From Microcaldota archaeon (GTDB taxonomy: Archaea > Micrarchaeota > Micrarchaeia > Micrarchaeales > CABMGC01): a DNA stretch of 64,000 bases. The notes beneath the pieces were generated by a model, which was given only the letters and a program-made list of their open reading frames with translations, had not been told where the DNA came from and ran no database searches. The stretch spans positions 401,030 through 465,029 of the forward strand of contig JAGWHD010000001.1 in NCBI GenBank assembly GCA_028866995.1, given 5' to 3'. Both the position numbers and the translations under genes were made by a program. Every line of letters starts with the position of its first letter. Positions within the stretch are counted from its first letter, which is position 1. This document shows, one piece after another, positions 1 to 64,000 of the stretch.

Positions 1-360
1 GTAAGGGTACGCTATGTACTTGTTGAGAAAGGTGTTGAACTGGTTCCTGAAGAACCTAGGCTTCTCGTGCTTCCTGTGCGCCAGCTTTATGGCGTCGTTT
101 ATCAGCAGCTCGGAAAGCCTCTTGCTGGGCTCGGTCCCGAAAGCGACAGGCAGGCTGTAGTTGTACAGCGACGGCATGGATCCGCTGTGATCCAGGTGCG
201 CATGGCTAAGCAGGCACAGGTCAACCTTTCCAGGTTCCATGGGATACTCTGTCTTCCCGTCGAGCTTCACACCGCAGTCGAAGAGCATGTTGACCGAGTC
301 CTTCAGCAGGAATGCTGACCTTCCAACCTCGCCGGCGCCACCAAGAAACGTAATATCCAA
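1..360 (-). CDS. Metallo-beta-lactamase-fold (beta-CASP-type) ribonuclease, partial
   Basis: The gene reads off the left edge, so only about 120 N-terminal residues are visible. They start LDITFLGGAGEVGRSAFLL and continue to the zinc-binding signature SHAHLDHSG (about residues 53-61), which is the HxHxDH motif of metallo-beta-lactamase hydrolases. The GGAGEVGRS opening is typical of archaeal RNase J/CPSF-like beta-CASP nucleases, which process or degrade RNA in the cytoplasm. The beta-CASP part itself lies outside the window, so the subfamily is inference. The likely start is TTG at 358-360. A TATA-like stretch at about 382-392 would give an almost leaderless transcript, divergent from the winged-helix gene at 439. 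Confidence 0.8.
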   Translation of the reverse strand, partial: MDITFLGGAGEVGRSAFLLKDSVNMLFDCGVKLDGKTEYPMEPGKVDLCLLSHAHLDHSGSMPSLYNYSLPVAFGTEPSKRLSELLINDAIKLAHRKHEKPRFFRNQFNTFLNKYIAYPY

Positions 361-381
361 AAAACCACAACAAACAAGAGC

Positions 382-414
382 AGATATAATCTGCCTGATA
401 GTCTTTTTATTAAT
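382..414. promoter_or_regulatory. Divergent promoter pair
   Basis: AT-rich elements lie between two divergent genes. Minus strand: a TATATAATC-like core at 382-392, about 25 bases before the TTG at 360. Plus strand: CTTTTTATTAATT at 402-414, about 25-35 bases before the ATG at 439. Both spacings fit the archaeal TATA box of leaderless or near-leaderless genes. Assignment rests on position and composition only. Confidence 0.45.
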
Positions 415-438
415 TCCTCTGCAATTATTACTGATTTG

Positions 439-1152
439 ATGGACGAGATTAACTTCACCGACCTTGCCTGCCTGCTGCAGATAAAGCCCGACATGGCCCT
501 AGAGAAGTTCGGAAGCGCCATCAACGCAAGCATCTTCGACGCGTCGAACCTTGCAGGCACGCTCAAGCAGAAGGGCCTCATCGACTTCACCTCCTACTAC
601 CCAGGACCCAACACCCTGATAATAACCGATGCAGGGAAGAACCTGATCGCAGAGGCCGACACCAGGTCCGCAGAGCAGTTCGACATCCTTGACGAGACGA
701 TACTCACGCAGCTCTCCACAGGCAAGAAGGCACCAATTGAGATACAGAACACGCTTAACCTAAGACCCAGGGACCTCGCGATGAGGCTCTACAAGCTCTA
801 CAAGCAGGGCCTGCTGATATACGAGCTCAAGAGCGGCACAGTCGACCTTCTCCTCACGGAGAGCGGCTTCCTAAAGACGAGCAAGCAGAAGGCGCAGCCT
901 GCGGCGAAGCCAGCAGCGCATCAGCCCCAACATGACGCCACGCGCGAACCAGAGCACCAGACTGCAACTGCGCAACAGCAACCAGCGACAGAGCCACAGC
1001 CCGCGCAGACAAATGAGCAGCAGCCCCAGCAGCAGGCACAAGCGATGCCGCAGCGCCAGAGGGGCAGGAGAGGCATGCTTCCCATAATTGTAATAGCCGT
1101 GCTTCTCGTCATACTGGTAATTGTATACCTAATAAGGTACCAGGGTCTGTAG
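439..1152 (+). CDS. Tail-anchored winged-helix-like protein of unknown function
   Basis: Unrecognised protein of 237 residues with three visible parts. Residues 1-150 look like two helical, winged-helix-like segments, with helix patterns ending in KQGLLIYEL followed by a LLLTESG strand-like wing. Residues about 155-210 form a low-complexity linker rich in Gln, Pro and Ala. A single hydrophobic helix at about 215-233 (MLPIIVIAVLLVILVIVYLI) is followed by a short basic tail. This suggests a cytosolic nucleic-acid or protein-binding domain tethered to the membrane by its C-terminus. ATG at 439 is preferred over the TTG just before it. Its stop is one base from the acetyl-CoA synthetase beta gene, so co-transcription is likely. 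Function is not assigned. Confidence 0.7.
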   Translation: MDEINFTDLACLLQIKPDMALEKFGSAINASIFDASNLAGTLKQKGLIDFTSYYPGPNTLIITDAGKNLIAEADTRSAEQFDILDETILTQLSTGKKAPIEIQNTLNLRPRDLAMRLYKLYKQGLLIYELKSGTVDLLLTESGFLKTSKQKAQPAAKPAAHQPQHDATREPEHQTATAQQQPATEPQPAQTNEQQPQQQAQAMPQRQRGRRGMLPIIVIAVLLVILVIVYLIRYQGL

Positions 1153-1153
1153 A

Positions 1154-1771
1154 ATGCAGCTGATGGACTACGTAGAAGCAAGTTCGATGCTTGACAAGTA
1201 CGGGATAAGGAGCATAGAAAGCAGGTACGTCAGCTCCGCTGAACAGGCGGTGAAGTTCGCCGGTTCAAGCCCCATAGTGATGAAGGTGCTTTCAGGAAAG
1301 GCGCTTCACAAGAGCAGGTCTGGGCTCGTGAAGCTCGACCTGCGCGGGAAGGAGGAGATAGGCAGGGCGTTCGCGGAGCTGGAGAAAAAGGCAAAATCCC
1401 TATCGCCGTACAAGATAATAGCGCAGAAGATGGCTGGTAAGGGCATCGAGGTGATAATAGGGGGCAAGACCGACGAGCAGTTCGGCAAGACGATACTGCT
1501 GGGGCTTGGAGGGATATATGTAGAGGTGTTCAAGGACTTCTCCCTGAGGATATGCCCGATAAGGCAGATAGACGCGAAGGAGATGATATCGCAGCTCAAG
1601 TCAGGAGATGTGATAACATACAACGGCAAGAACGCGAAGATGCTCGAGGAGCTCCTGATGAAGGTATCAAAGCTGCTATCAGCCAACGACAGGATAGCAG
1701 AGCTGGACCTGAACCCGGTCATACTCAGAGAGGACGGCTACGATGTCGTCGACATAAGGATATTGAAGTGA
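1154..1771 (+). CDS. acdB: Acetyl-CoA synthetase (ADP-forming), beta subunit
   Basis: ATP-grasp subunit of the ADP-forming acyl-CoA synthetase, which makes ATP from acetyl-CoA, ADP and phosphate while releasing acetate. Seen: VMKVLSGKALHKS near residue 45, the family's nucleotide-loop region; a glycine-rich GLGGIYVEVFKD stretch; and C-terminal AELDLNPVIL, matching the usual ELDxNPv signature. The 205 residues are slightly shorter than the roughly 230 of characterised beta subunits. The alpha subunit gene follows four bases downstream, so a heteromeric enzyme from one operon is expected. Acyl specificity (acetate versus branched or aryl acids) cannot be read from the sequence. Confidence 0.9.
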   Translation: MQLMDYVEASSMLDKYGIRSIESRYVSSAEQAVKFAGSSPIVMKVLSGKALHKSRSGLVKLDLRGKEEIGRAFAELEKKAKSLSPYKIIAQKMAGKGIEVIIGGKTDEQFGKTILLGLGGIYVEVFKDFSLRICPIRQIDAKEMISQLKSGDVITYNGKNAKMLEELLMKVSKLLSANDRIAELDLNPVILREDGYDVVDIRILK

Positions 1772-1775
1772 AACA

Positions 1776-3158
1776 ATGGCCAAGATGGACCTCGAACCGA
1801 TGATGAAGCCGAAGTCGGTGGCGATAATAGGCGCTTCAAGGGACCCTGACAAGGTCGGCCATGTCATCCTCCAGAACTACGTAAACGCAGGATACCAGGG
1901 CAAGATATTCGTGGTCAACAAGAATGCCGACAGCATCATGGGCTTCAAGTCCTACGCCAGCATACTGGACATAAAGGAGAAGGTAGATCTTGCAGTCATA
2001 GCCATTCCTGCGCCATTCGTCCCTGAAGCGCTCGAGGAGTGCGGAAAGGCAAAGGCGAGGACAGCGCTGGTGATAAGCGGAGGCTTCGCCGAGGTCGGGA
2101 ACAAGGAGCTGCAGGAGCAGCTCGTCGCCGTAGCCAAAAAGTACGGCATACCGACAATGGGTCCCAATTGCCTTGGCATAATGGACCCCAGATCAAGGTC
2201 AGACACACTGTTCCTGCCTACGTACAAGCTCGCAAGGCCGCAGATAGGTGGGGTGAGCTTCGTATCCCAGAGCGGCGCTGTGGGCAGCGCGATACTGGAC
2301 ATGATATCTGCCGAGGGGTTCGGCCTTTCCAAATTCATCTCGTACGGAAACGCGGCGCACATAGACGAGGTAGACATACTGGAGTACCTGATGGGGGATG
2401 ACAGCACCAAGGTCATAGTCATGTACCTCGAAGGCATAAAGAGGGGCAGGGAGTTCTTCAGGATAGCGAAGGACGCCGGAAAGAAAAAGCCGATAATAGT
2501 GCTCAAGGCAGGCAGGACAAACGCAGGCATGCAGGCGGCGCATTCGCACACTGCGTCGCTCGCCGGAAGCTACGAGACAAACATCGCCGCATTCCTACAG
2601 TCAGGCTTCACAGTGGCAGACGACCTCAACGACCTGCTCTATTACGCAAAGGTCTTCGAATCGGAGCCAGAGCCCAAAGGCAACAGGATTGCCGTCATAA
2701 CCAATGGCGGAGGCATAGGGGTCATAACAACAGACGAGATAGCGGCTTCCGGAAACCTCAAGATGGCGGAATTCTCGAAACAGACAGTGGATGCGCTAAA
2801 GAAGACGATGCCTGTGCTGGTCAATGCAAGGAACCCCCTGGACCTCGCAGGAGATGCAGACGGGAAGAGATACGAAGATGCGATATCCGCCGTCATGCAG
2901 GATCCCAATGTCGACATGATGGTTGTGGTGACCCTGTTCCAGACTCCGGGAGCGGATTCGAGCGTGGCCTCGAAGCTGATACACTACAAGGAAAGGTCAG
3001 ACAAACCGATGATAGGGATAGCGATGGGCTCGGAGTATACGCAGATCCACAAGCTGATGATGGAAAGCTCCGGATTTCCAGTATACGATTCACCAGCAGC
3101 CGCAGTCAAGTCTCTCTCGGCCCTGCTGAAATACAAGGAGTACAAGCAAAGCCATTAA
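1776..3158 (+). CDS. acdA: Acetyl-CoA synthetase (ADP-forming), alpha subunit
   Basis: CoA-binding and ligase subunit partnering the beta subunit just upstream. Residues 1-130 form a Rossmann CoA-binding domain (SVAIIGASRDPDKVG). Two succinyl-CoA-ligase-like flavodoxin domains follow, with MGPNCLGIMD near 130. The segment SHTASLAG contains His258, which aligns with the phosphohistidine of characterised archaeal enzymes (His257 alpha). The 460-residue length matches known alpha subunits. Together with the pyruvate dehydrogenase genes at the right end, it would support substrate-level ATP formation from acetyl-CoA. It could act on other acyl-CoAs. Confidence 0.92.
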   Translation: MAKMDLEPMMKPKSVAIIGASRDPDKVGHVILQNYVNAGYQGKIFVVNKNADSIMGFKSYASILDIKEKVDLAVIAIPAPFVPEALEECGKAKARTALVISGGFAEVGNKELQEQLVAVAKKYGIPTMGPNCLGIMDPRSRSDTLFLPTYKLARPQIGGVSFVSQSGAVGSAILDMISAEGFGLSKFISYGNAAHIDEVDILEYLMGDDSTKVIVMYLEGIKRGREFFRIAKDAGKKKPIIVLKAGRTNAGMQAAHSHTASLAGSYETNIAAFLQSGFTVADDLNDLLYYAKVFESEPEPKGNRIAVITNGGGIGVITTDEIAASGNLKMAEFSKQTVDALKKTMPVLVNARNPLDLAGDADGKRYEDAISAVMQDPNVDMMVVVTLFQTPGADSSVASKLIHYKERSDKPMIGIAMGSEYTQIHKLMMESSGFPVYDSPAAAVKSLSALLKYKEYKQSH

Positions 3159-3182
3159 GAAATCTGCCTGAAATCTCTATTC

Positions 3183-4019
3183 ATGCATACGTCCAAGCTC
3201 CAATCGGCGATGGAATACCTGATGACATACGGATGGGCCATTCTTGCGATAGCTATAGTCATGGTATCACTCTACTCGCTCGGGATATTCAATGCCGCGA
3301 GCCTGCAACCCACAGCAACACCAGGTTCTTGCGATGTCGTTAAAACTGTTGCACAAACAGCTCTTGCCGGGCAATGCGCCAACCTGATTCCAAAATACGT
3401 TGCCAGGTTCAATGGCGCCAACAGCTATATCGACGCAGGAAGTGGCAGGCCGCTCACCGTCTCTACAACAGTAACCATCTCCGCATGGGTATACGCTATA
3501 AACTCTTCAGTAGAGCAGCTCGTGGTCAGTAAAGACGGGCAATACCATATAGAAATAGACTCAGGCAGGACCACATTCCAAGTGGCGTCTACCTACAAGA
3601 GGGGGAATTCCCATCTTAACAGCAGCACCTGGTACAATATGATAGCATCTTACAATGGCACAGCCGTTCTATTCTATCTTAACGGCGTGGCGGACGGAAA
3701 CCAAGCCATGTCGGCCACGATGTCCCCCACAAACAACACGCTCCATATAGGCGACTATAACAACCCGAATGCTTACTACTTCAACGGAATGATAGCCAAC
3801 GTGCAGATATACAACAGCACCTTTGATTCCGCGCAGGCGAAGGCGCTCTACCAGGAGGGCATAGGCGGGACCCCGATAAGCCTGCAGAGCCTCATAGGAT
3901 GGTGGCCCCTCAACGGCAATGCGAACGACTATTCGGGCAACAACAACCAAGGAACAGCGACATCCACGGTGGTCTGGAACGCCAACTGGCAGGGCAACTA
4001 CACCGCGCCAAAGACTTAG
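3183..4019 (+). CDS. Class III signal peptide (pilin-like) protein with LamG domain
   Basis: Secreted or cell-surface protein of 278 residues. The N-terminus has KLQ-SAMEYLMTYGWAIL followed by a hydrophobic helix to about residue 37. Glu at +5 after Q+1 is the archaeal prepilin (class III signal) signature. Residues about 75-275 form a concanavalin/LamG-type beta sandwich (FNGANSYIDAG, ISAWVYA, WYNMIASYNGTAVLFYLNG, GMIANVQIYN, a second GWWPLNGNANDYSG). Several NxS/T sequons could be modified by the AglB encoded here. LamG folds usually bind glycans or surfaces, so adhesion is a reasonable but unproven role. It stands alone downstream of acdA, convergent with the L14e cluster. Confidence 0.85.
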   Translation: MHTSKLQSAMEYLMTYGWAILAIAIVMVSLYSLGIFNAASLQPTATPGSCDVVKTVAQTALAGQCANLIPKYVARFNGANSYIDAGSGRPLTVSTTVTISAWVYAINSSVEQLVVSKDGQYHIEIDSGRTTFQVASTYKRGNSHLNSSTWYNMIASYNGTAVLFYLNGVADGNQAMSATMSPTNNTLHIGDYNNPNAYYFNGMIANVQIYNSTFDSAQAKALYQEGIGGTPISLQSLIGWWPLNGNANDYSGNNNQGTATSTVVWNANWQGNYTAPKT

Positions 4020-4025
4020 CCCGCA

Positions 4026-4304
4026 CTACTGCTTCTTCTCTTTCTTCTGAGCCGGCGCCTTAGGAGCGCCAGACAGCTTCGAGGCCTCTATCTCAAGGGC
4101 CCTTGCGAGCTGCTCCTTGTTGTTGGGGTCCACCTTCTCGGAAAGGAACTCGAGGTGCCTTACGTTGCACCTCCTCTCCTTCGCCCTGGAGGAGCTGATT
4201 ATGTTGACGAAATTGGCGTCTATCACCTTCGTGATGACTGCCCTGTCTCCTGCGTCTCTTCCAAGCTTCTTCACGCACAGTCTTCCTTCTTCCAGCAATA
4301 CCAT
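4026..4304 (-). CDS. rpl14e: Ribosomal protein L14e
   Basis: Large-subunit ribosomal protein of the archaeal/eukaryotic L14e family. The start GRLCVKKLGRDAGDRAVITKVID is the conserved KOW-like opening (GR-c-k-GRdaG). About 92 residues with a Lys/Ala-rich tail (APAQKKEKKQ). It is the last gene of a minus-strand run adkA, DUF106, L34e, cmk, L14e, the arrangement found downstream of secY in many archaea. Confidence 0.92.
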   Translation of the reverse strand: MVLLEEGRLCVKKLGRDAGDRAVITKVIDANFVNIISSSRAKERRCNVRHLEFLSEKVDPNNKEQLARALEIEASKLSGAPKAPAQKKEKKQ

Positions 4305-4318
4305 AGGATCACATCTAT

Positions 4319-4846
4319 CTATTCGAATTTCTTCCTGTCTTTCTCAGCGCTGAGCGCAATTACCATGTCGACTGTCTGCTTCACCTTCAGCTTCTCCGTG
4401 TTGAGGCATATGTCGAATATGCCATGGTCGTTAATATCTACGTTGTAAATCTTCTTGAACCTTTTCATGTTGAGCCTGTCCTTCTCCAACACGTATTTCT
4501 TGGTCCTCTTGTAGTTCATCTTCACTTCCTTCATCTTCCTCCTTACCCTCGAGTCCAGGCTGGCGTAGAGCCACACCCTTATCGTAGCGTTCTTTATGAG
4601 CCACGGGGCCATCCAGGTGGTCACCACGCAGTCCTGCTTCTCAGCTATCTCGGTTATCATCCTGTCGAAGCTTTTCTCGAAGGCCGGCGTGGCCTTCCTT
4701 GTGAACTTCACCACATCGGCTATCTTCTTGACTGACTGCTTGTGGCTTGTGTAGATGTACCTGAGGTTCAGGGCCCTGGCGACCTTCTCCCCTATTGTCG
4801 TCTTTCCGGATCCTGTGAGTCCAGAAATCGCTATTATCATCGGCAT
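4319..4846 (-). CDS. cmk: Cytidylate kinase
   Basis: Archaeal CMP kinase that phosphorylates (d)CMP with ATP in pyrimidine nucleotide synthesis. The N-terminus IIAISGLTGSGKTTIGEKVA carries the P-loop GLTGSGKT. The mid-region RKMKEVKMNYKRTKKYVLEKD resembles the Arg-rich lid, and IYNVDINDHGIFDICLNT is a typical C-terminal segment. The ATG at 4846 (MPMIIAIS) is preferred over an upstream TTG that abuts the L34e stop. About 175 residues, normal for the archaeal form. Its place between L34e and L14e is the conserved archaeal gene order and supports the call. Confidence 0.9.
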   Translation of the reverse strand: MPMIIAISGLTGSGKTTIGEKVARALNLRYIYTSHKQSVKKIADVVKFTRKATPAFEKSFDRMITEIAEKQDCVVTTWMAPWLIKNATIRVWLYASLDSRVRRKMKEVKMNYKRTKKYVLEKDRLNMKRFKKIYNVDINDHGIFDICLNTEKLKVKQTVDMVIALSAEKDRKKFE

Positions 4847-4858
4847 GGGGCTCAACAA

Positions 4859-5185
4859 TCAGTGCGAGATCATCTGCAGGACATACCCTTTCTCGGTCAT
4901 CCTTATGTCGTTGAGCTTCATCTCCCCATGCTCTATCCTGCTTGCGAGCTTTATTATCCTGCTCGTGCACGCCGCGCAGAGGACGCCGCCGAACAGCCTT
5001 GCGTTGCTGCTCGCGCTCCTGCCCCTGTACCTGGCTCCTGGGGATATCCCGTTGAGCTCGGTCCTGCATATGGCGCAGTGCGCTGCGGAATTCTTCCTCC
5101 TCTTGAAGTGTATGACGTGCCTGTTGCTCTTCGTCACCCTGTCGAGCCTTCTGAAGCTCGAGGATCTATTCATCGGTTTCGGCAT
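4859..5185 (-). CDS. rpl34e: Ribosomal protein L34e
   Basis: Large-subunit ribosomal protein L34e. Signature: MPKPMNRSSSFRRLDRV at the start, HFKRRKNSAAHCAICRTELNG with a Cys pair, and a second CAAC pair near residue 85, together a zinc-ribbon-like arrangement. The ATG at 5185 gives the family's usual MP-P-R start; an upstream GTG would add three residues. It lies between the DUF106 membrane protein and cmk. Confidence 0.93.
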   Translation of the reverse strand: MPKPMNRSSSFRRLDRVTKSNRHVIHFKRRKNSAAHCAICRTELNGISPGARYRGRSASSNARLFGGVLCAACTSRIIKLASRIEHGEMKLNDIRMTEKGYVLQMISH

Positions 5186-5197
5186 TTTAAACACCTA

Positions 5198-5686
5198 TCA
5201 GCTTGATACCACTGTCTTGGCGGCCTCCTTCTGCTTCATCCTCCTCTTGTCGTAAAAGCTGAGCACCGCGGATGAAAGCAGGCCTATGACCAAGGCCATG
5301 GCTATGAAGTATGTCCTGTAGTTGAGCTTGAACGAGAGTATGTCCACTGTGAAGGAGCTGCTCCCGAAGGCCAGCGGCAGCAGGTAGTAGAATACGACAA
5401 GCATTATCGGCAGCACCACCAGGCTCGACTTCATCGTGTGCTTCATGTTCTCCGAGGCTATCGCGTTGAGCTCCTTGCTCTTCGCGTCTATGGTGGCCTT
5501 GTCGGCGTTGCTCTTTATCATGTCGTTCACCTCCTTCATCTTGTCCTTCATCGACTTCTGGAGCTCGCGCATGCGCTCGACGTTGGATATCTTCCTCTGC
5601 AGCGCTACCGTCACTAGCACGTATGCGACTGCAACCAACGGTATTATGATCAAAAGTTCCAAAAACTCGCCGTCTATTATTACCAA
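5198..5686 (-). CDS. DUF106 (EMC3/YidC-like) membrane insertase-type protein
   Basis: Integral membrane protein of 162 residues in the DUF106 family, the archaeal relatives of YidC/Oxa1/EMC3 membrane-protein insertases. Seen: an N-terminal helix (LLIIIPLVAVAYVLVTVAL), a charged cytosolic helical hairpin at about 32-80 (Arg/Lys/Glu-rich, heptad-like), then two hydrophobic helices (SSLVVLPIMLVVFYYLLPL and TYFIAMALVIGLLSSAVLSFY) and a basic tail. This topology matches the family. The start is TTG at 5686. The location between adkA and L34e is conserved in archaea, although the usual partner secY is 35 kb away here. Confidence 0.88.
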   Translation of the reverse strand: MVIIDGEFLELLIIIPLVAVAYVLVTVALQRKISNVERMRELQKSMKDKMKEVNDMIKSNADKATIDAKSKELNAIASENMKHTMKSSLVVLPIMLVVFYYLLPLAFGSSSFTVDILSFKLNYRTYFIAMALVIGLLSSAVLSFYDKRRMKQKEAAKTVVSS

Positions 5687-5712
5687 TATGTATTCCCTGC
5701 TATTTAAATGCG

Positions 5713-6315
5713 TTATCCTGCCTTCGAATTGTCCTGCCTGCCGAGCCCGCCGAACAGCTCCTTGACTATCCTGTCGACGTCCTTCACCGTCTCTTCAAGC
5801 TTCTTCTCCTGGTTCTCCACTATGTAAAGCGGTATGCCGAGGTGCAGGGCGAAAGCGGCAAGTATCGATATGTTCACTGTCCTGTGCTCGTCTATCTCCG
5901 CTTCTGTCGCCCCAAGGTCTCCTCTATACCTTGATGTGTCCGCCTTCCTCCTCTTCAGTATGTCCTCGGACTTTGCGTCTATGTATATGATTCCCTTGAC
6001 CCTTATGCTCCTGAGCTCCTCTATCGAGAATCCTGGCACGTACCTGTTGCCCTGCTTTATCGAGGCGTGCGTGTCTATGATCGAGTCCTTCTTGCTGTCT
6101 ATTATCTTCTTTATTACCTTCATCCTCGTCTTGAGGGTGTCCTCACCGCTCATGAGCCTGAGCTTGTCCCTGTCGAGGTTCTTGCCCTTATCCTCAAGCA
6201 CCCTCTGCATCTCGGTTCCCATGTTAAGGACGACTACCCCCTTTTCCTGCAGGTGCGAGAGTATGGTGCTCTTCCCGGAACCCGGGGTCCCGGTGAAGAT
6301 GATCAGCTTTGTCAT
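5713..6315 (-). CDS. adkA: Archaeal adenylate kinase
   Basis: AMP kinase of the archaeal AdkA type, interconverting AMP + ATP and 2 ADP. The P-loop is IIFTGTPGSGKST at residues 5-17. IIDTHASIKQGNRYVPGFS is characteristic of archaeal AdkA rather than bacterial Adk, and KRRKADTSRYR is the arginine-rich lid region. The 200 residues fit the roughly 190-200 of the family. First gene of the adkA-DUF106-L34e-cmk-L14e run; the thermosome gene ends 29 bases upstream on the same strand. Confidence 0.92.
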   Translation of the reverse strand: MTKLIIFTGTPGSGKSTILSHLQEKGVVVLNMGTEMQRVLEDKGKNLDRDKLRLMSGEDTLKTRMKVIKKIIDSKKDSIIDTHASIKQGNRYVPGFSIEELRSIRVKGIIYIDAKSEDILKRRKADTSRYRGDLGATEAEIDEHRTVNISILAAFALHLGIPLYIVENQEKKLEETVKDVDRIVKELFGGLGRQDNSKAG

Positions 6316-6344
6316 AAGGCAAGTCCTCCTGTGCGCTTAATTGC

Positions 6345-7997
6345 TTACTCCATCCCTCCCATGCCTGGAGGCATGCCTCCAGGTCCAGGCCCGGAAGGCC
6401 TGCTTCCCTTGGAGCTTATCATGTCGTCAATCCTAAGTATGGAGACGCTTGCTTCGGTAGCGCTGGAGAGCGCCTGCGACTTTACCTTCATCGGCTCTAT
6501 CACTCCGAGCTTCTCCATGTCGGCTATCCTGTTGCCGTAGACGTCTATGCCGAAGGACTTCCCGTCCTTGGACTTGTGCTTGCTCCTCAGCTGCACCAGC
6601 GTGTCTATAGGGTCCATGCCCGAGCTGTCTGCCAGCGCCTTTGGTATTACCTCGAGCGCGTCAGCGAACGCCTGTATCGCAAGCTGCTCCCTTCCGCCGA
6701 CATCCGTGGCCATGTCCCTTAGCTTCATCGCTATCTCCACCTCGGTGCTGCCTCCGCCGCTGACGTACTTGCCCTCCTCTATGACGCTGACCAACGATCC
6801 TATCACGTCGGTCAGGGCCCTCTCGACCTCGTCAGCTGTCTGCTTTGTGCCTCCCCTTACGAATATCGTGACGCTCTTCGGGTCCTTGCACTTCTCCACG
6901 AAGATCATCTGCTCTCCGGCGATCTTCCTCTCCTCAACCTGCCCCGCGAATCCGAGGTCTTTAGGCGTCAGGTCCTCCAAGCTAGTGACGAGCCTTGCAC
7001 CCGTTGCCTTAGCGAGCTTCTCCATGTCGCTCTTCTTCACCCTCCTTATCGCCATTACGCCTGCCTTAGCTAGGTAGTGCTGCGCCACGTCGTCTATGCC
7101 CTTCTGCACGAATATGACGTTGGCCTTGCTGGCGGTTATCTTGCCCACCATGTCCTTGAGCATCTTCTCCTCCTGGTTCAGGAAGGCCTGCATCTGCTCC
7201 GGAGAGGTTATCTCTATCTTCGCGTCTACCTCGGTCTTCTCTATCTCCAGTGCCACGTCAAGGAGCGCTATCGCAGCGTTCTTGGTGCTTTTAGGCATCC
7301 CAGAATGCGCGACCTCCTTGTCTATCAGCACGCCGTTTATGAACTGCGTGTCCTCGATGCTCGCCCCTTCCTTCTTCTCGAGCTTTATGAAGTCCCTGTC
7401 TATAGTTACCTTCCCTCCTTCCCTCATGGATACCTGCTTGACAGCCTGTATGACGAGCTTCGTCAGCGCCCTCTTGGTCGTCTCGCTGCCTATGTTCTTC
7501 GAGCCCACGGATATCATCGCTATCTCGGCAAGCTTCTTCTCGTCGTCTATCGAGACATCGCTCGCAACGCCCTTGAGTATCTCGACAGATTTCTCGTGGG
7601 CCATCTCGTAGCCCTTGATTATCGCCGCAGGAGGAATCCCCTGGTCTAGCAGATTACCAGCGTTCTTGAGCAGGTCCCCTGATATTATGACTGCGGAGGT
7701 CGTGCCGTCCCCTACCTCCTTGTCCTGGGTCTTCGCCACCTCTACCAGTATCTTCGCGATCGGATGCTCGACGTTCATCTCCTCGAGTATCGTAGCGCCG
7801 TCGTTGGTTATCGTTATGTCCCCAAGCTCGCTGACGAGCATCTTGTCCATGCCCTTCGGTCCAAGCGTGGTCTTGACTATGCTTGCTACAGCATACCCTA
7901 CCGCTATGTTCGTCCTCTGCGCCTCCTTTCCAAGGAGCCTGCTCGCCCCCTCGGGCAAAACGAGATACTGTTGTCCGCCTAATTGATTCTCAGCCAT
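6345..7997 (-). CDS. thsA: Thermosome subunit (group II chaperonin)
   Basis: ATP-dependent group II chaperonin subunit of 550 residues that assembles into double rings to fold cytosolic proteins. Seen: [13 protein letters not shown] and [10 protein letters not shown] near residues 40-70, the GDGTTS nucleotide motif near 95, and a C-terminal Gly/Met-rich tail ([15 protein letters not shown]). The ATG at 7997 gives the family start [17 protein letters not shown] with GGTGG just upstream; the reading frame stays open further upstream, but those residues are not family-like. This is the only chaperonin gene in the window, so homo- versus hetero-oligomer cannot be decided. Confidence 0.96.
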
Positions 7998-8076
7998 TCT
8001 TCCACCTAATCTAACAAGTATAAACAGAAGATTCCAAACTTTGTGAGTGCAAACTCTGAAATCCAGCTTAAGTACA

Positions 8077-8106
8077 CTATATATGTCGGGAAAGCTTTTT
8101 ATAGCT
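8077..8106 (-). promoter_or_regulatory. Candidate thermosome promoter with two TATA-like elements
   Basis: On the minus strand, CTATAAAAAGC (about 8095-8104) is followed 10 bases later by CATATATAGTG (about 8077-8087). Either could be the TATA box of the thermosome gene, leaving a leader of roughly 50-75 bases. A third, weaker TTTATA lies near 8020. The flanking palindrome-like AAAGCTTTC could be a regulator site. Assignment is by motif only. Confidence 0.45.
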
Positions 8107-8192
8107 TGCTTTTCCTCGTCAAAAACGCCATTTCCAGGCGCCGCACGCATAGCTTAATATCGCCCCCATGAGAGTGTTCCAGCGATGGTGCT

Positions 8193-8618
8193 ATGAAGCG
8201 CAGGGTACTCGCCTTCGGCTCGTTCGACCTATTGCATCCTGGGCACATAAGCTACCTTGCCAACGCAAGGCGCCTGGGGACCGAGCTCATAGTCGTTGTC
8301 GCCAGGGACAGCAGCATACGCATGTTCAAGGGCAGGAGACCCCTGTTCGGGGAGGGGGACAGGCTCCGCGCAATAGGGTCGCTGAGAGTCGTGGACAGGG
8401 CGATCCTGGGCAACAGGCTCTCCTCGAAGGACGGCATGTATGACATAGTCAGGAAACTAAAACCTGACGTAATAGCAGTCGGATACGACCAGACTGACGC
8501 TTCCGGCCTCAGGAAGGGGCTGGCAAAGAGGGGCATAAAGGCAAAGGTGGTTGTCATACCTGGCTATAAGACTGGAAGATACAAGAGCTCCAAGATAAAG
8601 CGTATGATGGGGATTTAG
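8193..8618 (+). CDS. ribL: FAD synthase, archaeal RibL type
   Basis: Cytidylyltransferase-like fold enzyme of 141 residues. The N-terminus VLAFGSFDLLHPGHISYL carries the HxGH nucleotide-binding motif. KGRRPLFGEGDRLRAIGSL and the C-terminal GYKTGRYKSSKI resemble the ISSTK-type second motif. Length and KPDVIAVGYDQ match archaeal RibL, which transfers AMP from ATP to FMN to give FAD. A glycerol-3-phosphate or similar cytidylyltransferase is the alternative, but VVVARDSS and GYDQ favour RibL. It is divergent from the thermosome gene and convergent with the glycosyltransferase that follows. Confidence 0.82.
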   Translation: MKRRVLAFGSFDLLHPGHISYLANARRLGTELIVVVARDSSIRMFKGRRPLFGEGDRLRAIGSLRVVDRAILGNRLSSKDGMYDIVRKLKPDVIAVGYDQTDASGLRKGLAKRGIKAKVVVIPGYKTGRYKSSKIKRMMGI

Positions 8619-8631
8619 GCGTCTACTGGTG

Positions 8632-9765
8632 CTACTGAGTTCTTGAAACCTTCCTCATCAGAGGATCGAGCTTCTCGAAGAACCTGCTCCAGCTGTATTC
8701 CTTCTCGACCCTCCTCCTGCCATCCTTGCCCATCCTTGCAGCCAGGTCCTTGTGCTCAGCCACGAAGCGCATGCGCTCGGCCATCTCCTTGGGCGAATTG
8801 ACTAGGAAGCCCGTCCTGCCCTCTACTATCGTCTCCTTCGGCCCTCCCTCGTTTACCGATATGACCGGCTTTCCGCTCGCCATGGCCTCGAGCGGTATGA
8901 AGCCGAAGTCCTCGTTTATCGCCGAGAACAGGACAGCAGAGCACGTCGAATAGAGGCTCCTGAGCTTGGCCTCGCCGATGTTGCTAAGTATCTTGACGTT
9001 GCTGCCCTTCGCCATCTCCCTTATCCTGTCGTAATAGGCGCGGTGCTCCGGATCCTTGGACAGGCTCCCAGCTATCACGAGCCCGTACCTTCCATTGCTG
9101 GCCTTGGAGAACCTCTTGAACGCGTCTATCACGTAGTCCTGCCTCTTGTTCACCAGTATCCTCGATGGGTAAAGGAAGAACCTCTCGTCGCCCTCATTCC
9201 TGTATCCGGCGCTGTCTATGCCTGGATTTATGACCGTTGCGCTCCTGGAATAGTACCTCATTATCCTCTGCTTCGTGGTCTCGCTGTTGGTCGCTATCTC
9301 CTCTATGTCGTTCGTGACGCCGCTGGCTATCATCCTGTAGGCCTTCGCCATCGCCGCGTACACCAGCTTCTCCTTCGCCCCCCTGCTCTTCATCCTGGTG
9401 TCGTAGAGGTCGTACACCTCCCTAGGGGGCGTATGGCAGTACCAGAGCACGCGCTCGTTCCTGTGCCTTATCCACTCGCTAGGGGATATGTGCGCGTTTA
9501 TCACGTCATAGTCCTCCTCGAGCTTGAGGTTGTAGAAGCTGTATCCGTACCTGAAGCCCTGCGACGCCCTGTACGGCAGCATGCCTGACAGCGGCACCTT
9601 CTTGCCAACAACCTCGATCTCAAGCTTCGAGAACTCGTCGAAGGAGCCCTTCCTGTCGTATTCAAGCGTCAGGATCTTCGCCTTGTAGTGCTCGGCTACC
9701 TTCAGTATTACCCTGTCCACCCCGCCCCTCAGGTTTATGTAGGGCTGTGCTATCAATACCTTCAA
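8632..9765 (-). CDS. GT4-family glycosyltransferase
   Basis: Cytosolic GT-B glycosyltransferase of about 377 residues. The N-terminal acceptor domain begins MKVLIAQPYINLRGGVDRV. The C-terminal nucleotide-sugar domain has FFLYPSRILVNKRQDYVIDAF, then INEDFGFIPLEAMASGKPVI, the E-x7-E signature of GT4, and ETIVEGRTGFLV. TTG at 9763-9765 is chosen as start because GGTG lies just before it and the AglB stop is 13 bases upstream. It directly follows the oligosaccharyltransferase gene on the same strand, so a role in assembling the lipid-linked glycan used by AglB is likely. Sugar donor is unknown (often GDP-mannose or UDP-sugars). Confidence 0.88.
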   Translation of the reverse strand: MKVLIAQPYINLRGGVDRVILKVAEHYKAKILTLEYDRKGSFDEFSKLEIEVVGKKVPLSGMLPYRASQGFRYGYSFYNLKLEEDYDVINAHISPSEWIRHRNERVLWYCHTPPREVYDLYDTRMKSRGAKEKLVYAAMAKAYRMIASGVTNDIEEIATNSETTKQRIMRYYSRSATVINPGIDSAGYRNEGDERFFLYPSRILVNKRQDYVIDAFKRFSKASNGRYGLVIAGSLSKDPEHRAYYDRIREMAKGSNVKILSNIGEAKLRSLYSTCSAVLFSAINEDFGFIPLEAMASGKPVISVNEGGPKETIVEGRTGFLVNSPKEMAERMRFVAEHKDLAARMGKDGRRRVEKEYSWSRFFEKLDPLMRKVSRTQ

Positions 9766-9778
9766 AGAAACACCTGCC

Positions 9779-12700
9779 CTATCCAGGCATGGTATAGTTG
9801 TTGCGCACCCACGACGGCTTCTGGTTGAGCGTCGGCAACGACCCAGTGTAGTTGTCAAGCTGGAATATCATGATCTTGTTCGTAGAGTTGATGTAGTTGA
9901 AGCCTGTGACGTTGCTTGGGTATGCGAGCGTAAGTCCCGGCAGCTTGCCAAGGAAGAATCCCTGGTAGAAGTTCGAGTCGTAGAACCTGCTTGGGGCATT
10001 TGTTATCGTGCCATTAGGCCCGTTAGGCATGTACAGCGCTACGAAGCTGACAACGGTCTGCCCTCCCTGGGTGTTCACTCCGCCGAAGAAGTCCGACACT
10101 AGGACTATGTTGCTCTTGGTCCCGTTGTCGTAGTAGACGCTCGTCTTGACCCCATTGCTGAGATAGCCGTTCGCGAACGTGTTCTGTATGAAGCTCACAG
10201 GCACGCACACGCTCTGGTTCTGGTATGTGCCCTCTGCAAGTATCACCGCCTTGAGGGCCTGCACGCTGGAGTTGGAGAACGAGCAGTAGTTGTTTATGCT
10301 TGTCGAGACCGGTATCACAACGTACGCTGGCGCATGCGTAACCTCGCAGTTCGACGTTCCGAGCGCGTAGGGCTGCCCCGACAGTTTGCCCTGCGAGAAC
10401 GCGAACGCCATGCTTGTCTGGTTGACGTCGACGCATGCAAGGAAGTTCAGCGCGCCCCACTTGGGCAGGAGCTGGTCATCGAAAAGCACGTACTTGGCCT
10501 GCGACCTGTCCATGAAAGTCGTGAGCGTCGTGCTGTTGTATCCGTCAAGCGGTCCGAAGACGAACTGCGCAGCGGTGTCGTAGTCCTCCTGCGCGACAGC
10601 GTTGTCGCCTCTGAGCACGGCGTTGCTGTTCCCGAACCAGTTTATCCAGTCCCCGTAGTCCCACCACGACAGTATCCTTGGGCCGTGGGGCCCCACATTC
10701 GTCCTCATCCACTGCGTCGCCGCAAGCCAGTAACTTGGAACGGTATTGCAGTACATGCTGAGTCCGAGGCTGTTCCCGGCTGCGGACAGCGACGCGCAGT
10801 TGCTGTTGAAGGCCGCAGGTACTGCCTGCACCATGAGCGGCAGCATCTCGATCAGCACTATCAGTCCCGCAACTCCCAGTATGGCGTACCTTATTGTGTT
10901 CTTCTGGTCCTTGCTTATCAGCAGCAGCAGCTCCCCAAGTATTATCCCCATCGCCACTATGTATCCAACACCGAAATGCGGCAGGTACTTTATCTCGATC
11001 ATGCCGGCTATCGCCAAGGGCCACACCGCAGCGACCGCGAATATGCTGGTCTTTGAGCTCCTGTAGTATATCGCAAGCAGCGACAGCACTGTGAACACTA
11101 TCATGACAAGCCACACGAAGAGCGAGACCCCGCTCACCATGCTGCCTATGAAGCCGAAGCCGGCGCTGCCGAAGTTGAAGTTGGCCCCTGTAGGCGTGTA
11201 CTCCTGCACCGTCATGAACAAAGGCTTTGAAGGGGTCGTGAACCTCTTGCTTATGTCTATGTACCCTCTCACCGAATCGCCCAGGCTCGTGAAGAGCACA
11301 AGGAAAGTCACTATCACTACCAACAGCAGGAGGAAGGCAAGGTAATGGTAAACGTTGAACTTCGGCACCATCTTGCGCTCAGCAAGCAGTTCCGGAAGCT
11401 TCTCGAATATGACGACGAATAGGTAGGCAAGCAGCGGGAAGGCTATGGTCACAGGTATGAAGCCCAGCACGTAAGGTATCCTGCTGTTGAGCGTGCCTCC
11501 ATACGGGTCGTATATGCCGAACGAGATGATTATAATGAGAAGGACTATGCCGTTCATTATGTAGAAATCCCTGTTGTCCTCCTTCCTCAGCACGTTAAGC
11601 ACACCCTGCAGGATTATGTATATCGCAAGTATTGCAGTAGGAACAGTGTAGTAGTGCGCTCCGAGGAAGTTCGACGCGAACGCTATGCCCGCAAGCACGG
11701 CGTACCTCTTCTCCTTAGGGTTGCTGACAGCGAGCATGTAAGAGGCGTAGAAGAAGAACATCGCGAATATGCCCCATGGTTCGAGGAGCTGCTCGCCTGC
11801 TATGAACGTGGTTATGAGCGCCGGCATCGCGGCCGCAAGCGCCCCCCCGAACATCGCGGGCCACTTCCCGTACTGGTGGTAAAGAAGCATGAAAACAGCG
11901 AAGACCAGGAGCGCTGCGACGAGCGGCGGATAGACGCTGCTGACAGCGCTCATCAGGCCCGTGTCTATCGACGTGCTGTTGGGCGAAGGCCCGGCAAGCT
12001 CGTACCAGAAGGCCTCAAGATAGGGGACTACAGGCTCTATCCTGTGTAGCGTCCCTCCAGGCACCACTGGCCACGCCGAATGGTCGTAATAAGGCTGGAA
12101 GCCGTACGTGACTATGTAACCTGTGCTGAGCATGTCGAAGTACGGGTCGAACTCGAAGTACTTCGCAGCCACTCCTATGTTCTCTATCCTTGTAGCGAAG
12201 GTTATGAGCATGAGCGCCAGCAGTATGAGCCATACGTAATTGTTCCTGATCCAGCCGCCGCTCTTTGCTGCGCTGGCTATCAGCATGTTCTCCTCCTTTT
12301 CGTGCTCCTCGAACAGCCTCCTCTCCTGCTCAAGGTGGTCCTTCTCTATCTTTGCCCTCTCGTCAGCTCCAGCGGCCTTGAGCAGCTCCATCTCCTCGTT
12401 GTGCCTCCTTGCAAGCTCCTCCTCCTCCTTCTGGTGCTCCCTTATTATCTTTACGTCAGTGCCGAGCTCCGATATCTTCCCCCTTAGCGACGCGAGCCTC
12501 GTCCTGTAGTCCCTGTTCAGCTCTCTCTTCAGCTCCTGCTCAGACTTTGTCCCGACCGAACCTATGTTTATTGCCTTCTGCTGCACGCAGAGGCCCAGGC
12601 CGAGCAGCGTCAGGAAGGCGACGTTCGCGAGGTAGAGGTTCTCAGAGAACGAGAAGAAGTGTATGAAATTCATGAAGTAGGATTCGAACCACGTCAATGC

Positions 12701-12847
12701 AGGAGGGAAGAGGAGCCCGAATATGATGCCTATAGCAACTATCTCGAACATCGGCATGCCGGTCTTCTTCAGGAGCGCCAGCGCCAGGAAGTACCCCGGC
12801 AGCGCGACCGACAATATGCCTATTAATAGGGACACAAAGAAAGACAT
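9779..12847 (-). CDS. aglB: STT3/AglB-type oligosaccharyltransferase with extra N-terminal coiled coil
   Basis: Membrane enzyme of 1022 residues that transfers a lipid-linked oligosaccharide to Asn in NxS/T sequons on the outer face. The catalytic hallmarks are present: FDPYFD (about 233-238) supplies the acidic metal site, the A-GEQLLEPWG region follows in the GT-C core, and WWDYGDW (about 725-731) is the WWDYG acceptor-binding motif, followed by a soluble beta-rich C-terminal domain. Unusually, the GT-C core is preceded by three predicted membrane helices (about 2-24, 33-55, 70-90) and a strongly charged Glu/Lys/Arg coiled coil (about 103-190). Known AglBs start near what is residue 200 here. 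A GT4 gene follows 13 bases downstream. Confidence 0.9.
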   Translation of the reverse strand: MSFFVSLLIGILSVALPGYFLALALLKKTGMPMFEIVAIGIIFGLLFPPALTWFESYFMNFIHFFSFSENLYLANVAFLTLLGLGLCVQQKAINIGSVGTKSEQELKRELNRDYRTRLASLRGKISELGTDVKIIREHQKEEEELARRHNEEMELLKAAGADERAKIEKDHLEQERRLFEEHEKEENMLIASAAKSGGWIRNNYVWLILLALMLITFATRIENIGVAAKYFEFDPYFDMLSTGYIVTYGFQPYYDHSAWPVVPGGTLHRIEPVVPYLEAFWYELAGPSPNSTSIDTGLMSAVSSVYPPLVAALLVFAVFMLLYHQYGKWPAMFGGALAAAMPALITTFIAGEQLLEPWGIFAMFFFYASYMLAVSNPKEKRYAVLAGIAFASNFLGAHYYTVPTAILAIYIILQGVLNVLRKEDNRDFYIMNGIVLLIIIISFGIYDPYGGTLNSRIPYVLGFIPVTIAFPLLAYLFVVIFEKLPELLAERKMVPKFNVYHYLAFLLLLVVIVTFLVLFTSLGDSVRGYIDISKRFTTPSKPLFMTVQEYTPTGANFNFGSAGFGFIGSMVSGVSLFVWLVMIVFTVLSLLAIYYRSSKTSIFAVAAVWPLAIAGMIEIKYLPHFGVGYIVAMGIILGELLLLISKDQKNTIRYAILGVAGLIVLIEMLPLMVQAVPAAFNSNCASLSAAGNSLGLSMYCNTVPSYWLAATQWMRTNVGPHGPRILSWWDYGDWINWFGNSNAVLRGDNAVAQEDYDTAAQFVFGPLDGYNSTTLTTFMDRSQAKYVLFDDQLLPKWGALNFLACVDVNQTSMAFAFSQGKLSGQPYALGTSNCEVTHAPAYVVIPVSTSINNYCSFSNSSVQALKAVILAEGTYQNQSVCVPVSFIQNTFANGYLSNGVKTSVYYDNGTKSNIVLVSDFFGGVNTQGGQTVVSFVALYMPNGPNGTITNAPSRFYDSNFYQGFFLGKLPGLTLAYPSNVTGFNYINSTNKIMIFQLDNYTGSLPTLNQKPSWVRNNYTMPG

Positions 12848-12911
12848 ATAATCGTAAGATGAAAAGTATACTTACAACCCTATTTCCAGACAAGTTATTA
12901 AAGGTAAGTAT

Positions 12912-14009
12912 TTGATTGGCAATGTCTCAATTGTCGGCGCTGGAACTGCCGGCCTGATAGCCGCGAAGGCCCTGTCAAGGCACGGGATAAGGACAACTGT
13001 ATACGACCAGAAGCACAGGCTGGGCCGGCCCCCTCGCGCTTCAGGCATACTCTCCATTAAGGGGTTGGGCTCCCTAGGGATAGAATATTCGAGGGCCGTC
13101 ACGAACACCCTTTCAGGCGCAAGAATCCATGCGGGAGGCCAGACCGTGAGCATAAAGTCCAAGGAACCGATAGCTCACGTCCTCGACAGGCCAGAGCTCA
13201 ACGAGATATGCAGGGAGGAGGCGGAATCTGCCGGCGCGCTCGTAATTACTGGCCAGAGGATATCCGGACACGCGCTGGACAGGATGAGCGGCTCCGGGAT
13301 ACTAATCGGGGCCGACGGCGCGGTCTCATCTGTAGCCGGGCATTTCTCAATGGGGCCGATAGGCAGGCACGCTCTGACCTACAAGGCTGAATACGAGGTA
13401 AGCTCAAACGACGGCATGGTAGATCTCTTCTTCGACAGCGCGTACAAGGGCCTATTCGCGTGGCTGTGCCCCAACTCCAACGACATACTGGAAGTCGGTG
13501 TCGGTGTAGACTCGAGATACGGCAACGGGAAGAGGGCCTTCGAGCATTTCATAAGGAGCAAGGATGTGGCAGGCATCATAGGCTACAGTAAACCAGTAAG
13601 CGAGGGTGCAAGCATGATACCGATGTCAATGAGGCACAGGATTGTCGACGAAAGCAGGGGGGTGCTGCTTGTCGGGGATGCGGCTGGCCAGGTCAAGGCG
13701 ACTACAGGGGGTGGCATAATCTTCGGAGGGAACGCCGCACTCATCGCAGCTGAGACCATAAAGCGGCACATGGAAGAGGGCGCGAGCCTGAAAGATTACG
13801 AGGACATTTTCAGCAGGAGGTACGGCATGGAGATGGCGCTCCACAGGGCGATATCAGCTGTATACTCCAACTCGGGACCCGGCACGATAGGCCTGGGGCT
13901 CAGGATGATGCGCACAATCGGCCTTGACAGGTTCCTGGGCGACTACGGTGACATGGACATGCCGAGCCTGATGATAAAGCGATTCTTCCTAAGGGGGCTG
14001 TCAAACTAG
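12912..14009 (+). CDS. FAD-dependent geranylgeranyl reductase family protein
   Basis: Flavoprotein of 365 residues. The N-terminus VSIVGAGTAGLIAAKALSRHG is the dinucleotide-binding GxGxxG, followed by RASGILSIKGLG. The C-terminal half has GVLLVGDAAGQVKATTGGGIIFG, the GD(A)AG flavin motif with the TGGGI extension typical of digeranylgeranylglycerophospholipid reductases. These saturate isoprenoid chains of archaeal ether lipids at the membrane. The start appears to be TTG at 12912; no in-frame ATG lies nearby. It stands alone on the plus strand. Other members of the family reduce different isoprenoids, so the exact substrate is inference. Confidence 0.87.
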   Translation: MIGNVSIVGAGTAGLIAAKALSRHGIRTTVYDQKHRLGRPPRASGILSIKGLGSLGIEYSRAVTNTLSGARIHAGGQTVSIKSKEPIAHVLDRPELNEICREEAESAGALVITGQRISGHALDRMSGSGILIGADGAVSSVAGHFSMGPIGRHALTYKAEYEVSSNDGMVDLFFDSAYKGLFAWLCPNSNDILEVGVGVDSRYGNGKRAFEHFIRSKDVAGIIGYSKPVSEGASMIPMSMRHRIVDESRGVLLVGDAAGQVKATTGGGIIFGGNAALIAAETIKRHMEEGASLKDYEDIFSRRYGMEMALHRAISAVYSNSGPGTIGLGLRMMRTIGLDRFLGDYGDMDMPSLMIKRFFLRGLSN

Positions 14010-14019
14010 CCGAGCGCTT

Positions 14020-14544
14020 TCAGGACTGCTGCCCATCGGCTCCATGCTCTCCGTGCCTCTTCTCAAGAAGCTTCTTCCCAAGCTCCTCCCTGTTCTTGAG
14101 GTCCTTCTTCACCTTCTCGAAGTCCTCCTTTGTCAGCACCCGTTCCATAATGTACTGCGAATAATCTACGGCTGTCTGGGCGATGTCTATCAGTATTGAT
14201 TGCAGCTCGCTCATCTTCATGTTGTACTCGGACTCGGGCTTCATTATCTCGACGCCAGCCGGAGGGTACTTGAACACGGTCTTTATCAGCGAGTTGATGT
14301 CCTTGAACAGCATTACGACAGTTGCATTGGTCGAGAACATGTTCTCCATCTTTATCGGCTCGTCTATTGCGCCGTAGCAGTAGACCACTCCTGGGGCCTT
14401 CATCAGGTTGTTGTTCAGCAGCTCCGTCATGAGCGGCTGCAGGTCATCCCTGTTCTCGCTCTGCATGTCGAAGTATAGCTTGACCAGCAGGCCCCCCTTC
14501 TGGACTGTCCTCTTCGTAAGCTCCTCTACCTCTGATTTCGCCAT
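14020..14544 (-). CDS. Conserved hypothetical protein, probably cytosolic
   Basis: I do not recognise this 174-residue protein. It has no signal peptide or membrane helix. The first 100 residues alternate short strands and helices (GGLLVKLYFDMQS, APGVVYCYGAIDEP, ATVVMLFKDINSL, PAGVEIMKPESEY), suggesting an alpha/beta fold. The remainder is helical and ends in a charged Lys/Glu segment and a His/Gly tail. It ends 10 bases from the lipid reductase (convergent), and its ATG lies 2 bases after the hisS stop, so it is almost certainly co-transcribed with and translationally linked to hisS. No function is proposed. Confidence 0.75.
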   Translation of the reverse strand: MAKSEVEELTKRTVQKGGLLVKLYFDMQSENRDDLQPLMTELLNNNLMKAPGVVYCYGAIDEPIKMENMFSTNATVVMLFKDINSLIKTVFKYPPAGVEIMKPESEYNMKMSELQSILIDIAQTAVDYSQYIMERVLTKEDFEKVKKDLKNREELGKKLLEKRHGEHGADGQQS

Positions 14545-14546
14545 TA

Positions 14547-15821
14547 TTACGCCCTAAGCCTCGATATTACCGAATCTATGTCAAGTATGTCCTCTATACC
14601 TGTGTCCATGTCTCGCAGTTTGACCCTGCTCGCATCCTTCTCCATCTTCCCTATTATTATGACCTTTCCTATCCCTATTGAAGACGCGTACTCAAGCTGC
14701 TTCGATATGCTTCTGCCCGTTATGTCTAGGTCCGTGCATATGCCTGCGGCCCTGAGCCTTCCCGCGACGTTGATTGCGTAATCCCTGACCTCACCGCCTA
14801 TGCACCCTATGAACACGTCCGCGTATGATCTTCTCTTGTCGGAGCCGTTGACGAGCCCCACGATCCTGCTGACGCCTATCGATGTCCCTACCGCAGGCAG
14901 CTGCCTCTTCGAGTATACTCCTATGAGATTGTCATACCTCCCTCCTGCGACGATGGTCGGCAGCCTCTTCTCGTTCTGGAACACCACGAACTCCCAGACG
15001 AATCCTGTATAATAGTCAAGGCCCCTTGCAAGGCTGAGGTCCACGAACGCGAGCCCCAGCATCTTGTAGGATTCAAGTATCTTGAGCAGCTGCCTCAGCC
15101 TGTCGATCTCCTCCTTCGCGGCGGGTATGCTCCCCTCGACGCGCCTCAGCTTCTCCTCATTGTCGACGTTGTTGGTGACGAAGCTCAGAAGCTCCTCGCA
15201 CCTGTTGCCCTCTATGCCCATGCCCGTCAGGGCCTTTGCGACCTCGTTCCTGCCCGTCTTCTCCAGCTTGTCTATGGCCCTTATGGCCTGCGTCTGCCTC
15301 TCCTTCGGTATCCCGAAGTAATCGAGTATCGCGTTGAGCACGACCCTGCTGTTTATCATTATCCTGTAGCTGTCTATCCCAAGTGACTCGAGCGCCACTG
15401 CAGCAGCCGCTATCACCTCGGCGTCGCTCGATAGCTCTGAGCTGCCGACTATGTCCACATCCGCCTGTATGAACTCCCTGTAGCGCATGTGCTGCGGCTC
15501 CTCCTTCCTCCAGGTCTTGCCTATCTGGTACCTCTTGAACGGCAACGGAAGGTCCTTGTTCATCGCCATGTACCTTGCCAGCGGCACCGTGAGGTCGAAA
15601 CGTAACCCAGACTCTCCGTTGTCCAGCGTGTATATCTCCTTCCTCGTCTCGTCTCCGTATGCCTTGGCATTGATGACGTCGAGGTTCTCCATGGCCGGCG
15701 TGTCTATCGGAGAGAAACCGAACCTCCTGAAAGATGACTCTATCTTGCGTATTATGTCGTTGAGGGCTATCGCCTCCTGCGTCCCGTAATCCCTTGTACC
15801 TCTAGGCAGGTCTATGGGCAT
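14547..15821 (-). CDS. hisS: Histidyl-tRNA synthetase
   Basis: Class II aminoacyl-tRNA synthetase charging tRNA-His; a tRNA-His(GTG) gene is also in this window at about 55 kb. Residues 1-320 form the catalytic core: LPRGTRDYG at the start, motif 2 RKEEPQHMRYREFIQADVDI near 110, and the histidine-binding LARGLDYYTG near 265. The C-terminal about 90 residues form the anticodon-binding domain (DVFIGCIGGEVRDYAINVAGRLR). The 424-residue length is typical. Confidence 0.96.
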   Translation of the reverse strand: MPIDLPRGTRDYGTQEAIALNDIIRKIESSFRRFGFSPIDTPAMENLDVINAKAYGDETRKEIYTLDNGESGLRFDLTVPLARYMAMNKDLPLPFKRYQIGKTWRKEEPQHMRYREFIQADVDIVGSSELSSDAEVIAAAAVALESLGIDSYRIMINSRVVLNAILDYFGIPKERQTQAIRAIDKLEKTGRNEVAKALTGMGIEGNRCEELLSFVTNNVDNEEKLRRVEGSIPAAKEEIDRLRQLLKILESYKMLGLAFVDLSLARGLDYYTGFVWEFVVFQNEKRLPTIVAGGRYDNLIGVYSKRQLPAVGTSIGVSRIVGLVNGSDKRRSYADVFIGCIGGEVRDYAINVAGRLRAAGICTDLDITGRSISKQLEYASSIGIGKVIIIGKMEKDASRVKLRDMDTGIEDILDIDSVISRLRA

Positions 15822-15865
15822 TCCACCAACGTTATTGGATTAGAGAGCAAAAGATATAAGCGCTG

Positions 15866-16180
15866 TTATAGGTTCTTGTCAAGCCACTTCTTGAAGGACT
15901 CCTTCGGAAGGGCGCCCACCGACATCGCCTTGACCTCGCCCTTCTCGAAGAGAAGGACCGTAGGTATGCTCATTATGTTGTACCTTGCGGCTATCTCTGA
16001 GTTCTCGTCGGTGTTGAGCTTGAAGAACTTCACCTTCGAAGAGTAGTCCTTCGACACGTCCTCTATTATGGGCGAGAATATCCTGCAAGGCCCGCACCAT
16101 TCGGCCCAGAAATCAACCAGCACAGGCTGCTTTGCGTTCAGCACTTCCGCATCGAAATTGTCCTTTGTCAAATCCATCAT
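15866..16180 (-). CDS. trxA: Thioredoxin
   Basis: Cytosolic thiol-disulfide oxidoreductase of about 104 residues with the canonical FWAEWCGPCRIFSPI active site near residue 28, the cis-proline segment SIPTVLLFEKG near 73, and Asp in VLVDFWA. No signal peptide. The ATG at 16180 is preferred over an upstream GTG at 16189. A TATA box at about 16220-16232 on this strand gives a short leader. Its reductase is not in the window. Divergent from the histone-fold gene. Confidence 0.94.
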   Translation of the reverse strand: MMDLTKDNFDAEVLNAKQPVLVDFWAEWCGPCRIFSPIIEDVSKDYSSKVKFFKLNTDENSEIAARYNIMSIPTVLLFEKGEVKAMSVGALPKESFKKWLDKNL

Positions 16181-16217
16181 AGGTACCACATAGGAGCGAT
16201 GATCGTTTCTGCCCTTC

Positions 16218-16265
16218 TAAATTATATAAAGCTTTACCCGTCGCCCATGTATAAATTTATAATGC
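16218..16265. promoter_or_regulatory. Divergent promoter between thioredoxin and histone-fold gene
   Basis: The minus-strand TATA element CTTTATATAATTTAG at about 16218-16232 lies about 40 bases before the trxA ATG. The plus-strand element ATGTATAAATTTATAATG at about 16248-16265 lies about 50 bases before the ATG at 16312. Both are among the clearest TATA matches in the window. The intervening GCTTTACCCG separates them. Confidence 0.55.
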
Positions 16266-16311
16266 TGCGATGGGAATGTGCATCAGTGATGAACTCCAAC
16301 TCTGAGCAGTG

Positions 16312-16557
16312 ATGAGGATCTTGAGTGCTGATTTGATGACAAGGATATCGCCGAAGAGGATAAAGCAGATAGTCAACAGCAGCTTCGGCGTCAAGATAAC
16401 CGAGAAAGGCGCGGAGAGGATAGCGGAGATCCTCGAGAAGGAGGCGAAGAGCATATCGAGCTTCGCTGTGCAGAACGCCATCAGGAACAAGAGGGGCAAG
16501 GTGACGAAGAAGGACATCAAGGACTACGTCATAAGAAGGGTTCTTGATGGAAAATAG
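16312..16557 (+). CDS. Divergent archaeal histone-fold protein
   Basis: Small protein of about 81 residues whose helix pattern matches the histone fold: RISPKRIKQIVNSSFG (helix 1), KITEKGAERIAEILEKEAKSISSFAVQNAIRN (long helix 2), and KRGKVTKKDIKDYVIRRVL (loop 2 plus helix 3). RGKVTKKDI corresponds to the RKTIKAEDI loop of archaeal histones. Internal ATG 16336 would give a compact 73-residue histone-length protein; ATG 16312 adds eight residues. It overlaps by 11 bases the zinc-ribbon gene that follows, suggesting one transcript. It may package DNA or act as a TAF/NF-Y-like factor; identity as a true nucleosomal histone is inference. Confidence 0.72.
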   Translation: MRILSADLMTRISPKRIKQIVNSSFGVKITEKGAERIAEILEKEAKSISSFAVQNAIRNKRGKVTKKDIKDYVIRRVLDGK

Positions 16558-17095
16558 GCTTGATGTATACGAGAGCGACGACAAAAGGCTGATGACGGGA
16601 ACGTATCCCAGGGGCAACAGTTGCTATTTCTGCATCGCCGAGGGCACCGCGCTCGGCTCGTTGGTATCCGAATTCACAGACAAGGGCGCGCTGGAGAACC
16701 AGGTGTACAGGAAAGGGGGCGTGCCAATAGACGAGCTAAAGGCGTACCTTGGCAAAACAGACCCAAGGATTGTCAGGGCAGGCAGCTACAAGGGCGTCAG
16801 GATAGCCGTAAAGTGCACAAAGTGCGGTAACGGGGAGCTGAGGAGGGAGCTGGACATGACGGAGCCGCTGTCTATAACTAAGGTTCCGGTAATGCCTACG
16901 CTGAGGTGCATCTCGTGCGGGCAGAGGTTCTATTCTGTTACCGAGAACTACGTCAGGAACCTCGTCGAGTCAAACAGAGACCTTTTCACAGACGAAGAGC
17001 TCGCCGAAAAGGCGAAGGATGAGGATGCCTTCATAAGGCTTATCAATGAATACGTAATAAGAATTTTCGCTTCCAAGAAGATAATGCGTATATAG
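16547..17095 (+). CDS. Unknown protein with three CxxC motifs (zinc-ribbon-like)
   Basis: Unrecognised 182-residue protein with three Cys pairs: NSCYFCI near 26-29, VKCTKCGNG near 90-93 and LRCISCGQRF near 122-125. The last two would form a four-Cys zinc ribbon. The central stretch (TDPRIVRAGSYKGVRIAVKC) looks beta-rich; the C-terminal 50 residues are helical and acidic, then basic. It starts at ATG 16547 inside the end of the histone-fold gene, in another frame, and the PRC-barrel gene follows 10 bases after. A nucleic-acid or RNA-polymerase-associated role fits the zinc ribbon and neighbours but is only a guess. Confidence 0.72.
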   Translation: MENRLDVYESDDKRLMTGTYPRGNSCYFCIAEGTALGSLVSEFTDKGALENQVYRKGGVPIDELKAYLGKTDPRIVRAGSYKGVRIAVKCTKCGNGELRRELDMTEPLSITKVPVMPTLRCISCGQRFYSVTENYVRNLVESNRDLFTDEELAEKAKDEDAFIRLINEYVIRIFASKKIMRI

Positions 17096-17105
17096 GGTTG
17101 ATCAA

Positions 17106-17345
17106 ATGAGTGTTCCGATTTCAGAACTGTACAACAAGAAGGTGATAGCCTCGGACGGCAGGCTCCTAGGCGAGGTGAAGGGCGTGATAATAAACATAGA
17201 CGATTCAGCTGTCTCGCACCTCCTGCTAAACAACGTCGAGAACCTTATAAGGAGCGGCAACCTGCGCGACGACTTCCTCAAGAACAGCATAATGTTCAAG
17301 AGGGTGAAGAAGATCTCCGAGACTATAATAGTCAGCGAGAAATAG
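17106..17345 (+). CDS. PRC-barrel domain protein
   Basis: Single-domain PRC-barrel protein of 79 residues: ISELYNKKVIASDGRLLGEVKGVIINIDDSA is the typical opening (K-V-DG-LGEV-dv-id), followed by LLLNNVENLI and a basic end with VKKISETIIV. Free-standing archaeal PRC barrels are common and are linked to RNA metabolism or cell division (the CdvA N-terminus is one), but individual roles are mostly unknown. It is the last gene of the histone-fold/zinc-ribbon run; its stop abuts the convergent cupin gene. Confidence 0.85.
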   Translation: MSVPISELYNKKVIASDGRLLGEVKGVIINIDDSAVSHLLLNNVENLIRSGNLRDDFLKNSIMFKRVKKISETIIVSEK

Positions 17346-17612
17346 CTATTTCTGGCCTTCCAGGAACGTTCCCCCTCCTCTACCAACCACCGCGCTGTGC
17401 TTCGCCTTCTTAGGCACAAAAACAGATTGCCCTTCCGTATAGTTCCTACTGTTGTTCCCAACCTTTACCTTCATTGATCCGTTGAGAACATATATCTTCG
17501 ACGCCCTGAAATGGAAATGCGATTTGTAGACCTTACCCGGCCTGTCTTTCCAGGATAAAAACTTAGTGTACCCATCATTCTTCAGTTTCTTCAGGGCGGT
17601 TTCCTTGTCCAT
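17346..17612 (-). CDS. Cupin-domain protein
   Basis: Small beta-barrel protein of 88 residues. KSHFHFRASKIYVLNGSMKVKVG and YTEGQSVFVPKKAKHSAVVG correspond to cupin motifs 1 and 2 (HxH near 33-35, then PxxxxH near 72), enough to bind one metal ion. Possible roles range from isomerase to sensor; none can be chosen. It lies 9 bases after the rpoP stop and is the last gene of the proteasome/exosome run. Somewhat lower GC than its neighbours. Confidence 0.75.
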   Translation of the reverse strand: MDKETALKKLKNDGYTKFLSWKDRPGKVYKSHFHFRASKIYVLNGSMKVKVGNNSRNYTEGQSVFVPKKAKHSAVVGRGGGTFLEGQK

Positions 17613-17621
17613 CAACAGGCC

Positions 17622-17753
17622 TTAATCGGTCGAGACTTCCTTGGCAAGGGAGCTCCTCTTCTTTGCAAGAACCTTGTACCCGCAGTATGGGCACCTTATG
17701 AGCTTCTCAGTGCCCTTGACTTCCTTTCCGCAGTGCAAGCATATGTACGCCAT
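17622..17753 (-). CDS. rpoP: DNA-directed RNA polymerase subunit P (Rpb12-like)
   Basis: Very short gene encoding 43 residues that start MAYICLHCGKEVKG and carry a second pair in IRCPYCGYKVL. This four-cysteine zinc ribbon (C5, C8, C21, C24) and the following basic tail (AKKRSSLAKEV) are the whole of archaeal RpoP, the Rpb12/Rpc10 homologue that helps assemble the Rpo3/Rpo10/Rpo11/Rpo12 platform. The position just downstream of L37Ae in the exosome superoperon is conserved in archaea and supports the call. The unknown gene upstream ends 4 bases before its ATG. Confidence 0.93.
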   Translation of the reverse strand: MAYICLHCGKEVKGTEKLIRCPYCGYKVLAKKRSSLAKEVSTD

Positions 17754-17757
17754 AATA

Positions 17758-18120
17758 TCACTTCTTGTAATTCTCCTTTATCCATTTAATAAGCTCCCTG
17801 TGCAGCTCCACGGAGCTCGTGTCTATGACCCTGACGTTAAGCTGCGCCTTGTACTCCTCCTCGTTCAGCTGTATTATTGGAACGTACTCTGGCTCCATCG
17901 TGAACTGCACCTCCATCCAGTGGAGCGTGCCGTCAAGATGCTCCTTTATCACCTGGTCGTTCATGGGAAATGAAGAGAAGCTGAACAGCACCCCGCTGCA
18001 CCAGTAGAGCGGCATGGTTCCAGCAGGCGTCACCCTGCCCCTGAGCATGTCCTGCTTGTCAACAGCTATCACGTCGTGAAGCACCAGCTCCTTTATCGGC
18101 GCGTGTGTTATCTTGGCCAT
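17758..18120 (-). CDS. Hypothetical protein inside the exosome/L37Ae/RpoP operon
   Basis: Unrecognised 120-residue protein (start MAKITHAPIKELVLHD). It looks beta-rich in the first half (GRVTPAGTMPLYWCSGVLFSFSSFP, TLHWMEVQFTMEPEYVPIIQL), with a C-terminal strand (NVRVIDTSS) and amphipathic helix (ELHRELIKWIKENYKK). No membrane helix or metal motif. In other archaea L37Ae and RpoP are usually adjacent, so this is an insertion into a conserved operon and likely concerns RNA decay, ribosome or transcription. The GTG nine bases upstream overlaps the L37Ae stop; ATG 18120 is preferred. Confidence 0.75.
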   Translation of the reverse strand: MAKITHAPIKELVLHDVIAVDKQDMLRGRVTPAGTMPLYWCSGVLFSFSSFPMNDQVIKEHLDGTLHWMEVQFTMEPEYVPIIQLNEEEYKAQLNVRVIDTSSVELHRELIKWIKENYKK

Positions 18121-18121
18121 A

Positions 18122-18358
18122 TCATGCACCGCTCCTTCCCATTATCCTGCTTACCATCTCTCCTGCAGCGGTCTTGAACGTGTACGCGCCTCCTGCGAAC
18201 GTGGCGTTGCAGTGCCTGCACCTCCATATCGCGTAGCTGATCCTCTTGACGGCAACCTTGCCGCAGAGGTCGCACCTGTACCTGCTGCTCTTCTCCTTCT
18301 TGACTGCCATTGCCCTCTTCCTGAGGCCCACTCCGTATCTAATAGCTCCCTTGGCCAT
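18122..18358 (-). CDS. rpl37ae: Ribosomal protein L37Ae
   Basis: Zinc-ribbon ribosomal protein of 78 residues: YGVGLRKRAMAVKKEKSSRYRCDLCGKVAVKRISYAIWRCRHCNATFAGGAYTF. The two CxxC pairs and GGAY are diagnostic of L43Ae/L37Ae. ATG 18358 gives MAKGAIRYG; a GTG nine bases upstream overlaps the Rrp42 stop. Sits after rrp42 as in most archaeal exosome operons. Confidence 0.95.
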   Translation of the reverse strand: MAKGAIRYGVGLRKRAMAVKKEKSSRYRCDLCGKVAVKRISYAIWRCRHCNATFAGGAYTFKTAAGEMVSRIMGRSGA

Positions 18359-18359
18359 A

Positions 18360-19160
18360 TCATTCACCAGCTGCGTTGCTTATCATGTTCCTCATGCCCT
18401 TCGACTTCTCGAAGGCTACGTCAAGCAGCTCATCCAGCTCCTTTGTCGAGAAGGAGCCTCCAAGCCCTTTCTGCATCGCCCTCACGACGTTCTCGTCGTT
18501 TGCTATCGTGACCCTTGCGTCCATGAAGCTCTCCTCGTTGCCGTCAGGATCAAGTATGGGGGTGCCGAACAGCTTCCCGAACGTGCATGATGTCACGACG
18601 TTCTTGGTCTTGAGCTTGCCGAGATTTCCCTCCCTTATTACAGTAATCTCCTCCCCAACCTTCTCCGCCTTGGGCATCCTTGCGCTCTTTAGAGCCGCTG
18701 TAGCCGCAAGCGTGCCTGCGTCGAACAGGTTGCCGTGGTAATTGAGTATGTATATGTCTATGAAGACCTCCCAGACCTTCTCTGGCTCTACGAACAGCGC
18801 TTCCATGTCTATGACGTTTGCTGCCCTTATGCCCCTGTCTATTACTCTCGCCAGCTCAACCGCGTCAGGTGAAGGCGGTCCGGGCTCGTAGTACCTAGAG
18901 GCAAGAGGAAGCAGCTCAGCAGCCGTCATCAGGTTGCCCTCGTTAGGCTTGTCGCGCATCGGTGCCCCAAGCCCCACCTTCACCCCTGCAAGTACCTTTG
19001 TATGCCCCATCGTGACCTCCGCCGATCCCTCTGCGTTAGGCATCACATTCGTCCTTATCGCTATGTTCCTGTAGTCCATGGCAGTCCTTCCGTCCTCCCT
19101 CTTGCCCTTCTGCATGAGGTCCTTCAGGAAGTCTCCCATGACGTTGTTTTCCTGTTGCAT
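18360..19160 (-). CDS. rrp42: Exosome core subunit Rrp42
   Basis: RNase PH-fold subunit without catalytic residues that pairs with Rrp41 in the hexameric ring of the archaeal exosome. Seen: KREDGRTAMDYRNIAIRTNVMPNAEGSAEVTMGHTKVLAGVK near residue 20-60, GNLMTAAELLPLASRYYEPGPP, and DRGIRAANVIDMEALFVEPEKVWEVFIDIYILNYHGNLFDAGTLA. About 266 residues, normal length. ATG 19160 chosen. Immediately downstream of rrp41, with which it forms the RNA-binding 3'-5' phosphorolytic complex. Confidence 0.95.
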   Translation of the reverse strand: MQQENNVMGDFLKDLMQKGKREDGRTAMDYRNIAIRTNVMPNAEGSAEVTMGHTKVLAGVKVGLGAPMRDKPNEGNLMTAAELLPLASRYYEPGPPSPDAVELARVIDRGIRAANVIDMEALFVEPEKVWEVFIDIYILNYHGNLFDAGTLAATAALKSARMPKAEKVGEEITVIREGNLGKLKTKNVVTSCTFGKLFGTPILDPDGNEESFMDARVTIANDENVVRAMQKGLGGSFSTKELDELLDVAFEKSKGMRNMISNAAGE

Positions 19161-19171
19161 GATCAAAACAC

Positions 19172-19915
19172 CTATTTCTTGTACCTCTCTGCTATCCTCT
19201 CGTAAGGCGCCTTTATCGCCTCCCTCTGTATCCTGGAGATGGTCTCTCCCGCCTTCTGCACCATGATCAATCCCTGCTTGATCTCCTCCTTCGTCAGGTT
19301 TCCGTCCATCTGCAATAGCACGATGTCGTTGGACTTGGGGCTCATGGCTATCGGCATGTCCGCATCGGAATAGTTGTCCTCTATCTTGTTCAGGTCGAGT
19401 ATCAGCTTATCGCCCACCTTGCCTACGGACACAGAGTACGGCAGATCCCTCATCGGTATGCCGGAGAGCGCCATTGCGACAGAAGCGACCGTTATGCCTG
19501 CGGCCCTTGTCCCGCCGTCTCCCTGCAGCACCTCAATGTACAGGTTTATCTCGCTGCCGGGGAAGTAATCCAGAAGCACGGCGTTCTCGAACACCTCCTT
19601 CGTGACCTTCGATATCTCGGTAGCCCTCCTGTTCGGCCCTGTCCTGCCGTGCTCCTCGAGGCTTGAGAACGGAGCCATCTGGTACCTGCATTTTATTATC
19701 GCCCTTTGGGGATCCTGCACGTGCTTAGGCAGGGCCTCCTGCGGCCCGTAAACCGCGGCAATTATCTTGTTGTTGCCCCACTCTATGTACGCCGAGCCGT
19801 CAGCGTTCTTTATGTAGTCAGGAATTATCTTTATCTCCCTGAGGTCCTCGGGCCCTCTGCCGTCGAGCCTCTTCCCGTCCTTGAACAATTCAGGTTTCTC
19901 TCCTCCTCCCATCAT
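19172..19915 (-). CDS. rrp41: Exosome catalytic subunit Rrp41
   Basis: Phosphorolytic 3'-to-5' exoribonuclease subunit of the archaeal exosome, 247 residues. DGKRLDGRGPEDLREIKI, GNNKIIAAVYGPQEALPKH, and the catalytic segment LQGDGGTRAAGITVASVAMALSGIPMRDL are present. DLNKIEDNYSDADMPIAMSP includes the conserved acidic DxAD-type residues needed for catalysis. The start overlaps the rrp4 stop (ATGA), implying translational coupling. The RNase PH-fold C-terminus ends with APYERIAERYKK. Confidence 0.96.
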   Translation of the reverse strand: MMGGGEKPELFKDGKRLDGRGPEDLREIKIIPDYIKNADGSAYIEWGNNKIIAAVYGPQEALPKHVQDPQRAIIKCRYQMAPFSSLEEHGRTGPNRRATEISKVTKEVFENAVLLDYFPGSEINLYIEVLQGDGGTRAAGITVASVAMALSGIPMRDLPYSVSVGKVGDKLILDLNKIEDNYSDADMPIAMSPKSNDIVLLQMDGNLTKEEIKQGLIMVQKAGETISRIQREAIKAPYERIAERYKK

Positions 19916-20514
19916 AACGCACCCTTCTGGAGCATCTCATGCACCCTGTCCGTAAGCCCGTTCGTATGCGCCTCCTCCTCTATCTTAAGTATCGCAGCCG
20001 TAGCGAGGTCTATGTTTCCTCCCTTCATCCATATCACTCCGTTCAGGCCTATCACTATAGTGGATTTCGTGAAGTCCATTATCTGCTTTATCATGGTGTC
20101 GTTCTTGCCTATTATCCTTGGTATCTTGGAAGGCTTGACCATCATCACCTTGCCGCCAGCCAGCCTCCTCGGCCTCATGAGTATTGCGGTCTTTGTCTTG
20201 TCAACCTCCTTTATCATCGCCTCTATCGCGTCCCCGGCGCCCAGCGGAATGTCGACGAACTTGGATATTATGAGGCCCTTGTACGGGGAGTTGAGGTTCA
20301 CGACATAGGTGTTGAGCTTGTCCTCCTCTATGACCCCCACTATCTTGTCGTCCCTCCTCGGGTACCAGAGGCCCTCCAGTGGTATGAGCGTCTTCCTCTC
20401 ATCATCGTATATGCCTATCACCGTCGAGTACGTAGCATTCTTCTCGACCACGCCGTCGTCTAGCCTTAGCGGTGTATCCGCAATCTTCTCCCCTGGAACA
20501 ACTATTTTCTGCAT
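19912..20514 (-). CDS. rrp4: Exosome RNA-binding subunit Rrp4
   Basis: Cap subunit of the exosome with S1 and KH RNA-binding domains, about 200 residues. The N-terminal domain starts MQKIVVPGEKIAD; the S1 region includes YVVNLNSPYKGLI and GDAIEAMIKEVD; the KH domain contains MMVKPSKIPRIIGKNDTMIKQI with the GxxG-like GKND loop. ATG 20514 is preferred; the upstream ATG at 20541 lies inside the SBDS coding end. Order SBDS-rrp4-rrp41-rrp42 is the classical archaeal arrangement. Confidence 0.94.
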   Translation of the reverse strand: MQKIVVPGEKIADTPLRLDDGVVEKNATYSTVIGIYDDERKTLIPLEGLWYPRRDDKIVGVIEEDKLNTYVVNLNSPYKGLIISKFVDIPLGAGDAIEAMIKEVDKTKTAILMRPRRLAGGKVMMVKPSKIPRIIGKNDTMIKQIMDFTKSTIVIGLNGVIWMKGGNIDLATAAILKIEEEAHTNGLTDRVHEMLQKGAL

Positions 20515-20518
20515 ATCA

Positions 20519-21199
20519 TCACAGATTCCTTGTGACTGCACTTCCCTTTGTGAAGCTGTTGAGCTTCTCGAAGAACTCCCCCTGCAGTCCTGCGGGGAAT
20601 TCCAGGTTTGCCTTTAAAGATCCGTTCGAAAGCCACTCCTCTCCTTTCAGTCCATACTGCTTGAGCAGTCCGTAGCACCTATTAGCATATTCTGCCGGTA
20701 TGGTGACTTCTATCTTAGCTGTTGCGAACTTAATTGGAAGGATAACATTTATCTTCTTTAGCACTGCCTCGACCTGCTCGTTGGCGTTCTTAAAGGGCTC
20801 GATTGTCGCCTTCGCCTCGTTCATGGCGTTCTCGATCCTCTGCGGAGGGTGCGGCGCCCCGGTCCTCGGGTCTATGGAATTCCTTGCTATTATCGTCACC
20901 ACCTGCTTCCTCTTCTCCTCGAGCATCTTGTTCCTCTGTTCTGTAGTCACGGGCACGGTGCCCTTCTTCATTATGATCTCCGCTATCTTCGCTATGTCCG
21001 TAGTCCCGAAGACCTTCTTTATCTTCTCCTGGCTCGCCCTCTCCCCCTTGTTCGCGTCGGTGAAGACCTCCTCGGCCTGGAGCGGCCCCATCGGGTCCGT
21101 CCTCTTCCCAGTTATGTAGTCGTATGCCATGTCCGAGTCTACAAAGATCTCGAAGGTGTCCCCACCAACAGAATACTTGGCAATAACCGTCTTAGACAT
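20519..21199 (-). CDS. SBDS-family ribosome maturation protein
   Basis: Archaeal homologue of the Shwachman-Bodian-Diamond protein, which helps release eIF6/aIF6 from the large ribosomal subunit. The three-domain pattern is visible: N-terminal FYSH domain (VIAKYSVGGDTFEIFVDSDMAYDYI and VFTDANKGERAS), a central helical domain (GTVPVTTEQRNKMLEEKRKQVVTIIARNSIDPRTGAPHPPQRIENAM, strongly conserved), and a ferredoxin-like C-terminal domain. 226 residues, normal. Located between the proteasome alpha gene and rrp4, as in many euryarchaea. Confidence 0.96.
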   Translation of the reverse strand: MSKTVIAKYSVGGDTFEIFVDSDMAYDYITGKRTDPMGPLQAEEVFTDANKGERASQEKIKKVFGTTDIAKIAEIIMKKGTVPVTTEQRNKMLEEKRKQVVTIIARNSIDPRTGAPHPPQRIENAMNEAKATIEPFKNANEQVEAVLKKINVILPIKFATAKIEVTIPAEYANRCYGLLKQYGLKGEEWLSNGSLKANLEFPAGLQGEFFEKLNSFTKGSAVTRNL

Positions 21200-21219
21200 C
21201 TAAATCCACAGAATTGACT

Positions 21220-21915
21220 TTATAAGTAGTTCGCAAGCTTGTCAGGTAAGAGTATCGTGAACTCGTTGCCGTCCTGTATGTATCCTATGTCAACGTTGTC
21301 CTCAGTGAGCTTCGTCTCGCTTACCTTCTTCAGGATCTTCACTCCGAGGCCTATGGCCTCATCGACTGACATGTTGTCCTTGTACTCCTTGAGCAGTATC
21401 TCGGTTGCGACCTTCTTGCCGGAGCCTATGGCATCTGCCTTGTAACCAAGGAAAGAAGCGCCAGGCTCTATCTCGAAGAGCCTCGGCACGTCGTCTATGC
21501 CTCCGAGAAGCATTGACACTGCGTAAGGCCTCAGTCCTCCGTACTGCGTTGCCTGCATCATGTAGGACGAGACTCCTTTCGCGAGCGCCTCTACCGACTT
21601 GACGTCGTCATAGACGAGCCTGTGGTTCTGGGAGCTGGATCTTGCCGTGTCTATTATGTGCAAGCCGTCTGCGACCATGCCGCTGTAAGTGGCTCCTATG
21701 TGCGAGTCTATCTTGAATACCTTCTGTATTGTCGAGGGGACAGCGAGCTGGTCGGTCACGTTCTTGTGCGCAACGAAGACGACGCAGTCCTTCCCGATAA
21801 GCCCTATCGATGTAGCTCCCTTCCTGACAGCCTCCTTTGCGTACTCCACCTGGAACAGTCTGCCGTCAGGGTTGAACATCACTCCTCTATCATATGCTTG
21901 CACGTTTGGGTACAT
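21220..21915 (-). CDS. psmA: Proteasome alpha subunit
   Basis: Structural outer-ring subunit of the 20S proteasome, 231 residues. AYDRGVMFNPDGRLFQVEYAKEAVRKGATSIGL is the alpha-subunit signature that gates the channel. GATYSGMVADGLHIIDTAR and QATQYGGLRPYAVSMLLGGID follow. Start at ATG 21915 (MYPNVQAYD); the longer open frame upstream is not family-like. A TATA box at about 21955-21972 precedes it. First gene of the psmA-SBDS-exosome-L37Ae-RpoP transcription unit. The beta subunit is not in this window. Confidence 0.95.
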   Translation of the reverse strand: MYPNVQAYDRGVMFNPDGRLFQVEYAKEAVRKGATSIGLIGKDCVVFVAHKNVTDQLAVPSTIQKVFKIDSHIGATYSGMVADGLHIIDTARSSSQNHRLVYDDVKSVEALAKGVSSYMMQATQYGGLRPYAVSMLLGGIDDVPRLFEIEPGASFLGYKADAIGSGKKVATEILLKEYKDNMSVDEAIGLGVKILKKVSETKLTEDNVDIGYIQDGNEFTILLPDKLANYL

Positions 21916-21954
21916 ATCATTCACTTTAAGCAGAAGATGCTTTTTATTATCTCT

Positions 21955-22006
21955 ACTTATAATTATATAGTTTTGCTTTTGCCTCGTTGCGCAATCTATT
22001 AATATG
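21955..22006. promoter_or_regulatory. Divergent promoter region of psmA operon and Mrp ATPase gene
   Basis: Minus strand: AACTATATAATTATAAG at about 21955-21972, roughly 40-50 bases before the psmA ATG, a strong TATA match that would drive the whole proteasome/exosome superoperon. Plus strand: CTATTAATATGC at about 21993-22005, about 40 bases before the ATG at 22045. The intervening sequence is AT-rich; no other motif was found. Confidence 0.5.
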
Positions 22007-22044
22007 CAAAAGGGGCAATAGTCAATGCTTATCTTGGGGATCCT

Positions 22045-22836
22045 ATGGACGATGCTAACAACGAACAGAAGGGCATGAAGATGCACCCTTCAATACTCAA
22101 GGTCATAGAGCAGAAGAACGCGATAAGGGAGAAGCTCTCCACCATAAAGCACAAGATAGGGGTCTACAGCGCGAAGGGAGGGGTCGGCAAGACGACCGTA
22201 GCTGTCAACATGGCGTACGCCCTCAGCTCGCTTGGATACAAGGTGGGATTGCTTGACGCCGACATAGACACGCCCAACATAACGCTGTTCCTTGGCATCG
22301 AGGGGCCATGGGACCAGCACTATCCGCTGAAGCCTGCTGAGAAGGACGGAATAAAGGTCATCTCGACAGCAATGTTCATAGACGACGCAAGGAAGCCGAT
22401 AATATGGAGAGGGCCCATGATAGGGAAGATGGTGCAGGAGTTCCTTGACAGCACCGAATGGGGAACCCTTGACTACCTCATACTGGACCTGCCCCCGGGC
22501 AGCTCTGACGCGCCGCTCTCCATAATACAGCTGCTGGACCTCGACGGTTTCCTCCTTGTCACCACGCCGCAGCATATCGCGGCGATAAACACGATAAGGT
22601 CAGGAATGATGGCGAAGAGGCTCGGAGTGTCGCTGCTGGGAGTTGTCGAGAACATGTCTGAGGGCGATGCAAGAGGCGCAAAGGAGGTGGCAGAAGTCCT
22701 GCAGTGCGAGCTTCTCGGGAAGATAGGCGCCAACAGAAAATTCGCTGAGCTCAGCGACGCAGGGAAGATTCCCGTCATTGAGGACGGCGCCATCAGGGAA
22801 GAGTTTATAAGTATTGTAAAGAAGATAACAGGATAG
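22045..22836 (+). CDS. Mrp/Nbp35-family iron-sulfur carrier ATPase
   Basis: P-loop ATPase of 263 residues in the ApbC/Mrp/Nbp35 family, which assembles and delivers iron-sulfur clusters. The deviant Walker A is YSAKGGVGKTTVAVN near residue 41; LLDADIDTPNI follows as switch region, and LDYLILDLPPGSSDAPLSI is the family-specific motif. A CxxC cluster-binding motif typical of many Mrp proteins is not seen at the C-terminus (only one Cys, near 218), so it may use a different ligand set or act as a related MinD-like ATPase. Nine bases upstream of cdc6. Confidence 0.88.
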   Translation: MDDANNEQKGMKMHPSILKVIEQKNAIREKLSTIKHKIGVYSAKGGVGKTTVAVNMAYALSSLGYKVGLLDADIDTPNITLFLGIEGPWDQHYPLKPAEKDGIKVISTAMFIDDARKPIIWRGPMIGKMVQEFLDSTEWGTLDYLILDLPPGSSDAPLSIIQLLDLDGFLLVTTPQHIAAINTIRSGMMAKRLGVSLLGVVENMSEGDARGAKEVAEVLQCELLGKIGANRKFAELSDAGKIPVIEDGAIREEFISIVKKITG

Positions 22837-22847
22837 AGCGTGTCTTG

Positions 22848-24065
22848 ATGTCCACAGAACCTTTTTCTTCTCTTTTCAAGGAGTCCAAGATATTCCAGAA
22901 CAGGGAGGTGCTGTCTCCTCATTTCGTGCCCGCCAGCCTTCTCTTCAGGGACAAGCAGATAGACGACATAGTCAAGTCGCTGAACCCTTCGCTGAGGGGA
23001 GAGCGCGGAAGGAACCTGTTCGTGTACGGCAAGACCGGAACAGGCAAGACGTCGTGCATGAAGTACATAATAGACAAGATAAGGACGCTTCCTGTCGTCA
23101 AGGCCAAGATCATCTACATAAACTGCAGGATACACAACTCACGGTACAGGGTGCTGCACAAGATAATCAGCGACTACCTCCCATTGTACGCGAAGAAGGG
23201 CTACGGGATAGTCGACATATACGAGAAGGTCATAAACTGGATAGAGGAGGACGGCAAGGTCCTCGTGGTTGTGCTCGACGAGATAGACGTCGTGAAGGAC
23301 CTCGACGACCTGGTCTACACGCTCACCAGGGCCAACACTGACATAAAGTCAGGCGGCATAACGATAGTCGGCATATCGAACAAGATATCGTTCAAGGACG
23401 CGCTGGATCCAAGGAGCCTCTCGACGCTTTACGAGAACGAGCTTGTATTCCCTCCGTACAACTCCAACGAGCTGTCGGCGATACTGAAGGACAGGGCCGA
23501 GAAGGGCTTCAAGAAAGGGGTCATAGACCAGTCAGCGATAAACCTCGCCGCTGCAATAGCGGCGAAGGACAGCGGCGACGCAAGGCTGGCGCTCAAGATA
23601 CTCTCAAAGGCAGGCGAGATATCTGACGAGCACAGCCTAGACGCTGTAACCACGAAGGAGGTCAGCGACGCGTCGAAGTACGCTGAGGAGGAGATAGCAT
23701 ACGAGCTCGTCAACACGTTGCCGGAGCACCAGAAGCTGATAATATACGCGATATCGATGCTCTCGATACAAGGGAGCAGGTACAAGCGGCTGAGCGAGGG
23801 CACCGACACGTACCTCTTCAGCGGCGATGTCTACAACAAGTACTCGCAGATAAGCGAATCCTTGCAGAAGGAGCCGAAGAGCTCGAGATGGTACAGGAAG
23901 TACATAACTGACCTGGAGATGCAGGGGCTGATAAATACATACGAGTCAGGCAAGGGGATACGGGGGCACACGAAGCTGATTAAGCTGGCATACTCTCCTG
24001 AGAAGATGAAGGACACCATAGAGAAGACGCTGCTCAGGGAGAGCGAGGCAGAGGTGGGCAAGTGA
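22848..24065 (+). CDS. cdc6: Orc1/Cdc6 replication initiator
   Basis: Origin-recognition AAA+ ATPase of 405 residues. Seen: NLFVYGKTGTGKTSCMKYII (Walker A, about residue 62), VLVVVLDEIDVV (Walker B), GISNKISFKDALDPRSLSTL (sensor 1 region), DSGDARLALKILSKAGE (sensor 2), and a C-terminal winged helix (about 290-400; YRKYITDLEMQGLINTY). ATG 22848 follows an in-frame TTG. Its stop overlaps the GTG start of the mre11-like gene. Initiator genes often sit near an origin, but no repeat array or long AT-rich gap is visible beside this one. Confidence 0.94.
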   Translation: MSTEPFSSLFKESKIFQNREVLSPHFVPASLLFRDKQIDDIVKSLNPSLRGERGRNLFVYGKTGTGKTSCMKYIIDKIRTLPVVKAKIIYINCRIHNSRYRVLHKIISDYLPLYAKKGYGIVDIYEKVINWIEEDGKVLVVVLDEIDVVKDLDDLVYTLTRANTDIKSGGITIVGISNKISFKDALDPRSLSTLYENELVFPPYNSNELSAILKDRAEKGFKKGVIDQSAINLAAAIAAKDSGDARLALKILSKAGEISDEHSLDAVTTKEVSDASKYAEEEIAYELVNTLPEHQKLIIYAISMLSIQGSRYKRLSEGTDTYLFSGDVYNKYSQISESLQKEPKSSRWYRKYITDLEMQGLINTYESGKGIRGHTKLIKLAYSPEKMKDTIEKTLLRESEAEVGK

Positions 24066-25261
24066 GGATTGCCATACTCTCGGACTTCCATTTAGGGTAT
24101 GAAAGGTTCCGCGAGGACGCGTTCAAGCAGGCCAAGGAGGCACTCGAGAGCGCGGCAAGCGAGGCCGACATACTGCTGATACCAGGAGACATATTCGACA
24201 ACAGGAATCCAAAGCCTGACGTGCTAGCTGAGGCCATAAACCTCTTCAGGGAGCTTTCAAGAAGGGACTGGAAGGCAAGGGCAACTGTCTCCAAAGGAGC
24301 CAAGGCCTATGCCGATGTCCCGATAATAGCGATACCCGGCACGCACGAGAGGAGGGCGCAGGACGACGAGGACCCTGTCGATCTGCTTCATCTGGCAGGC
24401 CTTCTCATAGACGTTAGCGACGCTACAGCAATCGTGGAAAAGGGTGGGGAGAAGATCGCAGTCTGCGGCCTCGGCGGCATATCGGAGGAACGGTTCAGGG
24501 ACATAGTAAGGGAGAAGGCCCCCAAGCCAACAGATGGCGCCTTCAATGTCCTCATGTTCCACCAGTCAGTATACGAGCTGCTGCCGTTCAGCAAGGACTT
24601 CATATCGCTTGACGAGTTCCCGAAGGGCTTTGACCTCTACGTCAACGGCCACATACACAGCAGGTACGAAGGAAGAATACACGGATCGCCATTCCTGATA
24701 CCTGGAAGCACAGTCCTGACGCAGCTCAAGGACAACGAGCAGGAAAGGAAGGGGTTCTACATATACGATACAAAGACACGCGAAGCAAGCTTCAGGGAGA
24801 TAAGCTGCAGGGAGTTCATAGTTGCTAAGATAGACATGAACGGAAGGAAGCCCGGAGAGATAGCCGAGTCAGTCGAAGGCACCATCTCAAACATAATATC
24901 CAAAGGATCCGTAAAGCCTGTCGTAAGGATAGTGCTTGAAGGCAGGATGGACGACGGATTCAAGAGGATGGACATGAAGCTGCACGCCATCGCAAAGAAG
25001 TTCAAGGACAGGGCCATCGTAGAGATATCTGACAAGGGAACGGACGGCGCAGAGATCCAGATTGAAGGGGCGAGGAGGATGAACGCCAGCGAGAGCATAT
25101 CCGTCAAGGACCTGGGCATGTCGATATTCATGGAGAAGCTGCAGCAGAAGAAATACGGGCTCAAGACCAACCCCTCGGAGCTCTTCGAGGCACTGTCAGG
25201 AGACGAGAGCAAGGAGAAGATAGTGAAGAGAACGATAGAAAAGCTGTTAGAAGATTTATAA
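24062..25261 (+). CDS. mre11: Mre11-like DNA double-strand break repair nuclease
   Basis: Metallophosphoesterase of 399 residues resembling archaeal Mre11, the nuclease of the Mre11-Rad50 complex. Metal-site motifs: SDFHLGY (D8, H10), LLIPGDIFDNR, IPGTHERR in place of the common GNHD, LMFHQSVYEL, and YVNGHIHSRYEG. The Asn of the third motif is Thr, and its Asp is Glu. The C-terminal 180 residues would form the capping and Rad50-binding parts. The start is GTG 24062, overlapping the cdc6 stop by four bases. Rad50, HerA and NurA are not nearby. Confidence 0.85.
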   Translation: MRIAILSDFHLGYERFREDAFKQAKEALESAASEADILLIPGDIFDNRNPKPDVLAEAINLFRELSRRDWKARATVSKGAKAYADVPIIAIPGTHERRAQDDEDPVDLLHLAGLLIDVSDATAIVEKGGEKIAVCGLGGISEERFRDIVREKAPKPTDGAFNVLMFHQSVYELLPFSKDFISLDEFPKGFDLYVNGHIHSRYEGRIHGSPFLIPGSTVLTQLKDNEQERKGFYIYDTKTREASFREISCREFIVAKIDMNGRKPGEIAESVEGTISNIISKGSVKPVVRIVLEGRMDDGFKRMDMKLHAIAKKFKDRAIVEISDKGTDGAEIQIEGARRMNASESISVKDLGMSIFMEKLQQKKYGLKTNPSELFEALSGDESKEKIVKRTIEKLLEDL

Positions 25262-25292
25262 TTACCAAACGGTACATCCATCTGTTGGTACT

Positions 25293-26618
25293 ATGGGATT
25301 CAAGGCAGGCAAGAAGATAAGGGACGCGATAAGGCGGGACCACGAATTCATGCTCACCACGACCAAGGGGGAGCATCCTCTTGTTTCTGCATGGGGCGAC
25401 GGCGACTACATAACCGACATAGAGGGCAACAAATTCCTTGATTTTGCGACCATGATATCTGTCTACAACTTCGGCGTAAACAGCAGCAAGGAGGTCAGAG
25501 ACGCTGTGAAGGCACAGGTCGGCAGGCTGATGCACGCCGCATTCACGGATTTCTACGCTGAGGAGCCCGTAAGCTTCGCCGAAAATCTCATGAAGATGTT
25601 CCCGAAAGGATTCGGGCGCGTCTTCTTCTCCAATTCAGGAACAGAAGCCAACGAGGCTGCCATAAAGTTCTCGAAGATATTCACCAAGAAGCAGTACATA
25701 CTCGCTTTCTACAACTCGTTCCATGGGAGGACCCTCGGCTCCCTATCACTGACATCGTCAAAGCTTACGCAGAGGGAACATTTCGGCCCGTTCAACTCCA
25801 CGATACATGTGCCTTACGCTTACTGCTACAGGTGCCCGTTCGGCAAGGAGTACCCTTCCTGCGGCATGGAATGCGTCGACTACATAAGGAAGTACCCGCT
25901 CAGCAAGGAGGTGTCTCCTAAGGAGGTCGCGGCCATATTCATGGAGCCGGTGCAGGGGGAAGGGGGATACGTGGTGCCTCCGAAGGAGTTCGTCAAAGGA
26001 ATAAGGGAGATAGCCAGCGACAACGGATTCCTGATGGTTGCGGACGAGGTGCAGTCAGGTTACTTCAGGGCGGGCAAGTTCCTGGCTCTGGATAATTTCG
26101 GGGTTGAGGCAGATATCTACACCATGGCGAAGGCGGCTGGCGCAGGCCTCCCGATAGGGATAACTGTAACAAGGAGATCTCTCGGAGACACTCCGATGGG
26201 CGCGCATTCCAACACGTTCGGGGGCAACCTCGCGTCTGTGGCAGCGGCAAGCGCCCTGCTCAAGTACATACAGAAGAACAAGGCAAGGCTCGAGAATGAC
26301 GCGAAGGCGAAAGGCGCCTACATAATGAAGAGGCTCAGGAAGATGATGGATGATTACGAGATAATCGGGGATGTGAGGGGCCTCGGAATGATGATAGGCG
26401 TAGAACTCGTGAAGGACAGGAAGACAAAGGAGCCTGCGGTGAAGGAGAGGGACATGATAATGACAGAATGCTTCAACAACTTCCTCGTGCTCCTGCCCGC
26501 AGGAGTATCCACGATAAGGATAATACCGCCAATCACAATGCCCATGAAGAACATCGAGAAAGGCATTGATGTCATCGAAGATGCCATAGGGAAGATAAAC
26601 AGGGCGCGCAAAGGCTAG
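25293..26618 (+). CDS. Class III PLP-dependent aminotransferase (4-aminobutyrate/ornithine type)
   Basis: Fold-type I aminotransferase of 441 residues. FFSNSGTEANEAAIK binds the cofactor phosphate. MVADEVQSGYFRAGKF supplies the Asp that contacts the pyridine nitrogen. The Lys in YTMAKAAGAGLPIG is the expected Schiff-base residue. A YCYRCPFGKEYPSCGMECVDYI insert with four Cys is typical of an archaeal GABA-transaminase-like clade whose members include amino-acid racemases as well as transaminases. Substrate cannot be fixed: 4-aminobutyrate, ornithine, or a polyamine-derived amine are all possible. Its 5' end is 31 bases after mre11. Confidence 0.85.
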   Translation: MGFKAGKKIRDAIRRDHEFMLTTTKGEHPLVSAWGDGDYITDIEGNKFLDFATMISVYNFGVNSSKEVRDAVKAQVGRLMHAAFTDFYAEEPVSFAENLMKMFPKGFGRVFFSNSGTEANEAAIKFSKIFTKKQYILAFYNSFHGRTLGSLSLTSSKLTQREHFGPFNSTIHVPYAYCYRCPFGKEYPSCGMECVDYIRKYPLSKEVSPKEVAAIFMEPVQGEGGYVVPPKEFVKGIREIASDNGFLMVADEVQSGYFRAGKFLALDNFGVEADIYTMAKAAGAGLPIGITVTRRSLGDTPMGAHSNTFGGNLASVAAASALLKYIQKNKARLENDAKAKGAYIMKRLRKMMDDYEIIGDVRGLGMMIGVELVKDRKTKEPAVKERDMIMTECFNNFLVLLPAGVSTIRIIPPITMPMKNIEKGIDVIEDAIGKINRARKG

Positions 26619-26663
26619 CGCCCAAAATGCAAAGCTTATTATTGCTGGACGAAGAGATACGTT

Positions 26664-28301
26664 ATGCACGCTCAGCAGACTGCGGCAACTGCAATATTCC
26701 CAATAAACAGGCTTCCAAGCCCGCTGGTGCTTGTAAAGAGGGACATACCTTTTCCTAGAGAGGTCCTGAATGAGTCAAAAGTTATCGAGCTCGCAGGCGC
26801 ATTGCTGGACGGGCGCAGAAGCGTAAAGGGAGCAACAATAGACCACTCATCCTCTCCGGACCTTGACGATGCCATATGGGCAACAGCCCTGGCAAACGGC
26901 AGGTATAAGATAGACGTGACGATCGCCGACGTAACGGCCGTTATCGGAAAGGGCTCCGTTACAGATGCCGAGGCTTTCCTCAGAGGCGCAACGATATACA
27001 GGAATAAGACTCCACTGTATCCCATGATGCCTAGGAGGCTATCTGAGAATCTCCTGAGCCTGTGCGAAGGCGCACCGAAACCAACAATAACAATATCGAC
27101 TACCCTAAACTCCGGTCTCGAAATCGAGAAGATAAAGATAGAAAGGACGGCATTCCTGAACCCAATGCGCTATTCGTATGCTCAGGTTGACGCAGCGATA
27201 GACGAAAAGGGGCACGAACTCGGCAGGATGTTCCGCCTATCATTCTCCCTAGCCGAGAGGCTCCTGGCAAAGAGGCAGAAGGAGGGCGCGCTTGCCTTCT
27301 ACAGCGGAAAAGGGGGCATAGTGACAACTGAAGACGGGACCATCATAAACCTCGCGCTGAACCCCCATAGGAACAGCAGGGCTTCGCTGATAGTGCAGGA
27401 GTTCATGATCCTTGCCAGCAGGTCCGCCGCATCTGTCCTTATAGAGAGCGGAGTGCCTGCCCTATTCAGGAACCACAAGGCGAAGCCTCCAGAACCTGAC
27501 ATGGAAATAATACTGAATGAGCTTGACAAGCTAAGCGACTCGCCAACACCCCTCGAGATAAAGATGATGCGTCAAAAGCTCGATGGGATGTTCGAGAGGG
27601 CGTACTATGCTCCCGAAGCCCACGGTCACTTTGCTCTGGGCCTTAGGTTCCCGCAGGCGTATACCCACGTCACCTCGCCGTTGCGAAGGTATCCCGATAT
27701 GGTGAACCACAGGCAGCTGATGGCGGTGATATACGGCGGTAGCGTAATGACCAGGGAAGAGCTCGAAGCGATAAGCCAACACATAAACAGCAGGGAACGG
27801 GAGGTAAGGGACGAGACCAACACGATACTGAAAATCGAGAGGTACACGACTGCGCAGAGGGCCCTCGAGACCAACAGTCCCAGCGCATTGGTCAACGGCG
27901 ACTTCTCAAGGCTCATAAAGCTGGCTACAAGGAACGGTGGGATGACCGAGGAGATAGGCAAAGAGATAGTCAAGAGACTTAAGGCAAAGAAGCTCAATGA
28001 GATAGACCTATTCACGATACTATTCGAGCCAAAGGCAGAGCCGCAGATGTGGCATGAGATAAAGGACATGGCGCTTGATTTCCTCAAGCACAACCCAGGC
28101 ATGGCTACCTACCTGTACGGCATAGCTTCACAGGCCTTCAACTGGCCCAAGATAGACTTCGAAACGAAGATTTCCGTATCTGCGAAAGTCGCCTTAGGGG
28201 AGCACGAGTTCAGTTCGCAAGTTGTTGACAAAAGCGGAAGAAAAGGCACAAGGCACAGGGCTGTAGTCGATCTCCTCACGCAGATTGTAAGAACGGATTG
28301 A
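26664..28301 (+). CDS. RNase II/R-family (RNB) exoribonuclease with C-terminal dsRBD-like domain
   Basis: 545 residues dominated by an RNB catalytic domain (about 55-390). GATIDHSSSPDLDDAIWA keeps all four catalytic aspartates, spaced as in E. coli RNase II (D201, D207, D209, D210), and THVTSPLRRYPDMVNHRQL carries the conserved arginine motif. This makes it a likely hydrolytic 3'-5' exoribonuclease. The N-terminal cold-shock domains and C-terminal S1 domain of RNase II/R are absent; instead residues about 470-543 (IASQAFNWPKIDFETK, then GEHEFSSQVVDKSGRKGTRHRAVVDLL) resemble a double-stranded RNA-binding domain. RNB enzymes are patchily distributed in archaea, and this genome also has an exosome. 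Confidence 0.87.
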   Translation: MHAQQTAATAIFPINRLPSPLVLVKRDIPFPREVLNESKVIELAGALLDGRRSVKGATIDHSSSPDLDDAIWATALANGRYKIDVTIADVTAVIGKGSVTDAEAFLRGATIYRNKTPLYPMMPRRLSENLLSLCEGAPKPTITISTTLNSGLEIEKIKIERTAFLNPMRYSYAQVDAAIDEKGHELGRMFRLSFSLAERLLAKRQKEGALAFYSGKGGIVTTEDGTIINLALNPHRNSRASLIVQEFMILASRSAASVLIESGVPALFRNHKAKPPEPDMEIILNELDKLSDSPTPLEIKMMRQKLDGMFERAYYAPEAHGHFALGLRFPQAYTHVTSPLRRYPDMVNHRQLMAVIYGGSVMTREELEAISQHINSREREVRDETNTILKIERYTTAQRALETNSPSALVNGDFSRLIKLATRNGGMTEEIGKEIVKRLKAKKLNEIDLFTILFEPKAEPQMWHEIKDMALDFLKHNPGMATYLYGIASQAFNWPKIDFETKISVSAKVALGEHEFSSQVVDKSGRKGTRHRAVVDLLTQIVRTD

Positions 28302-28322
28302 GACCGCAACAGACAGATAAGA

Positions 28323-31300
28323 TCATACGTACTTCAGCAGGCTGAACTGGCCTTCTGTTGCAGCAGAATCCTTTTCGACAACCTCGAAGATGTCGCTTAT
28401 CTCATCGCGTATCAGGTAGAGCCTCTGCCTCGTGTACGTGTCGAGTTCGTACCTCTCAGCAAGGTTTATCGCAGCGCTGAGGTACTTCTCAATGCCTCCC
28501 TTCGACACCGTGAGTAACAGCTTGCCACCGTCCCTCTGGCACCTCCCGCTCAGCGGCACCCTCCTGTACTTCGCAGTGCAGCTTGAGCACCTGAAGGTCT
28601 GCCTCGAGAACGAGTGAAGGTTGCCTATGAGGTCAGGTATGAAGTGGCTCATTATCACCTTCCTTGCAGCATCACGCCTGTCAACGCAGTCCAGCATGTC
28701 CATGAGCTTGAACTCGTCGTCTATCTTCTCCTGCATGGTCTTAAGCTCTGTGTACCTGCTCTTCCTTGGAACTCCCCTGAGCACGTTCATTCCAGACGGG
28801 TGGGTGAACCTGAGGTTGTCATAGACCCTATCCGAGTTGAGCCTGTTCTCCACGAGCTCCATCTTCACCTCTGAAGGATACGAGTTTGAGAATGTCTTGT
28901 TGTAGAAGTCGAGGTCATATCCGTCCACGACCTCCATAGCGTGGGCCTCATCATCGATCTCCTTGGGCTTTACGTTCACCGTGAGTATCAGCGGCGTGTC
29001 CATCGTCCCTCCAACGGTCGTTGGAAGATAATCCTTGGAGAAGTTTATCAGCGCGTCGAGGAGCAGCATCGTCGTGTCCTCGTCCCCGTCGGCATTCCTC
29101 CTCCTCGCGGATATCGTGTACGGATGCGCAAACCCGACGTTCGCGTCTGTGAATCCTATTATCCTGTTCAGTACCCCGCACGAGGTGTGTGGCGAGAGCG
29201 TTATGACAAGCGTGCCTATCAGGTCCTGTATGCTGCCCATGCCGTAGAACGCAGGCAAACCGTACAGCTTCTCCAGCATCTGGTCCACGAATTTCGAAGT
29301 CCTCAGCATGTACTCTGCACCTCTCCTGTTGAGTATCACGTCCTGGTGCCTCATCTCGACAAGCTGGTCATCGCTTTCTAGCGCGTTGCCATTGTAATCC
29401 TTGTCATACCCAAGCTTCCTCATCTTCTCAAGGCTGCACTCTATCTCTTTGGGGTAGAAGTGCGTTATCGGTACGTCTGTCGCGTCGAACCTGGAGGTCC
29501 CGTCCTTGAATATGTAGACGTTGTTCGCGCTCCTCAGTATGCCCTTCTCCAGCACCTCGACGCACTTGCTCCTGTTGCTCATGCCTCTCACCCCCTTCAC
29601 GACCTTAGGCAGCTTCCCTATCCCGAGCCTCTTCATGGCCTCGGAGGTCAGGTGCGCCAGGTTGATGCTCCTCTTCTCGTACGCAACCGTCTGCGTCTTG
29701 CAGTTGGGGCATGCGCTGTCAAATGTCAGGGTCTTGCATGAAGGGCAGACGCTCTCGATCACCGCTCCCCTCATGCAGTCGTAGCAGAAGGGCGAATCGA
29801 CTATCCTTTTGCAGTTCGGGCACCTGTACCTTGCCAGCTCTATCTCCACCTCGGACCTGAACTTCTTCGCGTCAGCGCTGTATGCGCTGCTTATGTTCCT
29901 CTCCTTGCCCCCGTAACCGGATATCGGGAACAGTACGTTGGGCGCTGGCTTCATCAGCCTCTCCTTGGCCTTCTCCGGCCTGCCTATCCTGGTCCCCACG
30001 AACGTGCTCCTCCTCATTATCCTGAATGGGGATACCGCATTGACTGCAGCAAGGGCATCCTCGGCATTATCGTACCCATTCACTACCGACTCACTGGCAT
30101 TTACCACGCCATCCACGCCGGATATGAAGCCCAGCGACGCCGCAAGGCCGGCGCCGTAGTCCTTCTGCACCACTATCGCATTTCCGTCAATCCTGTGCGG
30201 CACGTTCAGCTTCTCAAGGATCCTCTTCACGCCGCCGACGTTTTCGAGTTTTACATCGTCGACATCACCGAGCTTCTTGAAGGATGCCAGGTTTGAGCTC
30301 TTCAGCATCGCTGTTGCGAGCTCCGCCAGCTCTGTTTTAGATATGGCCTGGAACTCGAAGAGGAACCTGGGATGTATCGGTATCCTGTGCTTCAGGGACA
30401 GTCCGTAAGCCTCGACAAATCCCAACGCGGCATGGTCCACAACCGCATCCTTGTCGCTCTTCATGAGCTCTAGCTCCCACAGCTCCTCGACATAGCTGGA
30501 AGGCTTGAGCTGCGTGTTGGACTTCCTGAAATCCCCGTACGTGGCGAGCATGTCCCCTATCGATATTATCTCGACGACGTCGTCCTTCACCTTCATGGCC
30601 GTCTCGACGTCGTTCACCCTGAGGCATTCGCCGGATTTCAGCTTCACGAACGGCCCCTCTATCGAGTCGACAGGAGTCGCTATGCATCCCTTGCCTGGGA
30701 ACTCTATCTTGAGCTGCGTACCAACAGCAATGTATCCCATTGTGAGTATCATCGTGGCGACGCTGAAGCCCTTCGAGGCTATCCCAGTGAACCTGCTCCT
30801 TCCGTACCTAAGCCTGAAACCGCCGTTGAACCCAGGATAGGAGAGTATCGGCCTACCCGCAACGAGCTCCTCAAGAAACGCGCCGCTGTTCTTTGCCGAG
30901 TCGGTCTTCTTCACATCCACCTTTATTACGCTGTTCAGCCAGTCCCAGTCGAGGCCTGCTGCCTTGGTCTCCTTTAGCACCTTCTTCGCCTTCTGCGCTA
31001 TTCCCTCGCAGACGACCAGCGGCACACCTCCCCTAACCCTGTTCGTTATCTGGACCGTCTTGCCGTCAAACCCGCTCCTGTCTATGTTGTTGTGTATGCT
31101 CACCTCTATCGTCTCCGTAGGTACTCCGTCGACGCACACGGGGCAATTAGAGACTATCGTCCTTATGTCGTCGTCAGGCGGCCTGTACTGCAGTCTTGCG
31201 CACCTCTCGTGGTATATCTCCGTCTCCTCGACATACCTCTCCACCTCATCCATCGTCGCCTTGTACGCCCCTATCTTGAATATCCTCCTGGCATAGTCTG

Positions 31301-31766
31301 CCAGCGCGACCGACAATGCAGCGACGGTGCCTCCCGCGCCCCTGATCGGCCCAGCATAGTTAACTGCCAGGTAATCCGTTCCGTCCCTGTTCTTGTACCT
31401 CTTTATGCTGCTTATGCCTTCGGTAGGAGCCACAAGGATGCCCTCCGTCAGTATAGCTGTGCCTATCCTGACCGCAAGCTCGATTCTCTTTACCGTCTCG
31501 TACCCGTCGAAGCGCTGGTCGGTGCATATCTCCTTGACAGCTGCGAACGCAAGCCTGCTTCCCGGGTTCTCCTTAGACAATCTCCTCACCATCTCGGAGA
31601 TGCCATCCACGTTGGTGAGACCCTCAACCCTGCTCGCAAGGTCCGGTGCAGGCTTTATCTCAACGTAGTGCTTAGGGTCCAGTCCCTTGGCGCGCGCGTC
31701 CTTAGCCACGGCGTACGCCCTCTCGAAGTCGTTCGAAAGCCCGCTAAAATAAGGTCCTATGTCCAA
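28323..31766 (-). CDS. polC: DNA polymerase II (family D) large subunit DP2
   Basis: Catalytic subunit of replicative PolD, 1147 residues. ARRRNADGDEDTTMLLLDALINFS (near residue 890) contains the DADGDED-like catalytic acidic cluster. Zinc-binding Cys groups are visible near 650-710 (CPNCKRIVDSPFCYDCM, CPSCKTLTFDSACPNC) and near 1085 (FRCSSCTAKYRRVPLSGRC). The C-terminus GQFSLLKYV fits a PCNA-interacting (PIP) box, QxxLxxY. No intein interrupts it, unlike several euryarchaeal homologues. The start is TTG 31766, two bases after the DP1 stop, implying coupled translation. Confidence 0.97.
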   Translation of the reverse strand: MDIGPYFSGLSNDFERAYAVAKDARAKGLDPKHYVEIKPAPDLASRVEGLTNVDGISEMVRRLSKENPGSRLAFAAVKEICTDQRFDGYETVKRIELAVRIGTAILTEGILVAPTEGISSIKRYKNRDGTDYLAVNYAGPIRGAGGTVAALSVALADYARRIFKIGAYKATMDEVERYVEETEIYHERCARLQYRPPDDDIRTIVSNCPVCVDGVPTETIEVSIHNNIDRSGFDGKTVQITNRVRGGVPLVVCEGIAQKAKKVLKETKAAGLDWDWLNSVIKVDVKKTDSAKNSGAFLEELVAGRPILSYPGFNGGFRLRYGRSRFTGIASKGFSVATMILTMGYIAVGTQLKIEFPGKGCIATPVDSIEGPFVKLKSGECLRVNDVETAMKVKDDVVEIISIGDMLATYGDFRKSNTQLKPSSYVEELWELELMKSDKDAVVDHAALGFVEAYGLSLKHRIPIHPRFLFEFQAISKTELAELATAMLKSSNLASFKKLGDVDDVKLENVGGVKRILEKLNVPHRIDGNAIVVQKDYGAGLAASLGFISGVDGVVNASESVVNGYDNAEDALAAVNAVSPFRIMRRSTFVGTRIGRPEKAKERLMKPAPNVLFPISGYGGKERNISSAYSADAKKFRSEVEIELARYRCPNCKRIVDSPFCYDCMRGAVIESVCPSCKTLTFDSACPNCKTQTVAYEKRSINLAHLTSEAMKRLGIGKLPKVVKGVRGMSNRSKCVEVLEKGILRSANNVYIFKDGTSRFDATDVPITHFYPKEIECSLEKMRKLGYDKDYNGNALESDDQLVEMRHQDVILNRRGAEYMLRTSKFVDQMLEKLYGLPAFYGMGSIQDLIGTLVITLSPHTSCGVLNRIIGFTDANVGFAHPYTISARRRNADGDEDTTMLLLDALINFSKDYLPTTVGGTMDTPLILTVNVKPKEIDDEAHAMEVVDGYDLDFYNKTFSNSYPSEVKMELVENRLNSDRVYDNLRFTHPSGMNVLRGVPRKSRYTELKTMQEKIDDEFKLMDMLDCVDRRDAARKVIMSHFIPDLIGNLHSFSRQTFRCSSCTAKYRRVPLSGRCQRDGGKLLLTVSKGGIEKYLSAAINLAERYELDTYTRQRLYLIRDEISDIFEVVEKDSAATEGQFSLLKYV

Positions 31767-31768
31767 GC

Positions 31769-33295
31769 CTACACCATTATGTTGTTGAAGTCAACGTGGC
31801 TTATGCCCATGCTCTTCGTCTCGTAAACCGGAAGTATGGCCGGAGTCGGTATGTGCCCGTTCTTGACCTGGTAAGCGGTCCTCGCCTGCCACGTGCCGCT
31901 GTTGACCACCAAGGTGCCGTGGTAGTCAGCAATCCCGTTCTTGTGGAGGTGCCCCATGTGTAGTATGTCAGGCACCTCGTCTATGACCATGTTGTCCCTC
32001 CTGCTAGGCACTATGGGATTATCGCCGTATATCGGCGACAGGTGCCTCCTCTTCAGCACCTCCACCATCGCTGTCTCGGGCTTCGAATAGCTGCATCCCG
32101 GCACTGCTTGGATAACAGAGTCAAGCGAGGTTCCATGGTAAGCCAGCACCCGCAGCCCCTCTATGGTCACGTATCCTGGGTTCGACAGCAGGTGTATGTT
32201 GTGCAGCTCCCTCTCGCCTACAAGGCTTGCCGGCAGCGCAGGCTGCGGCTCAGCCCTCTGCACGCCGTCGTGGTTCCCCGGCATCATGAATATGTGGACA
32301 TGGTCCGGGATCTCCGAGAGCAAATCCAGCAGCACCGTATACTGCTTGTATATGTCGTCTATGCTGAGCTCCCTGTCCTGGTTCGGATATACCCCTATCC
32401 CATCGACAAGGTCTCCGGCTATAGTTATGTACTTTATCTTGTCCACGAGGTCCCTCCTGTAGTCGACGTTGCCGTTCATCCACTCTATGAACCTGTTGAA
32501 CTGCCTGTCGAGGAAGAGCTTGCTCCCCACGTGTATGTCCGACAGGAACGCTATCGCGACATCCTTCTGTGTCTGCTTCCTGTTCCTTATCGGTATGTCA
32601 GGGCGTATCAGCGAGTTGGCTATCATGAAAGGTACCTTTCCGCTTCCCGACAGCTTTCCCCTGACGGCAACGACCTCGTCGGTCACGATCTTTGAAGCGT
32701 CGTCGAAGAGTGCCGATTCGCTGCCCTGCGACTTGCCTATGAAAAGTATCTTCGCAGGGCCTGTCTCGTCCTCTATCGTGACCAGCAGGTGCCCGTTCTT
32801 GGTGACGCTCTTCTCGTTGACTATGCCCGCTATGCATATCTCCCTGCCCTCGACATAGGTCGCGACGCTGGCGATGTTGTTTATCATCCCGAAGCTCCTG
32901 CTGTTCCTGCCGTCCTGTATCATCGCGCGCAGCCTGTCGAGCCTGTTCCTGAAATATACCGCGAAGCTGTCTACAGCAGACGTCGTCTTCTCGGGCACTA
33001 TGCTCCTGATCCTGTAATCGGCGTCAAGGTGCTTCGCCGCAGGCATGAAACCCGACTGGCGGACCGTCTCCGGCTGGAACGGAAGCTCCTCGTTCTTCAT
33101 CTCGATTATGAGCTTCTCTAGGGCCTTCCTGTCAAGGACTCCTGGGCGCTTCTCCCTCCCGTAGAGGTCTACGATGTAAGCAGTAAGGGGCTCGAGCTCA
33201 ACGCCAGCAAGGTCCTCGTCCGTTATGTCAGAGCTCACCAAGGCTATTCCATTAAGCCTCCTTGCAAGCTCCGTAGCTATCGTCCTCCCCGTCAT
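31769..33295 (-). CDS. polB: DNA polymerase II (family D) small subunit DP1
   Basis: Proofreading subunit of PolD, 508 residues. After an OB-fold region (about 140-240; GMINNIASVATYVEGREICIAGIV) comes an active metallophosphoesterase: FLSDIHVGSK, TIAGDLVDGIG, MMPGNHDGVQRA, AYHGTSLDS, LHMGHLHKNG. All metal-binding motifs are intact, so 3'-5' exonuclease activity is expected. The N-terminal 100 residues are a helical region that in other archaea links to DP2. Encoded directly upstream of DP2; together they form the PolD heterodimer. Confidence 0.96.
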   Translation of the reverse strand: MTGRTIATELARRLNGIALVSSDITDEDLAGVELEPLTAYIVDLYGREKRPGVLDRKALEKLIIEMKNEELPFQPETVRQSGFMPAAKHLDADYRIRSIVPEKTTSAVDSFAVYFRNRLDRLRAMIQDGRNSRSFGMINNIASVATYVEGREICIAGIVNEKSVTKNGHLLVTIEDETGPAKILFIGKSQGSESALFDDASKIVTDEVVAVRGKLSGSGKVPFMIANSLIRPDIPIRNRKQTQKDVAIAFLSDIHVGSKLFLDRQFNRFIEWMNGNVDYRRDLVDKIKYITIAGDLVDGIGVYPNQDRELSIDDIYKQYTVLLDLLSEIPDHVHIFMMPGNHDGVQRAEPQPALPASLVGERELHNIHLLSNPGYVTIEGLRVLAYHGTSLDSVIQAVPGCSYSKPETAMVEVLKRRHLSPIYGDNPIVPSRRDNMVIDEVPDILHMGHLHKNGIADYHGTLVVNSGTWQARTAYQVKNGHIPTPAILPVYETKSMGISHVDFNNIMV

Positions 33296-33373
33296 TTAAA
33301 CCCCCAAAGCAGCAGCAAGACTATCTATCGCTTGCTGTCTTTATTTACTTTTCCAAGGAGCAGGAGGACTAGC

Positions 33374-33643
33374 CTAGTCCTTTATAGATTCGAGAAGGCT
33401 GAGCACGTTCCAGATTACGGTCCTTGCGTAAGGCGGCAGGTTGATGTCGTTGCTTACCTCATCTATCTTGTAGGTCGCAGCTGACGCCTTGACCGAATAC
33501 CCGGAATTCTGTTCCAACGCCTTCTTGGCCTCGTCAAGAGCGTTCTTGACGTTCCTCGGAACGCTGTTGTCGTTCAGGAGCATGTCGATCTGCTGCTTTA
33601 TCTGCGTTATTATCTCGTCAAAGTTCTTGTTCTCATCCGTCAT
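33374..33643 (-). CDS. UPF0147 family protein
   Basis: 89-residue all-helical protein. DEIITQIKQQIDMLLNDNSVPRNVKNALDEAKKAL and DEVSNDINLPPYARTVIWNVLSLLE are the family's conserved helices and the NLPPYART/DINLPP motif. UPF0147 proteins occur across archaea; their function is unknown. It lies between DP1 (upstream) and a tRNA-Arg gene on the same strand. Confidence 0.9.
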   Translation of the reverse strand: MTDENKNFDEIITQIKQQIDMLLNDNSVPRNVKNALDEAKKALEQNSGYSVKASAATYKIDEVSNDINLPPYARTVIWNVLSLLESIKD

Positions 33644-33664
33644 CCAAACACCTTAATGCGCTTA

Positions 33665-33752
33665 CGGGCCCGGCGGGATTTGAACCCGCGACCATCAGCT
33701 TTCCTCAGATTAATAGAAGGCTGCTGCTCTATCCAAGCTGAGCTACGGGCCC
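33665..33752 (-). tRNA. tRNA-Arg (anticodon TCT) with 13-nt intron
   Basis: Cloverleaf on the minus strand: acceptor GGGCCCG/CGGGCCC, D-arm GCTC/GAGC, anticodon stem GCAGC with loop CTTCTA-A, T-arm GCGGG TTCAAAT CCCGC, discriminator G. A 13-nt insertion sits between positions 37 and 38, the standard archaeal intron site. The outer pair of the anticodon stem is G27-A43, a mismatch. A TATA-like CTATATATAATATG overlaps the end of the upstream TatD gene at about 33760-33772. UCU reads AGA and AGG, the dominant Arg codon here. Confidence 0.9.
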
Positions 33753-33762
33753 GTCAGCCATA

Positions 33763-34524
33763 TTATATATAGAAAAATCCTTTAACATTCTGTGCCGCGC
33801 GCAAGGCGACCTCCTCAAAGCTGAAACCCTTGAGATCGGCCACGAGCCTCACGACCTTCGCGACATCAGTAGGATCCTTTCCTACGACCGGCGAGTCCGT
33901 TTCAAATACCATACTACTTAAATCTAAGTCCTTTATAACTCTTTTCCTCTTCGATGACTCTGCGGGAGGTATCGATATAAGGTATCCTTTCTTCGCGAGC
34001 TCCGTTGCCTGCCTCTCATCCCCCTCGAAGAAGTGGAACATCGCCTTCTTCACCCTCCTCTCTTCCAGTATCGCGACGACATCGTCCAGCATGCCCCTCG
34101 AGTGTATGACCACGGGCATGTCGTGGACCTTCGCAATTTCCAGCTGTCTCTCAAAGACCTCTCTCTGGACCTCTATCGGAACCTTGTCGAGCACCTTCGC
34201 GTCGAGCCCTATCTCGCCGATGCCTACAATCTTCCTGCTGGTCAGCATCTCCTCCTCAAGATTGTCTATCATTCCAGACTCTTCTCCTGCAGCCTGCGGG
34301 TCTATGCCTATGGTCGCGAAGACCCTGTCATGCCTGGCAATCCTCAGCGCCGCCATGTTGCTCCTGCCGTTCCCGCCAGCAGTTATCATCGCCTCTATGC
34401 CGTTTGACACCGCCATGCTCACTACACTGTCAGGATCCGGAAACAGGTCGAGGTGGCAGTGAGCGTCTATGAGACTGGCATCGACAGAATAGCCTGTCCT
34501 GAGCTCCTGCAAGCTCTGGTTCAT
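33763..34524 (-). CDS. tatD: TatD-family metal-dependent hydrolase
   Basis: TIM-barrel metal-dependent hydrolase/nuclease of 253 residues. Metal ligands: LIDAHCHLDLF (HxH near residue 21), IVGIGEIGLD (Glu), VVIHSRG and MFHFFEG (His), MVFETDSPVV (Asp). TatD proteins are 3'-5' DNases involved in DNA repair or turnover, but several relatives act on other substrates. ATG 34524 (MNQSLQELRTG) is preferred over an upstream start; GGGGAGC lies just before it and a TATA-like ATATTTAAAC at about 34555-34565. The coding end overlaps the tRNA-Arg promoter. Confidence 0.9.
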   Translation of the reverse strand: MNQSLQELRTGYSVDASLIDAHCHLDLFPDPDSVVSMAVSNGIEAMITAGGNGRSNMAALRIARHDRVFATIGIDPQAAGEESGMIDNLEEEMLTSRKIVGIGEIGLDAKVLDKVPIEVQREVFERQLEIAKVHDMPVVIHSRGMLDDVVAILEERRVKKAMFHFFEGDERQATELAKKGYLISIPPAESSKRKRVIKDLDLSSMVFETDSPVVGKDPTDVAKVVRLVADLKGFSFEEVALRAAQNVKGFFYI

Positions 34525-34611
34525 GCTCCCCACAAACACATGTCGGTGTTTCTGTTTAAATATTCAGCGGTGATGCCGCAACAATACTGAAAAACCGGCC
34601 GTCGCATGCGC

Positions 34612-34624
34612 CATTTATATAACC
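34612..34624 (+). promoter_or_regulatory. TATA box of the DUF929 operon
   Basis: CATTTATATAACC ends 30 bases before the ATG at 34654. That is the spacing expected when transcription starts at, or just before, the start codon, so the gene is probably leaderless or nearly so. Confidence 0.5.
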
Positions 34625-34653
34625 TTAATGCAAAAATACCCTTCAGTGAAACA

Positions 34654-35691
34654 ATGGCCGCTAGAAATGGGAAAGAGCAGGAGAGCCTCAGGAAGACCAT
34701 ATCAAGGCTCAAGATGATAACCAACATATCGCTTTTCGTAGGCATCGCAGGCATACTCCTTGCATCGGGCATGGCAATATACCTGTTCACGCATCCTGGC
34801 AAGACGGTGTACGTCAACGTGACGACATCGGTTCCTGCTCCTGGGCAGGGCGGGCCAGGCAACACGCTCAAGTACATAAACGAGCCCCTCAATGCAACGG
34901 AGCTCGCGATAATAAACAACGCGCCGCAGAGCTACTTCTCAAAGGCTGCAGAAATGTTCCTGAACGGATCGATACAAAATACGGTATCACCAGCTGGGAC
35001 CAAGGCGCAGACGGCGTTCAATCCAGGCGGCGGCAAGGCTCCGGTGATATATCTGGGCTCCATAACGTGCATATTCTGCGGCGAGAACAGGTGGTCTATG
35101 GCGCTAGCGCTGTCGCAGTTCGGCTCGTTCAAGAACCTGTACAACGGCTATTCGGCATTGGGAGACGCAGACGTCCCGACCCTTTACTGGACCGTCGAGC
35201 CTATAAACTCATCCAATACCACGGTCGCCAACGAGTATTCCAGCAACTACCTGACATTCGTGAGCATGGAGGACACAAACCCAATAACCGGCGGCTTCGC
35301 GCTCAATCCGCTCTCGAAAATCGCGTCCAACGTTGACGCTCGTGGCAACTCGACAGCAACTGCCGCGCTCAATTACGTGCTGAACATAAGCGCCAACGCG
35401 TCGACCGCTTTCCAGGGAACCCCCTACACGGTATGGGGCAACTACGTGTTCCTTGGAGCTGACGCTGTGGCATTCGGCAACAGCACGCCATCCGCAGGAA
35501 CCCTGCCGCTTACCACCATGACGCACAAGCAGGTCCTCGCGGAGATAGCGTCTCCGAATGACCAGTTCGCATGGACCGAGTACGCTGGAGCAGACGCGTA
35601 CATAGTGGCGATATGCAAGTCGATAAACAACACGGCGCCGATATGCGGTGACAGCGCAATACGGGCCTGGGAAACCAGATACTATTCGTGA
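34654..35691 (+). CDS. DUF929-type exported thioredoxin-like protein
   Basis: 345-residue protein with one N-terminal membrane helix (about 22-45, ISLFVGIAGILLASGMAIYLF) and a large extracytoplasmic domain with at least eight NxS/T sequons. KAPVIYLGSITCIFCGENRWSMALALSQFGSF matches the DUF929 core and places a CxxC (TCIFC) after a beta-strand, as in thioredoxin folds. A second Cys pair (AICKSINNTAPICG) lies near the C-terminus. Likely an extracellular thiol-redox or metal-handling protein anchored to the membrane; biochemical function of DUF929 is not established. ATG 34654 is preferred to an upstream ATG. The downstream membrane protein starts 5 bases after its stop. Confidence 0.82.
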   Translation: MAARNGKEQESLRKTISRLKMITNISLFVGIAGILLASGMAIYLFTHPGKTVYVNVTTSVPAPGQGGPGNTLKYINEPLNATELAIINNAPQSYFSKAAEMFLNGSIQNTVSPAGTKAQTAFNPGGGKAPVIYLGSITCIFCGENRWSMALALSQFGSFKNLYNGYSALGDADVPTLYWTVEPINSSNTTVANEYSSNYLTFVSMEDTNPITGGFALNPLSKIASNVDARGNSTATAALNYVLNISANASTAFQGTPYTVWGNYVFLGADAVAFGNSTPSAGTLPLTTMTHKQVLAEIASPNDQFAWTEYAGADAYIVAICKSINNTAPICGDSAIRAWETRYYS

Positions 35692-35696
35692 ATTGG

Positions 35697-36227
35697 ATGC
35701 CTCGCACAGTGGGGATAACTAGGGCGCAGATGCTCTTGACGATATTCGGCAGGCCTGCTTACATAATCGCCGCGGCAATCGGATTCCTGATAAACTACGC
35801 GGTGCTCGCGTACCTTATACTGTACTCGAACAAGGGGGTCTTCCTCATCCTTGCGCCCGTATACCTGCTCTATCCTGTATTGATGACTGGTGGCATGATG
35901 CTCGCGATAGCGGCGTACTCGTTCAGGGTCAACACGATAAGGGCAGCATCCAAGGCTTCCGAAGGCTTCCTCGGCGTCGTTCTCCCTGCGCTTGTCAGCA
36001 TGATAGCCAGCTGCGCCTGCAGCTATCCGATATTCGCGACGCTGCTGATAGCGCTAGGCGTGAACATACTCACGGTATCGAACGTGGTGCACGTGGTCAG
36101 CGTTAACCAGTCGCTGATAATTGCCCTTGTCCTGGCCGCCAACCTGTTCCTGATACACTACTATCTCGGGGTGGTCGCAAGGGGGTGCAGCATCCAGACG
36201 AGAAGGGCGCCAAAAAGGCCTATTTAA
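35697..36227 (+). CDS. Polytopic membrane protein with CxC motif
   Basis: Unrecognised 176-residue protein with about four membrane helices (AYIIAAAIGFLINYAVLAYLIL, FLILAPVYLLYPVLMTGGMMLAIA, FLGVVLPALVSMIASCACSYPIFATLLIALG, QSLIIALVLAANLFLIHYYLGVVA) and a basic C-terminus. The third helix carries SCACSYP, two cysteines one residue apart in a membrane setting. Encoded immediately after the DUF929 protein, whose extracellular domain has a CxxC, so the pair may exchange thiols, in the manner of CcdA/DsbD and TlpA. That is inference. A GTG start at 35688 overlapping the previous stop is also possible. Confidence 0.72.
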   Translation: MPRTVGITRAQMLLTIFGRPAYIIAAAIGFLINYAVLAYLILYSNKGVFLILAPVYLLYPVLMTGGMMLAIAAYSFRVNTIRAASKASEGFLGVVLPALVSMIASCACSYPIFATLLIALGVNILTVSNVVHVVSVNQSLIIALVLAANLFLIHYYLGVVARGCSIQTRRAPKRPI

Positions 36228-36297
36228 AGACGACAAAACTTAAAAAGCGGTGCCCTCCAGGCAAGGGTTAAAAGCTTTATTCCTCCAATACTCTTTG

Positions 36298-36771
36298 ATG
36301 GCAACTCTATTTCCTTCAGGGCCGGGGATTGGAAGAATAAGGGGCATCGTTGGGCTCATAAAGCAGAACAACGGTGAGATAAGCATATCTGCGCTTGCGG
36401 AGGAGAGCGAGGAGGACATAGACGATCTGCTCCCTCTTATAGACGCATGCAAGCTGCTAGGTTTCGCCGTTGTCGATTCATCAACAATAAGGCTGACAAA
36501 GGAGGGGGGCAGCCTCACAGTATCCAACGCGTCGAAAGCGATAAGGGAGAAGCTGCCTTCGATAGAGCCATTCAAGAGCACAGTCGCGATACTCAAGAAG
36601 AACTACGTGACATCCAGGGAGCTGTTCGACCTGCTCCATGCTAAAGGGATAGTGCTCCACGGCGACAAGTCAACCAACGACGAGCAGCTCAAGAAGCTGC
36701 TCCTCAGGTGGGGGGTAAGGAGCAAGCTGATAGAGTACGATGCCAACAAGGACGAGTGGCGCTTGAGATAA
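36298..36771 (+). CDS. Free-standing AAA-associated (ABC ATPase C-terminal) domain protein
   Basis: 157-residue protein resembling the AAA-associated C-terminal domain normally fused to the end of NitT/TauT-type ABC ATPases: GIVGLIKQNNGEISISALAEESEEDIDDLLPLIDACKLLGFAVVDSSTIRLTKEG is a winged-helix-like unit, and LLLRWGVRSKLIEYDANKDEWRL is the usual ending (WG-ya-LfeYd). Here it is a separate gene on the strand opposite the ABC ATPase, the two stop codons facing each other two bases apart. In fused proteins the domain is thought to regulate the transporter. ATG 36298 is chosen over 36250. Confidence 0.75.
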   Translation: MATLFPSGPGIGRIRGIVGLIKQNNGEISISALAEESEEDIDDLLPLIDACKLLGFAVVDSSTIRLTKEGGSLTVSNASKAIREKLPSIEPFKSTVAILKKNYVTSRELFDLLHAKGIVLHGDKSTNDEQLKKLLLRWGVRSKLIEYDANKDEWRLR

Positions 36772-36773
36772 GG

Positions 36774-37520
36774 TCATCTTGCCAGCGCCGCATACACCCT
36801 GTCTATTACCTTCTGCATCTCCCTGCTCCTCGTATCCCGCGGCCTCTTGATCCCTATCTCGATGACCTCCTTGACGTGCGACGGCTTCTTAGACAGGACT
36901 ATTATCTTGTCTGACAGCTCCACAGCCTCGTTAACGTTGTGCGATACCATGATGACTGAGTTGACGGATATGTTCTTGTTCTCCAGCATGTACACGATAT
37001 CGGCCCTTAGGGTGTTGGCTGTGAGCTCGTCGAGCGCGCTGAAAGGCTCGTCCATGAGCAGCACCTGCGGATCACCAGCAACGGCCCTGGCTATCCCTAC
37101 CCTCTGCTTCATGCCTCCGCTGAGCGCGTTGGGATAGTAGTCATCGAAGCCGTCGAGGCCGAACCTGTCGAGCAGCTCTGCTGCCTTCCTGTCCTTCTCA
37201 TCCTCCTCCATATCCGAGAAAGAGAGCCCGATCTTCACGTTCTCCAGGTTGGTCAGCCAAGGCATCAGCGCGAAGTCCTGGAAGACGAAGGATATCTTGC
37301 TGTTAGGCTCGGTTATCTCCCTGTTCCTGTAGTAGACTCCTCCAGTTGTCGGCTTTATCAGCCCCGCAATCATCCTGAGCATCGTGCTCTTGCCGCATCC
37401 CGAAGGACCAACTATCGATACGAATTCGCCCTTCGACGCGGAGAACGATATGTCCTCTATGATGTTGAGATCGCTCTCCTCGAAAGTGTACGACACGTGG
37501 TCGATTCTTATGAGCGCCAT
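36774..37520 (-). CDS. NitT/TauT-type ABC transporter ATP-binding protein
   Basis: ABC ATPase of 248 residues: Walker A SIVGPSGCGKSTMLRMI, Q-loop ISFVFQDFALMPWLTNLENV, signature NALSGGMKQRVGIARA, Walker B VLLMDEPFSALDELT, H-loop MVSHNVNEAV. The MPWLT Q-loop and DEPFSALDE are typical of nitrate/sulfonate/taurine importers (also metal and pyrimidine importers of this class). It lacks the C-terminal regulatory domain that is encoded separately at 36298-36771. Four bases upstream lies the stop of the permease gene on the same strand. No substrate-binding protein gene is adjacent. Confidence 0.9.
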   Translation of the reverse strand: MALIRIDHVSYTFEESDLNIIEDISFSASKGEFVSIVGPSGCGKSTMLRMIAGLIKPTTGGVYYRNREITEPNSKISFVFQDFALMPWLTNLENVKIGLSFSDMEEDEKDRKAAELLDRFGLDGFDDYYPNALSGGMKQRVGIARAVAGDPQVLLMDEPFSALDELTANTLRADIVYMLENKNISVNSVIMVSHNVNEAVELSDKIIVLSKKPSHVKEVIEIGIKRPRDTRSREMQKVIDRVYAALAR

Positions 37521-37524
37521 ATTT

Positions 37525-39144
37525 TCACCTGTAGGTCTTCGCGATCTGGCTATACATCCTTCTCCACACTAGCCTATTAATTACTATTATCATCACGACG
37601 AGGTTGAATATCGCAAAGCCCATTACAACAAGCTGGCCGTTGGCAAGCGCAGTGTCGAGCAGGTAGCCTATCCCCATCGGCACAGTCCTGCCGAGCAGCA
37701 TTATGCTGCCGACTTGGGTGTAGACGCCGCCAAGGCCGCTTATGCCGCTGCTGGTGAAGTATTCCGCTACGATGCTTGCGTTCCATTCAGCAGCTATCGC
37801 AGTTATGCTCCCCGTTATCAGTCCAGGAAGCAGCGCCTTCACGTATATGCTCTTCCATGCGTTCAATCCCCTGACCCCGAATATCCTCCTGACCTCGAAT
37901 ATGCTGCTGGGTATGGTCGAAGCGTTTGCCATTACCCCGAATATCACGTACCATATGCCAGCGAGGAAGAAGACTGCGAACGCCACCAGCTCCCCGTTAT
38001 CGAGGTTCAATGCTATCCAAGGAAGCAGTATGGTTGCAGGTATCGATGCCATTATCTGGAAGAGAGTGATGTAGCCGCTGCGCCTCCTTGACATGAAGAC
38101 AAGGTAGACGCATACCGGCAGCGCCACGGCGACTATCGCCACATACGCCATCCAAACCCTAATGAAAGAGAACAGCATCGCGAGCAGCACCACCGGCTCG
38201 TTCGCTATGAAAGACGAGTAGTTTGCAGACAGGTAAGCTACGACAAGCACGGCCAGCAGCGCGAAAACAGCGTACCACATCCTCGTGCCTACGCTTATCC
38301 TGTGGTACCTCTTCCTGAGCTCCCTCCTGAACATCAATATGTCGTCAGCAGCCTTGAGGCTCCTCTTCTTGATGCCTATCTCAAGCTTTACCCTCTGCAC
38401 CCTCTCCGCCCACTCCTTGGCTATCTTCCTGTAGGTTGTCATCCTGTCCGGCTTTATCGCGCTGCCCTTCATGTACCTCCTGAAGTGCTCCTCGAGCGGC
38501 CTGAAGAAGATGAACCTTGTGGCGACGACGAAGGCGATGAAGACCGCAATTCCGATTAGGTATCCTGTGCTGTCTGGGGCAAGCTGCGCTATCGCCACCC
38601 CTATCCCTCTCTGGACGTGGCACGCGCCTCCCCCGCCGATCGGGCAGCTGTTCCCCACAGAGAATATCTCGCTCGTGACAAGGTAGAAGAGGCCTATTGA
38701 CCAGGACAGTATAGACTGTTCGACAAGCCTGGGCATGCTTGCGGGGATGAATATCCTCCGCAGCTTCTCCACGGGGCTGAGCTTGTACAGCCTGCCCACC
38801 TCGAGCAGCTCGTTCGGTATGGTCTTGACCGATTCGTAGACTCCCAATATCATGTTCCAGAGCATGCTCGTTATTATGAGTATTATCACCGCAAGGTTCA
38901 GCCCTATGGTGTTCGGTATCGTGTTGAGCACAACCAGGACAACGAACGGGAAGAATGTAAGTATCGGAAGCGTCTGCAGTATGTCGACGAGCGGAAGGGC
39001 TATCCTTTCTCCGGACCTGGATGTCGCTATGTATATGCCTACAATGAGGCTTATCGCCATTGACGCGAACAGAGCAGCAAACATTCTTGCCCAGGAAAAG
39101 GAGGTAGCCAAAACTAGAGCTGCGACCAGACTTAACAGACTCAT
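37525..39144 (-). CDS. ABC transporter permease with two fused permease domains
   Basis: 539-residue membrane protein made of two binding-protein-dependent permease domains in one chain. The first (about 1-235) has the EAA-type loop NELLEVGRLYKLSPVEKLRRIFIPASMPRLV; the second (about 290-539) has SSIFEVRRIFGVRGLNAWKSIYVKALLPGLI. A charged cytosolic linker (about 215-285) joins them. An insert SVGNSCPIGGGGACHVQRG with two Cys lies in the first domain's external loop. Both halves match the NitT/TauT permease class, so the protein plus one ATPase dimer could form a full transporter. Substrate unknown; no binding protein nearby. ATG 39144 preferred. Confidence 0.87.
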   Translation of the reverse strand: MSLLSLVAALVLATSFSWARMFAALFASMAISLIVGIYIATSRSGERIALPLVDILQTLPILTFFPFVVLVVLNTIPNTIGLNLAVIILIITSMLWNMILGVYESVKTIPNELLEVGRLYKLSPVEKLRRIFIPASMPRLVEQSILSWSIGLFYLVTSEIFSVGNSCPIGGGGACHVQRGIGVAIAQLAPDSTGYLIGIAVFIAFVVATRFIFFRPLEEHFRRYMKGSAIKPDRMTTYRKIAKEWAERVQRVKLEIGIKKRSLKAADDILMFRRELRKRYHRISVGTRMWYAVFALLAVLVVAYLSANYSSFIANEPVVLLAMLFSFIRVWMAYVAIVAVALPVCVYLVFMSRRRSGYITLFQIMASIPATILLPWIALNLDNGELVAFAVFFLAGIWYVIFGVMANASTIPSSIFEVRRIFGVRGLNAWKSIYVKALLPGLITGSITAIAAEWNASIVAEYFTSSGISGLGGVYTQVGSIMLLGRTVPMGIGYLLDTALANGQLVVMGFAIFNLVVMIIVINRLVWRRMYSQIAKTYR

Positions 39145-39215
39145 GATAAAACTAGCGCACAAGAGGTAAATATAATGCTTTGTATAATCTTAATTACAAA
39201 AGAACACGTGTGCAA

Positions 39216-40193
39216 ATGAGGAAGGCAAGAAGGCCCAGGGCAAGGGCTGCAAAACCTAGGGGAAAGATGGCCAAGAAAGTAAAAAGGGCAGTGCGCCTTG
39301 TCAACGCATACGACGTGCACGAGCTGCTGGTCAGCGATTTCGCCGCGCATGGCACGGAAAGCCGCGCGGACGTCGACGTCGAGGATTTGGTTTATTCTGC
39401 GACAGAGTCCCTGGCCAGCCTAGGCTACAAATCGGGATATGCTGTAGGCAGGAGCCTCTTCGCAAGGTCGAACCGGGAGAACATGCTGCCTGAGATAATG
39501 GAGAAGCTGGGCTTCGGCAAGGTCCTTTACAGCCCATCCTCGTACAGGATGGTCATCACCTCGTTCGACAAGCGTTCGCCGGATCTAGGCATCGGCGCGA
39601 GCCTCCATATATTCGAGTCCGGGATAATAGCAGGATACGTGTCAGCCTCTTCAGGAATGCACGTGGTGACCAACGAGACCCACTGCTCGTCCAACAGGTC
39701 GCGCTTCTGCCAGTTCATCACCTTCCCGGACACATCCGCAGCCAAAAGGAAGGCGTATCCTGACACGAGGTCGCTTCCAGAATCGATATGCGCTGTCATG
39801 GATGGCAGGAAGGGCGCCTCCCGCAACGCAAGGTACCACATGCTTGCATCGGCTCCGCTGCTTGAGGAGCCGCTTCTCCAGGAGGTCGCGAAGCTGCTTT
39901 ACCTGGCCGGAGAGCTGATGGCTGAAAGGCACCAGCAGTCGACTGCCAAGGATGCGATAGCCGCGATAGCCGGCTACTTCGGAATCGGTGCAGAGCTGGT
40001 TCGCGCAAGGAACAGAAGGGTTATAAAATTGAAATACGGCCATTATAACTCATCGGACGCGTTCCTGAAGTACTCCACTGCGATGCTGCTGGGTTTCGCC
40101 TCAAGGATGTTCGGAGGCGAGATGGCCCTTGAAAGGGGCACCACGCCATCAGGGAACTACACCGTAACCATAGAATCAAGGGCAATCAAATGA
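39216..40193 (+). CDS. V4R-domain protein with basic N-terminus
   Basis: 325-residue protein beginning with a strongly basic segment (MRKARRPRARAAKPRGKMAKKVKRA), which might bind nucleic acid or the ribosome. Residues about 65-185 resemble the V4R (4-vinyl reductase) domain: GYAVGRSLF, MEKLGFGKVLYSPSSYRMVIT, LHIFESGIIAGYVSASSGMHVVTNETHCSSNRSRFCQFITF, with the conserved Cys pair. V4R domains bind small molecules such as hydrocarbons or tetrapyrroles. The rest is helical. Its stop overlaps the secY ATG by four bases, so translation is coupled to secY. A start at ATG 39267 (MAKKV) is also possible. Confidence 0.72.
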   Translation: MRKARRPRARAAKPRGKMAKKVKRAVRLVNAYDVHELLVSDFAAHGTESRADVDVEDLVYSATESLASLGYKSGYAVGRSLFARSNRENMLPEIMEKLGFGKVLYSPSSYRMVITSFDKRSPDLGIGASLHIFESGIIAGYVSASSGMHVVTNETHCSSNRSRFCQFITFPDTSAAKRKAYPDTRSLPESICAVMDGRKGASRNARYHMLASAPLLEEPLLQEVAKLLYLAGELMAERHQQSTAKDAIAAIAGYFGIGAELVRARNRRVIKLKYGHYNSSDAFLKYSTAMLLGFASRMFGGEMALERGTTPSGNYTVTIESRAIK

Positions 40194-41671
40194 ACCTCAG
40201 TTTTCTAAACAGGCTTGAGGCACTGCTCAGGCTTGTGCCTCACGTGAAGAAGCCCCACGAGCCGCTCACCTTCAGGCAGAAGCTGAAGTGGACTGCAATA
40301 ATCATGGGCCTCTACTTCATACTCTTCAGCACCCCCGCTTTCGGAGTCAACAAGACAACGCTCGAGAATCCGGTATTCCAGCTGCTCAACATAGTCTTCG
40401 CATCAAGGACAGGAACCCTCATAACCGTAGGTATCAGCCCCATAGTGCTGGCGAGCATAGTCCTGCAGTTCCTTCAGGGCGCAGAGCTGCTCAAGATAGA
40501 CATGAACAATCCCTACGAGAAGGGCAAGTTCCAGACCATACAGAAATCTGCAGCTATAGTCATCGCGCTCGTCGAGTCGGTGATATTCGCCCATTCGCTT
40601 CCATTGCTGAGCCCAAGCTTCTTCACGATAGTCGCAGCGCAGCTGGCGATAGGCGCGATAATAGTCATATACCTGGACGAGACGATGGTCAAGTACGGCA
40701 TCACATCAGGAATAAACCTGTTCATAGCCGGAGGCGTGGCGTACGCGATAGTCGCAGGTACCATAAACATACTGATACTGGGGGCGATAGGCCAGATACA
40801 GTCCGGAGCATGGGCAGGATCCAACCTTCTGCCTAACGTGCTGCTCGCGTTCGGCTCCCTATTCTTCGCCATACTGGTAATGCTGATATGCATCTACGTC
40901 TACGACATAAAGATAGAATTGCCGTTGGCCTTCAGCCAGGCCAGGGGAGTAGGAGGAAGGCTGCCGATACCGTTCCTCTACGTTAGCGTGCTCCCTGTGA
41001 TCCTCGCAAGCTCCCTCATAGCGAGCACCACTCTGTGGTTCAGCTTCCTTTCAGGAGTCACCGGACAGTATGCCAACCTCGCGCACTTCATAGGATACTA
41101 TACGGTAACCGGCAACGGAGCCGCTGGAGGCACCACAAAGGCGCTCTCAGGAGGCCTTCTGTACCTGATATCCCCGACGTTCAACATAGGCGAGCCATAT
41201 CCTCCTCCGTACGGGATAGGATACGGGGACTACTTCAACAACCTCATAGCAGGAATAAGCCCTCTCTACATGCCTTGGGGCGGAGTCGTATACGTGCCGG
41301 AATGGGTGCACATAATAACATACACAATAGTGCTGATCATACTCTGCATAATATTCGGCAAGTTCTGGGTCGAGATGACTGGGCAGAGCCCAAAGAACAT
41401 GGCCGACCAGCTGCAGAGCATCGGATGGCAGATCCCGGGCTTCAGGAGAGACCCAAGGATCATAGAATCTATACTCAACAAGTACATACCCACGATAACG
41501 GTGCTCGGCAGCATAGTGGTCGCGCTCCTCGCAGCCTTGGCGAACCTCACCGGCGCGATAGGGACAGGCATGGGAATACTGCTTACGGTAGGGATCATGT
41601 ACATGGTCTACAGGCAGCTCGAGCAGGAGAACGTCATAGAGAGCTCGGGACTCGAGAAGTACATCTCATGA
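40190..41671 (+). CDS. secY: Preprotein translocase subunit SecY
   Basis: Central channel of the Sec translocon, 493 residues with ten membrane helices. Typical archaeal SecY landmarks: RLVPHVKKPHEPLTFRQKLKWTAIIMGLYFILFSTPAFG at the start, the plug/helix-2 region, QGAELLKIDMNNPYEKGKFQTIQK, RGVGGRLPIPFLYVSVLPVILASSL (cytosolic loop plus TM6), and NMADQLQSIGWQIPGFRRDPRIIESILNKYIPTITVLGS near the C-terminus (ribosome-binding loop). The gene is detached from adkA/DUF106/L34e/cmk, found at 4-6 kb, and is instead coupled to the V4R gene. Confidence 0.96.
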   Translation: MNLSFLNRLEALLRLVPHVKKPHEPLTFRQKLKWTAIIMGLYFILFSTPAFGVNKTTLENPVFQLLNIVFASRTGTLITVGISPIVLASIVLQFLQGAELLKIDMNNPYEKGKFQTIQKSAAIVIALVESVIFAHSLPLLSPSFFTIVAAQLAIGAIIVIYLDETMVKYGITSGINLFIAGGVAYAIVAGTINILILGAIGQIQSGAWAGSNLLPNVLLAFGSLFFAILVMLICIYVYDIKIELPLAFSQARGVGGRLPIPFLYVSVLPVILASSLIASTTLWFSFLSGVTGQYANLAHFIGYYTVTGNGAAGGTTKALSGGLLYLISPTFNIGEPYPPPYGIGYGDYFNNLIAGISPLYMPWGGVVYVPEWVHIITYTIVLIILCIIFGKFWVEMTGQSPKNMADQLQSIGWQIPGFRRDPRIIESILNKYIPTITVLGSIVVALLAALANLTGAIGTGMGILLTVGIMYMVYRQLEQENVIESSGLEKYIS

Positions 41672-41737
41672 CCTTTTCTGTATTCGTAAAAATCGTAAAG
41701 GTTAATAATTAGAACCGACAAATTATCTTCTGAATTG

Positions 41738-42964
41738 ATGAAGACAATGGGGAAGGTTCTAATAATCGGCGCAGGAGGCGTCGGCAGAGTCGTAGCGCAC
41801 AAATGCGCACAGGTTCCTGAAGTATTCGATGAGATTACGCTTGCCAGCAGGACCGTGTCCAAATGCGAGCAGATAAGGGACGAGATCAAGGAGAAGACCG
41901 GAAGGGCGATAAGCGTAGCCCAGGTCGATGCTGACAATGCCGCGGAAACAGCCGCGCTTATCAGGAAGATAAAGCCTGATCTTGTCGTGAACGTCGCGCT
42001 TCCTTACCAGGACCTTAGCATAATGGATGCGTGCCTTGAGGCCGGAGTTAACTATCTAGACACTGCAAACTACGAGCCCAAGGAAGTTGCGCATTTCGAG
42101 TACAGCTGGCAGTGGGCCTACCAGGAGAAGTTCAAGGAGAAGGGGCTGATGGCAGTCCTCGGCTCAGGCTTCGATCCCGGGGTGTCGAACGTGTTCTGCG
42201 CATACGCGCAGAAGCACCTTTTCGACGAGATAAGATACATAGACATACTGGACTGCAACGCAGGCAACCACGGCCATCCTTTCGCGACGAACTTCAATCC
42301 CGAGATAAACATACGCGAGGTAACGCAAGTTGTGAGGCACTGGGAGAACGGGAAATGGATAGAGACGCCTCCGATAATGGACCAGAAGAGCGTGCACTTC
42401 AGCTTTGATTATCCAATAGTCGGTCCAAAGGATAGCTATCTTCTCTACCATGAGGAGCTTGAATCGCTCGCGAAGAATATCAAGGGATTGAAGAGGATAA
42501 GGTTCTGGATGACCTTCTCCGAGAACTATCTCACGCACCTGAGGGTCATGCAGAACATAGGCATGACAAGGATAGACGAGGTCGAATACGAAGAGAAGAG
42601 GATAGTCCCGATAAAGTTCCTTAAGGCGCTCCTCCCGGATCCCGCTTCTCTAGGCACCAACTACACCGGAAAGACCGTCATAGGCAATGTCATGTCAGGC
42701 ATAAAGGACGGGAAGGAAAGATCCGTATACATCTACAACGTATGCGACCACGCGGAATCATTCAAGGAGGTTGGCGCACAGGCGATATCCTACACGACTG
42801 GGGTTCCTGCGATGATCGGGGCGATGATGATGCTTACGGGCAAGTGGAACGGTGCCGGCGTATTCAACATGGAGCAGCTCGACCCCGACCCGTTCATGGA
42901 GGCGCTCAACAAGTATGGCCTTCCTTGGAAGCAGGTCGAATTCAACGGCAAGCTGCCAGAATAG
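41738..42964 (+). CDS. Carboxynorspermidine/carboxyspermidine synthase (dehydrogenase)
   Basis: 408-residue saccharopine-dehydrogenase-fold enzyme. KVLIIGAGGVGRVVAHKCAQ is the NADPH-binding GxGxxG, and LASRTVSKCEQI follows. LPYQDLSIMDACLEAGVNYLDTANYEP, GSGFDPGVSNVFCAYAQKHLFDEI and TTGVPAMIGAMMMLTGKW are characteristic of the CASDH/CANSDH (LYS1-like) branch. It reductively condenses aspartate beta-semialdehyde with a diamine (putrescine or diaminopropane). The decarboxylase nspC follows 9 bases downstream, and the genes making aspartate semialdehyde (asd, lysC) face it. A true saccharopine dehydrogenase is less likely given nspC. Confidence 0.9.
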   Translation: MKTMGKVLIIGAGGVGRVVAHKCAQVPEVFDEITLASRTVSKCEQIRDEIKEKTGRAISVAQVDADNAAETAALIRKIKPDLVVNVALPYQDLSIMDACLEAGVNYLDTANYEPKEVAHFEYSWQWAYQEKFKEKGLMAVLGSGFDPGVSNVFCAYAQKHLFDEIRYIDILDCNAGNHGHPFATNFNPEINIREVTQVVRHWENGKWIETPPIMDQKSVHFSFDYPIVGPKDSYLLYHEELESLAKNIKGLKRIRFWMTFSENYLTHLRVMQNIGMTRIDEVEYEEKRIVPIKFLKALLPDPASLGTNYTGKTVIGNVMSGIKDGKERSVYIYNVCDHAESFKEVGAQAISYTTGVPAMIGAMMMLTGKWNGAGVFNMEQLDPDPFMEALNKYGLPWKQVEFNGKLPE

Positions 42965-42973
42965 GGGGATAAA

Positions 42974-44158
42974 ATGGCCAAAGACCTGCATCTGAAAGAG
43001 CTCAAGGATTTCCCGACATCAGTTACCAACAGCGTCGAAAGCCCATGCTTCCTTGTCAACGAGGGGATCCTCAGGAGTAACATGGAGACGCTCTCATACG
43101 TGAAGAAAAAGACCGGAGCGAAGATTCTCCTCGCGTTGAAGGCATTCGCCATGCACAGCACCTTCCCAACCATAAGCAGGTATTTGGACGGGGTGTGCGC
43201 AAGCGGCCCGATGGAGGCAAGGCTCGGCTACGAGAAGTTCGGGAAGGAGGTATGCACTGCGGCTCCTGCATATTCCGACAAGGACATGGAAGAGGTCATC
43301 AGGTACTCAAACGTCATAATATTCAATTCGATATCCCAATGGAAGAAGTACAGGAAGAGGATCGCCGCAAGCGGGAAGAGGATAAGCGTAGGGCTGAGGG
43401 TCAATCCCGGGCATTCTGAGGTTGAGACCGATCTCTACAACCCTTCAATCTCGGGCTCAAGGCTCGGGATTATGCCAGAGGAGCTCGAAGGAGAGGACCT
43501 TGCAGGAGTCGAAGGCATACACTTCCACACGCTATGCGAGCAGAACGCTGACGTCCTTGTCCGTGTACTGAAATCTTTCGAGAGGCTCTATGGCGAGTAT
43601 CTAAAGAACGTGAAATGGGTCGACTTCGGCGGAGGGCACCACATAACAAGGCCTGACTACGATGTAGAGCTGCTGATAAAGACGATTAACGGCTTCAAGA
43701 GAAGGTACGGGGTGCAGGTATATCTGGAGCCAGGCGAGGCAATAGCGCTGAATTCAGGGATTCTGGTATCGACAGTCCTTGACGTAGTTCACAACAAGAT
43801 GGACATAGCGATTCTTGATACCTCAGCAGAGGCTCACATGCCAGACGTGCTGGCAATGCCGTACAGGCCTAACATAATAGGCGCAGGAAGGCCGAAGGAG
43901 CTCAAATACACTTACAGGCTAGGGGGCCTCACGTGCCTTGCAGGCGATGTCATAGGGGACTATTCCTTCAGCAGCAGGCTGAACGCCGGCGACAGGCTGG
44001 TCTTCCTTGACATGGCACACTACACGATGGTCAAGACGACCATGTTCAACGGCGTCAGGCATCCGTCGATAGCGCTCTACGATCCACGGAGAAGGGGCAA
44101 GAAGGTCAGGACTATCAGGAGATTTGGATACAAGGACTACGTGGAAAGGCTGTCCTGA
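42974..44158 (+). CDS. nspC: Carboxynorspermidine/carboxyspermidine decarboxylase
   Basis: PLP-dependent alanine-racemase-fold decarboxylase of 394 residues. ILLALKAFAMHSTFP supplies the cofactor lysine, VEGIHFHTLCEQNADVL and WVDFGGGHHITRPDYDVELL the phosphate-binding elements, VYLEPGEAIALNSG and GLTCLAGDVIGDYSF the C-terminal active-site segment (with the catalytic Cys in LTCLAGD). These match NspC rather than diaminopimelate or ornithine decarboxylases. It removes the carboxyl group from carboxy(nor)spermidine to give (nor)spermidine. In one operon with the dehydrogenase; its stop abuts that of asd, which is convergent. Confidence 0.92.
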   Translation: MAKDLHLKELKDFPTSVTNSVESPCFLVNEGILRSNMETLSYVKKKTGAKILLALKAFAMHSTFPTISRYLDGVCASGPMEARLGYEKFGKEVCTAAPAYSDKDMEEVIRYSNVIIFNSISQWKKYRKRIAASGKRISVGLRVNPGHSEVETDLYNPSISGSRLGIMPEELEGEDLAGVEGIHFHTLCEQNADVLVRVLKSFERLYGEYLKNVKWVDFGGGHHITRPDYDVELLIKTINGFKRRYGVQVYLEPGEAIALNSGILVSTVLDVVHNKMDIAILDTSAEAHMPDVLAMPYRPNIIGAGRPKELKYTYRLGGLTCLAGDVIGDYSFSSRLNAGDRLVFLDMAHYTMVKTTMFNGVRHPSIALYDPRRRGKKVRTIRRFGYKDYVERLS

Positions 44159-45211
44159 TCATCCTATGTATCCCTTTGCCTTCAGGAGTTCAGCATTGAG
44201 GATTGCGGCCCCTGCAGCACCCCTTATCAGGTTGTGCCCCAGCACCAGGAACTTGTAATCCAATATACCGCACTTCCTGAGCCTTCCTACCACCGAAGCC
44301 ATGCCGTTCTCGGCGTTCACGTCAAGCTTAGGCTGCGGCCTGTTCTCGTTGCGCATGTATACGATGGGCCTTTCCGGAGCCGAAGGCAGTCCCATCCCCT
44401 TCAACGGCTTGAACGATTCAAATGCCTTTATTATATCCTCCTCGCTCGTTTTCTTGGACAGCTTCACGTTCACAGTCTCCAGGTGTCCGTTCCTGACTGC
44501 GACCCTGTTGCACTGCGCGCTTACCTTGAAGCCTGCAGGCATTATCCTGTCTTTTGCAAACGAGCCGAGTATCTTGAGCGGCTCCGTCTGTAGCTTCTCC
44601 TCCTCGTCGCTTATGAAAGGTATCACATTGTCCATTATGTCCATTGACGGCACTCCGGGGTATCCCGCGCCGCTGAGCGCCTGCATTGTCGACACCATCA
44701 CGCTTTCAAGGCCGAACTCGTCATGAAGCGGTTTCAGCGCTATGCACAGCTGCATCGCGGAGCAGTTCGGGTCCGTAACTATGAATCCCTTCCACCTCCT
44801 CTCCCTCTGCTGCCTCTTGATAAGGTTCACATGGTCAGCGTTTATCTCAGGTATCAGCAAAGGGACGTCGTCGAACATCCTGTGGTTCTTCGAATTGCTC
44901 GATACGGCGTATCCGTTCTTCGCAAGCCCCTGCTCTATGGGACCTGCGACCTTCGAGTCCAGGGCAGAAAGGACGATGTCGCAGTCGGGCTTGAATCCGG
45001 CCTCCTTCACCACCATATCGCGCGCATACTCGGGCATCTCAGGGCTAGCGTTCCACCTGAGCTTCATGACCTCTCCATAGATCTTGCCTGCAGAGTTCTC
45101 CGATGCGGCAAGCTCCGTTACCTTGAACCACGGGTGGTTGTCTAGCAGGTTCACTATTGTCTGCCCCACCATCCCCGTAGCGCCGAACACACCTACAGAT
45201 ATCTTCGCCAT
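44159..45211 (-). CDS. asd: Aspartate-semialdehyde dehydrogenase
   Basis: 350-residue NADPH-dependent enzyme reducing aspartyl phosphate to aspartate beta-semialdehyde. [18 protein letters not shown] is the nucleotide site; [20 protein letters not shown] holds the catalytic Cys (DPNCSA) of the archaeal/fungal-type enzyme; [17 protein letters not shown] contains the substrate-binding region. ATG 45211 is two bases downstream of the lysC stop, in the same transcript. Semialdehyde could feed lysine, threonine and methionine synthesis or, given the convergent neighbours, carboxynorspermidine synthesis. Confidence 0.95.
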
Positions 45212-45212
45212 T

Positions 45213-46523
45213 CTATGCACCAAAAAATTCCTTATGCAGTTTCCTTATCGCAATGCTTGCAAATTCCTCCTTCACGAAAAAGCTCTGGCTAATCCCTGAG
45301 CTGCCGTATGATATGGCTTCTATCGGTATCCTTTCCAATGACGAAAACGCCCTTCCCGATATGCCTGGAATTGTCGAAAGGGACTTGCCAACGATCGACA
45401 CCTTGGCCCTGTCGCTCTTGACCGTGACCTTCCCCATGCCTCCAAGCTCCCTCGTCGCATCTCTAAGGTTCCTGTTGTAATAGCCGCTCAGTATTATGAG
45501 TATGCCGTTCCTTGACGCCGTTACCGAATCAACATTAAGCCCATGCCTCTTTATTATGTCAAAGACCCCATGTAGCTTCCCTTGCGGATCATTGGTATGC
45601 ACATGTATTAGTTGCATGTCGTCCTTGTGCGTTATCGATGCAACCCTCCTGCTCTCAGGTATGTCGCTTTTTATCACCGTGCCTTCCTGTTCTGGGCGAA
45701 GCGTGTTCAGCACCCTTACCGGTATCTTCCTCTGGAATGCCGGCTTTATCCCCCTCGGATGCAGCGTGTTGGCCCCAAGATGTTCGAGCTCGAGCTCCTC
45801 TTCGTATGAAATGCGCGGGACATTCTCGGCCCTGGGCACTATCCTCGGATCCGCAGTAAGTATGCCATTGGTATTAGTCCATATCTGTATCTCTGCCGCA
45901 TTGACGGCTGTACCTACCAGCGAGGCTGTGTAGTCGCTGCCTCCCCTTCCAAGCGTCGTTATGTCGCCGCTCCTGTCCTTCCCTATGAAGCCTGTGACAA
46001 CAGGAACGCATGACAGCCTGTTCAGGGAGCGCCTCATCGCGGATTCGCCTTCAGGGAGCGGATTGGCGCTGCCGAAGTTGGAATCCGTCACCAAACCTAC
46101 GCTGAAGGCATCGTAAGCATGCGAGTCAACTCCCAGCGAATCCAAGCACGATGCTACTATACGCGCAGACATGCGCTCGCCGAACGACATCATGTTGTCG
46201 AGAGCCTTTACGGATACGTAGCCGCCCTCCTCTATCTGCTTCACCGAGCGCTTCAACTCCGTTGCCTGCTCTGCTATTATGCTGCCTTCGAGTCCCAGAT
46301 CCTTGATTACCGCGAGGTGCCTGCCTATGATCTCATCGCATTTCCCCGAGCCTGTTCCGCTCGCTGCAGAATTAGCCAGCTCTATAAGCTCATTGGTCGT
46401 TTTTCCAACAGCCGAAACAACAACAAGAGGCTTTTTCCCGACTTGTGACTTCACTATGCCGGCGGCGCTCCTTATCAGTTCCGCGCTCGCCACGGAACTG
46501 CCGCCGAACTTCATTACAATCAT
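45213..46523 (-). CDS. lysC: Aspartate kinase
   Basis: Amino-acid kinase of about 436 residues phosphorylating aspartate. [16 protein letters not shown] is the signature start; [30 protein letters not shown], and [16 protein letters not shown] are nucleotide- and aspartate-binding elements. Two ACT domains follow (about 285-436), expected to bind an allosteric amino acid such as lysine or threonine; residues there cannot be assigned to an effector by eye. ATG 46523 (MIVMKFGG) is chosen; ATG 46514 is the alternative. Precedes asd. Confidence 0.94.
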
Positions 46524-46650
46524 TTGTCTTTCACAATCCAGTTCTCCTTGGAAAAGGCTACTGGAAAATAATCTCATGATAAATTATTTAAACCGAGGCC
46601 CAAAACATTTTACAGGAATAAATTTCCCTGCCTGAGGACAAAATCGGCAT

Positions 46651-46971
46651 TCATCCATACCTGACTCCGACGGAATAGATTGCCGGCACCTCGTATGGAT
46701 GCGCCTTTCTTATGGCCCTGCACACAGCGTCAACCTTCCCCTTCGGGCAAGACATCTCAATCCTCACCGACGCCACCTTAGATATCCTGCCGACCTTGCC
46801 TATGGCAGGATGCGAGCCCTTATCGGACCTCCATGTGCTGTAGCCACTGGTCACTACAGCGCACTTGCTGTAATTGCCGTACCTTCCGGCCCCTGCTTTC
46901 GAAGCCGCATCCAGAAGCTTCCTCACGATGTCCTTCCTGTCAGGGCAATCGAAGACTATCCTATATTCCAT
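46651..46971 (-). CDS. YqfO/NIF3-associated domain protein
   Basis: 106-residue single-domain protein resembling the small ferredoxin-like (CutA/PII-related) domain inserted in NIF3/YqfO proteins. GAGRYGNYSKCAVVTSGYSTWRSDKGSHPAIGKVG and the end VDAVCRAIRKAHPYEVPAIYSV match that family (GAGrIGnYs...aHPYEePa). Free-standing versions are widespread and of unknown function; metal binding is suspected. It lies between the lysC promoter region and tRNA-Arg(TCG) on the same strand. Confidence 0.85.
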   Translation of the reverse strand: MEYRIVFDCPDRKDIVRKLLDAASKAGAGRYGNYSKCAVVTSGYSTWRSDKGSHPAIGKVGRISKVASVRIEMSCPKGKVDAVCRAIRKAHPYEVPAIYSVGVRYG

Positions 46972-46984
46972 CGCATCACGTCAA

Positions 46985-47059
46985 CGGGCATGACGGGATT
47001 TGAACCCGCAACCCCCTGGTCCGAAGCCAGGTGCGCTATCCAAGTTACGCCACATGCCC
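46985..47059 (-). tRNA. tRNA-Arg (anticodon TCG)
   Basis: Intronless cloverleaf: acceptor GGGCATG/CATGCCC, D-arm GCGT/GCGC, anticodon stem CCTGG/CCAGG with loop CTTCGGA (anticodon TCG, reading CGA), variable GGGTT, T-arm GCGGG TTCAAAT CCCGT, discriminator G. 75 nt. Confidence 0.93.
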
Positions 47060-47180
47060 GTTTATAATCCTTGACAATACGTTATATTATACAATGTCTT
47101 ACCTGCCGAACAGACGACTACAGAAAGCATTTTATAGCTATTCTTGTCAATATTATCTTGAAAAATACTAGAGTGATTGT

Positions 47181-47609
47181 ATGATAACAAACATAGACGT
47201 AAACAGGATAGAAGCAACAAGGGACATGAAGGAAATGATATCAAACATGAAGTTCAACATCAACTTCGACACCGTCAAGGTGGACAAGGAGAACGTGGAT
47301 GTAGGCTTCACGTTCGTTACCGCCTACGAAGGCCAGGGCAACTCGAAGAACGTCGGCAAGCTCACAATAAGCGGCACCATAAGCGCCAAGGAGTCCAAGA
47401 AGGACGCCGAGGACATCGACAGCACCTGGAAAAGCAAGAAGACGCTCCCGTTGAAGTTCGCAGAGGACGTCATCAACATGCTCAACTTCGAGTGCGGCGC
47501 AAGGGGCACGCTCGTCGCTTATTCGATAGGATTCGTAGCGCCTCTGCCGCTGTCAAGGGCAAAGCTCTCAGAGGCCCCAGCAGGCAGTGCGGGAAGCGGA
47601 GCCGGCTGA
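47181..47609 (+). CDS. Conserved hypothetical protein, possible SecB-like fold
   Basis: 142-residue cytosolic protein. Beta-strand-rich N-terminal part (FNINFDTVKVDKENVDVGFTFVTAY, VGKLTISGTISAKES), then a helical segment PLKFAEDVINMLNFECGARGTLVAYSIGFVAPLPLSRAKL, and a Gly/Ala/Ser-rich tail. The order of strands followed by a helix ending in an RGT...PLPL loop recalls SecB-type chaperones and the archaeal proteins likened to them, but similarity is at fold-pattern level only. It opens the plus-strand run with polB, map and nrdR (40 bases before polB). Confidence 0.68.
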   Translation: MITNIDVNRIEATRDMKEMISNMKFNINFDTVKVDKENVDVGFTFVTAYEGQGNSKNVGKLTISGTISAKESKKDAEDIDSTWKSKKTLPLKFAEDVINMLNFECGARGTLVAYSIGFVAPLPLSRAKLSEAPAGSAGSGAG

Positions 47610-47649
47610 AACCTGTTTATTCTGTAGCAGAATAAGGATCTGAAGGGTT

Positions 47650-50064
47650 ATGGAGCAGAAAGAGCTAGAGGGCATAATAATAGATGTGGATTATGCTTCC
47701 CTTCAGGAAAGGAACATTATAAGGATCACGCTGAAGCACGGGAAAGAGGTGCACACGCTTTACGATCCCTCATTCTACCCCTATTTCAGGCTCCTTCCCC
47801 ACAACGAGGACCTCGACACGGATTCCCTGCTGAAGATGGAGTTCACGAAGAACGACAAGACCGTCAAGATACGCTCTGCGACAACTGAACCAACGGTAGT
47901 GAAGGGCAAAAAGAGGACCGCGATCAGGATAGAGGCGACAAACCATGGCGACATACCTGTGATAAGCGAGAAGCTCCAGGAGTTCGGCGAGAGGTACGAG
48001 TACGACATACTGTTCTGGAAGAGATACCTGATAGACAAGAGCATAGTGCCGCTCCAGGGAGTGAAGATAAAGGCCCACGAGGACGACCAGGGACTGGTGA
48101 TAGACAGCATAGGGCAGGGCAGCGACAGCACCGCAGTGACGCAGCTGTGCTTCGACATAGAGACCTACAATCCCCTCACGCAGCCGAGGCCCAAGGAAGA
48201 CCCGGTAATCATGATAAGCTACGCGACGAACAGCAGGAGCGGAGTCCTAACGACCAAGAAGATAGACCGCGATTTCGTTACCACATTCGGCAGCGAGAAG
48301 GAGCTGATAGAGGGATTCATAGGCATCATAAAGGAGATAGATCCTGACGTCATAGCAGGATACAACTCATCGAACTTCGACATACCATACCTTATGGAGA
48401 GGGCTGCCGCGAACAGGATCAAGTTCGACATAACAAGGTACGGGGAGGAGGTCAAGAGGGAGCACCACGGCCTTCTAGAGGCAGTAAAGATACCTGGAAG
48501 GGTGAACATGGATATATACAATGTGGCCAAGTTCGTCTCTATAGTCGGAGCATCAGAGAAGCTGCTCAAGATAAACAACTTCACCCTGGGAGAGGTCTAC
48601 GCCGCTGTCACAGACACGAAGAAGATAACGGTGGACAAGAAGAATATCTGGCAGCTGTGGGACAACAACGGAAAGGACCTTGAGGAGCTTACAGACTACT
48701 CCCTCAGCGATTCCAAGACCCTCAACGAGCTCTACAACTTTTTCGCACCGCTTGAGGTCGAGGTCGCGAAGGTCAGCGGCATATCGCTTGGCGAAGCGGC
48801 GGTATCGACAACGGGGCAGCTTGTGGAGTACCTTCTGATGAGGTACGCTAACGCGAACAAGGAGCTGATACCAAACAAGCCAAGCGAGAACGAGATATTC
48901 GCTAGGACAACGAATCCCATAGAGGGGGCGTACGTAAAGACGCCAGAGGCCGGCATATACGACAAAATAGCGGTCTTCGACTTCAGGGGCCTGTACCCTT
49001 CCATAATCATAGCCTACAACATAGACCCCAACACGCTGACAAAGCTGCCCGACGGGCAATACCACGAATCGCCGACAGGGGCGAAGTTCATCGCGAGGCC
49101 CGAGGGCATAGTGCCAAAGGTGCTCAGGATACTCATATCCGAGAGGTCCAGCGTAAAGGCGGCGTACAAGAAGGATCCTGACAACAAGAACCTCAGCGCA
49201 AGGTCAAGCGCTCTCAAGATACTCGCCAACTCGTTCTACGGCTACCTGGGCTACGCAAGGTCGAGATGGTACTCTAGGGAGTGCGCCGAGAGCGTCACAG
49301 CGTTCGGGAGGAACCACATCAAGAACACAATAGAATCGGCGGAGAAGGCGGGATTCAAGGTACTCTACACCGACACCGATTCCGTGTTCCTTTTGATGGA
49401 GGGCAAAGGCAAGAACGAGGCGATAGACTTCATGAAGAAGGTCAACAAGTCCCTGCCTGATACCATGGAGCTCGAGCTCGAGGATTTCTATGTCCGCGGA
49501 GTATTCGTCGGGAAGAAGGGCGCAGGAGAGGGCGGCGCGAAGAAGAAGTACGCGCTGCTGTCAGAGTCCGGAAGGATAAAGATCCGCGGATTCGAGCTCG
49601 TGAGAAGGGACTGGTCGTACGTCTCAAGGGACACCCAGAAGAAGGTGCTCGAAGCGATCCTCAAGGAAGGGAGCAAGTCAAAGGCGGTATCCATAGTCAA
49701 GGACGTCATAGCAAGGCTCAACGAGGGGAAGGTGCCCCTCAAGGACACGGTCATATACACGCAGCTGAGGAAGAGGATAGACAGCTACGAGGTGAGGAAT
49801 TCGCCGGAGCTCGCAGCCGTAAAGAAGGCGATAGAGAAGAAGGTCAAGACGAAGGACGAGATCGAAGGGGCAACGATAGGATACATTATAACCAGGCACG
49901 GCAATACCATATCGGAGAAGGCGGAGCTCGAGGAGATTGCCACGGATTACGACCCTGCATATTACATCAACAACCAGGTAATACCAGCAACGCTCAAGAT
50001 ACTGAAGGAGCTGGGGTACAGCGAGGAGGAGCTCAAGTGGGGAGGATCGCAGAAGAGGCTTTGA
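47650..50064 (+). CDS. Family B DNA polymerase
   Basis: 804-residue replicative/repair polymerase with proofreading exonuclease. Exonuclease motifs: LCFDIETYNP (Exo I), VIAGYNSSNFDIPYL (Exo II), DYSLSDSKTL (Exo III). Polymerase motifs: AVFDFRGLYPSIIIAYN (motif A; Gly replaces the usual Ser of DFxSLYPS), KILANSFYGYLGY (motif B), VLYTDTDSVFLL (motif C). No intein. The N-terminal 130 residues form the domain that includes the uracil-sensing pocket in other archaeal PolBs. The organism thus has both PolB and PolD. map follows two bases later. Confidence 0.95.
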   Translation: MEQKELEGIIIDVDYASLQERNIIRITLKHGKEVHTLYDPSFYPYFRLLPHNEDLDTDSLLKMEFTKNDKTVKIRSATTEPTVVKGKKRTAIRIEATNHGDIPVISEKLQEFGERYEYDILFWKRYLIDKSIVPLQGVKIKAHEDDQGLVIDSIGQGSDSTAVTQLCFDIETYNPLTQPRPKEDPVIMISYATNSRSGVLTTKKIDRDFVTTFGSEKELIEGFIGIIKEIDPDVIAGYNSSNFDIPYLMERAAANRIKFDITRYGEEVKREHHGLLEAVKIPGRVNMDIYNVAKFVSIVGASEKLLKINNFTLGEVYAAVTDTKKITVDKKNIWQLWDNNGKDLEELTDYSLSDSKTLNELYNFFAPLEVEVAKVSGISLGEAAVSTTGQLVEYLLMRYANANKELIPNKPSENEIFARTTNPIEGAYVKTPEAGIYDKIAVFDFRGLYPSIIIAYNIDPNTLTKLPDGQYHESPTGAKFIARPEGIVPKVLRILISERSSVKAAYKKDPDNKNLSARSSALKILANSFYGYLGYARSRWYSRECAESVTAFGRNHIKNTIESAEKAGFKVLYTDTDSVFLLMEGKGKNEAIDFMKKVNKSLPDTMELELEDFYVRGVFVGKKGAGEGGAKKKYALLSESGRIKIRGFELVRRDWSYVSRDTQKKVLEAILKEGSKSKAVSIVKDVIARLNEGKVPLKDTVIYTQLRKRIDSYEVRNSPELAAVKKAIEKKVKTKDEIEGATIGYIITRHGNTISEKAELEEIATDYDPAYYINNQVIPATLKILKELGYSEEELKWGGSQKRL

Positions 50065-50065
50065 C

Positions 50066-50971
50066 ATGAGAAATGATTACGACTACGATAAGCTAAGGGA
50101 AGCGGGAAAGGTCTCGACAGAGGCTCTTGCCCATGCCAGGAAGCTCGTGAAGGAAGGAGCAAAGCTGCTTGACGTGGCTGAAGGCATAGAGAAGCTCATC
50201 AAGGACAAGGGATGTCTCATGTCCTTCCCGGTGAACATATCCGTCAATGAGCAGGCTGCCCATTACACTCCTTCGCATGATGACAAGACGGCGTTCGGCG
50301 CAAATGACATAGTCAAGGTCGACATAGGCGCGAGAAAGGACGACTACCTCACAGACTGCGCCATAACCATAGATCTTTCAGGGAACAACGGCAAGCTGGT
50401 CGAGGCAAGCGAGAAGGCCCTGGAAACCGCGATAAGCATGGTCCGAGACGGCGTTAAGGTCAATTCCATAGGCGCGGCAATAGGCAAGGTTGCAAAGGAG
50501 TACGGATTCAACCCGATAAAGAACCTGGGAGGACATGGGGTGGAGCGCGACGAGCTGCATGCCAACATATTCATACCTAACTACGACAACGGAGACGAAA
50601 GCGTCTTAAACGAGGGAGACGTAATAGCGATAGAGCCGTTCATGACTACTGGAGAGGGCTTGGTGGAGGACGGGGATTTCGTGGAGATATTCCAGAAGAC
50701 AAACAATGCAAACGCAAGGGCGCAGGATACGAGAAAAGTGCTCGAGCACATCAGCAGCAGGCATAAGACCTTCCCGTTCGCGCTGAGGTGGCTCGTAGAC
50801 GAGATGAAGGACATATCCGAATTCGGAATAAGGAGAGGGATAACTGAGCTGCTGAATATGGATGCGCTGGAAGCGTTCCCGGTCCTCATAGAGCGCTCGA
50901 ACGGCCTCGTCTCGCAGTCAGAGAAGGAGGTAGTGGTTACAAAGGACTCGTGCGAGGTTATAACGAAGTGA
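50066..50971 (+). CDS. map: Methionine aminopeptidase, type II
   Basis: Removes N-terminal Met from nascent proteins, 301 residues. Metal ligands fall in IVKVDIGARKDDYLTDCAITID (two Asp), NLGGHGVERDELHANIFIP (His), VIAIEPFMTTG (Glu) and KEVVVTKD (Glu). The helical insert at about 190-260 (VLEHISSRHKTFPFALRWL) marks the type II (archaeal/eukaryotic) enzyme. Encoded directly after polB and before nrdR, apparently in one transcript. Confidence 0.95.
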   Translation: MRNDYDYDKLREAGKVSTEALAHARKLVKEGAKLLDVAEGIEKLIKDKGCLMSFPVNISVNEQAAHYTPSHDDKTAFGANDIVKVDIGARKDDYLTDCAITIDLSGNNGKLVEASEKALETAISMVRDGVKVNSIGAAIGKVAKEYGFNPIKNLGGHGVERDELHANIFIPNYDNGDESVLNEGDVIAIEPFMTTGEGLVEDGDFVEIFQKTNNANARAQDTRKVLEHISSRHKTFPFALRWLVDEMKDISEFGIRRGITELLNMDALEAFPVLIERSNGLVSQSEKEVVVTKDSCEVITK

Positions 50972-50975
50972 GAGC

Positions 50976-51440
50976 ATGAAATGCCCCTATTGCGGATATT
51001 ACGATACTGAAGTCATAGACTCGAGGGAGAGCCCCGACGGCGACAGCATAAGGAGGAGAAGGGCGTGCGAGTCCTGCAAGAAGAGGTTCACGACCTACGA
51101 GAAGGCCGATTTCGCTGACATAACAGTAATAAAGAGGAACGGGGCGAGGGAGCCGTTCGACAAGAACAAGGTGCTCAACGGCATAATGAAGGCGTGCGAG
51201 AAGAGGGCCATCAGCAGGGAAACCATGGACAAGCTCACCGACAAGATAGAGATGAGGATCAGGAGCAAGGGCATAAAGGAGATAGACAGCAGGAGGATAG
51301 GTGACATGGTAGTCAAGGAGCTCTTCAAGCTCGATCCGGTGGCTTACATAAGGTTCGTCAGCATCTACCAGAACTTCGACTCCCCTGAGGAATTCAGGAA
51401 GGCAGTAACCCTATTCAAGAAGAGTTCCAAGAGTAAATAA
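50976..51440 (+). CDS. nrdR: NrdR, ribonucleotide reductase transcriptional repressor
   Basis: 154-residue regulator in the bacterial NrdR family. N-terminal zinc ribbon MKCPYCGYYDTEVIDSRES...RRRRACESCKKRFTTYEK (C3, C6, C31, C34). ATP-cone domain at about 47-137 (ITVIKRNGAREPFDKNKVLNGIMKACEKR, YIRFVSIYQNFDSPEEF) that senses ATP/dATP. When dATP is bound NrdR represses RNR genes by binding tandem NrdR boxes. NrdR is mainly bacterial; here it lies 0.7 kb from the convergent class II RNR gene nrdJ, whose promoter has two box-like palindromes. Fourth gene of the run starting at 47181. Confidence 0.94.
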   Translation: MKCPYCGYYDTEVIDSRESPDGDSIRRRRACESCKKRFTTYEKADFADITVIKRNGAREPFDKNKVLNGIMKACEKRAISRETMDKLTDKIEMRIRSKGIKEIDSRRIGDMVVKELFKLDPVAYIRFVSIYQNFDSPEEFRKAVTLFKKSSKSK

Positions 51441-51464
51441 ATTAAGGTTGATTACGTAGTAACC

Positions 51465-52109
51465 ATAGCATTATCCAACATCGAAGCCGCAATCTTCGAC
51501 ATGGACGGGACTATGGTGGACAACATGTCTTTCCATAAGGAGGCGTGGAAAGAGTTCTGCATTAGACACGGACTGTCGCTTACAGACGAAGAGTTCAGGC
51601 AAAAGATATCCGGCAAGAAGAATAACGACATATTCGAATTAGTATTCAATAAACAATTATCAAAAGACGAAGTTGGGATATTTACTGAAGAAAAGGAGGG
51701 AATCTACAGGGGGCTATACCTACCATATATAAGTGAAATAAAGGGACTTTCGAACACCATATCAATCCTGAAAGGAAAAGGAATGCGTCTTGCAGTAGCC
51801 ACAACCGCTCCAAAGAAAAATAGGGAACTCGTACTTAGCGCATTAAAGCTCGATGGCAAATTCGATTTAGTACTAGGAGATGAAAATGTCTCTAAAGGAA
51901 AACCGGACCCCGAAATCTACCTGACTGCTGCAAAAGAACTTAAAATGAACCCAAACAAATGCCTTGTCTTCGAGGACACGCCGCCTGGAGTGCAAGCAGG
52001 AAAACGGGCTGGAATGAAAGTCGTAGGAATTCTTTCAACTCATTCAAGAGAAGAATTAAACGGTGCCGACTATCTAGTGAATGACTATCTGGAAATATCA
52101 CTAGAATAA
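51465..52109 (+). CDS. HAD-superfamily phosphatase (beta-phosphoglucomutase-like), no canonical start
   Basis: About 214 residues of a subclass I HAD hydrolase: IFDMDGTMVDN (motif 1 nucleophile and general acid), VATTAPKKNR (motif 2), KGKPDPEIY (motif 3 Lys), VFEDTPPGVQAGKRAGM (motif 4). Substrate is a sugar or other phosphate monoester. The first ATG in frame (51501) lies after the nucleophile Asp codon, so the functional start must be upstream, where the frame is open from 51441 but has no ATG, GTG or TTG; ATA 51465, ATC 51480 or ATT 51441 are the options. The gene is clearly more AT-rich than neighbours, suggesting transfer. The given start is a guess. Confidence 0.7.
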   Translation: MALSNIEAAIFDMDGTMVDNMSFHKEAWKEFCIRHGLSLTDEEFRQKISGKKNNDIFELVFNKQLSKDEVGIFTEEKEGIYRGLYLPYISEIKGLSNTISILKGKGMRLAVATTAPKKNRELVLSALKLDGKFDLVLGDENVSKGKPDPEIYLTAAKELKMNPNKCLVFEDTPPGVQAGKRAGMKVVGILSTHSREELNGADYLVNDYLEISLE

Positions 52110-52110
52110 T

Positions 52111-54516
52111 CTACTCGCACTTGGTGTAGCTGCAGCTCTTGCAGGTGAAGCAGCCGTTCTCGTTCACAAGGGTCCTTTCGCTGCAGTGCGGGCAGACATC
52201 GGCCCTCAGCTCCTTGCCCTCGAACATGCCTGGCTTTACTACCGACTTCTGGACCCCGTCCATGATGCCGTCCTTCTTCTTTTCATCCGTCTTGAGCAGT
52301 TCTGCCGCCTTCCTAGGCTCCACAAGGCCAGCCATGACCTCCAGCGCCTTCGCAATCGCGTCAGGCACGCTGTAGAGCTTCATGCCCTTGTCGTAGCTTA
52401 TCGCGGAGTTTGCCTTTATGTTCTTCAGCGTGTCGACTATCTCGCGTATGTCGCCGCCCTGCTGCAGGTACTTGCTTATCAGCCTTCCCATGGCCTCGCA
52501 GTAGCTCCTCTCCTCGCTTCCAGATGAGCCGAGGGTCACGAAGACCTCTCGTATCTGCGTGTTGTCGTAGTTCGCGGTGACGTACAGCGGCCCTTCCTGC
52601 ATCCTTATCTTCATCGTCTGCCCCGTAAGGACGCTCTCGCGCTTCCACTCTGCTGATATGTGCGCTGCAGGCTGCTCCACCTTCGCATCATTCTTGCTGT
52701 TGTTCTTCTTCTGCTGCTCCTCTGTTATGAGTATGCCCTCTCTCGATCCTTCCCTGTAGACAGTTATGCCCTTGCAGCCTGCCTCCCATGCCTGGAAATA
52801 GATCTTGCCTACCTCTTCCACAGTGGTCTCCTCGGGCAGGTTTACCGTCGAGGATATCGCGCTGTCTATGTGCTTCTGTATAACCCCCTGGAGCCTTACT
52901 CTGAAATCGGCCTTTATCTTGTGCGCAGGCACGAAGAATTCGGGCAGGTCCTTCTCCTCTGCGATGTTGAACAGCTTCATGTACTCGAAGGCAAGAGGGT
53001 GGAACACCTTGAACTCGCCCTGGCTGAGCGACTCGCTCCTCCTGGTATAGCTGAACGCGAATATCGGCTCTACGCCGCTCGAAGTCCCTGCAAGAACCGA
53101 TACGCTGCCTGTCGGCGGCACTGTGAGTATCGCCACGTTCCTCAATCCGTTGTTGTATATCTTGTCCTGCATCTCCTTAGGCAGCGTCTGTATGAACGCC
53201 ATGCTCGCGTGCTTGTCCCTGTCGAACATGAGGAACGAACCCTTCTCCTTGGCTATCTCTACGCTCTCGTCGTACGACCAGAGCTTTATCCTGTTGAAGA
53301 GCTCGTCCACGAACTTCAACGCCTCTTCGCTGTCGTACTTTATGCTCAGCTTGACGAGCATGTCCGCGAGTCCCGTGATCCCGACTCCTATCCTTCTGCT
53401 GTTCCTGCCCGCCATGGTCTGCTCCTTGAGCGGGTGCTTCTCGTCGTTGTAGTCAAGGACGTTGTCAAGGAACCTTGTTGCGTACCTTGTCGCGGTCTCG
53501 AGGTTGCCCCAGTCGAGCGCAGCGCCCTTGGTGAACGGCGATGTGACGAAAGCGGAAAGGTTGAGGTTGCCGAGGTCGCATGCGCCGTAAGGCTGCAGAG
53601 GCTGCTCGCTGCACGGGTTCGTGCTTATGACCTCCATGCCGTTGTACTCGCTAGGCGAATACTTCTTTATCGTGTCCCAGAAGACAAGCCCAGGCTCGGC
53701 CCAGTCCCTTGCGGACTGCACGAGCTCGTTCCACAGGAACCTTGCGTTAATCTTCTTCTCTATCCTCCCTACTACCTTGTTCTCGAACCTGAGCGTGAAC
53801 TCCTTGTCCTCTTTCACCGCTCTCATGAACTCGTCGGTTATCCTGACGCTTATGTTCGCGTACCTGACGTTGCCCAGGTTCCTCTTTATCCTTATGAAAT
53901 CCAATATGTCCGGATGGTCTACACTCATGGTTATCATGAGTGCTCCCCTCCTGCCCTGCTGGCCTATCGTGTGGGTAGTCTCGCTGAATATGTTCATGAA
54001 CGAGGTGGAGCCTGTGGAGACGACCGCGGAGTTGTTCACTGGCGCCTTCTTGGGCCTCAGTATGCTTATGTCAGTGCCTACCCCTCCGCCGTAGCTGTAT
54101 GTCCTTGCGGCCTCCTTGCACCAGTCGAATATCGCCTCGATGGTGTCATCCTTGACAGGTATCACGTAGCAGTTCAGGAGCGTGCTCTTCCTCGATTGGC
54201 CTGCGCCGAACAGTATCCTGCCACCAGGAAGGAACCTGAAATCAGTTAGCAGCCACTTGAACCTCTCCTGCCACTGGGCCCTCTTATCTCCTTTCTCAAC
54301 GCTTGCTATCTCTTTGGAGACTCGCTCCCAGAGGTCCCTAGGCGTCCTCTCTACAGTTATCCCGTCCTTGTCCTTAAGCGCGTACTTCTCGTAGAAGACC
54401 CTTGCGCGTATCTCGTCTCCGTTGAAGAAATCAAGCGTCTCTGCAGGAAGCGCGTTGTCCGCAACCTTCACTTCAACCTTAGCCACAGCATCGTTTTTGT
54501 TCTCTGAATCAGCCAT
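52111..54516 (-). CDS. nrdJ: Adenosylcobalamin-dependent (class II) ribonucleotide reductase
   Basis: 801-residue enzyme reducing ribonucleotides for DNA synthesis with a B12-generated thiyl radical. Seen: LPGGRILFGAG and LLNCYVIPV (first active-site Cys), GGGVGTDISILRP, the NPCSEQPLQPYGACDLGNLNLS radical-site loop, and TVPPTGSVSVLAGTSSGVEPIFA. The C-terminus holds the redox/zinc Cys cluster CPHCSERTLVNENGCFTCKSC. No N-terminal ATP cone is evident. ATG 54516 is used; upstream sequence is promoter. The promoter carries a TATA box and two NrdR-box-like palindromes, and NrdR is encoded nearby. Confidence 0.95.
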   Translation of the reverse strand: MADSENKNDAVAKVEVKVADNALPAETLDFFNGDEIRARVFYEKYALKDKDGITVERTPRDLWERVSKEIASVEKGDKRAQWQERFKWLLTDFRFLPGGRILFGAGQSRKSTLLNCYVIPVKDDTIEAIFDWCKEAARTYSYGGGVGTDISILRPKKAPVNNSAVVSTGSTSFMNIFSETTHTIGQQGRRGALMITMSVDHPDILDFIRIKRNLGNVRYANISVRITDEFMRAVKEDKEFTLRFENKVVGRIEKKINARFLWNELVQSARDWAEPGLVFWDTIKKYSPSEYNGMEVISTNPCSEQPLQPYGACDLGNLNLSAFVTSPFTKGAALDWGNLETATRYATRFLDNVLDYNDEKHPLKEQTMAGRNSRRIGVGITGLADMLVKLSIKYDSEEALKFVDELFNRIKLWSYDESVEIAKEKGSFLMFDRDKHASMAFIQTLPKEMQDKIYNNGLRNVAILTVPPTGSVSVLAGTSSGVEPIFAFSYTRRSESLSQGEFKVFHPLAFEYMKLFNIAEEKDLPEFFVPAHKIKADFRVRLQGVIQKHIDSAISSTVNLPEETTVEEVGKIYFQAWEAGCKGITVYREGSREGILITEEQQKKNNSKNDAKVEQPAAHISAEWKRESVLTGQTMKIRMQEGPLYVTANYDNTQIREVFVTLGSSGSEERSYCEAMGRLISKYLQQGGDIREIVDTLKNIKANSAISYDKGMKLYSVPDAIAKALEVMAGLVEPRKAAELLKTDEKKKDGIMDGVQKSVVKPGMFEGKELRADVCPHCSERTLVNENGCFTCKSCSYTKCE

Positions 54517-54524
54517 AGAAGCAC

Positions 54525-54538
54525 CACAACCCATAGTG
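54525..54538 (-). promoter_or_regulatory. Candidate NrdR box, promoter-distal copy in leader
   Basis: On the minus strand CACTATGGGTTGTG matches 11 of 14 positions of the NrdR-box core CACwATATwTwGTG as I recall it (outer CAC/GTG arms perfect, centre degenerate). It lies in the nrdJ leader, 8 bases before the ATG, with its centre 32 bp from the second box. Confidence 0.5.
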
Positions 54539-54556
54539 TTAGGGATAAACCACAAC

Positions 54557-54570
54557 CACCAAATATAGTG
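54557..54570 (-). promoter_or_regulatory. Candidate NrdR box at the nrdJ transcription start
   Basis: On the minus strand CACTATATTTGGTG matches 13 of 14 positions of the NrdR-box core CACwATATwTwGTG. It lies about 10-30 bases downstream of the TATA box centre, so it would cover the transcription start and block RNA polymerase when bound. Confidence 0.62.
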
Positions 54571-54578
54571 GAAAAAGA

Positions 54579-54591
54579 AGATATTTAAATA
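54579..54591 (-). promoter_or_regulatory. TATA box of nrdJ
   Basis: TATTTAAATATC on the minus strand, centred near 54585. With the usual spacing of about 25 bases, transcription would start near 54560, giving a leader of about 44 bases that contains both NrdR-box-like palindromes. Confidence 0.55.
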
Positions 54592-54673
54592 GGGCTTGGA
54601 AACGCCTTTTCTCCAAATCAAACTGGCCGACAGAACCTTATTTAAAGCAGTAAGATTCGCAGCGAAAATTCCG

Positions 54674-54892
54674 TCAGCTACGCCTCAGCCTGTCGAGCCC
54701 CCTGCGCTCGTCCCTTATCCTAATTATCTCCGGCAAGCCCCTTACCGCCAATCCAAGGATCCCGGAGAGGGCCATGCCGATGGGTTTCTGCCCGTGGGAC
54801 AACGCCGCGGCTATCCCAGAGGCGCCGGCTCCCCACTTGGTCGCAGGCACAAGGACTCTCGCAACGTCGTTGTTGCCGAAATGGACTCTCAT
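54674..54892 (-). CDS. Small hypothetical protein
   Basis: 72 residues from ATG 54892 (MRVHFGNNDVARVL). The central part (WGAGASGIAAALSHGQKPIGMALSGILGLAVRGL) is Ala/Gly-rich and moderately hydrophobic, perhaps one or two short membrane-associated helices; the end is basic (IRIRDERRGLDRLRRS). A TATA-like CTTAAATATGG lies about 30 bases upstream, downstream of the tRNA-His gene on the same strand. Not recognised; the coding call rests on the promoter, start and compositional resemblance to neighbouring genes. Confidence 0.5.
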   Translation of the reverse strand: MRVHFGNNDVARVLVPATKWGAGASGIAAALSHGQKPIGMALSGILGLAVRGLPEIIRIRDERRGLDRLRRS

Positions 54893-54962
54893 GTTCCCAA
54901 ACGTACTGGATTCTCCACCATATTTAAGGCATTCATCGCCTTCGTCAATCAAAGAAGCAGAA

Positions 54963-55035
54963 GGCCTTGGCCGGGAATCGGACCCGGACCTGAGGATCCA
55001 CAGTCCCCTATGCAAGCCACTACACTACCAAGGCC
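54963..55035 (-). tRNA. tRNA-His (anticodon GTG)
   Basis: Acceptor GCCTTGG/CCAAGGC with an encoded G at -1 and C at 73, the tRNA-His identity pair. D-arm GTGT/GCAT (with G-U pairs), anticodon stem GGGGA/TCCTC, loop CTGTGGA (anticodon GTG), short variable loop AGGT, T-arm CCGGG TCCGATT CCCGG. Intronless. HisS is encoded at about 15 kb. Confidence 0.92.
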
Positions 55036-55093
55036 ATGTATGGCTTAATTAATAATTCCCAATATAATATATACACCCCTTTAAACTGGTAAC

Positions 55094-55969
55094 ATGATAG
55101 AGATAGGCGTATTCGGAGCCATGATCGCAATGCTCTCCTGGGCGTTCGCCAACGTCATAGCCAAGAGGGTATCAACCGTTCTCGGCACCCTCAACACCAG
55201 CCTTGTGATCATACCTTTGGGGATCCTCCCGATGGTGATCTACCTCCTCCTGAACGGGGGATGGGCCGGCACCACGGCAATTGGGGCGATAATCGCGGCG
55301 ATATCCGGCATATTCCTGTTCCTAGGATTCTTCACCGGATACAAGGCATTGGAGACGGAGCAGCTGACCAACGCATACGTGCTTGGGGAGATGCAGCCTG
55401 CGCTCCTCGTCCTCTTCGGGCTCTCCGTGCTCGGCCAGCGGCTGACCCAGGCAGAGGCTGCAGGAGTCGCGGTCATATTCCTTGGCGCGTTCCTGGTCAT
55501 AACCAACGAGAGGTTCAGGATAAACAAGATGCTGATCCCGTCACTGTTCTCATCGCTACTGTTCACGGCGTACTGGATACTTATGAACTATGCCATCGGC
55601 CACTCGACCAACGCGATAGCGCCCCTGACGATAGGCAGGATAGTCGGGGTAGTGACGGTCTTAGGATACCTCTTCATGCACACGAAGGAGGCAAAGAACA
55701 GCCCGAGGAAGAGGATAAGGCTCAGGGACGCAGCCATGCTCATAGTCATCATCGCAATAACCGCCGGAATCCTCGACGGTTCCGGGGACGTGGCCTTCGC
55801 AGTTGCGATACAGGCCAACTTCCTCACGATAGGCAGCGCGCTCACAGCGCTTGCCCCTGTGGTCGCTGCAGTGGCGTCTTACTTCGTCTACAAGGAAAGG
55901 CTCAGCAGGCTGCAGTTCATAGGATTCATGATCATGGTCCTCGGAGCTGTATCCCTCAGCCTCTTCTGA
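55094..55969 (+). CDS. EamA/DMT-family transporter
   Basis: Integral membrane protein of 291 residues with about ten hydrophobic helices arranged as two EamA repeats (about 1-140 and 150-291). GYKALETEQLTNAYVLGEMQPALLVLFGLSVLGQRLTQAEAAGVAVIFLGAFLV and the second copy ALAPVVAAVASYFVYKERLSRLQFIGFMIMVLGAVSLSL each end in the typical E-x-gf-iil-G pattern. Drug/metabolite transporters of this group export amino acids, nucleosides or other metabolites; the substrate is unknown. ATG 55094. A monocistronic gene between tRNA-His and tRNA(CAT). Confidence 0.88.
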   Translation: MIEIGVFGAMIAMLSWAFANVIAKRVSTVLGTLNTSLVIIPLGILPMVIYLLLNGGWAGTTAIGAIIAAISGIFLFLGFFTGYKALETEQLTNAYVLGEMQPALLVLFGLSVLGQRLTQAEAAGVAVIFLGAFLVITNERFRINKMLIPSLFSSLLFTAYWILMNYAIGHSTNAIAPLTIGRIVGVVTVLGYLFMHTKEAKNSPRKRIRLRDAAMLIVIIAITAGILDGSGDVAFAVAIQANFLTIGSALTALAPVVAAVASYFVYKERLSRLQFIGFMIMVLGAVSLSLF

Positions 55970-55974
55970 ATGTG

Positions 55975-55992
55975 CAAGGTATATAAATTAAG
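55975..55992 (+). promoter_or_regulatory. TATA box of the tRNA(CAT) gene
   Basis: GGTATATAAATTAAGG at about 55977-55992, centred roughly 30 bases before the tRNA 5' end at 56013, a good archaeal promoter match directly after the EamA stop codon. Confidence 0.5.
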
Positions 55993-56012
55993 GAAGGGGA
56001 TATAACAGCAAT

Positions 56013-56132
56013 GGCGGGGTAGCTCAGCCTGGTTAGAGCGCCAGACTCATATGCAAAGCAATATGAGTGATGAGCATTATTGCTGTGATCTTAGAAATCT
56101 GGAGGTCGTGTGTTCAAATCTCGCCCCCGCCA
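56013..56132 (+). tRNA. tRNA (anticodon CAT) with 45-nt intron; elongator Met or Ile2
   Basis: Acceptor GGCGGGG/CCCCGCC, D-arm GCTC/GAGC, anticodon stem CCAGA/TCTGG, loop CTCATA-A, T-arm GTGTG TTCAAAT CTCGC (one internal mismatch), discriminator A. A 45-nt intron occupies 56052-56096, between positions 37 and 38. The anticodon stem lacks the three G-C pairs of initiator tRNA, so it is elongator tRNA-Met or the tRNA-Ile whose modified CAT reads ATA. The two cannot be told apart here. ATA is the favoured Ile codon in this window. Confidence 0.88.
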
Positions 56133-56155
56133 AACTTATGTTCAACGGTGCATCC

Positions 56156-56617
56156 ATGGTTGAGCGCGCAACCAACTGCCACATAATAGACAAGAAGAAG
56201 GGAAGGATACTTCTCAAGCTCGCGACAAGGGGGGTCAGCAAGGGCAAGTGGAACTGCTTAGGGGGCAAAATAGAAAAGGGGGAGAGCGCAGTCCACAGCG
56301 CAGTAAGGGAGGTGTACGAGGAATCCGGGCTCAGGATTCGCAAGCCTTTCTACCACGGGAAGCTCAGGTTCCACGTCCATGGCAGGATATTCGACGTCTC
56401 GCTATTCAGCACAAGCAGCTTCTCCGGTAAGCCCAGGCATACGGACGAAGGCAGGCTCAAGTGGTTCGACATAGGAAGGCTGCCATACGGTAGGATGTGG
56501 GACGATGACAAGTACTGGATAGTGCCGATGCTGCACGGCAAAGTATTCGATTCGGAGTTCCATTACGATAAACGCAACAAGAAGGTAATTAAAGCTGCGA
56601 TGCGAGTAAAGAGATGA
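56156..56617 (+). CDS. NUDIX hydrolase (MTH1/MutT-like)
   Basis: 153-residue nucleoside-diphosphate-linked hydrolase. CLGGKIEKGESAVHSAVREVYEESGL is a full NUDIX box (Gx5Ex7REuxEExGu) near residues 36-58. The surrounding NCHIIDKKKGRILLKLATRGVSKGKWNCLGG and the later FDVSLFSTSSFSGKPRHTDEGRLKWFDIGRLPYGRMWDDDKYWIVPML fit the 8-oxo-dGTPase (MTH1) type, including W-DD-W substrate residues. It would sanitise oxidised nucleotides. ATG 56156 is chosen; ATG 56138 directly after the tRNA is possible. Its stop overlaps the start of the Lrp gene (ATGA). Confidence 0.9.
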   Translation: MVERATNCHIIDKKKGRILLKLATRGVSKGKWNCLGGKIEKGESAVHSAVREVYEESGLRIRKPFYHGKLRFHVHGRIFDVSLFSTSSFSGKPRHTDEGRLKWFDIGRLPYGRMWDDDKYWIVPMLHGKVFDSEFHYDKRNKKVIKAAMRVKR

Positions 56618-57018
56618 TGGACGCAACGGACGAAAGGATACTCGCAATTCTCAAGGCAGACGGAAGGAAAGCATTCGTGGACATCGCAAAGGAGCTGAAC
56701 CTGACAGAGGGAGCGATAAGGGCAAGGGTCCACAAGCTGGTAAGCGACAAGACGATAGAGAGGTTCACTATAGACACAAGGGAGGATGTCAAGGCCATAG
56801 TCATGGTCGCAACCTCAAGATCCGTACCGACATCGGACATCGCCAGGCAGATCAAGGAGTTGGGTGTCGAGCACGTGTACGAGGTATCTGGCAACTACGA
56901 CATCTTCTGCCTCGTCGCATCCGACTCGATAAACAACACCAACAGCATAATCGAGACCATACGCAAGCTGGAAGGCGTGGAAGATACATCTACGACAATC
57001 GTACTGAAGAATGACTAA
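56614..57018 (+). CDS. Lrp/AsnC-family transcription regulator (feast/famine type)
   Basis: 134-residue regulator with an N-terminal helix-turn-helix (DERILAILKADGRKAFVDIAKELNLTEGAIRARVHKLV) and a C-terminal RAM ligand-binding/oligomerisation domain (KAIVMVATSRSVPTSDIARQI, VYEVSGNYDIFCLVAS, LEGVEDTSTTIVLK). Such proteins bind amino acids and regulate metabolism genes. Coupled to the NUDIX gene by a start-stop overlap. A 13-bp palindrome of the sort bound by feast/famine regulators begins 4 bases after its stop, upstream of the next gene. Confidence 0.92.
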   Translation: MMDATDERILAILKADGRKAFVDIAKELNLTEGAIRARVHKLVSDKTIERFTIDTREDVKAIVMVATSRSVPTSDIARQIKELGVEHVYEVSGNYDIFCLVASDSINNTNSIIETIRKLEGVEDTSTTIVLKND

Positions 57019-57021
57019 TAC

Positions 57022-57058
57022 TACGATATTCGTAATCTAAATACGAATATTTATATAC
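57022..57058 (+). promoter_or_regulatory. Promoter of the GNAT/M20 genes with Lrp-type operator
   Basis: TACGATATTCGTA (57022-57034) is a 5-3-5 palindrome. A third half-site TACGA at 57042-57046 makes a longer inverted repeat ATATTCGTA/TACGAATAT (57026-57034 and 57042-57050, 7-base spacer). TTTATATACC (about 57051-57059) directly follows and looks like the TATA box. Binding here would overlap the BRE/TATA region and block transcription. The TACGA-N3-TCGTA form is, from memory, that reported for pyrococcal feast/famine regulators. Confidence 0.6.
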
Positions 57059-57109
57059 CACCTTTTTCACTATACTAGCAACTCATAAGGATTAGAATAG
57101 GTGCTCAAT

Positions 57110-58186
57110 ATGGCCGCTTTGCGAGGAAGGGAACCGAACGACAGAGTTATACAATCCCTATTTAGAAATAGTTCAGACCCTAGCAGCTTCGGTCCTATAG
57201 GATACATCGGGCAGGCAGGAGACTCAAGACTGAAAGGCCTAGTCGGTTACACTGAAAGGCCTCTTAGGGCGATTGCCAGGGATACCGCCATAACCCCAAT
57301 AACAGACGCGAGGGGAGTAGAGTTCGTAAGCAACGTAGCTTCGATAGGCAAACAGATGCTCAGGGATCAGCAAAGAACAAGACTGACATTCAGGACGCTT
57401 GCAACTAGGGATGCGGTCAAAGATATCCGGCAGAGTCTTGATGGAGTCGCTAACGTCGAAGCTGTAATACCGGTAAACGAGCCGTATTCTATGGTATATG
57501 TAGGCTTCAATGCTGCAGATAGGACGCTTGAGAGGAACAGCCAAGAGAGGGCAAGGGAGCTCACACGCTCAGCGGAATACAGGCAGACGCTTGTCACAAT
57601 GGCCGAAAGAGTCTTCCCCGTCCACTATTCAACGATAATATATCCCATCGATGACAGGAGTGTCGAGTACCGCTTCAGCGCCGAGCACAGGGAACAGGTG
57701 ACAGGGCTTCTCCGCAGCTTCGGCCACACTAGCGAGAGCGCAACTACTGTGCTCAGGAACCCTAACGTTCTCCTTGGAGTTGCGACGACGCCTTTCGAAG
57801 AGACCAACGAAGTAGTAGGAATATGCATAGCAGAACGAGTCAACATAAGGCTGAACACAGGAGATGCGCTCAGTTTTGTCGAAATAACAGATGCAAAAGT
57901 GAGGGAGGATCATCAGGGAAACGGAATATACTACGACCTATCTACGGCAATGATAAATGACATCATAACTGACCACATGCGCGGTAGCAGGCAGACGGAT
58001 CTCATATTCGCAGAGTCAAACCTGCAGAACACTTCGCTGATAAAAACTGCACTGCTCCAAGGGAGGTCCTTCACAGGCCTGCTACAGAACCACGTTAGCA
58101 TAGACGGCAACCTGAAAGACTTCGCGGTGACGTATCTGCAGGGAGGATCCCTTGCAACTACGATATCTGAAGTAGTGAGGCACTGA
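57110..58186 (+). CDS. GNAT-like acyltransferase domain protein (hypothetical)
   Basis: 358-residue protein, not firmly recognised. The C-terminal third reads like a GCN5-related N-acetyltransferase: SFVEITDAKVREDHQGNGIYYDLSTAMINDI is a strand followed by the R/Q-x-x-G-x-G acetyl-CoA loop and helix, then QTDLIFAESNLQNTSLIKTALLQGRSF. The N-terminal 200 residues are of unknown fold (FVSNVASIGKQMLRDQQRTR, Arg-rich). ATG 57110 has GGTG upstream. Next to an M20 deacylase/peptidase (10 bases), so acylation and deacylation of one metabolite is plausible. Palindromic operator upstream. Confidence 0.65.
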   Translation: MAALRGREPNDRVIQSLFRNSSDPSSFGPIGYIGQAGDSRLKGLVGYTERPLRAIARDTAITPITDARGVEFVSNVASIGKQMLRDQQRTRLTFRTLATRDAVKDIRQSLDGVANVEAVIPVNEPYSMVYVGFNAADRTLERNSQERARELTRSAEYRQTLVTMAERVFPVHYSTIIYPIDDRSVEYRFSAEHREQVTGLLRSFGHTSESATTVLRNPNVLLGVATTPFEETNEVVGICIAERVNIRLNTGDALSFVEITDAKVREDHQGNGIYYDLSTAMINDIITDHMRGSRQTDLIFAESNLQNTSLIKTALLQGRSFTGLLQNHVSIDGNLKDFAVTYLQGGSLATTISEVVRH

Positions 58187-58196
58187 ACTGATCAAA

Positions 58197-59333
58197 ATGG
58201 GTGCTGAAAGACTTCTGTCCGAGATAGTAGGGATAAACTCCATCTTCCCCAACGAAAGCAGGCTGGCTGCCTTCGTAGAAAGACGATTGAAGAGAATGGG
58301 GTTCAGGGTCAGGAGAGACTACCTGACAAGGAGCAGGTACAACCTGCTTGCCGAGAGGGGGAAGGGCAAGGGATCAATACTCTTCTACTGCCATCTCGAC
58401 ACCGTTCCTGATTACGGCGATTGGCACACGAATCCATTCAGGCTTACTGCCAAAGGGGACCAGCTGTACGGTCTTGGAACCTGCGACATGAAAGGAGGCA
58501 CAGCCGCGGCACTATGTGCTATCGACGAGGCTAGGGGCAAGAGAATCAAGATGCTCTTCTGCGTCGATGAGGAGAACATATCGGAAGGGGCATGGCACGC
58601 TGTCACGCACAACAAGGAATGGTTCAAGGATGTCAAATTCGCAGTCTCATGCGAACCTGGCGACTCCAGAAGGCATACTGGCGGATCAAACGTCATAACC
58701 ATAGGAAGGAGAGGAAGAGTCGTAATATCGATAGACATTGAAGGGCTGGCATCGCACGGAGCGCAGCCGCAACGTGGCGTAAACGCGATAAACGAGGCAA
58801 GCACGATAGTCAAACACCTGGGAATGTTCAGATTGCTCAAACACGGAAGATTGGGGCCAGAAACTATATTCGTTAGGAAACTGGAATCTAGCTCAACAAG
58901 CCTCTCCGTCCCCGACAAGGCGCATCTGGAGCTTGACATGCACCTTGTCCCTCCCAGCACTAGAAAAGATGCAGAGAGCCGCGCAAAGGAGTTCATCGAA
59001 ATGCTTTTCAGGAACAAGCACCTTGATTCAAGGACAAAGATCAAGGTCGGCATAAAGGAGAGGAAGACCCCATACATAGAGCCGTATGTGAACCACAGGA
59101 ACAACGGCCACATAAAAAGGATATTCGGGATAGTCGCAGATGACTATGGGAAAGCCATACCCAACTACGGTAGCTCTGTTGCTGACGACAACATACTCAG
59201 CACGGAGCTTCACGTGCCGATAGTCACGATAGGACCTACTGGAGGGAATGAGCACTCTGAGAACGAGTGGGTCTCAAGGAAGAGCCTGAAACAGCTTGTC
59301 GGTACGTATTCAAGGATAATAGAGGAGTGCTAG
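58197..59333 (+). CDS. M20-family metallopeptidase/deacylase (DapE/ArgE/LysK-like)
   Basis: 378-residue zinc hydrolase. ILFYCHLDTVPDYGDWHTNPF (His and Asp ligands), YGLGTCDMKGGTAAALCAIDEA (bridging Asp), FCVDEENISEGAWHAV (general base Glu), VSCEPGDSRRHTGGSNVITIGRRGR, and a late IGPTGGNEHSENEWV (His). The lid/dimerisation domain sits at about 185-290 (SHGAQPQRGVNAI). Family members deacylate N-acyl amino acids (succinyl-DAP, acetylornithine, LysW-bound lysine) or hydrolyse dipeptides; the substrate here is open. Follows the GNAT-like gene; its stop overlaps that of the convergent nucleotidyltransferase. Confidence 0.88.
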   Translation: MGAERLLSEIVGINSIFPNESRLAAFVERRLKRMGFRVRRDYLTRSRYNLLAERGKGKGSILFYCHLDTVPDYGDWHTNPFRLTAKGDQLYGLGTCDMKGGTAAALCAIDEARGKRIKMLFCVDEENISEGAWHAVTHNKEWFKDVKFAVSCEPGDSRRHTGGSNVITIGRRGRVVISIDIEGLASHGAQPQRGVNAINEASTIVKHLGMFRLLKHGRLGPETIFVRKLESSSTSLSVPDKAHLELDMHLVPPSTRKDAESRAKEFIEMLFRNKHLDSRTKIKVGIKERKTPYIEPYVNHRNNGHIKRIFGIVADDYGKAIPNYGSSVADDNILSTELHVPIVTIGPTGGNEHSENEWVSRKSLKQLVGTYSRIIEEC

Positions 59334-60073
59334 TCCCTGTCAAGGTACTGCTCGAAGACCTTCTTGTACGTGTCAAGGGTTCCTATGTCGAACCAGTTGT
59401 CTTCATAGACTACCCCATGTATCTCGTTGTTGCTTATCAGCCACTGCAGGAAGTATCCTGGAGCATCGGGATTGTTCCCATTCTTTATGTACTCGGCGAA
59501 CTTGCCGAGCATCTCCTTCGGGAATAGGTATATGCCAGTGCTTACCATGGTAGACTTGGGCTCTTTCGGTTTCTCCTGGAAGCCTGTCAGCACATCGTCC
59601 TTTATCGTCACCACGCCGAACCTGGTCGCGTCCTCAAGCGACTTGAGGTCGTAGAGCGCGACTGTGGGCTTCCTTGTCTTGTTGAAGTGCTCGATGACCT
59701 TTCCCAATCCGAACTTGTAGAAGTTGTCCCCAGCCACTATGAGCAGGTCATCCTTTATTCCTGCCTTGTCAATCGTGTAGTTTATGCCCTTTATCGCGCC
59801 GAACTTCTCCCCCTCATGGTTGGTCGGTTCCACGACCAGCTCGATCGGATTGTCGACGCCGCTGCTCTTCCTGTGGTCTATCCAGTAGCTGAACTGGTCG
59901 GAGAACTTCTGGTTCGTCGAGAATATTATCCTGCCTATGTTAGCGTCACGTATCTTGTCAACGGTATAATCCAGTATCGGCCTTCCTCCTATCGGCAGCA
60001 ATGGTTTTGGCACGAAGAGGGTTATCGGCTCCAACCTCGTCGCGAACCCGCCACACAATACCAACGCTTCCAT
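59330..60073 (-). CDS. Sugar-1-phosphate nucleotidyltransferase
   Basis: 247-residue NDP-sugar pyrophosphorylase. ALVLCGGFATRLEPITLFVPKPLLPIGGRPILDY holds the GGxxTRL-KP signature; LLIVAGDNF the metal Asp; and FQEKPKEPKS, STGIYLFPKEML, YEDNWFDIGTLDTYKKV are typical of glucose-1-phosphate thymidylyl/uridylyl or mannose-1-phosphate guanylyl enzymes. No C-terminal left-handed beta-helix is present, so it is the short RmlA/GalU-like form. It probably supplies an activated sugar to glycosylation (AglB and GT4 at 9-12 kb). ATG 60073. Confidence 0.9.
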   Translation of the reverse strand: MEALVLCGGFATRLEPITLFVPKPLLPIGGRPILDYTVDKIRDANIGRIIFSTNQKFSDQFSYWIDHRKSSGVDNPIELVVEPTNHEGEKFGAIKGINYTIDKAGIKDDLLIVAGDNFYKFGLGKVIEHFNKTRKPTVALYDLKSLEDATRFGVVTIKDDVLTGFQEKPKEPKSTMVSTGIYLFPKEMLGKFAEYIKNGNNPDAPGYFLQWLISNNEIHGVVYEDNWFDIGTLDTYKKVFEQYLDRD

Positions 60074-60207
60074 CTCCTAGTCCCCACGAATTATAAGCCT
60101 TAGAACAGATGATTAAGCACAGATAAGGGTTAAAAACTCTTCTGAAAGTTTGGATGCAACTGCGGGACATCGCGCAACATCTGCATCTCAGCCGCAGTGC
60201 ATACGCA

Positions 60208-60237
60208 TACAATATATACATTTTGAATGGATGTATA
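60208..60237 (+). promoter_or_regulatory. Promoter/possible operator of the pyruvate dehydrogenase operon
   Basis: CAATATATACATTTT (about 60210-60224) resembles a TATA box about 30-40 bases before the pdhA ATG at 60251. It is part of an inverted repeat TATACAT (60215-60221), 9-base spacer, ATGTATA (60231-60237). A regulator bound there would overlap the TATA box and the start site. No regulator gene is adjacent in this window. Confidence 0.45.
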
Positions 60238-60250
60238 ATAGGGACAAATC

Positions 60251-61324
60251 ATGGTTAGTAAGGAGACGTTCAATGGGTCTGTAGAATACGTACAGGTGAT
60301 GGACGAGAACGGGAACGTCGACCAGTCACTGTTCCCACAGGACCTGAAGGACGAGCAGATAGTGGAGATGCTCAAGTGGATGATACTCACAAGGGCCCTC
60401 GATGCGAAGACATTGAGCCTGCAGAGGCAGGGGAGGGTGTATACGTACGCGCCCCTTGTAGGAGAAGAGGCAACGCAGGTAGGCACAGCGCTGGCGATGC
60501 GGAAGCAGGACATGTTCGTGCCAGGATACAGGCAGCACGGCGTTTACCTCGTAAGAGGAGCGTCTCTCGAGGCCCATTTCATGGGATGGAGAGGGTTCGA
60601 GGAGGGCCTCAAGGTACCTAAGGAGGTCGGCGGACTCCCTGTAAGCGTGCCTGTCGGGACGCAGATACTCCACGCAGTAGGTCTCGCGTTCGCGCAGAAA
60701 TACAAGAAGCAGGATTCTGTCGTGCTTGGCTATACGGGCGACGGAGGGACATCCGAAGGGGACTTCTACGAATCCCTCAACTTCGCCGGAGTCTGGAAGG
60801 TGCCGGTAGTCGCAGTTGTAGAGAACAACGAATGGGCGATATCAGTCCCAAGAAGCCACCAGACCGCTGCACAGACCCTCGCCCAGAAGGCGATAGCCGC
60901 TGGGATAAAGGGTGTGCAGGTTGACGGAAATGACGTAATAGGCGTCTACAAGGTAACAAAGGACGCGATCGAGAGCGCTAAGAACGGCATGCCTGTCATG
61001 ATAGAGAGCATGACATACAGGATGTCCATGCATACTACCGCAGATGACCCTACGAAGTACAGGGACCCGAAAGAGGTGGAGTACTGGAAGGCAAGGGACC
61101 CGATAGACAGGGTAAGGAAGTACCTTACGGCAAAGAACCTCTGGAACGCCGACATCGAAGCAAAGCTCGCAGAGGAGAACTCGAAGAGGATAAACGAGGC
61201 CGTGGAGAAGGCAGAGGCTTTCAAGGGAGACCCTAAATCGATGTTCGAGAACGCTTACAGCTTCGTTCCAGAAACGCTCCAGGAGGAGCTGGACGATGCA
61301 GAGGCGAACAACTTCTGGCAATGA
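60251..61324 (+). CDS. pdhA: Pyruvate (2-oxoacid) dehydrogenase E1 component, alpha subunit
   Basis: 357-residue thiamine-diphosphate enzyme subunit. GYTGDGGTSEGDFYESLNFAGVWKVPVVAVVENNEWAIS is the GDG-x(about 27)-NN cofactor motif. RQHGVYLVRGA, SMTYRMSMHTTADDPTKYR (phospho-loop-like region) and ARDPIDRVRKYL match the E1 alpha family. It decarboxylates pyruvate or a branched 2-oxoacid and passes the acyl group to E2 lipoate. First gene of the operon E1 alpha, E1 beta, E2, E3. Such complexes are bacterial-type and occur in a minority of archaea, which mostly use ferredoxin oxidoreductases. Confidence 0.94.
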   Translation: MVSKETFNGSVEYVQVMDENGNVDQSLFPQDLKDEQIVEMLKWMILTRALDAKTLSLQRQGRVYTYAPLVGEEATQVGTALAMRKQDMFVPGYRQHGVYLVRGASLEAHFMGWRGFEEGLKVPKEVGGLPVSVPVGTQILHAVGLAFAQKYKKQDSVVLGYTGDGGTSEGDFYESLNFAGVWKVPVVAVVENNEWAISVPRSHQTAAQTLAQKAIAAGIKGVQVDGNDVIGVYKVTKDAIESAKNGMPVMIESMTYRMSMHTTADDPTKYRDPKEVEYWKARDPIDRVRKYLTAKNLWNADIEAKLAEENSKRINEAVEKAEAFKGDPKSMFENAYSFVPETLQEELDDAEANNFWQ

Positions 61325-61331
61325 TGATAAC

Positions 61332-62297
61332 ATGCAAATGAACATGCTTAACGCGATAAACAATGCGCTTGACCTTTCCATGAAGGCCGATGAGAACATA
61401 GTCCTGCTTGGAGAGGACATAGGCAAGGACGGAGGGGTATTCAGGGTCACGGACGGCTTGCAGGCGAAGTACGGCGAGAACCGTGTCATGGATTCGCCGC
61501 TTGCGGAATCCGGCATAATAGGGACTTCCATAGGCATGGCCATAGGCGGCCTGCATCCAATCCCAGAGATACAGTTCGCAGGGTTCATGCTTCTCGGGTT
61601 CAGCCAGCTGCTTAACCACGCCGCGAGGTACAGGGAGAGGTCGAGAGGCGCATTCACTGTACCGATGGTGGTAAGGACCCCGGTGAGCGGAGGCATAAGG
61701 GCGCTGGAGCACCATTCTGACAGTCCGGAGATACTTTACTCGCACATAGGCGGCCTCATAGTCGTGGAGCCCTCGAATCCCTACGACGCGAAGGGCCTTC
61801 TCATGATGGCAGCCACGATGAACGACCCTGTGCTCTTCCTGGAACCGACGAAGCTCTACAGGCTGTTCAAGCAGGAGGTTCCCGAAGACGCATATACGAT
61901 ACCGATAGGGAAGGCGAACAGGATAGCAGAGGGCAACGACCTTTCGATAATCACATGGGGCACCATGGTGCCAGTCGTCAGGAACGTGGTAGATAAGAAG
62001 AAGCTCAGCGCAGACATAATAGACATGAGGACGATCAACCCGCTCGATGAGCAGGCCGTTCTAGAGAGCGCCAAGAAGACGGGCAGGGTATTGATAGTGC
62101 ACGAGGCGTCGCTCAGCTTCGGCGCAGGCGCAGAGATCTCGGCAAGGATAGCAGAGAAGGCAATGTTCGAGCTCAAGGCCCCCATCATGAGGGTAGGGTC
62201 GCCGAGCCTGCCATATCCGCTCCCTGGATACGAGACAGCATACATACCAAACGAGAAGAAGGTCGCGCAGGCGATAGACAAGCTTATGTCGGTGTAA
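61332..62297 (+). CDS. pdhB: Pyruvate (2-oxoacid) dehydrogenase E1 component, beta subunit
   Basis: 321-residue partner of E1 alpha. NAINNALDLSMKADENIVLLGEDIGKDGGVFRVTDGLQAKYG, MDSPLAESGIIGTSIGMAIGGLHPIPEIQF, and the C-terminal transketolase domain (NRIAEGNDLSIITWGTMVPVVRNV, VEPSNPYDAKGLL) match the E1 beta family. ATG 61332 (MQMNMLNA), 7 bases after the pdhA stop, is preferred to an upstream start inside pdhA. E2 follows 3 bases later. Confidence 0.94.
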   Translation: MQMNMLNAINNALDLSMKADENIVLLGEDIGKDGGVFRVTDGLQAKYGENRVMDSPLAESGIIGTSIGMAIGGLHPIPEIQFAGFMLLGFSQLLNHAARYRERSRGAFTVPMVVRTPVSGGIRALEHHSDSPEILYSHIGGLIVVEPSNPYDAKGLLMMAATMNDPVLFLEPTKLYRLFKQEVPEDAYTIPIGKANRIAEGNDLSIITWGTMVPVVRNVVDKKKLSADIIDMRTINPLDEQAVLESAKKTGRVLIVHEASLSFGAGAEISARIAEKAMFELKAPIMRVGSPSLPYPLPGYETAYIPNEKKVAQAIDKLMSV

Positions 62298-62300
62298 CTG

Positions 62301-63572
62301 ATGAAGGAGCTAAGGTTCGTAGATGTCGGAGAGGGCATTACCGAGGGCCACGTCCAGAAATGGCTGGTCGCGGACGGCTCCACTGTCAAGGAGGACGAGC
62401 CCATACTTCACATAGAGACAGACAAGGCCATAGTCGACATCCCGACGCCCATATCAGGGCAGATCAAGATAATGGTTCCTGATGACTCGATAGTGCATGT
62501 GGGCGACATAATGGCCTACATAGGCACACCTGAGGAGATAGCGGGGATAAAGGAAGGCCAACCTCCAGCGGAACAGCCGAAGGGAGAGCCGATAAAGAAG
62601 GAGGAGCTGCATTACGACACGCAGCAGCAGAAGGTCCCAGCAGCGCCAACCCCGGCAAGGCCCCAACCTGCTCTGACCAACGAGGTCATAGCGACTCCGA
62701 ACGTAAGGAAGCTGGCAAGGGAGATGGGGATAGACCTGACGAAGGTCAAGGGCAGCGGCCCCAACGGAAGGATACTCGAGAGCGATTTGAAGCCTGCCTC
62801 ATCGTCTGAACCATCGAAGGAGGCTCCGCAGCAGCAGGGATCACAGACAGTTCCAAAGAGGCAGCCCGCAGGCAACGAGGAAAGGGTCCAGATGTCGCAG
62901 CTCAGGAAGGCGATCGCGAAGAACATGGAGGTATCTGCAGCCATCCCCTCAGCAGCGCACATGGACATACTCAATGCCACGAACCTCTACAGGATAGTCA
63001 AGAAGGAGAAGGCCAACGCAGAGAAGCTGAACGTCAAGCTGACATTCCTGCCGTTCATAATAAAGGCGGTAGTCGAGGCGCTAAAGGAGCACCAGAGGTT
63101 CAACTCGAGCTACGACAGGGACAGGCAGGAGATAATACTCAAGAAGTACTACAACATAGGCCTCGCTGCTCAGGCAGAGGACGGGCTCAGGGTAGTCGTC
63201 ATCAAGGACGCAGACAAGAAGAAGATACTCGAGATAGCGAAGGAGATAGAGGAGCTGCACAACAAGGTCGTAGACAAGTCCATAACGATAGACGACATGA
63301 AGGACAGCACCTTCACCATTACAAACATCGGCAGCCTCAGGGGCGGCTTCTTCTCTGTGCCGATGATAAACCCTCCCGAGGTGGCGATACTTGGCGTGCA
63401 CCTGATAAGGGACTGGCCGCTGATAACAGAGGACCAGGTGATAAAGATAGGCAAGATACTTCCCTTCTCGCTCGTCTTCGACCACAGGGTCGTAGACGGA
63501 GCCGACGCTGTCCTGTTCGGGAACACGCTCATCAAGTACCTGGAGGATCCTGAGTTCCTCGAAATGCTGTGA
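62301..63572 (+). CDS. pdhC: Dihydrolipoamide acyltransferase (E2 component)
   Basis: 423-residue E2 core. Lipoyl domain 1-77 with the lipoylated Lys in HIETDKAIVDIPTP. Pro/Gln/Ala-rich linker to about 125. Peripheral-subunit-binding domain at about 130-165 (VIATPNVRKLAREMGIDLTKVKGSGPNGRILESDL). A second linker rich in Ser/Gln, then the acyltransferase domain (about 195-423) with INPPEVAILGVH and the catalytic FDHRVVDGADAVLF. One lipoyl domain only. It needs a lipoate ligase or LipA/LipB/LplA system, not in this window. Confidence 0.95.
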   Translation: MKELRFVDVGEGITEGHVQKWLVADGSTVKEDEPILHIETDKAIVDIPTPISGQIKIMVPDDSIVHVGDIMAYIGTPEEIAGIKEGQPPAEQPKGEPIKKEELHYDTQQQKVPAAPTPARPQPALTNEVIATPNVRKLAREMGIDLTKVKGSGPNGRILESDLKPASSSEPSKEAPQQQGSQTVPKRQPAGNEERVQMSQLRKAIAKNMEVSAAIPSAAHMDILNATNLYRIVKKEKANAEKLNVKLTFLPFIIKAVVEALKEHQRFNSSYDRDRQEIILKKYYNIGLAAQAEDGLRVVVIKDADKKKILEIAKEIEELHNKVVDKSITIDDMKDSTFTITNIGSLRGGFFSVPMINPPEVAILGVHLIRDWPLITEDQVIKIGKILPFSLVFDHRVVDGADAVLFGNTLIKYLEDPEFLEML

Positions 63573-63578
63573 TGCTTT

Positions 63579-64000
63579 ATGGTAATGGGTGCACTTCCTG
63601 AAGGCGTAGACCTCGCAATAATCGGCGCAGGGGTAGGGGGATACATAGCCGCGATAAGGGCTGCGCAGCTCGGGCTCAGCGTATCATTGGTCGAGAAGAA
63701 CAAGCTGGGAGGGCACTGCCTGAACTACGCCTGCATACCTTCGAAGACCCTAATACACATAGCGGACACGTTCTACAGCATAAAGCATTCGGAGCAGTTC
63801 GGGATAAAGGCCGACAACGCGACCCTGGACGCGCAGAAGATGTACGACTGGAGGATGGCAGCGTCGAAGAAGCTCGAGGACGGGGTCGGCTTCCTGTGCA
63901 AGTCGAACGGGGTAGAGGTGATCAAGGCAGAAGCCACATTCCTTTCGTCGAACACCATACAGCTGACAAACGGCACCAACCTCGTATTCAAGAAGGCGAT
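63579..64000 (+). CDS. lpd: Dihydrolipoamide dehydrogenase (E3 component), partial
   Basis: Truncated by the right edge after about 140 residues. DLAIIGAGVGGYIAAIRAAQLGLSVSLVEKNKLGGHCLNYACIPSKTLIH carries the FAD GxGxxG and the redox disulfide CLNYAC of dihydrolipoamide dehydrogenases (usual CLNxGC; Ala replaces Gly before the second Cys). It reoxidises E2 dihydrolipoate with NAD. Start ATG 63579, or ATG 63585; it begins 6 bases after the E2 stop. Confidence 0.92.
   Translation, partial: MVMGALPEGVDLAIIGAGVGGYIAAIRAAQLGLSVSLVEKNKLGGHCLNYACIPSKTLIHIADTFYSIKHSEQFGIKADNATLDAQKMYDWRMAASKKLEDGVGFLCKSNGVEVIKAEATFLSSNTIQLTNGTNLVFKKA

Follow-up and report, generated by a model that had tools for sequence, protein, structure and literature searches.

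NrdR is treated in the literature as a regulator of bacteria that archaea seldom have (PMC9110341, PMC12176259), and a 2014 review states that archaea lack NrdR boxes (PMC4009431). The published box consensus is acaCwAtATaTwGtg (PMC4009431), and for bacterial NrdR a spacer of 15–17 bp between boxes is the range that gives repression of reporters in vivo (PMC12051234). Here we describe a predicted NrdR operator at the promoter of a class II ribonucleotide reductase (RNR) gene in a Micrarchaeota genome of about 0.93 Mb. The box pair itself is confirmed and proved to be more widespread than the first-pass annotation of this DNA had claimed, and its reading as an NrdR operator is supported by sequence comparison.

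The features of the locus are collected in Table 1, numbered within the window, that is, the whole stretch of 64,000 nucleotides that was analysed. As first annotated, nrdR lies about 0.7 kb from convergent nrdJ; the gap is 0.67 kb and contains a gene for a HAD-family hydrolase. On its other side, nrdR is likely co-transcribed with map, and polB, map and nrdR likely form one operon with polB as its first gene. This gene order is retained in a sister genome, G011. Autoregulation of nrdR in the window is not supported, because nrdR follows map so closely and the genome holds no second box pair. Profile searches showed that NrdJ consists of an RNR barrel plus a TSCPD domain, with no ATP-cone found by Pfam, and that it scores 560.6 bits against TIGR02504 (NCBIfam cut-off 399.95). 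A search of the genome returned a single NrdJ-type match, nrdJ itself, and no NrdD; nrdJ is the sole RNR detected there.

Table 1. Features of the nrdR–nrdJ locus (window positions)
Feature	Position	Strand	Description or basis
polB	47650..50064	+	large ORF, taken as a family B DNA polymerase; sequence motifs by eye
map	50066..50971	+	type II methionine aminopeptidase; 4-nt gap to downstream nrdR
nrdR	50976..51440	+	154 aa, Zn-ribbon plus ATP-cone regulator
HAD-family hydrolase	51480..52109	+	between nrdR and nrdJ; not known as part of the switch
nrdJ	52111..54516	-	class II (adenosylcobalamin-dependent) ribonucleotide reductase, 801 aa; Pfam and NCBIfam profiles
NrdR box 2 (predicted), 16-mer ACACTATGGGTTGTGG	54524..54539	-	in leader; consensus match, in-register conservation in relatives
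NrdR box 2 core CACTATGGGTTGTG	54525-54538	-	
Spacer between boxes	54540..54555	-	16 bp; centre-to-centre 32 bp, three helical turns
NrdR box 1 (predicted), 16-mer CCACTATATTTGGTGG	54556..54571	-	consensus match, in-register conservation in relatives
NrdR box 1 core CACTATATTTGGTG	54557-54570	-	
Archaeal TATA box TTTAAATA	54582..54589	-	same element upstream of box 1 in most relatives

The initial reading of the regulator as a bacterial-type NrdR was borne out. The window protein scores 180.3 bits against TIGR00244, compared with an equivalog cut-off of 124.65, and contains both a Zn ribbon (PF22811, 76.3 bits) and an ATP-cone (PF03477, 87.4 bits). Its two CxxC motifs are complete (C3, C6, C31 and C34), and among the DNA-contact residues named for NrdR (PMC9110341) the base-reading D15 and R17 and the backbone arginines R26–29 and R37 are all kept. 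The exception is position 12, a glutamate in the window protein and, in Streptomyces coelicolor NrdR, an arginine that contacts the phosphate backbone. R12 is not a defining residue, since column 12 is not one of those shared by 90% or more of bacterial NrdRs; the window protein matches 46 of 50 bacterially conserved positions. Solved structures exist for homologues of this protein.

Compared to the published consensus, box 2 matches at 11 of the 14 core positions, in agreement with the first-pass count, while box 1 matches at 12 rather than the 13 reported. The centres are exactly 32 bp apart, as had been stated, and the spacer falls within the range of bacterial NrdR. Both boxes retain C4, A6, T11 and G13, and the centre of box 2 is degenerate (ATGGGT). 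The TATA box is centred 22 bp upstream of the centre of box 1, which, given the typical distance of archaeal start sites from TATA, places the predicted nrdJ start inside box 1. Box 2 ends 7 nt ahead of the nrdJ start codon.

A lack of conservation among relatives possessing both nrdR and nrdJ had been named beforehand as what would refute the reading, and the outcome was strongly the opposite. In a sample of 79 genomes of the window's family, 52 have NrdR and an RNR promoter that could be read, and every one of these carries the pair at a spacing of 31 or 32. In NrdR-negative genomes it was absent in 14 of 16, and gaps in the assemblies account for the other two. The association between pair and NrdR is strong (Fisher p = 1e-12, uncorrected for kinship); when kinship was considered, the boxes were gone in five of five independent losses of NrdR (sign test p = 0.0625, the lowest possible at n = 5). 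The pair follows the RNR gene through different gene orders (nrdJ alone, nrdJ-nrdR and nrdR-nrdJ) and through different RNR types, including a divergent RNR of about 1000 aa and class III nrdD. Where nrdR is the first gene of the operon, the pair sits ahead of nrdR. Phylum-wide, NrdR is encoded in 135 of 301 Micrarchaeota genomes, and a strict pair was found in 71 of these 135 versus 7 of the other 166. In genomes from outside the window's family, many of the strict pairs immediately precede nrdR or a gene for an RNR. About half of the NrdR-positive genomes in the phylum lack a pair of the strict pattern, which may reflect the strictness of the pattern or the use of different sites. Sites in three genomes (G151, G155 and G215) look like chance, with no gene start close downstream.

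Another regulator favouring a similar AT-rich palindrome at RNR promoters might instead be the one that binds these boxes. We consider this very unlikely, since box presence tracks NrdR through the five independent losses, the boxes go with nrdR when it heads an operon, and they fit both the consensus of bacterial NrdR boxes and the distance between boxes that NrdR needs. The two palindromes are thus very probably a genuine NrdR operator, through which NrdR would repress nrdJ when dATP is plentiful.

How such repression might work is suggested by the geometry of the promoters. Both boxes lie downstream of the TATA box in 47 of the 52 promoters. The distance from TATA to box 1 is 17–23 bp in the window and its nearest relatives, and elsewhere mostly 25–57 bp. 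The earlier proposal of a box over the start site therefore holds for the former but mostly not for the latter. With extremes of 9 and 57 bp for this distance within the family, one and the same steric mechanism does not fit every member. For the window, the position of box 1 over the predicted start, together with the placement of both boxes downstream of TATA in most relatives, makes exclusion of RNA polymerase, and not of TBP, the likely mode. We infer NrdR binding, dATP sensing, the nrdJ start site and repression itself from these sequence comparisons and hypothesize the following sequence of events. When dATP is plentiful, NrdR would load dATP plus ATP and form a tetramer that grips both boxes at the nrdJ promoter, three helical turns apart. 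NrdR would then sit over the predicted start at box 1, and over the leader up to the start codon at box 2, leaving the TATA box free; RNA polymerase would be kept from loading or leaving without displacement of TBP. A drop in dATP would cause NrdR to release the boxes and allow nrdJ to be transcribed. Because NrdJ has no ATP-cone, feedback by dATP on the dNTP supply of this cell probably runs mainly through NrdR.

In relatives, box pairs were also found at genes for vitamin B12 import and adenosylation, at a cobalamin-binding protein gene and at class III nrdD. No boxes were found at the B12-binding protein gene of the window genome, which is present, or at a BtuC-type transporter gene in genome G070. 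Other Micrarchaeota encode NrdR and NrdD as one fusion protein, and boxes precede the gene for it. The boxes on B12 genes, and the proposal that Pseudomonas aeruginosa NrdR activates topA (PMC4409342), could be taken to mean that NrdR binds but activates nrdJ, or serves mainly a wider replication or cobalamin network. We regard this as less likely again, as a site over and below the predicted start is a repressor position and the RNR operators described in the cited NrdR literature are repressor sites. Retaining NrdR as a repressor of nrdJ, we lean towards the view that NrdR has long been established in the Micrarchaeota as an archaeal regulator, with a 'deoxyribonucleotide plus cobalamin' regulon in which it would repress class II and III RNR from TATA promoters and control B12 import and adenosylation. 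In some lineages it would be fused N-terminally to the class III enzyme, with boxes upstream, an arrangement that could let the enzyme bind the promoter of its own gene. If so, a class II RNR would depend on a B12 cofactor whose import and adenosylation NrdR controls, and the boxes on B12 genes suggest that dNTP control is wired to vitamin B12 supply. The fusions raise a new question, that of a DNA-binding repressor covalently joined to an enzyme whose gene it probably represses.

Since the nrdJ transcript would include box 2 and some of box 1, the repeats might instead act as RNA, with the leader forming a hairpin or a riboswitch. This is extremely unlikely. Box 1 straddles the predicted start in the nearest relatives and would thus not be wholly in RNA, a spacing of 31 or 32 preserves the helical phase of DNA, and box presence depends on NrdR. 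No riboswitch was detected at the locus in an Rfam search at E up to 1, which matched only a tRNA.

A single site is weak: with 3 mismatches allowed, 2 matches turned up in the window, where 3.2 are expected. The pair behaves differently: in the whole 934-kb genome, ACHANNNNTDGT pairs at a spacing of 31 or 32 occur once, at the nrdJ promoter, and a reversed control pattern matched in only 5 of 301 genomes at one spacing and in 1 at the other. The pair threshold was reached by 0.6% of first-order Markov shuffles of the promoters versus 43 of 43 observed promoters, and when any spacing between 17 and 69 was allowed, 31 or 32 came out best in 40 of 43. That the pair resembles an operator by chance, or through the low complexity of an AT-rich promoter, is refuted by the comparison across the family and therefore retains next to no probability, even if a single 3-mismatch match in the window is expected anyway.

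Altogether, in contrast to the 2014 review, the predicted operator is found in every checkable NrdR-positive genome of the window's family. It offers a clear example from nature of a bacterial-type repressor at archaeal TATA promoters and makes testable how very small archaea control their dNTP supply when the class II RNR itself lacks an ATP-cone.

Compared to the NrdR systems of bacteria (S. coelicolor nrdRJ; E. coli nrdHIEF, nrdDG and nrdAB), the window NrdR has in common the Zn ribbon plus ATP-cone and the D15, R17 and RRRR contacts. In bacteria, too, the boxes are a pair of 16-bp palindromes, separated by roughly three helical turns, at RNR promoters, class II included, and the spacing in the window and across the family agrees with the likeness to bacterial operators noted at first. 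However, the host here is an archaeon with a TATA-type rather than a sigma promoter, the boxes mostly lie between TATA and the start codon, their outer positions are relaxed (Y2, R15) with R at position 10, and the window protein has E12 for R12. The haloarchaeal plasmid nrdR-nrdB-nrdA operons (PMC3019208) resemble the window in having an archaeal NrdR gene that adjoins RNR genes; they encode a class I RNR and are attributed to transfer from bacteria (PMC3019208). A matrix scan of these operons gave no standard pair above threshold and only a diverged pair-like element, and we do not count them as a second archaeal case. The Mycobacterium tuberculosis nrdF2 and nrdH sites belong to a bacterial promoter and a class Ib RNR (PMC4428469) but, as here, the boxes lie below the start site and, at nrdF2, 32 bp apart. 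The M. tuberculosis boxes lie at +15.5 and +47.5 (PMC4428469), so archaea are not alone in having NrdR boxes at the start site or downstream of it.

The promoter of nrdJ in the window carries two predicted NrdR boxes, both 16-mer palindromes, downstream of a TATA-like element, with the nrdJ ATG at 54516 on the minus strand, 7 nt past box 2. In archaea the start site usually lies some 25 bp downstream of the TATA centre, and the nrdJ start is therefore predicted to fall inside box 1. Compared to the published NrdR-box consensus, acaCwAtATaTwGtg (PMC4009431), box 1 scores one position lower than the 13/14 given in the first-pass annotation, whose score for box 2 and centre-to-centre spacing of 32 bp were both reproduced. 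Bacterial NrdR binds best with spacers of approximately 14–17 bp and represses in vivo at 15–17 bp (PMC12051234).

The convergent nrdR and nrdJ genes are separated by a HAD-hydrolase gene. On its other side, nrdR appears to form one operon with methionine aminopeptidase and DNA polymerase B-like genes, and this gene order is also found in the sister genome G011. The window NrdR shares 91% identity with its counterpart in the MAG Candidatus Micrarchaeota archaeon REEA6, is homologous to solved NrdR structures and agrees at 46 of the 50 positions whose conservation across 55 bacterial NrdRs reaches 90% or more. NrdJ is single-copy in the window genome (934,130 bases, 55 contigs, 96% complete) and a search of this genome found no NrdD.

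Coordinates of the features described (G, genome; L, locus taken from a genome)
Feature	Location	Strand	Remarks
Window	G000:C11:401030-465029
Apparent nrdR operon	47650-51440
Large ORF, family B DNA polymerase-like	before nrdR, with the aminopeptidase gene		read by eye
Type II methionine aminopeptidase	4 nt upstream of nrdR
nrdR	50976-51440	+	Zn-ribbon and ATP-cone domains, all cut-offs exceeded
HAD-hydrolase	between nrdR and nrdJ
nrdJ	52111-54516	-	class II RNR without ATP-cone
Box 2	54524-54539	-	11/14 core positions
Spacer	between boxes 1 and 2	-	16 bp
Box 1	54556-54571	-	12/14 core positions
TATA-like element	54582-54589	-	TTTAAATA
Pairs between divergent btuF-like and btuC-like genes	L349 565-7987 (G047); L299, L300, L302, L304
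Pairs at long B12-binding-domain protein genes	L230, L231, L234, L236, L237, L214, L227, L273, L280
NrdR-NrdD fusion	L316 1546-4176		876 aa
NrdR-NrdD fusion	L317 1531-4155		874 aa
NrdR-NrdD fusion	L318 1278-3773		831 aa
NrdR-NrdD fusion	L319-L321		incomplete or interrupted
ATP-cone-only proteins	L323 613-882; L324 1439-1828; L325 1387-1854		genus g62

Against the window background a single box is not significant. The pair at a spacing of 31 or 32, however, is the only one in the window genome, where nrdJ alone has one. Across 301 Micrarchaeota genomes, the pattern was found in 58 and 25 at the two spacings, against 5 and 1 for the reversed control. All 43 NrdR-positive promoters scored reached a value attained by 0.6% of their first-order Markov shuffles. 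The consensus recovered from these promoters, aYACwAYATRTwGTRk, is partly imposed, since the boxes were selected with the bacterial consensus. The spacing is not: allowed to vary from 17 to 69 bp, it came out best at 31 or 32 in 40/43.

The first-pass annotation would have counted a lack of conservation in relatives keeping nrdR and nrdJ against the operator, and the comparison gave the opposite result. Among the 79 genomes of the family (NrdR in 57, an RNR match in 72), the pair was present in all 52 NrdR-positive genomes with a readable RNR (or nrdR–RNR) promoter. It was absent from 14 of the 16 NrdR-negative genomes with a readable promoter. Most genomes are fragmented assemblies in which a missing NrdR can be a gap. 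Among the 14 are the genus g11 genomes with a readable promoter, one of which is assembled into a single contig. As for the two exceptions, the G034 contig stops 354 bp beyond nrdJ (the nrdR of its nearest relative lies about 785 bp beyond), and G053 is 58% complete. The NrdJ tree places five independent NrdR losses, and the boxes are absent in 5/5, too few pairs for a sign test to go below 0.06. Phylum-wide, the strict pattern occurs in 71/135 NrdR-positive genomes versus 7/166 others. In the NrdR tree, the split between archaeal proteins and the sampled bacterial ones is weakly supported, and those of the family form one clade with strong support; given this placement, a recent import of the family NrdR seems unlikely. 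In our open-access literature search, no mention of a micrarchaeotal NrdR was found.

In relatives, the strict pairs found away from nrdJ are placed non-randomly. Of the family's six full-length FecCD/BtuC-type permease genes, five are immediately preceded by a pair, which also sits before a divergent gene, encoding a substrate-binding protein in the scanned genomes G026, G039 and G047. In G047, pduO–btuF and btuC–btuD diverge from one pair, and a convergent nrdJ with its own boxes follows btuC–btuD; Pfam identifies PduO as a cobalamin adenosyltransferase. Assignment of B12 as the permease substrate rests mainly on this neighbourhood, because the top NCBIfam matches, BtuC models, are below cut-offs. 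A long protein with a methylmalonyl-CoA-mutase-like B12-binding domain, a repeat-like N-terminus and a low-complexity C-terminus is encoded by about 19 genes, 9 of which have a pair; the window genome copy (G000:C11:178262) has none. Two nrdD genes in relatives also carry a pair. Since class II RNR requires adenosylcobalamin, co-regulation of RNR and B12 genes through predicted NrdR boxes makes sense. NrdR control of B12 uptake was not described in the open-access NrdR literature examined.

Pairs in G151, G155 and G215 (L341, L342, L344) have no gene start close by and were rejected as operators, being probably due to chance. Separately, a small thioredoxin/glutaredoxin-like gene in L345 and L346 (G290, G291) is preceded by three consecutive boxes with spacings of 31 and 32, and G132 and G138 also have similar small genes close to pairs.

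In several other Micrarchaeota families, NrdR forms the N-terminal part of the class III RNR NrdD, in the order NrdR Zn ribbon, ATP-cone, second ATP-cone and NRDD. Pairs at spacing 32 or 33 precede the fusion in L316, L317, L318, L320 and L321, and no such fusion was found in the open-access literature searched. Genomes of genus g62 encode small ATP-cone-only proteins that lack the Zn ribbon, perhaps NrdR remnants or partners; full NrdR was not found in these genomes. Upstream of nrdR and below a TATA-like box, the haloarchaeal plasmid nrdRBA operons (L376–L381) have in common a diverged element resembling a pair, CACCAnATATTGCGG ... CCACATnTGGGGTT, a possible variant NrdR operator.

In S. coelicolor, structures show a dATP/ATP-loaded NrdR tetramer on two boxes about three turns apart, each kinked by close to 90 degrees (PMC9110341). 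The window NrdR keeps the DNA-reading residues, whereas among the backbone arginines R12 alone is changed, and we infer by analogy that it acts similarly. Loading with dATP and ATP would yield a tetramer that occludes the nrdJ start region and leaves the TATA accessible; a drop in dATP would derepress nrdJ. Among class II RNRs, fewer than 10% have an ATP-cone (PMC11226230), and because the window NrdJ has none, the main feedback by dATP in this organism probably runs through NrdR. In 47/52 promoters, the best TATA-like element lies upstream of box 1 without overlap, the distance between the two centres being 17–23 bp in the window's group and 25–29, 36–44 or 54–57 bp in other genera. With boxes downstream of the TATA at these distances, NrdR would thus sit at or below the start site. 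M. tuberculosis likewise has NrdR boxes located below the start (PMC4428469).
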